From the NCBI GenBank assembly GCA_026992315.1, contig JALXAG010000229.1:1-40121 (forward strand): 40,121 nucleotides of DNA, given 5' to 3'. The notes beneath the pieces are model-generated. The model was not told where the DNA came from. It ran no database searches and saw only the letters and a program-made list of their open reading frames with translations. Below are positions 1 to 40,121 of the stretch, piece after piece. The translations under genes and the position numbers were made by a program. Position 1 is the stretch's first letter; the number at the start of each line of letters is the position of its first letter. Source of the stretch: Sneathiellales bacterium (GTDB taxonomy: Bacteria; Pseudomonadota; Alphaproteobacteria; Minwuiales; Minwuiaceae).

Positions 1-144
1 GGGGATGGGGGGCCTGTTGTCGCTCGGGATCCTGTCGCATTCCCCATAGGTAGGGGCAATGGGCCGGCATGTAAAGCGGCGGCTGTGTATTTACCGCTGG
101 CAGGGATATCCGGGGTTGCGCGGATTTGCGCCGGACAGTCCGGC

Positions 145-173
145 TTGACGCCTTGTTCGCGCACGCTTACAAG
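145..173 (+). promoter_or_regulatory. Putative sigma70-type promoter of tRNA-Arg(CCT)
   Basis: A -35 like TTGACG (145-150), a 17-nt spacer and a -10 like TACAAG (168-173) lie just upstream of the tRNA, placing the transcription start around 180, a few bases before the mature 5' end. A 7-bp inverted repeat (GCCGGAC-A-GTCCGGC, 130-144) abuts the -35. The rest of 1-182 shows no coding region. The assignment rests on consensus matching only. Confidence 0.5.
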
Positions 174-182
174 ATGGGGCAC

Positions 183-259
183 GCGCCCGTAGCTCAGTCG
201 GATAGAGCATCGGATTCCTAATCCGGGGGTCGGGGGTTCGAATCCCTCCGGGCGCGCCA
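183..259 (+). tRNA. tRNA-Arg (anticodon CCT)
   Basis: A 77-nt cloverleaf. The acceptor stem GCGCCCG pairs with CGGGCGC. The D-arm GCTC...GAGC, the anticodon loop TTCCTAA with anticodon CCT, and the T-loop GTTCGAATC are all present, and the CCA end (257-259) is encoded. The stop codon of the converging regulator gene lies only 1 bp downstream (261-263). This tRNA reads the AGG codon. Confidence 0.95.
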
Positions 260-260
260 G

Positions 261-1016
261 CTATCTCATTGAAATATTTAGATTATCTTCCCCCATCTCG
301 GTCTGATCGACATCGCCGCCATTATCCGTGTGGGAATTTTGTGTTGCCGGGCGGCCTTCCAGCCCCTCGCCCTCGGCCGAGAGCGGTGCGGTCGGGGATG
401 GTGCAGGGTAGAGCCCGGCGCGGACGGCGGCGAGGACGGCCTGGGTGCGGCTGTGTACGTTCAGGCTTTTGAGGATGCTCTGCACGTGATTGCGCACGGT
501 CGAAGGGCCGATATGCAGTTCCCGTGCGATGGCCGCATTCGACAGGCCCGCCACCATCAGCGACAGCACCTGGCGCTGCCGGCGGGTAAGGGCGGAAAGG
601 GGGCTGTGCCGTTCCTGCCCGTTCAGATCGCCGTTCTGGCTGCGCATGACCCAGGAGGGTACGAAAACCTCGCCGCTGGCGATCAGGGCCGTGACGCTTT
701 TCAGGGCCGGAACCGAACCGTTCTTGTCCACGAAGCCGCTGGCGCCGGAGGTGATGGCCCGACGCACATCCTCCAGCCGGATCCGTTCCACCAGCAGGCC
801 GATGGGCAGGGCAGGGAAGCGCTGATGCAGCAAGGCGATTTCCGGCAGCCAGATTTCCATCTGACCGGGACAATCCATCAGGGCGACATCCCAATGCCCG
901 CCTTCCTCCACCTGATGGACATGAGCCGCCCGGGTGAAGCGAAACGCCGGATCGTCGAGCAGACGAACCAGCCCTTCCCGTGTCAGTGAATATTGCGCAA
1001 TGATAAGAATGTTCAT
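261..1016 (-). CDS. LuxR/NarL-type response regulator with degenerate receiver domain
   Basis: A 251-residue transcription regulator. Residues 1-125 have the receiver fold, with D48 in LMDCPG at the phosphoacceptor position and K98 in VDKNGS. However, the N-terminal acidic pair that binds Mg2+ is missing: residues 7-8 are A-Q where NarL proteins have D-D. Residues about 140-202 form a LuxR helix-turn-helix (LTRRQRQVL, then [16 protein letters not shown]). A polar tail of about 48 residues follows, longer than usual for this family. A good GGGAGGG ribosome site precedes the ATG. The gene is transcribed divergently from the porin at 1352 and converges on tRNA-Arg. No partner kinase is adjacent. 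Phosphorylation-independent action is inferred from the missing acidic residues, and the targets are unknown. The 3' end of the gene shares a 76-bp segment with a site beside tRNA-Thr. Confidence 0.85.
269..344. repeat. 76-bp tRNA-adjacent repeat, copy A
   Basis: An ungapped match to 13074-13149, 54 of 76 bases identical by hand count. This copy encodes the C-terminal tail of the LuxR regulator on the minus strand and begins 10 bp from the CCA end of tRNA-Arg. The other copy begins 10 bp from the CCA end of tRNA-Thr. Similarity stops sharply at both ends. Confidence 0.6.
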
Positions 1017-1090
1017 GGGCCCTCCCGCAATCTGCGAGCGGTGGTGTTCAATAAATCCGGCGATTCCTTCACCCGTTGCCCACCACTCTA

Positions 1091-1111
1091 ATTATACGGA
1101 ACACATGTTCC
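1091..1111 (-). promoter_or_regulatory. Putative -10 box and overlapping inverted repeat upstream of the LuxR-type gene
   Basis: On the minus strand a perfect TATAAT occupies 1096-1091. Immediately upstream is a 6-bp inverted repeat with a 2-bp spacer, GGAACA/TGTTCC (1098-1111), in the -35 to -10 spacer region. No good -35 lies 17 bp upstream; a TTGACA on the minus strand (1129-1124) is 27 bp away. The arrangement suggests control by a dimeric regulator bound at the repeat. This is inference from sequence only. Confidence 0.4.
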
Positions 1112-1162
1112 AGTATTTTCCATTGTCAAGCCGGAGGGAACAGAGCGGGAAAGCGCCTCTGC

Positions 1163-1174
1163 GCACAATTGTGC
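1163..1174. promoter_or_regulatory. 12-bp perfect palindrome GCACAATTGTGC
   Basis: A perfect palindrome midway between the regulator and porin genes. It could be an operator for either gene, for instance for the LuxR-type protein itself, but no family consensus can be assigned. Confidence 0.3.
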
Positions 1175-1351
1175 ACGAAGTCGTGAGCCCCGGTCGTTCA
1201 ATAATATTATAAACAGATTAAATTTAATTACTTTATGTGTATTTGCGTTTATGAGTGAAAACATAGTGTTCAGGACATATCTGTAGATAAGAAAAGCAAT
1301 AAAAGCCAATATGTTCGCGGGAAATATCAATATTTTAATGGAGACAAGGAA

Positions 1352-2668
1352 ATGGCATCCATATTTCCAAACCCGCGCAAGCCTGTGCGTCCGGGTAGAA
1401 AAGCAGGTGGCCTTGCCTTGATCCTGATCGGGGGGGTAGCAGTTTCGGCCATGATGGCCTCCACTGCTTCCGCGCAATCCCTGCAGGATCTGAAGGCGCA
1501 GATCGATGCGCTGCAACGCAAGGTTGCCGATCTGGAACAGCAACAGAAGAAAAACACGAAAAAAGTGGCCAAGGCCGTGACCGGCGGCGATGCCAAGGGC
1601 AGCTTCATGCTGCCGGGCACCAGCACTTCGGTGAGGATCGGCGGCTATGTCAAGGGCGACGCCATTTATACCGACGGCAACGGCCAGGCGATCGGCGACA
1701 GTTTCTTCGCCGGGGCGATCCCCGTCGATGGCGAGGCGGCGAAGAACCGTTCGGGCCATACCCGTCTGCATGCCCGTCAGAGCCGCCTTTATGTCAAGAC
1801 CTGGACACCGACGCCCTTCGGAACGCTGAAGACCCATATCGAAGGCGATTTCTTCGGCACCGGCGGCAATGAGAATGTGTCCAACTCCACCAGCCTGCGC
1901 CTGCGCCATGCTTATGGCAAGCTCGGCAACTTCCTCGCCGGTCAGACCTGGTCCACCTTTATGGATCTGGCCTCCCTGCCGCCGACGGTCGATTTCGAAG
2001 GGCCTGCCGGTCAAATTTTCGTGCGTCAGGCACAGCTTCGTTACACCATGCCGTTCGAGGGCGGCTCCTTCGCCGTGGCGATCGAGAATCCCGAAGGCGA
2101 TATCTCCGGCGATGGCGGCAACAATATCGACCGTCTGCCCGATTTCATCGCCCGGGCCCGCATCAGCCGCTCCTGGGGCGGGGTGCATCTGGCCGGGTTG
2201 GTCCGCCAGCTGCGTTTCGACGACGGCACCAATGAGGACAGCGAAACCGGCTGGGGCGTGAATCTGGCGGCCAATGTGAAAACCGTCGGCAAGGACAAGG
2301 CCTTCGGTCAGATCACCTATGGCGACGGTATCGGCCGCTATATCGAAGGCGGCAGCGGCCTTGGCGGCGTGCTGGTCAGCAACAACATCGATGCGATCAG
2401 GATTGTCGGCGGTTTTGCCGGCTATACCCATTACTGGGCGGACAATCTGCAATCGAGCCTGGTGTACGGCCGCACCCAGTTCGACAATCCCTCGAGCCTC
2501 GGCACCGGGGCGACCGAATATATCCAGACCGTTCATGTCAATCTGATGTGGCAGCCGGTCAAGGCGGTCAATCTGGGCCTGGAATTCATCTGGGGGCAGC
2601 GCCAGGAGGAAAGCGGTGCCGACGGCGATGCCAAACGCGTTCAGTTCGGGGCCAAATATTCCTTCTGA
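1352..2668 (+). CDS. DcaP-family trimeric outer-membrane porin
   Basis: 438 residues. An N-terminal signal peptide has its hydrophobic core at about 21-36 and cleavage likely after TASA (residue 41). A short coiled coil follows (about 43-75: SLQDLKAQIDALQRKVADLE), then the segment SFMLPGTSTSVRIGGYVKG that is typical of DcaP-like porins, then alternating amphipathic strands. The last residue is Phe (KYSF), the usual outer-membrane barrel signal. DcaP-type channels pass small, often negatively charged solutes; the substrate here is unknown. A GGAG site lies 8 nt before the ATG. The gene is divergent from the LuxR-type regulator and ends at a strong terminator. Regulation by the adjacent LuxR-type protein is possible but is only suggested by position. 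Confidence 0.85.
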   Translation: MASIFPNPRKPVRPGRKAGGLALILIGGVAVSAMMASTASAQSLQDLKAQIDALQRKVADLEQQQKKNTKKVAKAVTGGDAKGSFMLPGTSTSVRIGGYVKGDAIYTDGNGQAIGDSFFAGAIPVDGEAAKNRSGHTRLHARQSRLYVKTWTPTPFGTLKTHIEGDFFGTGGNENVSNSTSLRLRHAYGKLGNFLAGQTWSTFMDLASLPPTVDFEGPAGQIFVRQAQLRYTMPFEGGSFAVAIENPEGDISGDGGNNIDRLPDFIARARISRSWGGVHLAGLVRQLRFDDGTNEDSETGWGVNLAANVKTVGKDKAFGQITYGDGIGRYIEGGSGLGGVLVSNNIDAIRIVGGFAGYTHYWADNLQSSLVYGRTQFDNPSSLGTGATEYIQTVHVNLMWQPVKAVNLGLEFIWGQRQEESGADGDAKRVQFGAKYSF

Positions 2669-2719
2669 TCCTGTCGATCGCGCAAGCGAAACCCCGAAAC
2701 CGGCTGATGCCGGACAGAA

Positions 2720-2754
2720 AACAGGGGAAGCAGCCGCTTCCCCTGTTGTTTTTT
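2720..2754. terminator. Bidirectional rho-independent terminator (porin / acs)
   Basis: An 11-bp perfect stem AACAGGGGAAG/CTTCCCCTGTT (2720-2730 with 2737-2747) with a 6-nt loop is followed by GTTTTTT on the plus strand. On the minus strand the stem is followed by TTTTC, so it can also end acs transcription. It lies between the convergent porin and acs genes. Confidence 0.85.
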
Positions 2755-2795
2755 GCGCTTTCGGCCGATAACCGGCGCGTGCAGCCTTGCCGCGC

Positions 2796-4736
2796 TCAGC
2801 GGTTCATGCGGTTTTCGATCAGATCGTCGACGACGGCGGGTTCTGCCAGGGTCGATGTGTCGCCGAGATTATCGAAATCGTTGGCGGCGATCTTGCGCAG
2901 AATGCGGCGCATGATCTTGCCTGAACGGGTTTTCGGCAGCCCCGGTGCCCACTGGATCAGATCCGGCGCCGCAATCGGGCCGATTTCCTTGCGCACCCAG
3001 GCGACCAGTTCCTTGCGCAGCGCATCGCTGGGCTCCACGCCGACGCGCAGGGTGATATAGGCATAGATGCCCTGGCCCTTGATATCGTGGGGGTAGCCGA
3101 CCACCGCCGCTTCGGCCACGTCCGGATGGGCGACGAGGGCGCTTTCGACTTCGGCGGTGCCCATGCGGTGACCGGAGACATTGATCACGTCATCGACGCG
3201 CCCGGTGATCCAGAAATAGCCGTCCTCGTCCCGCCGCGCGCCGTCGCCGGAGAAATACCGTCCGGGATAGGTGCTGAAATAGGTCTGCACGAAGCGTTCG
3301 TGGTCGCCGTAAATGGTGCGCATCTGCCCCGGCCAGCTGTCGGCGATGCACAGATTGCCTTCGGTGGCGCCGTCGAGTTCGTGTCCCTCGCTGTCGACCA
3401 GGATCGGCTTGACGCCGAAAAACGGTAATGTGGCCGATCCGGGCTTCAGATCCATGGCGCCGGGCAGCGGCGAGATCAGAATGCCGCCCGTCTCCGTCTG
3501 CCACCAGGTATCGACGATCGGGCAGCGCCCTTCGCCGACGACGTTGTAATACCACAGCCAGGCTTCCGGATTGATCGGCTCGCCGACCGAGCCGAGCAGC
3601 TTCAGCGATTTGCGCGAGGTCTTCTTGACCGGCTCATCGCCGGCGCGCATCAGGGCGCGGATGGCGGTGGGTGCGGTGTAGAAAATATTGACATTGTGCT
3701 TGTCGCAGACCTGCCAGAAGCGCGAGATATCCGGATAGGTCGGCACGCCTTCGAACATCAGGGTGGTCGCGCCGTTGGCCAGCGGGCCGTAAACGATATA
3801 GCTGTGCCCGGTCACCCAGCCGACATCGGCGGTGCACCAGTAGATGTCGCCGTCGTGATAATCGAAGACATATTGATGGGTCATCGAGGCATAGACCATA
3901 TAGCCGCCGGTGGTGTGCAGCACCCCCTTGGGCTTGCCGGTGGAGCCGGAGGTGTAGAGGATGAACATCGGATCCTCGGCGTTCATTTCCTCCGGCGGGC
4001 AATCGGCATCGGCATCGGCCATCAGATCGTGATACCAGTGATCGCGCCCGTCCTTCCAGCCGACATCGTTGCCGGTGCGGCGCACGACAATGCATTTCTC
4101 GACCGTCGGGCAGCTTTCCATCGCCTTGTCGGCATTGGCCTTCAGCGGCACGATGCGCCCGCCGCGCACCCCCTCGTCTGCGGTGATGACATATTTGCAG
4201 GAGGCATCGTGAATGCGTCCGGCCAGGGCATCGGGCGAGAAACCGCCGAAAACCACCGAATGAATGGCGCCGATGCGCGCGCAGGCCAGCATGGCGACGG
4301 CGGCTTCGGGGATCATCGGCATGTAGATGGTGACCGGATCGCCCTTGCCGACGCCCAGCCCCTTCAGGGCATTGGCGAATTTGCATACCTCCGCATGCAG
4401 TTCGCGATAGGTGATCTTGCGGTCCTGATCCGGCTCGTCCCCCTCCCAGATGATCGCCACCTGATCGCCCCGGCTTTCCAGATGGCGGTCCAGGCAGTTG
4501 GCGGCGGCATTCAGGGTGCCGTCCTCATACCAGCGGATGTGCAGGTCGTCCTTGTCGTAGCTGACATCCTTGACCCTGGTATAGGGCTTGATCCAGTCGA
4601 TCCGCTTTCCGTGCTCGCCCCAGAAGGCTTCCGGATTCTCGATCGACTGGCGATACATTTCCTGATAGCGGGCCTTGTCGCACCAGGCCTTCCTGGCCCA
4701 TTCCTCCGGGACGGGAAAAACGCGGTTCTCGGACAT
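2796..4736 (-). CDS. acs: Acetyl-coenzyme A synthetase (acetate-CoA ligase)
   Basis: 646 residues, the normal length for Acs. The enzyme activates acetate with ATP to acetyl-AMP and then acetyl-CoA in the cytosol. The AMP-binding P-loop [11 protein letters not shown] is at 261-271, and the C-terminal catalytic lysine region PKTRSGK places the acetylatable lysine at 607. The substrate-pocket region [11 protein letters not shown] is intact. A GGGAGATC ribosome site precedes the ATG. The gene lies 72 bp downstream of a Rieske/EVE/YciI gene run in the same direction, so co-transcription is possible. Identification is secure. Confidence 0.97.
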
Positions 4737-4808
4737 GGATCTGATCTCCCATTCACTCTGTCATTCATAAATCCCTGGCTGGCGAACCGCTGTCCGCGGT
4801 TTCTGTTT

Positions 4809-5192
4809 TCATGGTCCAGCCGTTATCTTTATGTCTTCCCCGTGTGTGGCCACGGGCACGGGGGTCAATGCCTGCCCCCGGCACGGGCCGGAAACGCAGA
4901 TCCCGTCTTCGGGGCGGAACAGGGCCCCATGGGTGCTGCATAACAAATAAGCGCCATCCTGGCTGAAAAACGCCCCCGGCCGCCAGTCCAGCGGCGTGCC
5001 CGCATGCGGGCAGGAATTGACGAAGGCGCGCAAGGCGCCATGATAGCGGTATATGAACATTTCAAACAAGGCCGCGCCATTGCGGAAGCTGAAGGCACGG
5101 GCCTGTCCTTCGGTAATGTCGGCGTTGCGGCACAGAACGGTCCCGGGCGGGGGCGCGGCGGTATTGGCGGCGATCCCCTGTCCGGTGCTCAT
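4809..5192 (-). CDS. Rieske [2Fe-2S] domain protein
   Basis: 127 residues that are almost only a Rieske domain. The cluster ligands are visible as C61-P-H63 and C85-S-T-H88, with the second pair followed by GALFRPEDG, as in small soluble Rieske proteins of ferredoxin or dioxygenase-subunit type. There is no signal peptide or membrane segment, so it is likely cytosolic. I chose the ATG at 5192 because it overlaps the TGA of the EVE gene by 4 bp (ATGA), a translational-coupling arrangement; upstream in-frame sequence only mirrors the EVE gene. It is probably an electron carrier. The partner is unknown. Confidence 0.85.
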   Translation of the reverse strand: MSTGQGIAANTAAPPPGTVLCRNADITEGQARAFSFRNGAALFEMFIYRYHGALRAFVNSCPHAGTPLDWRPGAFFSQDGAYLLCSTHGALFRPEDGICVSGPCRGQALTPVPVATHGEDIKITAGP

Positions 5193-5608
5193 GGCTGTAC
5201 GCCGCCCTTTTCGCAAATGATCCGCCAGGCTTCCGGGCTGACCGGCTGCACCGACAGGCGCGATTGTTTCAGCAGCGGCATATCGGCCAGGCGTTCGTCC
5301 TGTTTGATATCGGCCAGGGTAACCGGATTGGGCAGGGTTTCCACGGCGCGGACATCGACCATGCCGAAACGGCCGCTCGGATCCGTATGATCGGGATAGT
5401 ATTCCCTGATGATTTCGACGATGCCGACGATGCGTTTTTCCTTCACCGAGTGGTAGAAGAACGCCTTGTCGCCGATCTTCATCGCCTTCATGTTGTTGGC
5501 GGCCTGATAGTTGCGCACCCCGTCCCAGTGTTCGCCGGCATCGCCGCGGGCGAGCTGATCCTGCCACGACCAGGTGCCGGGTTCGGATTTGATCAGCCAG
5601 TAATTCAC
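5189..5608 (-). CDS. EVE domain-containing protein
   Basis: 139 residues making a single EVE domain. The start MNYWLIKSEPGTWSW and the internal WDGVRNYQAANNM and GDKAFFYHS segments are characteristic. EVE domains share the PUA/YTH fold and bind modified bases in DNA or RNA; the actual ligand here is not known. The gene overlaps the upstream YciI gene by 4 bp and the downstream Rieske gene by 4 bp, so the three are very likely one transcript. This small trio between gpsA and acs has no obvious shared pathway. Confidence 0.9.
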   Translation of the reverse strand: MNYWLIKSEPGTWSWQDQLARGDAGEHWDGVRNYQAANNMKAMKIGDKAFFYHSVKEKRIVGIVEIIREYYPDHTDPSGRFGMVDVRAVETLPNPVTLADIKQDERLADMPLLKQSRLSVQPVSPEAWRIICEKGGVQP

Positions 5609-5895
5609 TTGACGCCGTCTCCCAGAACGTATTTCCAGGGGCGGATATCGACGGATTCGAACAGACCCGCCTGTTTGTAGGGATCCTGTTCCGCCCAGGC
5701 GCGCACGGCGCCGATATCCGCCGCCTCGACGATGAGCAGGCTGCCGGTCATGCCCTCGCCGCTTTCGTCCAGAAACGGTCCGGCCAGGCGGATCGTGTCG
5801 CCGCTTTTCTTCAGAAAGGCGATATGGGCATCGCGATTGGCGGCGCGGATGGCGGCGGCGCCGGGCTTGTCGCGGCAGATGACGGCATACAGCAT
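5605..5895 (-). CDS. YciI-like family protein
   Basis: 96 residues matching the YciI/YCII-related fold: MLYAVICRDKPGA at the N-terminus, RDAHIAFLKKSG with the conserved histidine near residue 24, and a C-terminal region ending DIRPWKYVLGDG. YciI proteins form small ferredoxin-like dimers of uncertain enzymatic role. The gene is first in a tightly overlapping run with the EVE and Rieske genes. The AAAGGGAGAATG context upstream supplies a ribosome site. Between it and gpsA is a 155-bp gap holding the small palindrome CGTAAATTACG (5992-6002), so it may have its own promoter. Confidence 0.88.
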   Translation of the reverse strand: MLYAVICRDKPGAAAIRAANRDAHIAFLKKSGDTIRLAGPFLDESGEGMTGSLLIVEAADIGAVRAWAEQDPYKQAGLFESVDIRPWKYVLGDGVK

Positions 5896-6050
5896 GAAGA
5901 ACGCATTCTCCCTTTATTTGTTTGTTGATAGATACTTACCCTTTTTGATGCTGCGCCGCAATATGCAGGGGGTCGATTTTGCTTCCGATTCCGTAAATTA
6001 CGTTGCCGGGCATGGCGGCGGCGAAGGCGGCAAATGCGCGCTTTGCCCCT

Positions 6051-7049
6051 TCAGCCGGTTTCGGTGCGGAAGGGCCGGCTGAGCAGGGCGTCGATGGTGG
6101 CGGGAATGGCCGCGCCTTCATGCAGCACGGCATTGACGGCCCGGGTGATCGGCATGTCGATGCCGCGTTCCCCGGCCAGGACGGTCAGCGCCGCCGCCGT
6201 CCACACCCCTTCGGAGACCGTTTTCCGCCCCTCCAGAATATCCTGCAGCCTTTCCCCTTGTCCCAGCGCCAGGCCGAGCGAGGTATTGCGCGATGCGGTG
6301 CTGGAACAGGTCAGGACCAGATCGCCCAGCCCGGCCAGCCCCATCATGGTTTCCCGGCGCGCGCCCAGCGCCGTGCCCAGGCGCGTCACTTCCGCCAGAC
6401 CGCGGGCGATCAGGGCGGCACGGGCGTTTTCGCCGAGTTTGCGCCCCATGACGATACCGCAGGCGATGGCGATGACGTTCTTGACGGCGCCGCCGATTTC
6501 GACCCCGGTGACATCGGGCGAATAATAGGGGCGGAAGGTCGGGCGGCCGAGGGCAGCGATCAGCCGCCGGCCCAAGCGCTCTTGCCGCGTGGCCAGGGTG
6601 ACGGCGGCGGGCAGGCCCTTCGCCACCTCATGGGCGAAGGTCGGCCCTGACAGCACGGCGATGGGGTTGGCCGGCAGGATTTCGGCGGCAAGCTGGCTCA
6701 TGAACAGGCCGGTTTCCCTTTCGATACCCTTGCAGCACAGAACCACCGGCGCATCCGCGCGGATATGGGCGCCCAGCCGGGTGAGGGAGGCACGCAGCGC
6801 CTGGGCCGGCGGCACCGCCAGAACGATATCGGCGTCTTCCAGCACCGGGGCGTCGGCGCTGATTTCCAGCGCCTCGGGCAGGGGGATGCCCGGCAGGTAG
6901 TCGGCGTTTTCGCGCATATGCTGCATGCGTTCGGCATGTTCGCCGCGCCGGGCCAGCAGAACGGTACGCGCGCCCGTGCCGGTCATGGCGATGGCCAGGG
7001 CGGTGCCCCAGGCACCGGCGCCGATGATGGCGATGGTATTCTCACTCAT
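6051..7049 (-). CDS. gpsA: Glycerol-3-phosphate dehydrogenase [NAD(P)+]
   Basis: 332 residues, the standard length. The enzyme reduces dihydroxyacetone phosphate to sn-glycerol-3-phosphate for phospholipid synthesis in the cytosol. The Rossmann motif GAGAWG is at 10-15, the SGPTFAHEVAKG signature at 134-145, and the catalytic lysine in GGAVKNVIAI at about 190. The gene starts 36 bp downstream of tsaD in the same direction, an arrangement common in alphaproteobacteria, so the two are probably co-transcribed. Confidence 0.96.
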   Translation of the reverse strand: MSENTIAIIGAGAWGTALAIAMTGTGARTVLLARRGEHAERMQHMRENADYLPGIPLPEALEISADAPVLEDADIVLAVPPAQALRASLTRLGAHIRADAPVVLCCKGIERETGLFMSQLAAEILPANPIAVLSGPTFAHEVAKGLPAAVTLATRQERLGRRLIAALGRPTFRPYYSPDVTGVEIGGAVKNVIAIACGIVMGRKLGENARAALIARGLAEVTRLGTALGARRETMMGLAGLGDLVLTCSSTASRNTSLGLALGQGERLQDILEGRKTVSEGVWTAAALTVLAGERGIDMPITRAVNAVLHEGAAIPATIDALLSRPFRTETG

Positions 7050-7085
7050 GGTTCGGTCTGTCCGTGCGCTTGTCCGTGAACGCTA

Positions 7086-8138
7086 TCATGCCTTGACCCC
7101 CGCCCCGCGGGCCGGTGCGGCATTTCCATCCAGCGGCCAGCGGGCCCGTGCCGGGATGTCGTAATCGTCCGTCAGCCCCAGACGCAGCCGTTCCAGCCCG
7201 GCCCAGGCGATCATCGCCCCGTTATCGGTGCAAAGCGCCGGGGGCGGAACGGTCAGCTGCAATGCCTGATCCCGGGCCAGGTCCTGCAGGCGTTCCTTCA
7301 GCCGGCGGTTGGCGGCGACGCCGCCGGCAACGACCAGCTGCCTTGCGCTTCCCATTTCCGCCGCCATCGTCTCCAGCGCATGGCCGAGGCGGTCGATCAC
7401 GCAATCGATGGCCGCTTCCTGAAAGGCGCTGGCGATGGCGGCTTTTTCGCTCTCGCCGGGGTCGTCCAGCCGTTCCACCGCCTGGCGGACGGCGGTTTTC
7501 AATCCGGAAAAGGAGAAATCGCAGCCGGGCCTTCCCGTCATCGGCCGCGGCAGATCGGGGCCCGGACCCGTCGCCTTGCCGGCCAGCGCTTCGATCGCCG
7601 GGCCGCCGGGATAGCCGATGCCGAGCATTTTTGCCGTTTTGTCGAAGGCCTCGCCGAGCGCATCGTCGATGGTGGTGCCGAGGCGCCGGTAACGGCCGAC
7701 CCCTTCAACCCAGAGAATCTGACAATGCCCGCCGGAGACCAGCAGCAGCAGATAGGGGAACGGCACATCGTCCGTCAGCCGCGCCGTCAGGGCATGGCCT
7801 TCCAGGTGGTTGACGGCAATCAGCGGCTTTCCGGCGGCCAGGGCGATGGCCTTGGCCGTGACCAGGCCGACCAGCACCCCGCCGATCAGCCCGGGCCCGG
7901 CGGTGGCGGCGATGCCGTCGAGCGCGGCGAAGGAGATGCCGGCTTCCTCCATCGCCTCCCCGATCAGGCGGTCGAGATGATCGATATGGGTGCGGGCGGC
8001 GATTTCCGGCACCACGCCGCCGTAAGGGGCGTGCTGGTCGAGCTGCGAAAGAATCCGCTGGCCGAGAATGCGCCGCCCGTCATCGACAATGGCGGCGGCG
8101 GTTTCATCGCAGCTTGTTTCTATGCCAAGGACAATCAT
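7086..8138 (-). CDS. tsaD: tRNA N6-adenosine threonylcarbamoyltransferase
   Basis: 350 residues of the Kae1/TsaD/YgjD family. It transfers the threonylcarbamoyl group to A37 of ANN-reading tRNAs, working with TsaB and TsaE. The N-terminal [13 protein letters not shown] and the metal-binding H111-L-E-G-H115 are present, as are the ASKHA-fold segments [10 protein letters not shown] and [12 protein letters not shown]. The gene is divergent from hemC with a 68-bp gap and precedes gpsA. Confidence 0.97.
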
Positions 8139-8206
8139 CTCTTTACCAATGCGGGTGCGGATATGCTAAAGAAGCCGGAACCGAAACAGGCTGTAGCACT
8201 GGAACC

Positions 8207-9145
8207 GTGACCTCGCAAGCAAGCATTAGGATCGGCACGCGCGGCAGTCCGCTGGCGCTGGCCCAGGCCCATGAGACCCGCGACCGGCTGTGCCGGGCGC
8301 ACGGGCTGGAAGAGCAGGATATCGCCATCGTCGTCATCAAAACGACGGGGGACCGCATTCTCGATCGCAGCCTGTCGGAGGCGGGCGGCAAGGGCCTGTT
8401 CACCCGCGAGATCGAGGAAGCGTTGCTGCAAGGCACCATCGATATCGCCGTGCATTCGATGAAGGACATGCCGACCGTCCTGCCGAAGGGGCTCATTATC
8501 TCCACCATGCTGCCGCGCGAAGATGTCCGCGATGCCTTCATCAGCGCAAAGGCGGGCGATTTCGCCGATCTGCCCGCCGGTGCCGTGGTCGGCACCGCCT
8601 CGTTGCGTCGTCAGGCGCAGATTCTCAACCGCTGGCCGCATCTTTCGGTCGTCACCTTCCGCGGTAACGTTCAGACCCGCCTTGGCAAGCTGGACGAAGG
8701 CGTTGTCGATGCCACATTGCTGGCCCATGCCGGGCTGCGGCGGTTGGGGGCGACGGAGCGAATCACCCGCCTGATTGCAACCGAGGAAATGCTGCCCGCC
8801 GTGGCGCAGGGGGCCATCGGCATCGAACAGCGCGAGGGCGATGAGCGGGTTTCGGCCCTGCTGGCGCCGCTGAACGATGCGCCGACCTTCACGGCGGTAA
8901 CGGCGGAACGGGCGTTGCTGGCGGCACTCGACGGTTCCTGCCGCACGCCGATTGCGGCGCTGGCCGTGATCGAAGGCAAAAATCTGTGCCTGAAAGGCGA
9001 AATCCTGACCCCCGACGGCAGCCGCCGGATCACCGTGGCCGCCCATGGCGATGCCGCCGATGCCCGGGACATCGGGGCGGAGGCGGGATTGCGGCTGCGC
9101 CGCGATGGCGGGGAGGAAATCCTCGCCGCCCTTATTGGCGGGTAA
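8207..9145 (+). CDS. hemC: Porphobilinogen deaminase (hydroxymethylbilane synthase)
   Basis: 312 residues from a GTG start. It polymerises four porphobilinogen molecules to hydroxymethylbilane, the third step of tetrapyrrole synthesis after 5-aminolevulinate. The family N-terminus IRIGTRGSPLALAQ begins at residue 7; HSMKDMPT and the cofactor-attachment cysteine C245 in LDGSCRTPIA are intact. I chose GTG at 8207 because it places the conserved N-terminus correctly and does not overlap the divergent tsaD start (8138); upstream in-frame sequence is unlike the family. The ribosome site is weak. This is the first gene of a hemC-hemD-mic60-hemY run. Confidence 0.95.
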   Translation: MTSQASIRIGTRGSPLALAQAHETRDRLCRAHGLEEQDIAIVVIKTTGDRILDRSLSEAGGKGLFTREIEEALLQGTIDIAVHSMKDMPTVLPKGLIISTMLPREDVRDAFISAKAGDFADLPAGAVVGTASLRRQAQILNRWPHLSVVTFRGNVQTRLGKLDEGVVDATLLAHAGLRRLGATERITRLIATEEMLPAVAQGAIGIEQREGDERVSALLAPLNDAPTFTAVTAERALLAALDGSCRTPIAALAVIEGKNLCLKGEILTPDGSRRITVAAHGDAADARDIGAEAGLRLRRDGGEEILAALIGG

Positions 9146-9151
9146 GCGCCG

Positions 9152-9883
9152 ATGCGCCTGATCGTCACCCGTCCCGATCCGGATGCGGCGCCTCTGATCG
9201 CCGCTCTTGAAGCGGCCGGCATCGCAACGCTGCATCAGCCGGTTTTCGCCATCCGTTTCCGCAAGGCGCAACTGCCCGACCTTTCCGGCTGTCAGGCGCT
9301 TGTCGTGACCAGCCGCAACGGCGTGCGTGCCCTGGCTGCGAGCGGGGGCGGATCCGCTCTTCATTCCCTGCCGCTCTTTGCCGTCGGCGATTCTTCCGCC
9401 GCCCTGGCCCGGGAGGCGGGCTTCGCCGATGTGCGCAGTGCCGATGGCGATGTGCACGATCTGGCGGCGCTGATTCGCAAATCCCTGAACCCTGCTGCGG
9501 GCTGGTTGCTGCATGCCGCGGGCAGCAGGGTGGCCCGCGATCTGGGTGGGCTGCTGGGCGAGGACGGTTATGCCGTGCGCCGCGAGATCCTCTATCGGGC
9601 CGAAGCGGTCCGCCGCCTGAGCGATGGGTGCCGGACGGCGCTCGGCGAGGGAAAAGCCGACGGCGCGGTGTTTTATTCTCCACGTTCGGCGATCACCTTT
9701 GCTAGTCTGGTGGAGGAGGCGGGTCTGAGCGCCGCCTGCGCATCCATGACGGCCTTTTGCCTGAGCGCGGCGGTCGCGGATGCCTTCGCCGGGCTGTGCT
9801 GGCGGCAGGTGATCGTGGCGCCGCATCCCCGGCAGGATGCCCTTGTGGACGAAATTTTCGCATTCCGGCAACAGAAGGACTGA
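9152..9883 (+). CDS. hemD: Uroporphyrinogen-III synthase
   Basis: 243 residues. It cyclises hydroxymethylbilane and inverts ring D to give uroporphyrinogen III. HemD sequences are poorly conserved, but the N-terminal LIVTRPDPDA, the ALVVTSRNGVRAL segment, LHAAGSRVARDLGG and VFYSPRSAITF are recognisable. It begins 6 bp after hemC and ends 6 bp before the mitofilin-like gene, so it is part of one operon. Confidence 0.92.
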   Translation: MRLIVTRPDPDAAPLIAALEAAGIATLHQPVFAIRFRKAQLPDLSGCQALVVTSRNGVRALAASGGGSALHSLPLFAVGDSSAALAREAGFADVRSADGDVHDLAALIRKSLNPAAGWLLHAAGSRVARDLGGLLGEDGYAVRREILYRAEAVRRLSDGCRTALGEGKADGAVFYSPRSAITFASLVEEAGLSAACASMTAFCLSAAVADAFAGLCWRQVIVAPHPRQDALVDEIFAFRQQKD

Positions 9884-9889
9884 AGAAGC

Positions 9890-11485
9890 ATGACGACTTC
9901 CGGCAAATCGGGCGGTAAGGGCGAGCAGACAGGCAGCGGAACCGGCGGAAGCGGCGGCACCGGCGGGACTGGCGGGACTGGCACTGGGGCGCAGCCGAAG
10001 GCGGAAGCGAAAAAATCCCCATCCTCCGGGGGCGGAAACACAGGGGCGGAGAAGATGGCGAAACCCGCCGCCCCCTCGTCCGTGCCCCCATCGGGCACGC
10101 CGCGGCCGGGGGCCGGCGCATCGGATAGACCTGCAGCGGGCAACGATAAGGCGGAGAAGGCGAAGGCGGCCTCTGCCACTGCAGGGCGGAAGCCCGCGGC
10201 ATCCGGCGGTGCCGCGAAGGGCGGGCGCGATGAGAAAACGCCGAAGGCGGAGGACAAGCCACCTTCCGCCCCGGCGAAAGGAAAAAGCCGTGCCGGGCTG
10301 TATGCGGGGGCGGCGCTGGTTATCTTCGCCGCCGGCATGGCCGCCTGGCCGGTTGTGCTGCCCTATGTGGCGCCGCTTTTGCCGCAGCAGGCCCGTCAGC
10401 GCCTGACCCTGCCCGAGGCCCGGCCCGCGATCGAGCCGCAGCGCCTGGCCGCGCTGGAGGAGACGCTTGCCATGCAGGGGCGCAGCCTGAAGGAGGTGCG
10501 CGCGCAGCTCGAAGGGTTGCGTCCGCTTGCCGGGCGCCTCGATGCGCTGGCGCAACGGCTGCAGGCTCTGGAGGAGCGCAGCGTACAGGGCGATGCGGGC
10601 GACGGGGCGGAACTTTCCGCCCTGCGCGGGGAACAGCAGGCCCTGGCGGCGAAACTGACGGCGCTGGAAGGGCGCCTCGATGCATTGGCGGCAACGCCGC
10701 CCGTCGGTGCGGAGAATACGGCTGCTGGCGGGCCGGGCGGGCAGCCGCCGGCGGCGCTGGTGCAATCCCTGCGCGATCTGCGCCGGGCGCATGAGGCGGA
10801 TACGGCGCGTCTGATGCAGCGCATCGATGCGCTCTCGGCAGCGCTGGAAGCGGCCAGGAGCAACGGCAATCTTCTGGTACGGGATATGGCGGAACTGCGC
10901 CGCCGCCTCGACGATGTGGCGGCGCAGGCCCGGCGCACGGGGTCGGGATCGCGCGGCGCCGCCCTGCTGATCGCCGCCGGTCAGCTTGCCGATCTCGCCC
11001 GGCGCGGGCAGCCTTTTGTACAGGAACTTGCGGTGCTCAGGGAACTGGGCGCCGATCCCGCCCTGCTGGAGAAGATCGGACCGCTCGCCCCCACCGGGGC
11101 CGAAGCGCGCGCGCGCCTGCTGGCGGAGGTGCCGGCCCTGGCCGACGAGGTGGTGCGCGCCGCCCGTCTGCCGCAGGAAAAGGGCTGGCTTGGCGAGACC
11201 CTGAAACGGGTCGGCCGGCAGATTTCCTTCCGCAAGACCGGCGAGGTGGCCGGCAACGATGCGGAAGCCATTGCCGCCCGGGCCGAGGCCGCCGCCCGCC
11301 GCGGCGATCTGCGCGCCGCGTTGAATGAGATGGAAACCCTGCCGGAAGGCCGCGCGCGCGAAGCCGCTGCCGGCTGGATAAAGCGGGCCCGGGCGCGGCT
11401 GCTGCTGGACGATGCGGTCAACGCCCTGATCGATGCGGCCCTGCGCCGTCTTGGCGGCGGTGCCGCCGCCGTGAAGGAGGGTTAG
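9890..11485 (+). CDS. Mitofilin/Mic60-like inner-membrane protein (alphaproteobacterial, COG4223 type)
   Basis: 531 residues. The N-terminal 130 residues are disordered and rich in Gly, Ser, Thr, Lys and Pro, including a GGT tandem (about 20-32). One membrane segment lies at about 135-155 (GLYAGAALVIFAAGMAAW). A long helical coiled-coil region spans about 175-345, followed by a C-terminal helical domain with ALNEMETLPEGRAREAA and a final helix with DDAVNALIDAALRRL, as in mitofilin. Alphaproteobacterial homologues sit in the heme operon between hemD and a hemY-like gene and shape intracytoplasmic membranes; the same position is seen here. The bulk of the protein should face the periplasm. The N-terminal low-complexity region is unusually long. 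Confidence 0.85.
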   Translation: MTTSGKSGGKGEQTGSGTGGSGGTGGTGGTGTGAQPKAEAKKSPSSGGGNTGAEKMAKPAAPSSVPPSGTPRPGAGASDRPAAGNDKAEKAKAASATAGRKPAASGGAAKGGRDEKTPKAEDKPPSAPAKGKSRAGLYAGAALVIFAAGMAAWPVVLPYVAPLLPQQARQRLTLPEARPAIEPQRLAALEETLAMQGRSLKEVRAQLEGLRPLAGRLDALAQRLQALEERSVQGDAGDGAELSALRGEQQALAAKLTALEGRLDALAATPPVGAENTAAGGPGGQPPAALVQSLRDLRRAHEADTARLMQRIDALSAALEAARSNGNLLVRDMAELRRRLDDVAAQARRTGSGSRGAALLIAAGQLADLARRGQPFVQELAVLRELGADPALLEKIGPLAPTGAEARARLLAEVPALADEVVRAARLPQEKGWLGETLKRVGRQISFRKTGEVAGNDAEAIAARAEAAARRGDLRAALNEMETLPEGRAREAAAGWIKRARARLLLDDAVNALIDAALRRLGGGAAAVKEG

Positions 11486-11488
11486 GCC

Positions 11489-12868
11489 ATGTTGCGTATT
11501 GTCATCGCCCTTGCCCTGGTTCTGGGGGTGGCGCTGCTGGCGGCGTTTCTTGCCGATAATCCCGGCGCGGTATCCGTGGACTGGCTCGGCTATCATCTCA
11601 GTGCCCCGATGGCCCTGATCGCCGTGGCGCTGGTGCCGGTTTTTGCCGTTCTGCTGCTGATCTGGCGCCTTCTCGCCTGGCTGCTGGGCCTGCCCGGGCG
11701 CCTCGGCCGTCTGCGCCGGGAGGCACGCGAACGCCGGGGGCTGCTGGCCCTGGTCGAAGGGCTGGCCGCCATCGAGGAAGGCGATGCCCGCAAGGCCCAG
11801 GCACTGGCGCGGCGTTCACAGGCACTGCTGAAAGAGACGCCTTATGCCCGCCTGCTGCAGGCCCGCGCCGCCGCCCTTGCCGGCGACCGGGCCCGGGCCA
11901 TGGCCGATTACCGGGCGATGCTGGATCACAAGGAAACGGAAATGCTCGCCCTGCGCGGGCTGATCGGGGAATGCGCGGATCTGCTGGGGGCGGAGGAGGT
12001 TCTGGCCCTGGCCGAACGCGCCGTCGCCAGGCAGCCGAAGGCCCGCTGGGCGCTGGAGGCGCTGTTCAAGGCCCAGACCGGCCTGCACCGCTGGGCCGAG
12101 GCGGAAAAGACGCTGGAGAAGCTGACGCGTCTCGGCTTCGTTCAGGCGGATGAAGCCGCTGCCCTCCGGGCGGCGCTGCTGACGGCGCGGGCCATGGCGG
12201 CGGAGGAAAGCGGTCATGACAGGGAGGCCCTGCAACTTGCCGCCGCCGCAACGAAACTGCAGCCGGATCTGATCGCGGCGGCGGTATTGCAGATCCGCTT
12301 GCTGGGCAAGGCGGGCAAAAAGGCGAAAGCGGAAAGACTGGCCGAAGATTTCTGGGCCCGCCAGCCGGTCAGGGCGGTGGCGGAGGCCTATCTCGCCCTC
12401 GATGCCGATGAAGGGGCGGCGGCGCGGCTGAAACGGGTGCGCAAGCTGGTGAAAGCCAATCCCGATCAGCGCGAATCCCGGCGCCTTCTGGCCGAAGCGG
12501 CGCTGGCGGCGGAGGAATACGATCTGGCGCGCCAGCAGCTTGAACTGGCCGGGATTGGCGATGCGGCGGCGGAAAAGACGCTCGATGGCGATTTCTTCCG
12601 CCTGATGGCCGAGCTGGAGGAACGCGAGCGCGGCGATGCGCTGATGGCGCGTAAATGGCTGATGAAGGCGGCGGAGGCGCCGCCGCCGTCGCGCTGGCGC
12701 TGCCGGCAATGCGGCAGCGATTACGATGACTGGCGCCCGCTCTGCGATCGCTGCGGGGCTTTGGCCGGTATCGTGTGGCCGGGTCATGCGCCGCTTGCCG
12801 TGGCGCCGGTGGTGGCGGAAACCGCGACGGCGGAGGATGCGGAACAGGCCAGGGTGGCGCAGGGCTGA
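11489..12868 (+). CDS. hemY: HemY-family TPR protein with C-terminal zinc-ribbon
   Basis: 459 residues. Two membrane helices lie at about 4-22 and 43-67, followed by a TPR-like helical repeat region to about residue 395. The C-terminus carries a C405-x2-C408-x10-C419-x2-C422 motif (WRCRQCGSDYDD...LCDRCG) that looks like a rubredoxin-type metal ribbon, as found at the end of LapB/YciM. This is the HemY of the HemY_N/TPR family, not protoporphyrinogen oxidase. It starts 3 bp after the mitofilin-like gene and ends the hem operon. Its role is probably structural or regulatory at the inner membrane; I cannot say more from sequence. The final 30 residues are Ala-rich and probably disordered. Confidence 0.88.
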   Translation: MLRIVIALALVLGVALLAAFLADNPGAVSVDWLGYHLSAPMALIAVALVPVFAVLLLIWRLLAWLLGLPGRLGRLRREARERRGLLALVEGLAAIEEGDARKAQALARRSQALLKETPYARLLQARAAALAGDRARAMADYRAMLDHKETEMLALRGLIGECADLLGAEEVLALAERAVARQPKARWALEALFKAQTGLHRWAEAEKTLEKLTRLGFVQADEAAALRAALLTARAMAAEESGHDREALQLAAAATKLQPDLIAAAVLQIRLLGKAGKKAKAERLAEDFWARQPVRAVAEAYLALDADEGAAARLKRVRKLVKANPDQRESRRLLAEAALAAEEYDLARQQLELAGIGDAAAEKTLDGDFFRLMAELEERERGDALMARKWLMKAAEAPPPSRWRCRQCGSDYDDWRPLCDRCGALAGIVWPGHAPLAVAPVVAETATAEDAEQARVAQG

Positions 12869-12916
12869 CCCCGGATCGGCATTCGCGCGGCGGGGCCTTT
12901 TTGCGCAACTGAATGC

Positions 12917-12945
12917 TTGCGCTTTTCGTTGTTTGCCCCTATGTT
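12917..12945 (+). promoter_or_regulatory. Possible promoter of tRNA-Thr(CGT)
   Basis: A TTGCGC (12917-12922), a 17-nt spacer and a TATGTT (12940-12945) put a start near 12952. The leader before the tRNA then includes the hairpin at 12962-12980. The -35 match is weak. Confidence 0.3.
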
Positions 12946-12956
12946 CTGCGCGCTCG

Positions 12957-12980
12957 AAAAAGGATGCCGCTCCGGCATCC
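12957..12980 (-). terminator. Minus-strand rho-independent terminator upstream of tRNA-Thr
   Basis: An 8-bp perfect stem GGATGCCG/CGGCATCC (12962-12969 with 12973-12980) with a 3-nt loop is followed on the minus strand by TTTTT (12961-12957). On the plus strand no T tract follows. It would stop transcription arriving from the minus-strand relic side and reading antisense through tRNA-Thr. Confidence 0.5.
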
Positions 12981-12989
12981 GCATGTCGT

Positions 12990-13064
<75 letters not shown>

Positions 13065-13073
13065 CTTTTCCCC

Positions 13074-13149
13074 TTGAAATGTTAAGATTATTCTGTCCGC
13101 GCTCTGCTACTGGGGTATCGGCGCCATCATCCGTGCGGGAATTTTGTGT
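13074..13149. repeat. 76-bp tRNA-adjacent repeat, copy B (relic of regulator tail)
   Basis: Matches 269-344 without gaps (54/76 identical). On the minus strand it encodes a peptide ending N-L-N-I-S with 15 of 25 residues identical to the LuxR-type regulator's tail in the same frame. No helix-turn-helix or receiver sequence is left here, and the frame runs on into tRNA-Thr without a stop of its own, so it is probably a remnant or a mobile-type repeat rather than a gene. Confidence 0.6.
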
Positions 13150-13340
13150 GGGACTTTTTGTCGTCGGCCTTATGTCATCTGTCATTGCCGGCTTTATGCA
13201 AAGCCGGCCTCTCCTGATCCGGCTGCAGGAGTTTCGCGCCGCTGTTCGGGGCTGGCATGCGGTGCTTCGCCGCACGGATGCGGTATAAGGCAATATTCCT
13301 TTATCCCCGCTTATTCATGTGATCTACTGAGAGATAGCTC

Positions 13341-13367
13341 TGAATTGTCCGCATGGAAAACAATTCA
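13341..13367. promoter_or_regulatory. Inverted repeat TGAATTGT-N11-ACAATTCA upstream of kinase gene
   Basis: A perfect 8-bp inverted repeat with an 11-nt spacer, 44 bp before the kinase ATG, in an AT-rich stretch. Its symmetry and place suggest an operator for a dimeric regulator. The binding protein is unknown. Confidence 0.35.
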
Positions 13368-13411
13368 AGAATAAAATGATGTAATCGCATGTGTGTCGTA
13401 AATAAAAAATA

Positions 13412-14980
13412 ATGGCTGGCGGCAAGGAATATGAGCGAAAGCTGTTTCGCCGCGAAGGCGATCTGGCTTTCTATGACGATATACGGATACCGATCTGGGT
13501 GTTCGATGTCGTCAGGCATAAGATCTGGTGGGCCAACCGTTCCGCCCTGCAGTTCTGGCGGGCGTCCTCGGTCGAGGATCTGTGCCGGCGCGATTTTTCC
13601 TCGGACAGCGAAATGGTGCGCACCCGCCTGATGCAGGTGGTGCAGAATACCCTGCCCGGCGAATACGCGTCCGAAAGCTGGACCCTGTATCCGCACGGCC
13701 ATCCGGTGACTGTTGTTCTGGACATGCAGCCGGTACGTATCGAGGAGGGGCGGGATGCGGTCCTTATTCAGGCGACCACCCGTCTCGATATGGAAAGCGA
13801 TCCTCAGTTTCTGCGCCTGTTCGAGGCGGCGCGCTATACCTCGCTGATGATCAGTTGCTTCGCCCGTGACGGCCGTTGCCTGTCGGAAAACCCGGCGGCC
13901 CAGGCCGCCTACGATATTTCCCTGTTTCGGGAGAAATTCGCCCCGGGCGGGCTGAAACTGCGCTTTTCGCGCCAGCGGGATTACCGGAAGGTGCTCTCGG
14001 CGATCGAACGGGGGAAGGATATCGCCGGCGATTTTCCGATGCGCACCGCCGCCGGGCGGCGCTGGCATCATCTCGATGTGCGCATGGGCCGCGATCCGGT
14101 AACGGGGGAGCGCATTGCCGTCGTAACGGAGGAGGATATTCACGCCCGCAAGCAGGCGCTGGAGGAGCTGGCACGGGTGAACCGGGATCTGGACAGGCGG
14201 ATCGCGGAACAGACCCGTTCCCTGCATCAGGCACTGGATGCGGCGCGCCAGGCCAGCAAGGCGAAGTCGATGTTTCTGGCCAAGATGAGCCATGAATTGC
14301 GCACGCCGCTGAATGCCATCATCGGTTTTTCGGAAATGGTCGAGAACGAAATGCTCGGCCCGGTGCAGCCGCCCGCATACAAGGATTATGCCGAGTATAT
14401 TCATCAATCCGGTCAGTATCTGCTGGCACTGATTTCCGATATTCTCGATCTGTCGAAAATCGATGCCGGCGGCATGGTCCTGCATGAGGAGATGGTCGAT
14501 CTCTGCCGCATTCTGGAGGAAAGCACCGAACTGCTTGCGGGCAGGCTGAAAGAGAAGGGTATCGAACTCGTCAAATCGTCCGCCGCCTCTTCCTTGCCCT
14601 TTTGGGGCGATGGGGTGCGGCTGCGGCAGATCTTCATCAACATCATTGGCAATGCCGTGAAATTCACGCCGTCGGGCGGGCGCATCGAAATAACGTGCCG
14701 GGGCACCGATGACGGCGGAATCATGGTACGGATTGCCGATAACGGTATCGGCATAGAGGCAAGCGATCTGCCGAAGCTGTTCATGCCGTTCACGCAGGGG
14801 GCGCAGGATGCATCGCAGCCACAGGAAGGAACCGGCCTGGGGCTGAGCATTGCGAAATCGCTGGTGGAACTGCATGACGGCCGCATCGCGGTGGACAGTG
14901 TTTACGGTGAAGGGACGATCGTTTCCATGATCTTTCCCGAAAGCCGCCTCAATCCCGTGCAGAAGACGCATTCCGGTTGA
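13412..14980 (+). CDS. PAS-domain sensor histidine kinase (soluble, PleC/DivJ-like core)
   Basis: 522 residues with no membrane segment. Two PAS-like regions lie at about 20-125 and 135-245, then a coiled linker (about 246-285), a HisKA dimerisation domain with the phosphorylated H294 in KMSHELRTPLNAIIGF, and a HATPase with N-box INIIGNAVKF, G1 IADNGIGI and G2 GTGLGLSIAK. The HisKA sequence and the following EYIHQSGQYLLALISDILDLSK resemble the PleC/DivJ group of alphaproteobacterial kinases, which often act on DivK. No response regulator is next to it. The ribosome site before the ATG is poor, and an inverted repeat lies 44 bp upstream. Confidence 0.88.
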   Translation: MAGGKEYERKLFRREGDLAFYDDIRIPIWVFDVVRHKIWWANRSALQFWRASSVEDLCRRDFSSDSEMVRTRLMQVVQNTLPGEYASESWTLYPHGHPVTVVLDMQPVRIEEGRDAVLIQATTRLDMESDPQFLRLFEAARYTSLMISCFARDGRCLSENPAAQAAYDISLFREKFAPGGLKLRFSRQRDYRKVLSAIERGKDIAGDFPMRTAAGRRWHHLDVRMGRDPVTGERIAVVTEEDIHARKQALEELARVNRDLDRRIAEQTRSLHQALDAARQASKAKSMFLAKMSHELRTPLNAIIGFSEMVENEMLGPVQPPAYKDYAEYIHQSGQYLLALISDILDLSKIDAGGMVLHEEMVDLCRILEESTELLAGRLKEKGIELVKSSAASSLPFWGDGVRLRQIFINIIGNAVKFTPSGGRIEITCRGTDDGGIMVRIADNGIGIEASDLPKLFMPFTQGAQDASQPQEGTGLGLSIAKSLVELHDGRIAVDSVYGEGTIVSMIFPESRLNPVQKTHSG

Positions 14981-15088
14981 CGGCTGTCCGATATTCGGTG
15001 CACATGGTCACCGCCGTGTCATATGCCACAGGCTTCCGGACTGCCGGGAATATGTACAAGATCAGACCATGAATGACGGGATGCATCC

Positions 15089-15820
15089 GTGATTGCCGAT
15101 ACCCTGACCCCGCGCCAGCGCCTGACCTGGCTGGCGCATTGCTACAAGGCGCTGGTCTATCAGCATCACAAGGACATGCGGGCCGCCTTTGCCCCCTTCG
15201 TGCCCCGTGACGGGGTGGTGATCGATGTCGGCGCCCATTCGGGGCAGTTTGCCAAGCTGCTGGCCGCCATGGTACCCGATGGTCAGGTGCTGGCTTTTGA
15301 GCCGGCAAGCTATGCCCTCTCCATCCTGCGCAAGGTGGCGGCTGTGCGCCGGCTGCGCAATCTTCGCATCATTCCCTGTGCCCTGGGGGCGGAAGAGGCG
15401 GCGCTGACCCTGAACGTGCCGGTCAAGCCATCGGGCAGCCTGGGATTCGGGCTCAGCTTCATCGGCGATACCGCCTCCTGCAACCGGCAACTGCGCAGCG
15501 AGACCATTCGTGTCCGCCGCCTCGACGATGTGGCGAGAGAGCTGGATCTTCAGCGCCTCGATTTCATCAAGGCCGATATCGAGGGCTTCGAAGCCAGCCT
15601 GCTGGCCGGCGCCCGTGAAACCCTGTCCCGCTTCAGGCCGGTGCTGTTTCTGGAAATCGTCGATGAGCATCTGCGTCGTGCCGGTTCCTCCGCCGATGCG
15701 TTGTGCGCCCTGCTTCGGGAACTCGCCTACCGGCCGTATCGCCCCGCCGGCGGACCCGTGGCATGGGATGAGCTGCATGATGGCGATTATTTCCTGCTCC
15801 CCGAGGAAAGAGACGTTTGA
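15089..15820 (+). CDS. FkbM-family SAM-dependent methyltransferase
   Basis: 243 residues from a GTG start. The SAM-binding loop VVIDVGAHSGQF is at 43-54, and AFEPASYALSIL and FIKADIEGFEASLLAGA are the other FkbM landmarks. Members methylate hydroxyl groups of sugars, lipids or secondary metabolites; the substrate here is unknown. No ATG in this frame gives a better start, and an ACGGGA site precedes the GTG. It stands between the kinase and nnrS without other glycan genes. Confidence 0.85.
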   Translation: MIADTLTPRQRLTWLAHCYKALVYQHHKDMRAAFAPFVPRDGVVIDVGAHSGQFAKLLAAMVPDGQVLAFEPASYALSILRKVAAVRRLRNLRIIPCALGAEEAALTLNVPVKPSGSLGFGLSFIGDTASCNRQLRSETIRVRRLDDVARELDLQRLDFIKADIEGFEASLLAGARETLSRFRPVLFLEIVDEHLRRAGSSADALCALLRELAYRPYRPAGGPVAWDELHDGDYFLLPEERDV

Positions 15821-15852
15821 GCGATGTCGGAGACATGGTGAAGCGGATTTCA

Positions 15853-15866
15853 TTGACCATGGTCAA
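15853..15866. promoter_or_regulatory. FNR/NNR-type box TTGACCATGGTCAA upstream of nnrS
   Basis: A perfect 14-bp palindrome of the TTGAC-N4-GTCAA form recognised by Fnr/Dnr/NnrR-type activators. A -10-like AATGAT (15890-15895) lies so that the box centre is about 42 bp upstream of the predicted start, the class II activator position. A Crp/Fnr protein with the matching E-x-x-S-R recognition motif is encoded just beyond nnrS. Confidence 0.7.
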
Positions 15867-15949
15867 GGCCGGCTCCGGCGGCAGGGATGAATGATGGCAG
15901 AGCGGTCTGGTCCTCAGGGGCCGGACCCCCGGAATTGTTTTTGCGGAGC

Positions 15950-17125
15950 ATGCAGGTGAACCAGCGTCAGATGGCCCGGAAATATGCATCCTATTGGCCC
16001 GTGCTGCAGCGCGGCTTCAGGTTGTTCTTCTTGCTGGCGGCGGTCGAGGCCGTTATGGCCATGGCCTTGTGGCTGCTGGCGCTGGCGGGATGGGACGTGC
16101 CCGGTGTGGCCGATGCGGCATTCCGCCACCGCCATGAGATGATCTTCGGTTTCGCCGGCGCGGCCGTCAGCGGATTTCTGCTGACGGCGGTCCCCAACTG
16201 GACCGGCCGCCTGCCGGTGGCGGGGCCGCGTCTGGCCCTGCTCGGCGCCTTGTTCATTGCCGGGCGGGTGGCGATTTTGCTGCCGGTTCCCTGGTGGCTG
16301 GCGGCGGGGCTGGATGTCGTGTACTGGCTGTTGCTCGGTGCAATTATCCTGCGCGAAATATTCCTTGGCCGGAACCGGCGCAACTATCCGATCGGGGGCA
16401 TTCTGGCCCTGTTCGCCCTGGCCGATCTGACGATGTTTCTGGAAGCGGCGGGGCTGCTGGAAACGGATTTCGGCGCCCGTGCCGGTATTGCGCTGCTGGT
16501 TGTGCTGATCACCATCATCGGCGGTCGGGTCACGCCTTCCTTCACCGCCAACCGCCTGCGCCACCGCGGGGTTTCGCCCCTGCCGCGGCAGAATGCGCTG
16601 ATTGACCGGATAACGATCCTGCTGACGGTGCTTTCCGTCATTGCCATGGTGGCGGATCTCTCGGGCCCGGCCGTGGCGGTGCTGTATGCGCTGACGGCAC
16701 TGGCCCATGGGCTGCGGCTGTCCGGCTGGCGCGGAGCGGCCGCATTGGGCGAGCCCATCCTGTTCGTTCTGCATGTGGGCTATGGCTGGCTGGTACTGGG
16801 CTTTCTGGTGCAGGTGCTGGCGGCGCTCGATATCGGCTTTTCCCCTTCGACGGCGCTTCATGCCTTCAATACCGGTGCGATCGGTACGATGATTCTGGCC
16901 GTTTCCAGCCGGGCCATTCTGGGACATAGCGGGCAGAATATTGTTGCCGCGCCGCTGACCGTGGCTGCCTATGTGGCCGTCAATCTGGCGGCGGTCGTCC
17001 GTCTGGGGGCTGCCTGGCTGCCCGATCCGCTCATCGCCCTGGCGGTGGCCGCCGGGTTGTGGATGGCTGCCTTTGTCTTCTTTCTCGCCGATTACTGGCG
17101 TCTCTTGCTGATCGGGCGGCGCTGA
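15950..17125 (+). CDS. nnrS: NnrS family heme- and copper-containing membrane protein
   Basis: 391 residues from the chosen ATG. It is highly hydrophobic with about 12 membrane helices. Family landmarks include LQRGFRLFFLLAAVEA near the N-terminus, FRHRHEMIFGFAGAAVSGFLLTAVPNWTG, and IIGGRVTPSFTANRLR. NnrS relieves nitrosative stress and is typically under NnrR/Fnr control. An earlier in-frame ATG (15887) would give 412 residues, but it overlaps the putative -10 of the FNR-box promoter, so a start at 15950, GTG 15956 (GGAG 7 nt upstream) or ATG 15971 is preferred. The gene converges with the Crp/Fnr gene. Confidence 0.88.
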   Translation: MQVNQRQMARKYASYWPVLQRGFRLFFLLAAVEAVMAMALWLLALAGWDVPGVADAAFRHRHEMIFGFAGAAVSGFLLTAVPNWTGRLPVAGPRLALLGALFIAGRVAILLPVPWWLAAGLDVVYWLLLGAIILREIFLGRNRRNYPIGGILALFALADLTMFLEAAGLLETDFGARAGIALLVVLITIIGGRVTPSFTANRLRHRGVSPLPRQNALIDRITILLTVLSVIAMVADLSGPAVAVLYALTALAHGLRLSGWRGAAALGEPILFVLHVGYGWLVLGFLVQVLAALDIGFSPSTALHAFNTGAIGTMILAVSSRAILGHSGQNIVAAPLTVAAYVAVNLAAVVRLGAAWLPDPLIALAVAAGLWMAAFVFFLADYWRLLLIGRR

Positions 17126-17148
17126 AACCGGCCGGGGCGGGCTTGTCT

Positions 17149-17841
17149 TCAGAAATCGTCGCCGCAGATGGCGGCCAGATGGTCGCAATCGTCGATATGA
17201 ACCGTATGGCCGGAAACCGTTATCCCCTCCTTGCGCAGCTTGCCGAAGGCACGTGACAGGCTTTCGGGGCGCATGCCCAGACGGGCGGCGATCAGGCTTT
17301 TGTCGAAGGGCAGATCGATCTGCGCTTCGCCGCCATCATGATCGCGCGGCAGCAGATTGTGCAGAAAACAGGCCAGACGGATATGCGTCGGGCTGTATTG
17401 GCGCTTTTCCATATCGCCAATGACGCTGCGCAGGCGCATGGCCATGGCGCCGATGACCCTGAGTGCCAGGGCGGGATTGCTGGTCAGCATCTGCTTGAGG
17501 ATGTTGGCCGGGATTTCCAGAACCACGGAGGAGACGGCCGATTCCGCCGTTGCCGGATAGAAACCCAGGCCGAAGACTGCGGGTTCGGTAAAGGTTTCCC
17601 CGGGCAGGATGATGTGCAGCACCGACTGATCGCCATCGGGATTGTCGCGATAGACCTTGACCCAGCCGGAAGCGACGAAAAACAATCTGTCCGCCGGATC
17701 GCCACGCAGAAACAACAAATCGCCGCGGTGATACTGGCGGCGGCGGATATGCGGCACCAGATTATCGAATGCCGCCCTGTCCAGGCCGCGCATCACCGGC
17801 GTGCGGTACAGATTCTCTATTTCCTTTTCCGTGGGCTGCAT
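17149..17841 (-). CDS. Crp/Fnr family transcriptional regulator (Dnr/NnrR-like)
   Basis: 230 residues. A cyclic-nucleotide-type effector domain spans about 14-130 and a winged helix-turn-helix about 150-225. The recognition helix reads RPESLSRAFGKL, with E193, S196 and R197 in the FNR-type E-x-x-S-R pattern that contacts TTGA half-sites. The N-terminal cysteines that hold the FNR [4Fe-4S] cluster are absent (the only Cys are 158, 219 and 226), so direct oxygen sensing in the FNR manner is unlikely. A Dnr-like NO sensor is a reasonable guess, given nnrS and a hemoglobin on either side. It is convergent with nnrS and divergent from the hemoglobin gene. Confidence 0.85.
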   Translation of the reverse strand: MQPTEKEIENLYRTPVMRGLDRAAFDNLVPHIRRRQYHRGDLLFLRGDPADRLFFVASGWVKVYRDNPDGDQSVLHIILPGETFTEPAVFGLGFYPATAESAVSSVVLEIPANILKQMLTSNPALALRVIGAMAMRLRSVIGDMEKRQYSPTHIRLACFLHNLLPRDHDGGEAQIDLPFDKSLIAARLGMRPESLSRAFGKLRKEGITVSGHTVHIDDCDHLAAICGDDF

Positions 17842-17935
17842 GTCTTTCCCTTATCCCATCGCCACGAGGGCCGCAAGCGCGAAGGCATCGCTTTCTTCGC
17901 ATCTTCTTCCGGCCTGCGAAGATCCACCCGCGCCG

Positions 17936-17954
17936 GATCTGCGTATTGCAGATC
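17936..17954. promoter_or_regulatory. Inverted repeat GATCTGC-GTATT-GCAGATC upstream of hemoglobin gene
   Basis: A perfect 7-bp inverted repeat with a 5-nt spacer, 38 bp before the ATG of the hemoglobin lipoprotein. It is not an FNR-type box. It may be an operator or a leader hairpin. Confidence 0.35.
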
Positions 17955-17992
17955 AGGCTGAAGAGAAACTCATGCAAGAGAGGGATGGGGAC

Positions 17993-18436
17993 ATGCTGAA
18001 GAAAATGCTGATAACCGCTGCATTCGGGCTGGTGCTGTCTGCCTGCGCCATGCAACAGGAACAGAAGGCGCAGGTTTCGCCCGACAGCCTGTATGCCCGC
18101 CTTGGCGGCATGCCGGCGATCGAAGCGGTGGTCGATGAATTCACGGCCCGCATGGCGGCCGATCCGCGCGTGAACAAGGGTTTTGCCAAGACCGATATCG
18201 CCAAGTTCAAGAAGAATCTGGCCGATCAGATCTGCGAGGCCACGGGCGGACCCTGCAAGTACAAGGGCAAGGACATGGTCAGCGCCCATAAGGGTATGAA
18301 CATCACCAATGAGCAGTTCAACATCACCGGCGGGCATCTGGCGGCGGCTCTGGACAAGTTCAATGTGCCGATGAAGGAGAAGAACGAGCTTCTGAGCGCG
18401 ATCGGCTCGATGCAGAAGGACATTGTCGGCAAGTAG
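17993..18436 (+). CDS. Lipoprotein group I truncated hemoglobin
   Basis: 147 residues. A short lipoprotein signal ends in the lipobox LSAC (C18), so the protein should be anchored to the periplasmic face of a membrane. The rest is a truncated hemoglobin of group [19 protein letters not shown] starts the globin, [11 protein letters not shown] follows, and the proximal heme histidine is H99 in SAHKGMNIT. Such globins bind O2 and NO. I chose the ATG at 17993 with GGGG just upstream; a further ATG 21 bp earlier is in frame but would bury the signal peptide. The neighbours nnrS and Crp/Fnr suggest a role in NO handling. An 11-bp tandem duplication (GTCGGCAAGTA twice, 18425-18446) covers the stop codon. 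Confidence 0.85.
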
Positions 18437-18501
18437 TCGGCAAGTAAGGATCCGGAGGGCTTAAACGCGCCCCGCCCCGGCGGTGGCTGTCCGCGATTTT
18501 C

Positions 18502-18531
18502 TGTGGATAGAATCGCTTTTCCTGTGGATTA
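18502..18531 (+). promoter_or_regulatory. gcrA promoter region: two DnaA-box-like sites and a GANTC site
   Basis: TGTGGATAG (18502-18510) and TGTGGATTA (18523-18531) each match the reverse-oriented DnaA box TGTGGATAA at 8 of 9 bases. They are in the same orientation and 21 bp apart, two helical turns. GAATC at 18510-18514 is a CcrM (GANTC) methylation site touching the first box. In Caulobacter gcrA is controlled by DnaA and by GANTC methylation. Confidence 0.6.
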
Positions 18532-18602
18532 TGACTGGAATATGACGGCCCGTATGGATATTGTGCCCGATACAGGTGAATGGTGATTTACGGGTATGTT
18601 CC

Positions 18603-18992
18603 ATGCAGTGGACGGAAGAGAAGGTTGAAACCCTGCGTCGCTTGTGGGGCAGCGGGATGACGGCAGCGCAAATCGCCGAAAAGCTGGGCGAAGGCGTCAG
18701 CCGCAACGCCGTGATCGGCAAGGCGCATCGCCTCGGCCTGTCTGCGGGAGGGGCGAAGAATGCCAAGCCGAAGCCCCGCAAGAAAGCGGCCGAAAAGGCG
18801 AAACCGGCCGCCACCAAGACCAGGGCGGGCAAGAAAAGCGATGAACTGCCCTGGCAGCGTCGCTGCCAGTGGCCCCACGGGCATCCGGGCGAACCGGATT
18901 TCCATTTCTGCGGTGCCGAGGCCGTGGCGGGCAGGCCCTATTGCGCCGAGCATTGCGCCATCGCCTATCGCCAGAAGGATGAGGCGGCGTAG
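18603..18992 (+). CDS. gcrA: GcrA cell cycle regulator
   Basis: 129 residues. The N-terminal helix-turn-helix MQWTEEKVETLRRLWGSGM...SRNAVIGKAHRLGL is diagnostic of GcrA, followed by a Lys/Ala-rich linker (about 52-80) and a Cys/His-rich C-terminal domain (CQWPHGHPGE...FHFCGAEA...YCAEHCAIAY). GcrA binds sigma70 RNA polymerase and activates promoters with methylated GANTC sites in alphaproteobacteria. The ATG at 18603 fits the family start. The promoter carries DnaA-box-like and GANTC sites, and a strong terminator follows. Confidence 0.95.
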   Translation: MQWTEEKVETLRRLWGSGMTAAQIAEKLGEGVSRNAVIGKAHRLGLSAGGAKNAKPKPRKKAAEKAKPAATKTRAGKKSDELPWQRRCQWPHGHPGEPDFHFCGAEAVAGRPYCAEHCAIAYRQKDEAA

Positions 18993-19042
18993 GCAGGTTC
19001 CGGGGGGCTGTTCTGAAGCGGTCAGCACTGTTCTGAGACAAT

Positions 19043-19078
19043 GGCCGGGGCATGAATGTGCCCCGGCCTTTTGCTTTT
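19043..19078 (+). terminator. Rho-independent terminator after gcrA
   Basis: A perfect 10-bp stem GGCCGGGGCA/TGCCCCGGCC (19043-19052 with 19059-19068), loop TGAATG, followed by TTTTGCTTTT. Confidence 0.85.
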
Positions 19079-19186
19079 CTGCAGTGGTGTAAGTAAAGGT
19101 AAAGGGCCGCTATCTGTGAACAAAGTTACGGCTGAGGGGCTTCTCAGAAAAAAATATTCTGTTTTTTGGGCGCAGGTTTGTGGATA

Positions 19187-19200
19187 TTGATTTCCATCAA
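19187..19200. promoter_or_regulatory. FNR box TTGATTTCCATCAA upstream of hemerythrin gene
   Basis: A perfect TTGAT-N4-ATCAA palindrome, the canonical FNR site, centred 97 bp before the hemerythrin GTG. A start 41.5 bp downstream would be near 19235, with a weak -10 at TTAAGT (19222-19227). This is the second FNR-type box within 3.4 kb. Confidence 0.7.
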
Positions 19201-19290
19201 TTTCCGCTTCGTTTTCCTGACTTAAGTTCCTGCCTCTGAAAATATGTTTTGTATGTCAACAATATATACCGGACCGTTCAAGGAAAGAAA

Positions 19291-19716
19291 GTGGAAGGAA
19301 AAATACATATTCCTGAAGCGGCGAGGCTGCATTGCTGCGGTTTGGATCAGGAGCATCAGCAGATCGCGGATTACATCAACACGGCTGCAGAGCGCATCCA
19401 AAAGGGCGAGGCGTTGGAAAACCGCCAAGTGCTCGATGACATGCTCGATCTGTTTTCCAGGCATTTCAGGCATGAGGAAGCGGAGATGCGGCGTGTCGCT
19501 TATCCGGATTTGCCGCAGCACAGCGCCCATCATGCGGAAATTATCGCGACGCTGAAGGCCGCACGGGCCAATGGCCGTGGCAGCGGGTTTGCCGATCGGG
19601 ACTGGATCGAACGGTTTTTCGCCATTCTGATCGAGGATGTTTTGCGTGCCGATCTCGGCTTCAAGACATTTATCGAGGAAAAGGGTCTGGGCGATTGCGA
19701 TGACATGAAAGGCTGA
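19291..19716 (+). CDS. Bacteriohemerythrin-like protein
   Basis: 141 residues from a GTG start with AGGA 6 nt upstream; a TTG 42 bp earlier is in frame but has no ribosome site. Hemerythrin di-iron ligand positions are visible: H22 in LDQEHQQIADYI, H58 and E62 in SRHFRHEEAEM, H77 and H81 in QHSAHHAEI. In the last helix the usual H-I-x-x-x-D signature reads DVLRAD, so the histidine appears replaced by D116 while D121 remains; the site may therefore be altered. Such proteins carry or sense O2 or NO. An FNR box upstream points to low-oxygen control. Confidence 0.85.
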   Translation: MEGKIHIPEAARLHCCGLDQEHQQIADYINTAAERIQKGEALENRQVLDDMLDLFSRHFRHEEAEMRRVAYPDLPQHSAHHAEIIATLKAARANGRGSGFADRDWIERFFAILIEDVLRADLGFKTFIEEKGLGDCDDMKG

Positions 19717-19762
19717 TGGTCTCATCGCCGTCCGTCTGCCTTCCTGCGCTGACGGGTTTTGC

Positions 19763-19793
19763 TTGACCCTCCGGCCGCCGGAAGGCCCACACA
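19763..19793 (+). promoter_or_regulatory. CueR/MerR-type operator-promoter of the copZ-like gene
   Basis: TTGACC (19763-19768) serves as -35. A near-perfect dyad (19767-19774 with 19778-19785, 7 of 8 pairs, 3-nt spacer; right arm CCGGAAGG) fills the long spacer, and a 19-bp spacing puts a weak -10 at 19788-19793. This layout resembles CueR-controlled copper promoters, where a TTGACC -35 precedes a CCTTCC/GGAAGG dyad. A hairpin CACAGAT/ATCTGTG (19790-19814) then abuts the GGAGG ribosome site. No CueR gene is in the window. Confidence 0.5.
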
Positions 19794-19824
19794 GATGCAT
19801 ATCGTCAATCTGTGGAGGTCGATC

Positions 19825-20022
19825 ATGCAAAAATTCAGTGTACCGAAAATGACTTGTGGTCATTGCAAGAAAACCATCGAGGATGCGCTTCTTCAGCTTG
19901 ATAGCGGGGCCAGGATCGAAGTCGATCTCGAAGCCCATGTGATCGAAGTGGCGACGGAAGCCAGCAACGATCAGGTATTGAATACGCTTGAAAAGGCCGG
20001 ATACGAGGCCAGTTTGCTCTGA
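19825..20022 (+). CDS. CopZ-like copper chaperone (heavy-metal-associated domain)
   Basis: 65 residues forming one HMA domain. The metal motif M-T-C-G-H-C has its ligands at C11 and C14, and the C-terminal EKAGYEASL completes the ferredoxin-like fold. It should bind Cu(I) in the cytosol and pass it to a copper ATPase, which is not in this window. GGAGG lies 6 nt before the ATG. A CueR-like operator precedes the gene, which supports copper rather than mercury as ligand. Confidence 0.88.
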   Translation: MQKFSVPKMTCGHCKKTIEDALLQLDSGARIEVDLEAHVIEVATEASNDQVLNTLEKAGYEASLL

Positions 20023-20335
20023 TTTCCCGGTAATCTTGCCCTATCCGCGATCGCGGCGGCTCCTTGCGGGCCGCCGTGTCCTCCGAAGCAGATAAAGGAA
20101 ACACCGTCACGGCGACGGGGAAAATCCCGCCTGCGAGCAGGCCGCACCGCTGTGGCTGAGGCGTATCGCAAAGAGAAAATCCAAAGGGGCAGGCGAAACT
20201 TCGAGCCGGCAAACCCCGCACCTGAAATCCGCGCCGGGCTGATGTGATGCCAGAAGAGACGCTGCCGCTTTTACGCGACAGGGGCTGTTTGAAGCTGGTC
20301 GTTCGACGGTAATTGTCTGCGGCGGCGGGAAAAAT
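20023..20335. other. Gene-free region between copZ-like gene and tRNA-Ala
   Basis: No coding region is supported. A GC-rich hairpin CGGCGGC/GCCGCCG with a 9-nt loop lies near 20056-20078, without a T tract. Several shorter stems follow, such as the CCTGC-GAG-CAGG type. I looked for riboswitch consensus elements (cobalamin, TPP, FMN) and found none. The segment could hold an unknown structured RNA. Confidence 0.4.
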
Positions 20336-20411
20336 TGGTGGAGCCGAGGGGAATCGAACCCCTGACCTCAGCATTGCGAACGCTGCGCTCTCCCAACTGA
20401 GCTACGGCCCC
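20336..20411 (-). tRNA. tRNA-Ala (anticodon CGC)
   Basis: A 76-nt cloverleaf on the minus strand. The acceptor GGGGCCG pairs with CGGCTCC (one G-U). The anticodon loop TTCGCAA gives CGC, the T-loop GTTCGATTC is present and CCA is encoded. It reads the GCG codon. Confidence 0.95.
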
Positions 20412-20424
20412 ATGAATGGGCGTT

Positions 20425-20453
20425 GATGTACGGTGCCAGCCGCGCCCTGTCAA
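20425..20453 (-). promoter_or_regulatory. Putative promoter of tRNA-Ala
   Basis: On the minus strand a perfect TTGACA (20453-20448), a 17-nt spacer and TACATC (20430-20425) lie 13 bp before the tRNA 5' end. Confidence 0.5.
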
Positions 20454-20557
20454 GGGCGAAGCGTTGCGTAATGAGCATTTTGCGCAGTTCTTCCTTGCAC
20501 CGGCGGTGCGCGGCCACTAAATCTTGTCACGGTTCAACACAAGGAGGCCGCTTCCCC

Positions 20558-20851
20558 ATGTATGCGCTTTTCCAACTGATCGGCATGGTCATCGATCTGT
20601 ACATCTGGGCTCTGATCATTTCGGCCGTCATGAGTTGGCTGGTGGCGTTCAATGTCATCAATATGCAGAACCGCTTCGTCTATACGGTCAGCGATGTGCT
20701 CTACCGTATCACCGAACCGGCGCTTCGGCCCATCCGCAACATTCTGCCGGCCATGGGCGGGCTGGATCTGTCGCCGGTGGTGCTGATCCTGCTGCTGATT
20801 TTCCTGCGCAACCTGATTCTGGTGGATGTGGCCCGCTGGGTGCTGACCTGA
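20558..20851 (+). CDS. YggT family membrane protein
   Basis: 97 residues with two hydrophobic segments (about 5-30 and 65-90). YggT landmarks: IDLYIWALIISAVMSWL, the central FVYTVSDVLYRITEPALRPI, and PMGG-type LPAMGGLDLSPVVL. AAGGAGG is 10 nt before the ATG. It is a small integral membrane protein of unclear role, associated with cell division or envelope functions in other bacteria. It starts a run with the DUF167 gene and folD. Confidence 0.9.
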   Translation: MYALFQLIGMVIDLYIWALIISAVMSWLVAFNVINMQNRFVYTVSDVLYRITEPALRPIRNILPAMGGLDLSPVVLILLLIFLRNLILVDVARWVLT

Positions 20852-20869
20852 GCAGGGCTGCGCGCAGCG

Positions 20870-21202
20870 ATGACGGATGACAGCCCTTTCGTTGCGCTTC
20901 CCGATGGGGTGCTGGTCCGCATCCGCCTGACGCCGAAGGCCGGGCACAACGGTTGCGCCGGTCTCAAGCGGGATGGCGAAGGGCGCGCCTGGCTGGATAT
21001 GCGCATCACCGCCGTGCCCGAGAAGGGCAAGGCCAATGCCGCGTTGCTGAAATGGCTGGCCAAGGCATGGCGCTGCCCGGTCGGGGCATTGGAAATACGC
21101 AGCGGGCAGACCGACCGCAACAAACAGGTTTTTCTGAGTGGGGAGACGGCGGCCCTGCTGGCACGTCTGGAAGAATGGCTGAAGGGGGAGATCCGGCAAT
21201 GA
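20870..21202 (+). CDS. DUF167/YggU family protein
   Basis: 110 residues. The family pattern is clear: VRLTPKAG-like [13 protein letters not shown], then [19 protein letters not shown] and [10 protein letters not shown]. The function is unknown; the fold is a small alpha/beta domain. It lies 18 bp after yggT, a very common pairing, and its TGA overlaps the ATG of folD (ATGA). Confidence 0.9.
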
Positions 21203-22113
21203 CCGATCGTCGCGATGGGGCCTGTGGGGCGGAAATTATCGACGGCAAGGCCTTCGCCGCCGGCTTGCGCCAGCGCATAGGCAGGGAAGTGGCGCGGCTG
21301 AAGGCGGAACATGGCATCACGCCGGGCCTGGCCGTTGTTCTGGTCGGCGAGGATCCGGCCAGCCAGGTCTATGTGCGCAACAAGGGCCGGCAGACCCGCG
21401 AGGCCGGCATGAAATCGGAAGAGATCCGCCTGCCGGCCACCGCCACACAGGAAGAGGTGCTGGCGGTGGTGGACCGTCTGAATGCGGATCCGGCGATCAA
21501 CGGAATTCTGGTGCAGCTTCCCCTGCCCGCGCAGGTAGATGAACTGGCGGTGATCGACCGTATCGACCCGGACAAGGATGTGGACGGGTTTCACGTCGTC
21601 AATGTCGGGCGGCGCATGGTCGGCATGCGTGCCCTGGTGCCGTGCACCCCGCTCGGCTGCATGATGCTGCTGCGCGACCGGCTGGGACAGGATCTGTCGG
21701 GGCAGAAGGCGCTGGTGGTCGGGCGCTCCAATATCGTCGGCAAGCCAATGGCGCAACTGCTGCTCGATGCCAATTGCACCGTCACCATTGCCCATAGCCG
21801 CACCCGCGATCTGCCGGGCGAATGCGCCAGGGCCGATATTCTGGTCGCTGCGGTCGGCCGCCCCAACTTCATTCAGGGCGAGTGGATCAAACCGGGCGCC
21901 ACCGTGATCGATGTCGGCATCAACCGCATCGATGCCGGCGCGGGGAAGACACGTCTTGTCGGCGATGTCGATTTCGAATCTGCCTGCCGCCTCGCCGGGG
22001 CGATCACGCCGGTTCCGGGCGGCGTTGGCCCGATGACCATTGCCTGCCTGCTGGCAAATACCCTGACCGCGACCTGCTATCAGGCCGGGCTGCCCGCCCC
22101 CGATCTGGACTGA
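21199..22113 (+). CDS. folD: Bifunctional methylenetetrahydrofolate dehydrogenase/cyclohydrolase
   Basis: 304 residues. It interconverts 5,10-methylene-THF, methenyl-THF and 10-formyl-THF with NADP. The catalytic Y-V-R-N-K motif ([16 protein letters not shown]), [28 protein letters not shown] and the C-terminal [16 protein letters not shown] are intact. The ATG overlaps the stop of the DUF167 gene by 4 bp, so translation is probably coupled. Confidence 0.97.
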
Positions 22114-22199
22114 ACGGGGGACACACCGGCGCTCTCAGGGCAGCCGGCGCAGATATTTCCGTGCTTGTATCGATGGCGCTTTGCTGAAAATATGGCGCC

Positions 22200-23132
22200 A
22201 TGCGGAAGATCATTATCGATTGCGATCCCGGTCAGGACGATGCGATAGCCTTGCTCCTGGCCTTTGGCGCCGCCGACCGGCTGGATATTCTCGGCATCAC
22301 CACGGTTGCCGGGAACGTTCCCCTGGCATTGACGGAAAAGAATGCCCGCAAGCTCCGCGAACTGGCCGGGCGCGAGGATGTGCCGGTCATGGCCGGGTGC
22401 GAGCGGCCCTTTCTGCGCAAGCTGGTGACGGCGGAATATATTCACGGCGAAACCGGCCTCGACGGCGCCGATCTGCCCGAACCCCGCCTGCCGTTGGATC
22501 CCCGTCACGGGGTCGATTTCATCATCGAAACCCTGCTCGGCGAAGAACCGGGCACCGTGACCCTGTGCCCGACCGGACCGTTGACCAATATCGCCATGGC
22601 CTTCGTGCGGGCGCCGCAAATCATGCCGCGGGTGAAGGAAATCGTGCTCATGGGCGGCGGCTGGGCCGAAGGGAACGTGACCCCGGTGGCCGAATTCAAC
22701 ATCTATGTCGATCCCCATGCCGCGGCAGTGGTGTTCGGCAGCGGCATACCGATCACCATGCTGGGGCTGGACGTTACCCACAAGGCGCTGGTGGGGGAAG
22801 CGCATCTGCGTCAATGGCGGGCTCTGGGCACGCCGGTCGGTGATGCGGCGGCCGGATTGCTCGATTTCTATTCCCGTTACGATCGCGAGCGCTATGGCGT
22901 TCCCGGCGCGCCGCTGCACGATCCCTGCGTGATCGCCTATCTGCTGGCGCCGGAGCTGTTTTCCGGGCGCATGTGCAATGTCACGATCGAAACGGCCAGC
23001 GAACTGACCATGGGGCAGACGGTGATCGACTGGTGGCGGGTGACGGACCGCCCGGCCAATGCCCATGTCATCACCGATATCGATGCCGACGGCTTTTTCG
23101 CCCTGCTGCTGTCGGCGCTGAAGACGTTGTGA
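22200..23132 (+). CDS. Nucleoside hydrolase (inosine-uridine preferring type)
   Basis: 310 residues. It cleaves the N-glycosidic bond of ribonucleosides to ribose and base. The Ca2+/ribose-binding motif is D7-C-D-P-G-Q-D-D14, slightly varied from the usual DCDPGxDDA by Q12. The CPTGPLTNIA, MGGGWAEGNVTPVAEFNIYVDPHAA and LHDPCVIAYLL segments are typical. No clear ribosome site precedes the ATG; an inverted repeat ATGGCGC/GCGCCAT (22173-22179 with 22195-22201) includes the start codon. Its stop overlaps the GTG of the next gene. Confidence 0.92.
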   Translation: MRKIIIDCDPGQDDAIALLLAFGAADRLDILGITTVAGNVPLALTEKNARKLRELAGREDVPVMAGCERPFLRKLVTAEYIHGETGLDGADLPEPRLPLDPRHGVDFIIETLLGEEPGTVTLCPTGPLTNIAMAFVRAPQIMPRVKEIVLMGGGWAEGNVTPVAEFNIYVDPHAAAVVFGSGIPITMLGLDVTHKALVGEAHLRQWRALGTPVGDAAAGLLDFYSRYDRERYGVPGAPLHDPCVIAYLLAPELFSGRMCNVTIETASELTMGQTVIDWWRVTDRPANAHVITDIDADGFFALLLSALKTL

Positions 23133-23983
23133 CGGCGCCGCCGGGCAGGGAGGACGGGCTGCATGTCGGCGTCGCCGGTTGCGGCGCCATGGGCCTGCCG
23201 ATGGCCCGGGCATTGCTGCGTGCCGGTTTCGACGTCCGCGGCTTCGATATCCGCCCCGCCGAGGAATTCGGCGATTTTGCCGGCCGGATGATCGCGGACC
23301 CCGCCCGCTTCGGTGCCTGGTGCGATACGCTGATCTGCGTGGTGCGGGACATTCCTCAGATCGAGGCCTTGTGTTTTAGCGATCAGGCCCTTTTCACCCG
23401 GGCCGGTCATCCCGCCTGCCTGATCGTATCCTCGACCATAGCGCCGCCCTTTCTGCACGATTTGCGCCGCCGCCTGCCTGCGGATGTCGCCCTGATCGAT
23501 GCGCCGATGTCCGGCGCCCCCAAGGCGGCGGAGGAGGCTGCCCTCAGCTTCATGCTGGGCGGCGACGAAGCGGCGATCGCGGCTCATCTGCCGCTGTTCG
23601 AAGCCATGGGGCGGCATCTGCATCGTCTCGGCGGCCTCGGCGCGGGGATGAGCGCCAAGGTGCTGAACAATTTCGTCGCGGCGACAACGGTCGCGGCCGT
23701 GCGCCGTGTGCTGGCGGTGTCGGCGGAACTGGGCATCGCCCCCGAAGCCCTGCTGGCGGTGATGGATTCAAGCTCGGGGCAGAGCTGGTATGGCAGCCGT
23801 TTCAGGGAAATCGCCTGGTCGTGCGAAGAATACAGCCCCGCCAATACCATCGGCATTCTGGAAAAGGACGTGCAATCCTTTCTCGATGCGCTGAACGACG
23901 GGCAGAAAGCCGATGCCGCCCCGCTGCCGGAAGCGGTGATTGCCGCCCTGCGCCGCCTGCCGCCGGCCCCGGAAGTGCGATAA
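23129..23983 (+). CDS. NAD(P)-dependent beta-hydroxyacid dehydrogenase-type oxidoreductase
   Basis: 284 residues from a GTG that overlaps the previous stop (GTGA). The N-terminal Rossmann motif GVAGCGAMGLPMARALL begins at residue 14. DAPMSGAPKAAEEA is the substrate-binding signature and GMSAKVLNNF contains the catalytic lysine of the 3-hydroxyisobutyrate dehydrogenase/tartronate semialdehyde reductase superfamily. The exact substrate cannot be told. It is coupled to the nucleoside hydrolase, and it converges with the PBP1A gene 18 bp away. Confidence 0.85.
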   Translation: MTAPPGREDGLHVGVAGCGAMGLPMARALLRAGFDVRGFDIRPAEEFGDFAGRMIADPARFGAWCDTLICVVRDIPQIEALCFSDQALFTRAGHPACLIVSSTIAPPFLHDLRRRLPADVALIDAPMSGAPKAAEEAALSFMLGGDEAAIAAHLPLFEAMGRHLHRLGGLGAGMSAKVLNNFVAATTVAAVRRVLAVSAELGIAPEALLAVMDSSSGQSWYGSRFREIAWSCEEYSPANTIGILEKDVQSFLDALNDGQKADAAPLPEAVIAALRRLPPAPEVR

Positions 23984-24001
23984 CGATATCGGCCGCCGGT
24001 A

Positions 24002-25981
24002 TCAGCGGCCCTCGCGGTCAGGATATTCGGGAACGATCTCTCCGTCCGCTGCGTCGCTGCCGAGACGGTCGATCAGTGCCTTCCAGATCGAGCGATAATC
24101 GGGCGAGGATCCCTCCCGGTCGCGGCTTTCCCCGGCGTCACGGCTGGCTTCCCCCGGCCCATCGGCAGGCCAGGCGAAATCCCGCGGCGCCGTGCCCTTG
24201 AGCGCGGCTTTCATGAAACGGGCCCAGATCCGGGCGGGCAGGCTGCCGCCGCTGACATTCTTCATCGGCGTGCCCTTATCCTTGCCGATCCAGATTCCCG
24301 CCACCAGTTCCGGGGTGAAGCCGACGAACCAGGCATCGCGGTTGTCCTGGGTCGTGCCGGTCTTTCCCGCTGCCGGGCGTCCGATCCGTGCCCGCCGGCC
24401 GGTGCCGTTTTCGATCACCTGTTCCAGCATGCCGACCAGATTCCTGACCGGTAAGGGGGCAACCGCGCGGCCGAGACCGCCTTTCTGACGACGGTAAAGG
24501 ACTCTCCCGGCACGGTCACGGATTTCGGTAATGCCATAAGGCACCACCACACGGCCGCCATTGGCGAAATGGGCATAGGCGGTCACGATCTCAAGCGGTG
24601 TGACTTCCGAAGTCCCCAGCGCCAGCGAGGGATGATCGCGCAACGGCGAAACGATGCCAAGGCGCCGCGCCAGATCGATCACCCGTTCGCCGCCGACCTG
24701 CTGGTAGAGGCGCACGGCGGCCAGATTGCGCGATTGCGCCAGGGCATCGGTCAGGGTCATCGCGCCCTTGAATTTGCCGTCGTAATTCTTCGGCACCCAA
24801 TCGCCGATGCTCAGCGGTGAATCCTCGATGATGTCATCGGGGCGGTAGCCCGTCTCCAGCGCCGCGAGATAGACGATGGGCTTGAAGGCGGAGCCGGGCT
24901 GTCGCCGTGCCTGGGTGGCGCGGTTGAACTGTGATCGACGATAATCGCGCCCGCCGATCATGGCGGCAATGGCCCCGTCCGGGGCCAGGGCCATCATTGC
25001 CACCTGCAGCGCGGGATAGGGCTTCAGTGCCTTGCGCACCGTCTGCTGTGCCAGGTCCTGCAGACGGGGGTTGAGCGTGGTGGTAACGATCAGATCGCGG
25101 TCGATGCTGCCGATCAGGGCGCGGGTTTCATCGGCAACCCAATCGGCGAAGTAGCGGATATCGGCACTGACCCCGGCGCGACGGCGCAGGCGGGCGGGGC
25201 TGGCCTTGGCGCGGGCGGCCAGGTTTTCGTCGATCATGCCTGCCGCGACCATGGCATCCAGCACCTGTGCGGCCCGGCGGCGCGAACGGGCGAGATCGTT
25301 GGCGGGGGAATAGCGCGAAGGGGCTTTCAGCAGCCCGGCGATCATTGCCGCTTCGGCAAGGTTGAGGTCGCGGGCCGATTTGCCGAAATAGCGCCGTGAG
25401 GCCGCCTCCACCCCATAAGTGCCGGAACCGAGATAAACCCGGTTCAGATAAGCGGCGAGAATACGGTCCTTATCGAATTTCTGTTCGAGGTACAGTGCCA
25501 GCAGCACTTCCTGAACCTTGCGCCGCAGGGTCTTCTGCGGGCCGAGGAACAGATTCTTCGCCAATTGCTGGGTGATGGTGCTGCCGCCCTGCACCACCCG
25601 CCCGGCGCGCCAGTTGACCCAGGCGGCGCGCAGGATGCCCAGGGGGTCGATGCCGAAATGGCTGTAGAAACGCCGGTCTTCGATGGCGATTACGGCCTTG
25701 GGCAGATAGGGCGACATTTCATTGAGCGGCACCGCCTCGCGATAGAGATTGCCGAAGGTGGCGATGATCTCGCCGCTGGGGGCGGTCAGGGTCAGGGAAG
25801 GGCGCCGGCCCGGTTCCGCCACCTGGGTGACGTCGGGCAGGTCGTAGGCGAAATAGGCAATCAGGGCCAGCAGCGCCACGCCTCCCCAGATCGCAAGCAG
25901 CAGAACGGCCCGCAAAAAACGGCTGAAACCGCCGCGGCGTTTCGCCCGGGGGGCTTTGGCGCGCTTAGCCCTGCTGCTCAC
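24002..25981 (-). CDS. Penicillin-binding protein 1A (bifunctional transglycosylase/transpeptidase)
   Basis: About 659 residues from the chosen GTG (25981), which overlaps the end of argB by 17 bp; longer starts (ATG 26050 or 26080) would overlap argB further. A basic N-terminus is followed by a membrane helix (about 20-45). The GT51 domain has the catalytic E101 in [14 protein letters not shown] and [16 protein letters not shown]. The transpeptidase has S364-x-x-K367 (GSAFKP), S417-R-N419 and K540-T-G-T. It polymerises and cross-links peptidoglycan in the periplasm. The C-terminal about 45 residues are charged and likely disordered. It is the last gene of the rpmH-to-argB run, an unusual partner. 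Confidence 0.93.
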
Positions 25982-26909
25982 GGGCCGGTTCGTCGGCGAA
26001 GGCTTCCGGGGCCTCGTAATCGGGTCCGGCCAGCATGGTGCCGACGCCATGGCGGGTGAAGACTTCCAGCAGCAGCACATGGGGCAGGCGCCCGTCCAGG
26101 ATGAAGGCGGAATTGACGCCGCCTTCGAGCGCGTGCAGGCAGGTTTCCACCTTGGGAATCATGCCGCCGCTGATGGTGCCGTCGTCAATCAGGCGAGGCA
26201 CGTCGGCGGGCGTCAGACTGTGAATCAGGTTGCCGTTCTTGTCGAGCACGCCGGCGACATCGGTCAGCATCATCAGTTTTTCGGCCTTGATCGCCGCGGC
26301 GATATGGCCGGCGGCGGTATCGGCGTTGATGTTATAGGTTTCACCCCTGGCGCCGATGCCGATGGGGGCAACCACCGGAATGGCATCGCTGAGGTGAATA
26401 TTCTCCAGAACGTCCGGGTTGATGCGGGCCGGTTCGCCGACGAAGCCGAGATCCAGCACCTTTTCGATGCTGGAATCGGGATCGCGGCGGGTGCGGTTGA
26501 GCTTGCGCGCCTCGATCAGGCGGCCGTCCTTGCCGGAAATGCCGATGGCCTTGCCTCCGGCATTGTTGATGGCGGTGACGATCTGCTTGTTGATGGAACC
26601 GGAGAGAACCATTTCCACCACATCGACCGTCTGCTGGTCGGTGACCCTGAGTCCATCGACGAAATTGCTGTCGATCTTCAGCTTCTTCAGCATGGCGCCG
26701 ATCTGCGGCCCGCCGCCATGAACGACGATCGGGTTGATGCCGACCTGCTTCATCAGCACGATATCGCGCGCGAACTGATCCGCCAGACGGGCATCGCCCA
26801 TGGCATGGCCGCCATATTTGACGATGAAGGTCTTGCCGGAAAAACGCCGCATATAGGGCAGCGCTTCGGAGAGGATGCGCGCTTTGGCAAACAGTTCTTC
26901 GTTCTGCAT
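25965..26909 (-). CDS. argB: Acetylglutamate kinase
   Basis: 314 residues from the ATG at 26909, which has GGAG 9 nt upstream; ATG 26924 would add five residues. It phosphorylates N-acetylglutamate in arginine synthesis. [34 protein letters not shown] and [16 protein letters not shown] are all present. It lies 26 bp after engB in the same direction, a gene order typical of alphaproteobacteria. Confidence 0.96.
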
Positions 26910-26935
26910 CGGCCCGTTCTCCATGATGGCGGGGT

Positions 26936-27598
26936 TCAAACGACCCAGTTTTCGGCCAGGGCGGCGATTTCGGCACGCACGGCATCGAAACCCAGGTTCT
27001 TGGCCGAACTGGTCACCAGAATATCCGGATGCGCCGCCGGACGTTTGGCAATGGCCGCCGCGGTTTTGCCACGCACGGTTTCGAGTGCCGGGGCCTTGAC
27101 CTTGTCGGCCTTGGTCAGGGTAATCTGATAGACGACGGCGGCGGTGTCCAGCATCGACATGATTTCCTCGTCCACCGCCTTGATGCCATGGCGGGAATCG
27201 ATCAGCAGGAAGACCCTGGCCAGATTGGGCCGTCCGCGCAGGAAATCGTTCACCAGCCGCGTCCAGGCGCGCACATGTTCCTTCGGTGCCCTGGCATAGC
27301 CATAGCCCGGCAGATCGACCAGGCGGAGCCGCCCGTCGAGATCGAAGTAATTGATCTGCTGCGTCCGCCCCGGCGTGTTCGATGTGCGCGCCAGATCGCG
27401 CCGCCCGGTCAGGGCGTTGAGCAGGCTGGATTTCCCGACATTGGAGCGCCCGGCGAAGGCCACTTCCGGCAGGGTCGGGCCGGGAAGCTGCTGCAGGGAT
27501 GCCACCGAAAGCATGAAACGGCAATCGCGGGCAAACAGCTTCCGCCCGGCTGTCAGAAGCCGGGCGGTTTCGTCGTCTTTATCCTGCGTTTCTTTCAT
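26936..27598 (-). CDS. engB: Ribosome biogenesis GTP-binding protein EngB (YihA/YsxC)
   Basis: 220 residues from the ATG at 27598; a longer frame to 27631 would overlap yidC. The P-loop GRSNVGKS is at 50-57. G2 [10 protein letters not shown]3 DLPGYGYA, G4 TKADK and G5 SSAKN are present. It assists 50S subunit assembly. It starts 13 bp after yidC. Confidence 0.95.
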
Positions 27599-27611
27599 GG
27601 GGGTGCTGCCC

Positions 27612-29402
27612 CTATTTCGGTGTCGCCCCATGGGTGGCGGCGACCCGCTTCATGATGAACCACTGCTGGATGATGGTCAGCAGATTGTTGGTCGTCCAGT
27701 ACAGCACCAGCCCGGCCGGGAACTGTGCCAGCAGGAAGGTGAACATGATCGGCATGAAGGTCATGATCTTCGCCTGTACCGGATCCGCCGGCTGGGGGTT
27801 CAGTTTCTGCTGCAGATACATGGTGATGCCCATGATCAGCGGCAGAATCCCCAGATGCAGGAAAGACGGCGGCGTCCACGGGATCAGGCCGAGAAGGGTG
27901 AAGATATTGGTCGGATCCGGCGCCGAAAGGTCGTGTATCCAGCCGAAGAAGGGGGCATGGCGCATTTCGATGGTGACGAACAGCACCTTGTAGAGCGAGA
28001 AGAACACCGGAATCTGCAGCAGAATGGGCAGACAGCCCGAGACGGGATTGACCTTCTCGCGCTTGTACAGCTCCATCATTTCCTTGTTCAGCTTCTGGCG
28101 GTCATCGCCGCAGCGTTCGCGCAATTCGGCGATCTTCGGTTGCAGCATCTTCATCTTGCTCATCGACACATAGGATTTGTGTGCCAGTGGCAGGAACAGC
28201 AGCTTGACGAAGATGGTGAAGGCGATGATCGCCAGACCGAAATTGCCGATGATGCCGTAGAGAAAATCGATAGCGAAGAAAATCGGCCGGGTCAGGAAAT
28301 AGAAATACCCCCAATCGATGGCCAGATCGAAGCGCTGGATGTTGTACTGCTCGTTATAACGGTCGAGCAGCTTGACCTCCTTGGCGCCGGCGAAGAACAG
28401 GTTTTTGGTGACCGTGTTACCGCCGTCGGGAATGACATCGGGCTGTTCGGTGATGAAATCGGCCTGATAGATTTCCTTCTGCGATCCCTTGCGGTATTTG
28501 AAACTGCCGGTGATCGGGCGCTTTTGATCGGGCACCAGGGCCGTCAGCCAGTATTTGTCGGTGATGCCGGTCCACCCGCCGGTGCTTTTCTGTGCGATGA
28601 CGCCGGCTTCGGCCAGGTCGTCATAGGTTTCTTCCTGCAATTCGTTATTGAGCACGCCGAGCATGCCTTCATGCAGGATGTAATAGCCAAGGACCTTCGG
28701 CTTGCCGTGGCGGGCCACCAGCCCATAGGGGAACAGACGGATTTCCCTGCCGCTGTTGTTTTCGACGCGCAGGGAGACCGAGAACATGTAATTGTCGTCG
28801 AGCTCGATGATACGCTTGAAGATCACGCCTTCGCCGTTATCCCAGCTCAGGGTCAGGGGTTGGCCCGTTTCAAGCGCCGGGCGGTCGGCGGTCCAGACTG
28901 AATCGGGGCCCGGTACCTTGACGGTGCTGCCGGGCGCCGCCGTCCAGCCGAACTGGGCGTAATAGGGCTTGGCCGAACCGCTGGGGGAGAGCAGCTTGAT
29001 CGGCGGGCTGTCGGCATCGAGGGTTTCGCGGTAATCGGGCAGAATCAGATCGTCGATCCGCAGCCCCTTAAGCGGCAGGGATCCCTGCAGGCGCCGGGCC
29101 TTGATCGGCAGGCGCGGCGTGGCGGCCAGGGCGGCCTCACGGCTGACGGCCGGGGCTTCGGAGCTGGCCGCGCCGGGTATGGCCGCCGGTGCCGCGCCGC
29201 TGTTCTGAGGCAGGGCGACGGGCTGTTCGCCGCCGGGACTTGCCGTTGTTGCGGCCGCCGGGGCCTGGCCTTCGCTCTGGGTCTGCTGGGCAGCCAGGCG
29301 GGCGCGTTCCTGCTGGCGCGGCATTTCGTAGAAATACTGCCAGGCGACCATGATGACGGCAGCCAGCAACATGGCAATGAGCATGTTTTTGTTATCAGAC
29401 AT
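27612..29402 (-). CDS. yidC: Membrane protein insertase YidC
   Basis: 596 residues, the long Gram-negative form. An N-terminal membrane helix (about 5-22) is followed by a Gln/Ala-rich linker, a large periplasmic beta domain (about 75-370) and the conserved five-helix insertase core, which includes [40 protein letters not shown] and [19 protein letters not shown]. It inserts inner-membrane proteins alone or with Sec. It overlaps yidD by 8 bp. Confidence 0.97.
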
Positions 29403-29736
29403 CCCGATACTTCCTTGGGAGGTTCAGTGACGTGGCGTTCTCTGCGCATGGTGCGCGGTCAGCCCTGTTCGGCGCCGGCGGGACCGGGTCGTGGCCGCAT
29501 CCGCCCCAGGGATGGCAGCGCAGGATGCGCCGGATCGCCAGCCAGCCGCCCTTCAGCGGGCCGTGAACGCCCAGCGCCTGTAAGGCATAGGCGGAACATG
29601 TCGGCTGGTAGCGGCAGGAGGGGGGCAGCAGCGGCGAGAGAAAATAGCGGTAGAAACGTATGGGCAGTGCCAGAAGGAAAACCGCCAGCGCGGTCGTGGC
29701 CGCTGTGGCTTGTCGCCAGGGGGAATGTTCAGCCAT
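29395..29736 (-). CDS. yidD: Membrane protein insertion efficiency factor YidD
   Basis: 113 residues from the ATG at 29736 (another in-frame ATG at 29754). The signature [16 protein letters not shown] and the [15 protein letters not shown]-terminal motif are present. It is an amphipathic inner-membrane-associated protein helping YidC. It overlaps rnpA by 8 bp and yidC by 8 bp. Confidence 0.94.
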
Positions 29737-30169
29737 CGGCACGGTCCTTCGCATCCTCGTTATGCAGTCCCAGCCGTTTCAGTGCCGTTACCAGATCGCG
29801 GCGCAGGGCATCGAACGGGCGGCTGACGGTCGCGGGCCTGCCGATCAGCACATAATCATGTCCGGGGCGGGCATGAACGGGCAGCATCTCTGCCGCCAGA
29901 GCCTTGAGCCGCCGCCTGGCGCGGTTGCGCTTCACCGCATTGCCGACCTTGCGGCTGGTGGTGAAACCGATACGCAGTGCAGGCGCATCCTCCCGCAATG
30001 CTGACGGGGATTGCGCCGCTCTGGTGTTTTCCGCTGCTTCGGCCTTCTGCGACGGGCCGGGCCGGGGGGCCGCCTGCAGCACCAGCCCGGGCATGACACG
30101 GTATTGTCGGGCGGCGGCGATGCGCAGATAATCCGCGCGGCGCTTGATCCGCCCGACAGAAGTGCTCAT
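29729..30169 (-). CDS. rnpA: Ribonuclease P protein component
   Basis: 146 residues from ATG 30169. The RNR motif [12 protein letters not shown], preceded by [12 protein letters not shown], identifies the protein subunit that aids RNase P RNA in tRNA 5' maturation. An insertion of about 30 residues rich in Ala, Pro and Glu lies between the first strands (about 35-65), common in alphaproteobacteria. It begins 4 bp after rpmH. Confidence 0.94.
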
Positions 30170-30173
30170 CGGT

Positions 30174-30308
30174 TCAGGCCGACAGGCGCTTGCGGCCCTT
30201 GCTGCGGCGATTGGCCAGAACCTTGCGGCCGCCGACGGTCTGAAGGCGGGCACGGAAACCGTGCCGGCGCTTGCGGATGAGTTTGCTCGGTTGATAGGTC
30301 CGCTTCAC
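30174..30308 (-). CDS. rpmH: 50S ribosomal protein L34
   Basis: 44 residues, the exact family length: [17 protein letters not shown] at the start and [10 protein letters not shown] at the end. The start codon is GTG with GGAGAAG upstream. A strong promoter is at 30362-30390, and a 6-bp leader hairpin GCCCGC/GCGGGC (30329-30345) lies between promoter and start. It heads the rnpA-yidD-yidC-engB-argB run. Confidence 0.97.
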
Positions 30309-30723
30309 GGATCTTCTCCATAAATTTTGCCCGCAACAAGCGGGCATTAATCAAAGCCCGGTGTATACGGAAACCAAAGACAAGAGTCAATCATCCCCGC
30401 CGCCGGAAAGCACGCCCGCTTCGCCGCATTGGCGGCGGGGGCATGGGGCGTTTGCTCCGGCTGCAGGCCATATGGTGCAATTGCGGCGTTGATACCAGAA
30501 ACAGGCCGCATCCGGCAACAGGGTTGGGCGATTTTCCCTTAAATTGCCGCAATTGCCTGCCGCGACCGGTTGGTTTCATGGTCATGCTCGCTTTTTTGTG
30601 ATGGCTGTTGATTGGGCAAAGCGCGCCGGATCGTTCATCAAGGAAGACGAGGATACCGCCAATGACAAGCATAAGGCCTTCGCCGGCGGTTCCGGCCAAG
30701 GTTCTGATCGAGGAGATGACGAC
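30309..30723. other. Divergent intergenic region, rpmH / Cys-repeat protein
   Basis: No gene is supported. It holds the rpmH promoter and leader hairpin on the minus strand, an 11-bp inverted repeat GCAATTGCGGC/GCCGCAATTGC (30477-30487 with 30546-30556), and a leader of unknown extent for the Cys-repeat gene. The last 180 bases are open in the same frame as that gene, but they do not look like its N-terminus because a clear signal peptide starts at 30724. No sigma70 promoter for that gene is obvious. Confidence 0.5.
30362..30390 (-). promoter_or_regulatory. Promoter of rpmH operon
   Basis: On the minus strand TTGACT (30390-30385), a 17-nt spacer and TATACA (30367-30362): one of the best sigma70-type matches in the window, 54 bp before the rpmH GTG. 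Confidence 0.65.
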
Positions 30724-30999
30724 ATGCTGAAGAAAACCTTTACCGCCGCAGCGATTGCCGCGATGTCCGCCACGGCGCTGACCCCGGCCGTGGTCAATGC
30801 GGCAAGCCATGCCAGCGCCTGCAACCCGTGCAATCCCTGTGCGGCCAAGAAGAAGATGATGAACCCGTGCAATCCCTGCGCGGCCAAGAAGAAGATGATG
30901 AATCCGTGCAACCCGTGCAATCCCTGCGCGGCCAAGAAGAAGATGATGAATCCGTGCAACCCGTGTAATCCCTGCGCGGCCAAGAAGAAGAAAATGTAA
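30724..30999 (+). CDS. Secreted Cys-Asn-Pro repeat protein of unknown function
   Basis: 91 residues. A signal peptide (about 1-26, cleavage after VNA) is followed by a mature part of about 65 residues made of four repeats: two or three N-P-C triplets and then A-A-K-K-K-M-M. Eleven cysteines (33, 36, 39, 49, 52, 62, 65, 68, 78, 81, 84) are all spaced C-x-x-C within clusters, and nine Met sit in or after the Lys runs or in the signal peptide. The repeat units are 39 or 48 bp long. I cannot name a family. Periplasmic soft-metal binding (copper, zinc) or a redox role is a guess from the C-x-x-C/M content. GAGGAG lies upstream of the ATG and a strong terminator follows, so it is a single-gene transcript. 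Confidence 0.75.
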
Positions 31000-31036
31000 G
31001 TTTCCGCGATGTTCCGCCACGGATGGCGGTCAGGAG

Positions 31037-31063
31037 CCGCGCCTTTTAAGGCGCGGTTTTTCT
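31037..31063 (+). terminator. Rho-independent terminator after Cys-repeat gene
   Basis: A 7-bp GC stem CCGCGCC/GGCGCGG (31037-31043 with 31050-31056), loop TTTTAA, followed by TTTTTCTT. Confidence 0.85.
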
Positions 31064-31124
31064 TGTGATGCCGGGCGGCGGAAAGCCATTGGCGTTTGCC
31101 GCTTCATGATCGTAAAATGACCTT

Positions 31125-32594
31125 ATGCAGGAACGGAAAGACGAGCAGGCGGCACCCGGCGCGCCATCCTCCCGTCCCGATGCGCGCAGGGATGGCGGTG
31201 CGGCCGCATTGCGGCGTTCGGGCAGCTATGTCCTGTCCGGATTATCGGGGCGAATGCTGGTCCTCACCATTATTTTCGTCATGATCGCCGAAGTGCTGAT
31301 CTTCGTTCCCTCCATCGCCCGTTTCCGCCATACCTATCTGCTGCAGCGCCTGTCGGAGGCGCATCTGGCCACCCTGACCCTGCTGGCCATGCCCGATGTC
31401 ACGTTGCCGCGCGAAAAGGAAAGCGAACTTTTGGCGCAGATCGGGGTGCGCGGCATTGTGCTGAACCGGCCGCAGTCGCGGGTACTGATGCTTTCCGAGG
31501 AGATGCCGCCGAGCGTTTCGGCCAGCTACGACCTGCGCCGGGGAACGCCGCTGACCCTGATCCGCGATGCCTTCGTGGCGCTGATGCATGGCGACGGGCG
31601 TATTCTGCGGGTGATCGGTCAGGTTGATGGCGCCGAGGATACGGTTGTCGAGATCATCATGGATGAACAGCCCCTGCGCGAGGCGATGATCGCTTACGCG
31701 GTCAATATTCTCGGCCTGTCGATCGTCATATCGCTGATCACGGCCTTTTTCCTCTACATCGCCATCCGCTGGCTGCTGATCCGCCCGATGCAGCGGCTGA
31801 CTTCGGCGATGATGGTCTTTCGCGACGATCCGCTGAACGCCCGCAATCTGATCGAACCTTCCGCGCGCCGCGACGAACTGGGCATGGCGGAACGCGAACT
31901 GGCGGGGATGCAGCGCCAGATCGTCACTTCCCTGCGCCAGAAATCCCGTCTGGCGGATCTTGGCGCCGCAGTGAGCAAGGTCAATCACGATCTGCGCAAC
32001 ATTCTGGCAACGGCGCATCTGCTTTCCGACCGCCTGACCGAGGCCGAGGATCCGATGGTGCGCCGGGTGGCGCCGGGCCTCATTCAGGCCATCGACCGGG
32101 CCATCGCCCTGTGCCAGCGCACCCTTAAATACGGCAAGGCGGACGAGCCGACGCCGGTGCGCAGCTTTTTCTCGCTGCGCGATCTCGTTGCCGAGGTGGG
32201 CGAAGCCGCCGGGGCCGACGGCCGGAGCGAGCGACAATGGTTCAATCAGGTGCATGAAGGGCTGCTGATCAATGCCGACCGCGATCAGCTTTTCCGGGTG
32301 TTGCTCAATCTCGGGCGCAACGCGCTGGATGCAATCGATGGCGACGGCCGGGTGGTGGTTACCGCCGAACGTCGCGAGGACGGCGTCGCCATTCAGCTTG
32401 CCGATACCGGGCCGGGCCTGCCGGAAGAAGTGCGCGAACACCTGTTCGAACCCTTCGTCGGCTCGTCCCGCCAGGGGGGGACGGGGCTGGGCCTGGCCAT
32501 TGCACATGATCTGGTGCATTCCCATGGCGGCAGCCTGAGCCTGGTTTCCTCCGGCCCGCAGGGCACGGTGTTCCGCATCTGGATTCCGGACTGA
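31125..32594 (+). CDS. Membrane sensor histidine kinase
   Basis: 489 residues. Membrane helices lie at about 43-62 and 192-215, bracketing a periplasmic sensor region of about 130 residues. A HAMP-like segment follows (about 215-265), then a dimerisation helix with H288 in KVNHDLRNILATAH, an H-box in which N-H-D-L-R-N replaces the common S-H-E-L-R-T. The HATPase has LLNLGRNALDAI (N-box), ADTGPGLP and GTGLGLAIAH. The first 40 residues are charged and probably cytosolic. No response regulator is nearby. The signal is unknown. Confidence 0.88.
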   Translation: MQERKDEQAAPGAPSSRPDARRDGGAAALRRSGSYVLSGLSGRMLVLTIIFVMIAEVLIFVPSIARFRHTYLLQRLSEAHLATLTLLAMPDVTLPREKESELLAQIGVRGIVLNRPQSRVLMLSEEMPPSVSASYDLRRGTPLTLIRDAFVALMHGDGRILRVIGQVDGAEDTVVEIIMDEQPLREAMIAYAVNILGLSIVISLITAFFLYIAIRWLLIRPMQRLTSAMMVFRDDPLNARNLIEPSARRDELGMAERELAGMQRQIVTSLRQKSRLADLGAAVSKVNHDLRNILATAHLLSDRLTEAEDPMVRRVAPGLIQAIDRAIALCQRTLKYGKADEPTPVRSFFSLRDLVAEVGEAAGADGRSERQWFNQVHEGLLINADRDQLFRVLLNLGRNALDAIDGDGRVVVTAERREDGVAIQLADTGPGLPEEVREHLFEPFVGSSRQGGTGLGLAIAHDLVHSHGGSLSLVSSGPQGTVFRIWIPD

Positions 32595-32642
32595 GCGGAT
32601 AGCCGGCCTGTCCCCCGTAGGCGGTTTGACTGAGATCGCCCC

Positions 32643-33527
32643 TCATTCATGATCCGGCTTCTGGGGAAGGCTGACAGAGGGTCCTTCACTCAGTTCTTCG
32701 TTCATTTGCCTGAGGCGCTGGTCGATATCCCCGAAATAGCGATCGAGGATGGCCTGATACAGACCTTCCCTTTTCATCTGGGCCAGTATCCGGTTGATAC
32801 GGGGGATGAGGTCTGCATAGGGGGAATTCCTGCGGATCAGCAGGGAAAAATTGACTTCGGCCAGCTGATGAGGGCCGGGGATGATCTTTTTCAGGTTCTC
32901 GCTGTACAGCGTACCTTTTTTGATACGCTGCTGCAGGTCGGCCATGGCCGGATATTTGCCCAGCACATAGACATCCGCTCGCCCGTTTGCCAGCATGTTG
33001 ATGGCAGAGCTGTATGTGGGCGCCCAGATCACATCCAGACCTTTGAAGTGTTCCTCGGACCAGCCGGAGCCGATGGTCTCCACGATCTTGAAGTCTTTCA
33101 GATCCCCGATGCTGCGCGCCGCCAGAATTTCCCGAATTCTCGGGTTGTCGCGACGGGCGAAGGCCCGTTCGCTGACGGTATAGATCGGGTCCGTGGCCAG
33201 GAAAAGCCTGCTGCGCTTGCGGGTCATCGCGGTGATCAAGCCATCGCCCTTGCCGTCTGCAATCAGTTTCTGTGCTCTCTTCCAGGGGTAGACGTCAACC
33301 TTCAGCGGTATTTCCAGACGGCGGAATATTTCCGTCATGATGTCGTAATAAATGCCGGTGATCTCGCCCTGATCGTTTTCTGATATAAAAGGATAGTAGT
33401 CCTTGTCGTCGATCCAGCGGAATGCCCGCTCCTTCCCGGCCTCAGCCGTCCATCCATGGATCGGTGCCAGTAACAGAAGTGCCGGCAAAAGAATGCTTAG
33501 AAATCTTTTGATCTGCAAGGTAAGCAT
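32643..33527 (-). CDS. Periplasmic substrate-binding protein, family 3
   Basis: 294 residues from the ATG at 33527, which has GGAGGAG 6 nt upstream. A signal peptide (about 1-27) is followed by a bacterial solute-binding family 3 fold: FRWIDDKDYYPFISENDQG, GIYYDIMTEIFRRL, the internal RADVYVLGKYPA and a final VNFSLLIRRNSPYADLIPRIN. Most relatives bind amino acids for ABC transport or serve as sensors. No permease or ATPase gene is adjacent, so it may work with a distant transporter or with the convergent kinase at 31125-32594. The latter is speculation from position. Confidence 0.82.
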   Translation of the reverse strand: MLTLQIKRFLSILLPALLLLAPIHGWTAEAGKERAFRWIDDKDYYPFISENDQGEITGIYYDIMTEIFRRLEIPLKVDVYPWKRAQKLIADGKGDGLITAMTRKRSRLFLATDPIYTVSERAFARRDNPRIREILAARSIGDLKDFKIVETIGSGWSEEHFKGLDVIWAPTYSSAINMLANGRADVYVLGKYPAMADLQQRIKKGTLYSENLKKIIPGPHQLAEVNFSLLIRRNSPYADLIPRINRILAQMKREGLYQAILDRYFGDIDQRLRQMNEELSEGPSVSLPQKPDHE

Positions 33528-33809
33528 GCCTTCTCCTCCAGGTCCTGATGCGGGCCAGTGAGATCGGTAGTCGCGGTTGAGTGTAGGCCCTGGCTTCAAT
33601 CGGGTCTACCATAGGATGACGGCGGTCGTGTCAGTCGCACGTAAGAGGTGTCTTGCCGGTTTTTCATATCCGGCCGGGATGTGGCGGAAATTCCTGAGAC
33701 TGCAGAAGACATGTCTGGTCAGGGGACGGATCCTAAGGGTTTGTTAACTTTTTTTTCAGGAAGTGGCGTTACGATTGGGCATCTGTTTCTGGGGGCCGGA
33801 ACGAACGAC
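33528..33809. other. Divergent intergenic region
   Basis: No gene seen. It holds a short hairpin GCCGG...CCGGC near 33652-33672 and a run of eight T (33749-33756). It contains the promoters of the binding protein (minus) and of the small lipoprotein (plus), which I cannot place with confidence. Confidence 0.4.
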
Positions 33810-34112
33810 ATGTCCTTGCGCAGCTTTACAACGCCCGGTTTGCTGATGGTCGCGGGTTTCATCCTGTCCGGCTGCAGCGCGGTGGCGCTGTCCGTGGTTG
33901 AAGGTTCCGTTTCGAAATATGTCGGGCGGGATTGTTCGACCGTGCGTCTGTTCAAGGAAGGTTCCCTGTGCGAGGCCCCGCCCGTGCCCGAAGATCCGGG
34001 CCCGCCGCTATATTGTTATCGCGAACTGGGCGCCACCACCTGTTACGACCGCCCCGATCCCTATATGATCGGCAGCAAGGAACCCGAAGGCATCGCCACC
34101 GGCAGCGACTGA
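33810..34112 (+). CDS. Small lipoprotein of unknown function
   Basis: 100 residues. The signal ends in the lipobox ILSGC (C22). The mature part is short, with four more cysteines (42, 54, 69, 78) that could form two disulfides, and a Pro-rich stretch APPVPEDPGPP. I do not recognise a family. The ATG at 33810 places the lipobox normally. It stands alone between the binding protein and the SAM hydrolase-type gene. The coding assignment rests on the lipoprotein signal and on the absence of a better frame. Confidence 0.65.
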   Translation: MSLRSFTTPGLLMVAGFILSGCSAVALSVVEGSVSKYVGRDCSTVRLFKEGSLCEAPPVPEDPGPPLYCYRELGATTCYDRPDPYMIGSKEPEGIATGSD

Positions 34113-34206
34113 TCCTGCCCTTCTGAAGACCTTCCGATCTGCGACACTGCCAGGGGTCGGGCATGGGTTTCCTCTGCCGGAGCCGATGGCTGCGGCACTT
34201 TCCCCG

Positions 34207-34234
34207 TTGTTGCACTGCACCAGAATGTTATGAT
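34207..34234 (+). promoter_or_regulatory. Possible promoter of SAM hydrolase-type gene
   Basis: TTGTTG (34207-34212), a 16-nt spacer and TATGAT (34229-34234, 5 of 6 to consensus). An earlier in-frame ATG (34230) lies inside this -10, which supports the downstream start at 34257. Confidence 0.4.
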
Positions 34235-34256
34235 GCCGGTTGTGGGAGGGTTCGCC

Positions 34257-35021
34257 ATGACCGATGTTTTCGCGCCGGTTTTTCTGGCCACCGATTTTTC
34301 CGTGCAGGGGCCGTATGTCGGGCTGCTCAGGGCGGCGGCGATGAAGGTGGAACCACGGCTGAATGTGGCCGATCTGATCCATGACCTGCCGGCTTTCGAG
34401 CCTGCGGCAGCCGGCATGCTGTTGGCGGCGCTGTTGCCCTTTCTGCCCGAGCGGGCGGTTGTCGCCGCCGTGGTTGATCCCGGCGTCGGCGGTGATCGTC
34501 CTGCGCTGGCGGTGGAGCTGGCCGGGCGCTGGCTGATCGGCCCGGGAAACGGTCTGTTCGATGCCGCCGTGGCCGATGCCCTTGCGCAGGGGGGGCGGGC
34601 GGTGCGGCATGAAATTCTGTGGCGGCCGGAGCGTCTTTCCGCCAGTTTTCATGGCCGTGATCTGTTCGTACCGGTGGCAGCGATGCTGGCCTGCGGATAT
34701 GACAAGGCGCGGCTTCTGGGGCCGGGCCGGGAGACGGGGCCAGCCGGTCCCCCTGCTGTGGAGCGGCGGCGGATCATCTATACAGACGGCTATGGCAACT
34801 GCATGAGCGGACTGCGGGAGGCTGAGGTGCGGGGGTGGAAATATCTGCAACTTGGCGATGGCAGAAGGCTTGCGCGGGCACGGACCTTTTGCGCCGTCCC
34901 TCCGGGGGAGGCGTTCTGGTATGTCAACTCCCTCGGCCTGGCGGAAATCGCCGTCAATGGCGGCAGTGCCAGTGCCGTGCTTGGCCTTTCCCGCGGCGAC
35001 AGGGTGCGGTTGGCGGAATGA
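34257..35021 (+). CDS. SAM hydroxide adenosyltransferase family protein (DUF62)
   Basis: 254 residues from the ATG at 34257 with GGGAGGG 6 nt upstream. Landmarks of the fluorinase/chlorinase/SAM-hydrolase family: FLATDFSVQGPYVGLLRAA, VVDPGVGGDRPALAVE, WLIGPGNGLFDAAV, FHGRDLFVPVAA and TDGYGNCM. Most members hydrolyse S-adenosylmethionine to adenosine and methionine; halogenation is rare. I see no reason to call a halogenase. It is followed by a P1 peptidase gene with its own promoter. Confidence 0.87.
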   Translation: MTDVFAPVFLATDFSVQGPYVGLLRAAAMKVEPRLNVADLIHDLPAFEPAAAGMLLAALLPFLPERAVVAAVVDPGVGGDRPALAVELAGRWLIGPGNGLFDAAVADALAQGGRAVRHEILWRPERLSASFHGRDLFVPVAAMLACGYDKARLLGPGRETGPAGPPAVERRRIIYTDGYGNCMSGLREAEVRGWKYLQLGDGRRLARARTFCAVPPGEAFWYVNSLGLAEIAVNGGSASAVLGLSRGDRVRLAE

Positions 35022-35052
35022 TGGGGCGAAGAAGGGTTGGCCGCCGGTCGTC

Positions 35053-35081
35053 TTGGTCCACGGGGAAATACTTGTTAGAAT
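35053..35081 (+). promoter_or_regulatory. Promoter of P1 peptidase gene
   Basis: TTGGTC (35053-35058), a 17-nt spacer and TAGAAT (35076-35081, 5 of 6). Transcription would start near 35088, just after an in-frame ATG (35086), so that ATG cannot be used; the GTG at 35110 is the likely start. Confidence 0.5.
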
Positions 35082-35109
35082 ACTAATGAACTGGGGAGGA
35101 AAAGAGCGA

Positions 35110-36069
35110 GTGGCAGGGCCAGGGGCTGACAATACGATAACCGATGTGCAGGGGCTCGGCGTGGGCAATGCCCATGACGAAGCGGTGCAAAGCGGGGTGA
35201 CGGTGGTTCTGCCCGAACGCCCGGCAGTGGCCGCGGTGGATGTACGCGGCGGCGGCCCCGGCACCCGCGATACCGAGGCGCTCGATCCTTCCTGTCTGGT
35301 GGAACGGGTGGATGCGATCTGCCTGTCCGGCGGTTCGGTTTTCGGGCTCGATGCCGCGGGCGGGGTGGTTTCCCGCCTCGCCGCCAGGGGGCGCGGGCTC
35401 AGGATCCGCGAATTCCGGGTGCCGATCGTGCCTTCGGCGATCATTTTCGACCTGGTCAATGGCGGCAATAAGGATTGGGGCGAAACACCGCCTTACCGGC
35501 GGCTGGGGGGCGAGGCGTTCGACAATGTCGCCCGGCGTTTCGCCCTGGGCCGTGCCGGAGCCGGGTTCGGCGCGATGGCCGGCAGGGTGCGCGGCGGTCT
35601 CGGTTCGGCCTCGATGATCGATGGCGATCTGCAGGTCGGGGCATTGGTGGTGGCCAATCCGGTCGGTGCCGTGACCATGCCGGGGGAGGACGTCTATTGG
35701 GCCTGGCCGTTCGAGCGTGACGGGGAGTTCGGCGCCCGCCCGCCGAGCGGGCGCCCGGTGACGGACATCGCCGAAATTCCGGGAGAATCGCGCCTGGGCG
35801 CCAATACGACGCTGGCGGTGGTGGCAACGAATGTCACCCTGGACAAGGCGCAGGCGAAAAGGGTTGCGATCATGGCCCATGACGGGCTGGCCCGGGCCAT
35901 TCGCCCGCTGCACACGGCCTTTGACGGGGATACGGTTTTCGCCCTGTCCACCTGTATGCGCGATATGGAGGAGGAGGCCGCCTTCGCCGTATCGCGTATC
36001 GGCATGATGGCTGCGGATTGTCTGTCGCGGGCGGTGGCGCGGGCTGTGCACGAAGCAGCGCGGGGTTGA
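35110..36069 (+). CDS. P1 family peptidase (DmpA/L-aminopeptidase type)
   Basis: 319 residues from a GTG with GGGGAGGA about 10 nt upstream. It is an Ntn-hydrolase of the DmpA (S58/P1) family: TDVQGLGVGNAHDE at the start, ICLSGGSVFGLDAAGGV, then GANTTLAVVATNVTLDKAQA, where autocleavage is expected before a Thr/Ser nucleophile (here N-T-T), and MAHDGLARAIRPLHTAFDGD. Members remove N-terminal residues from peptides or amides. The next gene encodes a peptide-type binding protein, which would fit peptide scavenging (inference). Confidence 0.88.
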   Translation: MAGPGADNTITDVQGLGVGNAHDEAVQSGVTVVLPERPAVAAVDVRGGGPGTRDTEALDPSCLVERVDAICLSGGSVFGLDAAGGVVSRLAARGRGLRIREFRVPIVPSAIIFDLVNGGNKDWGETPPYRRLGGEAFDNVARRFALGRAGAGFGAMAGRVRGGLGSASMIDGDLQVGALVVANPVGAVTMPGEDVYWAWPFERDGEFGARPPSGRPVTDIAEIPGESRLGANTTLAVVATNVTLDKAQAKRVAIMAHDGLARAIRPLHTAFDGDTVFALSTCMRDMEEEAAFAVSRIGMMAADCLSRAVARAVHEAARG

Positions 36070-36143
36070 TCTTTAAGGCGTTGCGTTGAAAGCTGTAGCA
36101 AGCAGAAGTGCCCGCCGGGCACGGCAAGAGGGAGGTATCGGTT

Positions 36144-37637
36144 ATGAAACGATGGATGATGGCGGCGTTTGCCGTGGCGGCCCTGTCCGCCATGCCCTTG
36201 TGGGGCAATGCCGCGCAGGCGGCGCGTGACGATGTCACGGTCGGCATGCGCCTGGAACCGCCGGGGCTGGACCCGACCACGGGCGCGGCGGCGGCAATCA
36301 GCCAGATCACGCTGTACAATGTCTATGAAGGGCTGACCAAGATCAACAACGATGGCAAGGTCGAACCGCTTCTGGCCAAAAGCTGGGAGGTCAGCGACGA
36401 CAATCTGACCTGGACCTTTCATCTGGTGAAGGGGGTGAAATTTCACGATGGCAGCGACTTCGATGCCTCCGACGTCAAATTCACCTTCGAGCGCAATCAG
36501 GGCAAGAACAGCCAGAACAAGCGCAAGGAGCGTTTCGATAACATGGCCAGTATCGAGACCCCCGATCCCTATACGGTGGTGATCCGCCTGAAACGGAATG
36601 CGCCCGATTTCCTGTTCGGGCTGGGCGAAAGCACGGCGGTGATCGTCGATCCGGCCAGTGCGGCGTCCAATGCCACCAGGCCGGTGGGTACCGGTCCGTT
36701 CAAATTCGTCAAATGGATCAAGGGCGATTCCGTCACGCTGGAGAAATTTCCCGGCTATCGCAATGCCGACAAGATTCGTCTCAACAAGGTGGTTTTCCGC
36801 TTCATCAATGACGCCGCCGCCCAGGTGGCGGCGCTGAAGGCAGGCGATATCGATGTGCTGCCGATCGGACCGGCGCCCGAGACGCTGGCCGATTTCGAGG
36901 CCGATCCCAATTTCGTCGTTCTCAAGGGCACCACCAATGGCGAAACCATTCTGGCGATGAACCATGCCAACAAGGCCCTGGCCGATGAACGGGTGCGCAA
37001 GGCCATTCAGCATGCCATCGACCGTCAGGCCCTGATCGACGGTGCCATGTATGGCTATGGCGTGCCGATCGGCAGCCATTTTGCCCCGCATCATCCCGCC
37101 TATATCGATCTGACCGGGGTCACGCCGTACGATCCGGACAAGGCGCGGGCCCTGCTGAAGGAGGCCGGCTACGGCAACGGGCTGAAGCTGTCGCTGAAGC
37201 TGCCGCCGCCGCTTTATGCCCGCCGGGGTGGCGAGATCATTGCCGCCATGCTGGCCGATGTCGGGATCGAGGCGAAGATCGAAAACGTCGAATGGGCGCA
37301 GTGGATCGATAAGGTCTACAAGAAACGCCAATACGACCTGACCATCGTCAGCCATGTGGAGCCGATGGATATCGGCATCTATGCCAAGGATGACTATTAC
37401 TTCAATTACAAGGATCCGGCCTTCAAGGCGATCATGGAAAAGGCGGACAGCGCGCCGACACCCGAAGCGCGAACCGCCGCCCTGCAGGAAGCACAGCGCT
37501 ATCTGGCCGAACACGCGGTCAATGGCTTCCTGTTCCAGCTGGCCAAGACGCCGGTCATGCGCAAGGGGCTGAAGGGTATCGCCAAGGATTCGCACCTGTT
37601 CGCCAACGACATGTCGGTGGTCTACTGGGAAGAATGA
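36144..37637 (+). CDS. Periplasmic solute-binding protein, family 5 (dipeptide/oligopeptide type)
   Basis: 497 residues. The signal peptide (about 1-26) ends AAQA. The SBP family 5 landmarks are PLLAKSWEVSDDNLTWTFHL, GVKFHDGSDFDASDVKFTFE, RPVGTGPFKF and YDPDKARALLKEAGYG. GGGAGG is 8 nt before the ATG. It normally delivers peptides to a DppBCDF-type importer, but no permease or ATPase gene follows: a terminator and a minus-strand gene come next. The partner transporter must be elsewhere. Confidence 0.92.
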   Translation: MKRWMMAAFAVAALSAMPLWGNAAQAARDDVTVGMRLEPPGLDPTTGAAAAISQITLYNVYEGLTKINNDGKVEPLLAKSWEVSDDNLTWTFHLVKGVKFHDGSDFDASDVKFTFERNQGKNSQNKRKERFDNMASIETPDPYTVVIRLKRNAPDFLFGLGESTAVIVDPASAASNATRPVGTGPFKFVKWIKGDSVTLEKFPGYRNADKIRLNKVVFRFINDAAAQVAALKAGDIDVLPIGPAPETLADFEADPNFVVLKGTTNGETILAMNHANKALADERVRKAIQHAIDRQALIDGAMYGYGVPIGSHFAPHHPAYIDLTGVTPYDPDKARALLKEAGYGNGLKLSLKLPPPLYARRGGEIIAAMLADVGIEAKIENVEWAQWIDKVYKKRQYDLTIVSHVEPMDIGIYAKDDYYFNYKDPAFKAIMEKADSAPTPEARTAALQEAQRYLAEHAVNGFLFQLAKTPVMRKGLKGIAKDSHLFANDMSVVYWEE

Positions 37638-37695
37638 ACGCTGATCTCACCGGCGGCATTCGCGCCGCCGGTGAACCAGACAAAGGCGACGATCA

Positions 37696-37723
37696 GGGGG
37701 CGGGATATCCTGCCCCCTTTTTT
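37696..37723 (+). terminator. Rho-independent terminator after family 5 binding protein
   Basis: A stem GGGGGCGGG/CCTGCCCCC (37696-37704 with 37709-37717, one G-T pair), loop ATAT, followed by TTTTTT. Confidence 0.85.
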
Positions 37724-37909
37724 ATGGTCCCTGCTTCCTGTGCCCCTTTTTTCAGGGCATTGCCGGCACAGGGCGGCAGCCGGTTTGTCTTCTGCCCCCG
37801 CCTGTTGGCAGGCTACGGGAAGGCGTGCGAGGCGGCGGCATGGCACCGGGGCGTGCCGCATAAAGGCGGGAGCCGGTCCGAGATGTGCAAACGTCCCGGC
37901 TTGACGGGC

Positions 37910-37943
37910 AAAAGAAAAGCGGGCACCGGAAAACGGCGCCCGC
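37910..37943 (-). terminator. Rho-independent terminator after OmpA-like lipoprotein gene
   Basis: On the minus strand a 10-bp stem GCGGGCGCCG/CGGTGCCCGC (one G-T) with loop TTTTC, followed by TTTTCTTTT. Confidence 0.85.
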
Positions 37944-37973
37944 CTGGTTGTGTCATTCCTCTGCCGGCTGGTT

Positions 37974-39188
37974 TCAGCGGACGTAGATATCCACCTCATT
38001 GGTGCTGGCGCTGGGGCTGGTGGTCGCCGAAAGGGTGATCCGGCTGGCGGGCAGCCCCATGTCGATCAGGGTGCGCATGACCTTTTCGGCATATTTGCGC
38101 GATTTGGACTGCGCCAGGGCCACCTGTGCCGCGGAACCCTTGCTCGGCGAGACGGCGACCAGGTCGAACGATGCCTGCGGGCGGCGTTCCAGGGCGCGGG
38201 AAACCGCGGTATAGAGGGCCTGCTGATAAGGCACGTCCGGCCGGTCGAAGCGGATGACGACCAGCGGGCGGCGGGTATCGGCGGCGAAATTGCCGGTGCG
38301 CTGCGGGGCGAAGCTGGCCGGGGCCGAAGCGGCGGCAAAGGCACGGTTGGCCAAGCTGGTGCCGTAAAGTTCGCCATTCTTGATCGCCAGCGACAGGGTG
38401 GTCAGATTGCTGCGCTCATTGGCGACATAAGCGGTCTGGCGGCTGACATCCTCCGACAGTTCGTTCAGCAGCCTGTCGATCAGCACCACGGTGCGGTTGG
38501 TTTCGTCTTCCAGTACCGCCAGTTGCTTGTGATCCTGATCGATGGCACCCGAAAGGCCATAGGTGGCACGGGCGGATTCGAGCAAATAGGCGGCAAAGGA
38601 GGAATCGGCGGCCACTTCATTGGCCAGGCTGTTCATGGCGGCGATGTCGGCGCCTAGCCGGTCCAGTTCGGCCTGGGCCTGATTCCACTGATTCACCAGC
38701 ACGGGGTTGCCGGGGGTGGTGCCCAGCTGCAGGCGGGCATTCACCGCCGCGATGGTGCCGTGATAGCGCTGGGCGTTCTGCGCCGTCATCTGGCGGATCT
38801 GCTGCAACGAGGCATTGCGCTGGCTGATGCGGTTCTGCAGGGCACCCAGTTCCTGACGCATCTGGGCGATCTTCTGGCCGACATAGGTGCCAGTGTTCTG
38901 GAAACTGGTCACGCCGGGGGGAACGAATTGGGTGGTGCCCAGCTGCGGCGGGGCTGCAGGTGTGCTCAGCGATGGTGTGCCCTGGCCCCCCGGTGCTGCG
39001 GGCGATAAGGTCGGCGCGCTGTTCTGTTCGGCCTTGGAGGGGGCAACGGCGACCTTTTCAGCCGCGACGCTTTCCCCGGCCGGGTCATCGCCGGTCAGCG
39101 ACGGCCATAAGGAATCCGAAACATAGGAGCAGCCCCCGAGAAGGAGCGCTGTCCCAACCAGCAGTGCATGTGACGCGCGAGACACCAT
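37974..39188 (-). CDS. Lipoprotein with coiled coil and OmpA-like C-terminal region
   Basis: 404 residues. The lipobox LLLGGC (C20) marks a lipoprotein. A disordered Ala/Pro/Ser-rich segment follows (about 30-90), then a long helical/coiled-coil region (about 100-270) and a C-terminal domain (about 290-404): LVVIRFDRPDVPYQQALYTA, FDLVAVSPSKGS, SRKYAEKVMRTLIDMGLPAS and NEVDIYVR, which resembles the OmpA-like peptidoglycan-binding fold. It is probably an outer-membrane lipoprotein in contact with peptidoglycan. I do not recognise a named member. It is a single gene with a strong terminator. Confidence 0.75.
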   Translation of the reverse strand: MVSRASHALLVGTALLLGGCSYVSDSLWPSLTGDDPAGESVAAEKVAVAPSKAEQNSAPTLSPAAPGGQGTPSLSTPAAPPQLGTTQFVPPGVTSFQNTGTYVGQKIAQMRQELGALQNRISQRNASLQQIRQMTAQNAQRYHGTIAAVNARLQLGTTPGNPVLVNQWNQAQAELDRLGADIAAMNSLANEVAADSSFAAYLLESARATYGLSGAIDQDHKQLAVLEDETNRTVVLIDRLLNELSEDVSRQTAYVANERSNLTTLSLAIKNGELYGTSLANRAFAAASAPASFAPQRTGNFAADTRRPLVVIRFDRPDVPYQQALYTAVSRALERRPQASFDLVAVSPSKGSAAQVALAQSKSRKYAEKVMRTLIDMGLPASRITLSATTSPSASTNEVDIYVR

Positions 39189-39463
39189 TTGCTCTAATTC
39201 ACTCTTATTGACTATGAATTCTTAAAACCGCATCCTCGGTCACGGAGGATCCCCCATCATACGGCCTGCCCAGAGACGGACGCTCGCGTCCAGACGCATT
39301 GCCGACCGGGTGGATGTTAGCCAAGCCGGTGCGCGGGAACAAGGAATTTTCGGGAAAACGGCAAATTTGGCGGAAAAATGAAAATGCAATCTTGCAATGG
39401 CGGATCGTTTTCAGTAGTGTCCGGCCGCGTTGGCCGTTCAGGCCGTTGGATTGACACTGGCAG
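39189..39463. other. Intergenic region before tRNA-Arg(ACG)
   Basis: No gene supported. Two small hairpins, ATCCTC/GAGGAT (near 39232-39250) and GGACGC/GCGTCC (near 39278-39291), lie here. A possible weak tRNA promoter is TTGCAA (39392-39397), 17 nt, TAGTGT (39415-39420). Confidence 0.4.
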
Positions 39464-39540
39464 GCGCCGGTAGCTCAGCTGGATAGAGCACCAGACTACG
39501 AATCTGGGGGTCGGGAGTTCGAATCTTCCCCGGCGCGCCA
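39464..39540 (+). tRNA. tRNA-Arg (anticodon ACG)
   Basis: A 77-nt cloverleaf. The acceptor GCGCCGG pairs with CCGGCGC. The anticodon loop CTACGAA gives ACG (A34 likely inosine), the T-loop GTTCGAATC is present and CCA is encoded. It reads CGN codons. An 11-bp copy of its 3' end (CCCGGCGCGCC) recurs at 39652-39662. Confidence 0.95.
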
Positions 39541-39651
39541 TTTTACTTAATCTCACTCACGACAGTTTGCGTCGCTCATATCTGCGATGAGGCGCCCTGC
39601 CCGACCGACGTCCGCTCGGGTGCCGGCGTTTCGTTTCGAGGTATTATTTCT

Positions 39652-39662
39652 CCCGGCGCGCC
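39652..39662 (+). repeat. Direct repeat of tRNA-Arg 3' end
   Basis: CCCGGCGCGCC repeats 39529-39539 of the tRNA. It is followed by TTT after one base in both places. Short and GC-rich, so it may be chance. tRNA 3'-end repeats are the usual mark of integration sites, but no integrase is seen. The rest of 39541-39789 holds no gene I can support. Confidence 0.3.
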
Positions 39663-39789
39663 GTTTCTTCCGCGGGTTTCTCATTTTGCATTCCACCGGC
39701 CTTATGCAGGGCGCGATGGCGCACCGCCCCATTGCCGGTGAGCCGGAATCCATCGGATCGTATGGGATATACCGGCGCGCGGCCGCCGA

Positions 39790-40121
39790 TCAGCTTCTGC
39801 GCCGCCGCCGCATCAGGGCAAGGGCCAGCATTCCCGCGCCAAGCAGTCCGAGCGTGCCGGGTTCGGGAACCGATTGCGGATTGCCGCCGCCGCCCCCGGA
39901 ACCGCCGGACCCGCCACCGCCGGAGCCTCCACCGGCGCCGCCGGCGCCGCCGGAGCCGCCCCCGGAACCACCACCGGAACCGCCACCGCCAGTGCATCCG
40001 CCGCCACCGCCGCCGGTGCCTCCTCCTCCGCTTCCGCCACCAGAGCCGCCGGACCCACCGGACCCGCCGGACCCACCGGAACCGCCAGATCCGCCGCCGG
40101 ACCCGCCACCGCCGCCATTAT
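39790..40121 (-). CDS. Gly/Ser-rich PEP-CTERM sorting-domain protein (partial, 5' end outside window)
   Basis: The 3' part of a minus-strand gene, about 110 codons, without a start in the window. The C-terminus is a textbook PEP-CTERM signal: VPEPGT, a hydrophobic stretch LGLLGAGMLALALM and a final RRRRRS. Before it, about 73 residues consist almost only of Gly and Ser (GGS and GGGS units, with single Cys, Thr, Ala and Asn). PEP-CTERM proteins are recognised by exosortase (EpsH/XrtA type) and sent to the outer surface or exopolysaccharide. The exosortase gene is not in the window. The trinucleotide-repeat DNA may vary in length. Confidence 0.8.
   Translation of the reverse strand, partial: NGGGGGSGGGSGGSGGSGGSGGSGGSGGGSGGGGTGGGGGGCTGGGGSGGGSGGGSGGAGGAGGGSGGGGSGGSGGGGGNPQSVPEPGTLGLLGAGMLALALMRRRRRS

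Follow-up and report, generated by a model that had tools for sequence, protein, structure and literature searches.

A widespread family of secreted cysteine-repeat (NPC) peptides, also found fused to single-haem cytochromes

Introduction

A small gene within a 40,121-nucleotide contig of a Sneathiellales bacterium (the whole of this stretch being referred to as the window) encodes a peptide that belongs to a widespread family of secreted NPC-repeat proteins, a family without a name in the libraries searched. The 91-residue product is composed nearly wholly of Cys-Asn-Pro-Cys and Ala-Lys repeats, and repeats of the same kind are also found fused to single-haem cytochromes. The peptide is viewed here, tentatively, as a secreted multi-thiol arm that would work alongside periplasmic cytochromes, with sulfur or a soft metal as cargo and with the protein DUF6969 as an accessory where it is present.

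The gene and its sequence features

The gene is an intact open reading frame on the forward strand (30724-30999), preceded by a Shine-Dalgarno-like GAGGAG (30710-30715, forward) that lies 8 nt upstream of the ATG. The protein begins with a Sec-type signal peptide (30724-30801), recognised from an N-terminal motif that is common to homologues and with cleavage placed by eye at about the AVVNA/A junction. The cysteine-repeat region (30820-30999) is built of CNPC(NPC)AAKKK(MM) units, in which the 11 cysteines fall in CNPC(NPC) groups and alternate with four AAKKK blocks, three of them followed by MM, with the translated protein ending in CAAKKKKM. Comparison of the repeats verified the 39- and 48-bp DNA repeats that a preliminary description of the locus had reported. 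The codon differences between units are all synonymous (AAC/AAT, CCG/CCC and TGC/TGT), with the last KKKKM as the exception, and this pattern supports the gene being translated. Downstream, at about 31032-31061 on the forward strand, folding calculations identify an intrinsic-terminator-like hairpin, a 13-bp G+C-rich stem with a T tail (-32 kcal/mol and z -3.4 for a 71-nt stretch), which is absent from the output of a consensus terminator scan. The earlier picture of a complete gene for a secreted cysteine-repeat protein, equipped with a ribosome site and a terminator, is thus upheld.

The same description had proposed that an inverted repeat in the leader, with 11-bp arms GCAATTGCGGC and GCCGCAATTGC (30477-30487 and 30546-30556, spanning 30477-30556 with no strand assigned), might be regulatory. 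The match is exact, yet 11-bp inverted repeats with a gap of up to 100 nt occur five times in the window against one to five times in shuffled sequences, so the proposal is abandoned as not above chance. A long open reading frame opposite the gene was discarded as a shadow of its repeats, and an overlapping 22-residue leader frame left no trace upstream of the orthologues compared.

The divergent neighbour, read from sequence as rpmH (30174-30308, reverse), begins an rpmH-rnpA-yidD-yidC-ysxC-argB block that is conserved in relatives, and a sensor histidine kinase (31125-32594, forward) is the conserved downstream neighbour. Elsewhere in the window, a tmRNA model matches barely above its cut-off over only 76 nt (20336-20411, reverse) and may represent one part of a tmRNA of the two-piece alphaproteobacterial kind, and the right edge (39883-40116) carries dense GCC/CCGCC short tandem repeats.

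Distribution and traits of the family

Pfam and NCBIfam profile searches returned no family covering the 91-residue peptide, in keeping with the preliminary view that it is without a named family. Homologues were nevertheless found widely, and they keep the signal peptide and the regular cysteine spacing, an outcome by which the preliminary reading withstands the test that it had set for itself. A search with a single relative as query matched 42 of 385 alphaproteobacterial genomes (about 11%), which is a minimum, and a scan of named genomes gave 230 places encoding NPC repeats. The window's genome shares its family label with genome G001, for which the named collection gave a Minwuiaceae MAG as a match. 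The best 80 of these 230 are mostly in Alphaproteobacteria and also include Betaproteobacteria, Gammaproteobacteria (Thiotrichaceae, Leucothrix), Rokubacteria and Tectomicrobia.

The 89 standalone peptides gathered for comparison have in common an MLKK-type signal start and a core of NPC/AAK repeats. The thiols are regularly spaced: the distance between consecutive cysteines is divisible by three in 803 of 932 cases (86%), and in 344 of 473 once CxxC is removed. The window peptide has the signal peptide, the NPC/AAK repeats and the cysteine spacing of 3 and 6, together with a spacing of 10 across KKKMM, and its genome also encodes DUF6969, a further trait of the proposed family. An odd number of cysteines in 31 of the 89 peptides speaks against obligatory full disulfide pairing. 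The window copy carries seven methionines in its repeat part and is the only standalone peptide with more than two, the others having none to two and 80 of the 89 having none; histidine is rare throughout. Two further NPC peptides (L109:8390-8758 and L234:2983-3342) carry a lipobox-like LLSACASKG behind a twin-Arg-like start, and are possible lipoprotein/Tat variants of the family.

Fusions and recurrent neighbours

NPC arms flank cytochrome domains on one or both sides, and the cytochromes concerned are of two types, P460 and a SoxA-type cytochrome c. The window's own genome encodes, on another contig (G000:C152), a long NPC-repeat protein with a cytochrome P460 domain (PF16694, 37.2 bits against a cut-off of 27), adjoining genes for FGE-like and DUF6969 proteins. 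In relatives the fused cytochrome c matches PF21342 (SoxA/TsdA-type), and profile comparison places it closest, among solved structures, to SoxA (1h31, E 4.6e-9). An alignment of 15 members shows two invariant features, the CxxCH motif and a second cysteine, which lines up with the 'QMINAC' of SoxA. A third kind of fusion in the same genome (G000:C78) combines NPCAA repeats with a DSP phosphatase domain akin to the TIGR01244 sulfur transferase (51.8 bits, below the cut-off of 85.85), and adjoins a gene whose product matches Sulf_transp/DUF6691, associated with sulfur transport.

The neighbours that recur beside NPC genes, as read from mechanical gene calls, are DUF6969, an FGE-like protein, YedE, a cupredoxin-like protein and a MerA-like reductase with TVP38, and they fall into two cassettes. 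The first runs TVP38 (VTT domain), MerA/dihydrolipoamide-dehydrogenase-like oxidoreductase, NPC peptide and histidine kinase, and adjoins the rpmH-argB block. Orthologues in the window's family occupy the same place upstream of the same kinase; the window locus is without the first two genes, both of which lie on C261 of the same genome behind a cupredoxin-like gene. The second runs YedE, cupredoxin-like, FGE-like (on the opposite strand), NPC-P460 or NPC-SoxA-type cytochrome c, NPC peptide and DUF6969. Because the window's genome has a cupredoxin-like, MerA-like and TVP38 operon, the cupredoxin-like protein is associated with both cassette types, which suggests a single network.

Not every neighbour is informative. 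The histidine kinase is present in 186 of 385 genomes as against 42 of 385 for NPC genes, which argues that the linkage is mostly shared synteny rather than evidence of function and led to its rejection as an NPC-specific sensor, and an ECF sigma factor was likewise set aside when an apparent 40-locus cluster shrank to four loci on direct search. Several phyla (Alphaproteobacteria, Rokubacteria and another family; L065, L091, L094, L104, L211, L216 and L302) have DUF3179 genes close to NPC genes. The exported FGE-like protein (L009:8219-9178, L086:2739-3671) keeps a GGSWDDKGCG[IV]CRPAARH motif in which, by eye, one cysteine seems to correspond to the second FGE cysteine, the first being replaced.

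Proposed function

What might an exported array of evenly spaced thiols do beside a cytochrome? The peptide is proposed to be a small, largely unstructured, multi-thiol protein, the free-standing form of the arm that is elsewhere built onto periplasmic single-haem cytochromes. Its regularly placed cysteines would provide a periplasmic carrier or ligand array, for sulfane sulfur or thiosulfate adducts or for a soft metal, from which cargo or electrons could pass to a partner cytochrome of the SoxA or P460 type. The MerA/Lpd-like disulfide reductase and the YedE-type transporter would lend themselves to thiol chemistry of this sort, and DUF6969, where present, may be a cytoplasmic protein dedicated to maturation or loading. 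We infer the steps from gene linkage to cargo, and the carrier or ligand role is one to which the sulfurtransferase-like fusion, the SoxA-type fusion and the recurrence of YedE, cupredoxin-like, FGE-like and DUF6969 genes all point.

Between the candidate cargoes, thiol-bound sulfur is rated slightly ahead of copper. In the SoxA/TsdA family the haem-ligating cysteine forms an S-thiosulfonate, and SoxA has been proposed to hand the adduct to a carrier cysteine (PMC4423706). The NPC system may work like this pairing of a periplasmic cysteine carrier, SoxY or SoxYZ, with a cysteine-ligated SoxA, given that the cytochrome c fused in relatives is a SoxA-family domain, a likeness of working that is not a claim of membership. 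Unlike SoxY, which has one swinging-arm cysteine, NPC peptides have many, and the window peptide gave no SoxY fold or profile match in Pfam or NCBIfam.

Besides the f188 loci described below, two observations weigh against the proposed carrier arm. The window peptide gene is on a different contig from the DUF6969 gene and the cytochrome fusion of its own genome, and the P460 fusion counts against the sulfur reading in particular, P460 cytochromes being known for hydroxylamine/NO chemistry and not for sulfur. The window protein, unlike its P460-bearing paralogue and the P460 family at large, is itself without a haem domain.

Possible soft-metal binding and family f188

It is possible, if somewhat doubtful, that the peptides are instead soft-metal buffers, in which CxxC arrays, with Met and His added in some lineages, would bind periplasmic Cu(I), Ag(I), Hg(II) or As(III), like metallothioneins or bufferins. 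The cysteine array with its CxxC motifs and the methionines of the window copy are in favour, as is a family designated f188, found in a phylum search, whose CNPCSMKKHM repeats are rich in Met and His. The f188 NPC genes adjoin a multihaem cytochrome and often also arsS (TIGR04167, 465 bits against a cut-off of 300) and arsM (357 bits against 263), and the Met and His between the cysteines, together with arsS and arsM, are more readily explained by the binding of a soft metal or arsenic than by a sulfur carrier. Against this, genes for a copper pump, CopC/CusA or MNIO do not recur in the neighbourhood survey, the MerA-like reductase of the first cassette falls under the MerA cut-off (390 against 454 bits), and ArsS occurs in just two of 162 alphaproteobacterial genomes and is not above cut-off in that of the window; an arsenosugar pathway was rejected as a general explanation, with arsS confined to f188 among the NPC loci examined. 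The preliminary argument from Cys plus Met to Cu(I) is not supported as it was put, since 88 of the 89 standalone peptides have at most two methionines in the repeat part; soft-metal binding as such is possible, given the f188 repeats. The f188 loci L325-L342 (for example L333:9670-10632 and L342:14688-15521), where arsS/arsM stand beside an NPC peptide, an NPC-SoxA-type cytochrome and the multihaem cytochrome, hint at a role in handling arsenic or copper.

Metallothioneins and Csp copper storage proteins resemble the NPC peptides in having cysteine arrays that could bind soft metals. The NPC peptide differs from them in being exported and in its cysteine period of 3 and 6 within NPC/AAK triplets; AlphaFold2 on the monomer was uninformative, with no fold (pLDDT 46.6) and no helical bundle predicted, and there was no metallothionein profile match in Pfam or NCBIfam.

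DUF6969 and peptide modification

An unlikely alternative is a RiPP-like one, in which DUF6969 would be a cytoplasmic metalloenzyme that modifies the cysteine repeats ahead of Sec export, just as bufferins are modified by MNIO enzymes. DUF6969 is present in 40 of 42 NPC-positive alphaproteobacterial genomes against 50 of the 343 others, with a Fisher p of about 1e-26 that is uncorrected for relatedness and inflated by kinship among the genomes; in 11 of those 50, NPC genes were recovered by profile search. It lies within about 3 kb in 32 of the 80 named NPC loci, including those of Beta- and Gammaproteobacteria and Rokubacteria, and in the window's genome (G000:C152:9344-9955) it adjoins the P460 fusion. 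The protein has five invariant histidines (80, 82, 91, 93 and 125) and a confident AlphaFold2 model (pLDDT 94.4) with no fold match in the PDB or among viral models. No open-access paper on DUF6969 or on the repeat strings was found by string search, a weak test.

More diverged cysteine repeats, of GACGAK, CCAAEG and CGGS types, are also read next to DUF6969, which suggests that it serves several types of cysteine repeat. Secreted Cys-rich repeats seen directly beside it include CGGSHAGD, CCAAEGC and CSPCGAGG (L121:7189-7585, L130:7181-7520 and L151:7017-7332, all reverse). Many DUF6969 genes, however, have no cysteine-repeat neighbour, so the protein may have another job. Nor is it obligatory, because all 34 NPC-positive f188 genomes have NPC genes without it; the earlier suggestion of a substrate for peptide modification accordingly gains some support from the association and loses some to f188.

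Bufferins (Buf1/DUF2282 and Buf2) and Buf_EGKCG/oxazolin are short Cys-rich Sec precursors, sometimes with repeats, linked to a dedicated gene (PMC12452194). The window peptide is likewise a cysteine-containing precursor with a Sec signal peptide, with the difference that its repeats are NPC/AAK triplets and not EGKCG and that the linked gene is DUF6969. Identity with the MNIO/bufferin system was rejected, since the window's genome gave no match to MNIO (PF05114) and the Pfam search of the peptide gave none to DUF2282.

Finally, disulfide cross-linking of Lys-rich cysteine repeats into an extracytoplasmic matrix or cytochrome anchor, which the low complexity, regular period, one- or two-sided fusions and lack of a predicted monomer fold would suit, is very improbable in view of the odd cysteine counts and of conserved neighbours that are redox and sulfur genes rather than envelope genes. 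The multi-thiol arm, the metal buffer and the DUF6969-modified peptide are readings that overlap.

Significance

A single cysteine-repeat module, unnamed in the libraries searched, recurs in several phyla, both as free peptides and joined to two unrelated types of cytochrome. A small set of uncharacterised genes accompanies it, and these become candidates for the handling of thiols, sulfur or soft metals in the periplasm. DUF6969 gains its first context through the association. In its boldest and rather improbable form, DUF6969 would be a new His-coordinated metalloenzyme acting on Cys-triplet repeats, both on free peptides and on cytochrome-fused arms, and yielding an undescribed class of modified thiol cofactors that would serve redox chemistry in the periplasm; if DUF6969 does modify the repeats, this would be a new peptide-modification system.
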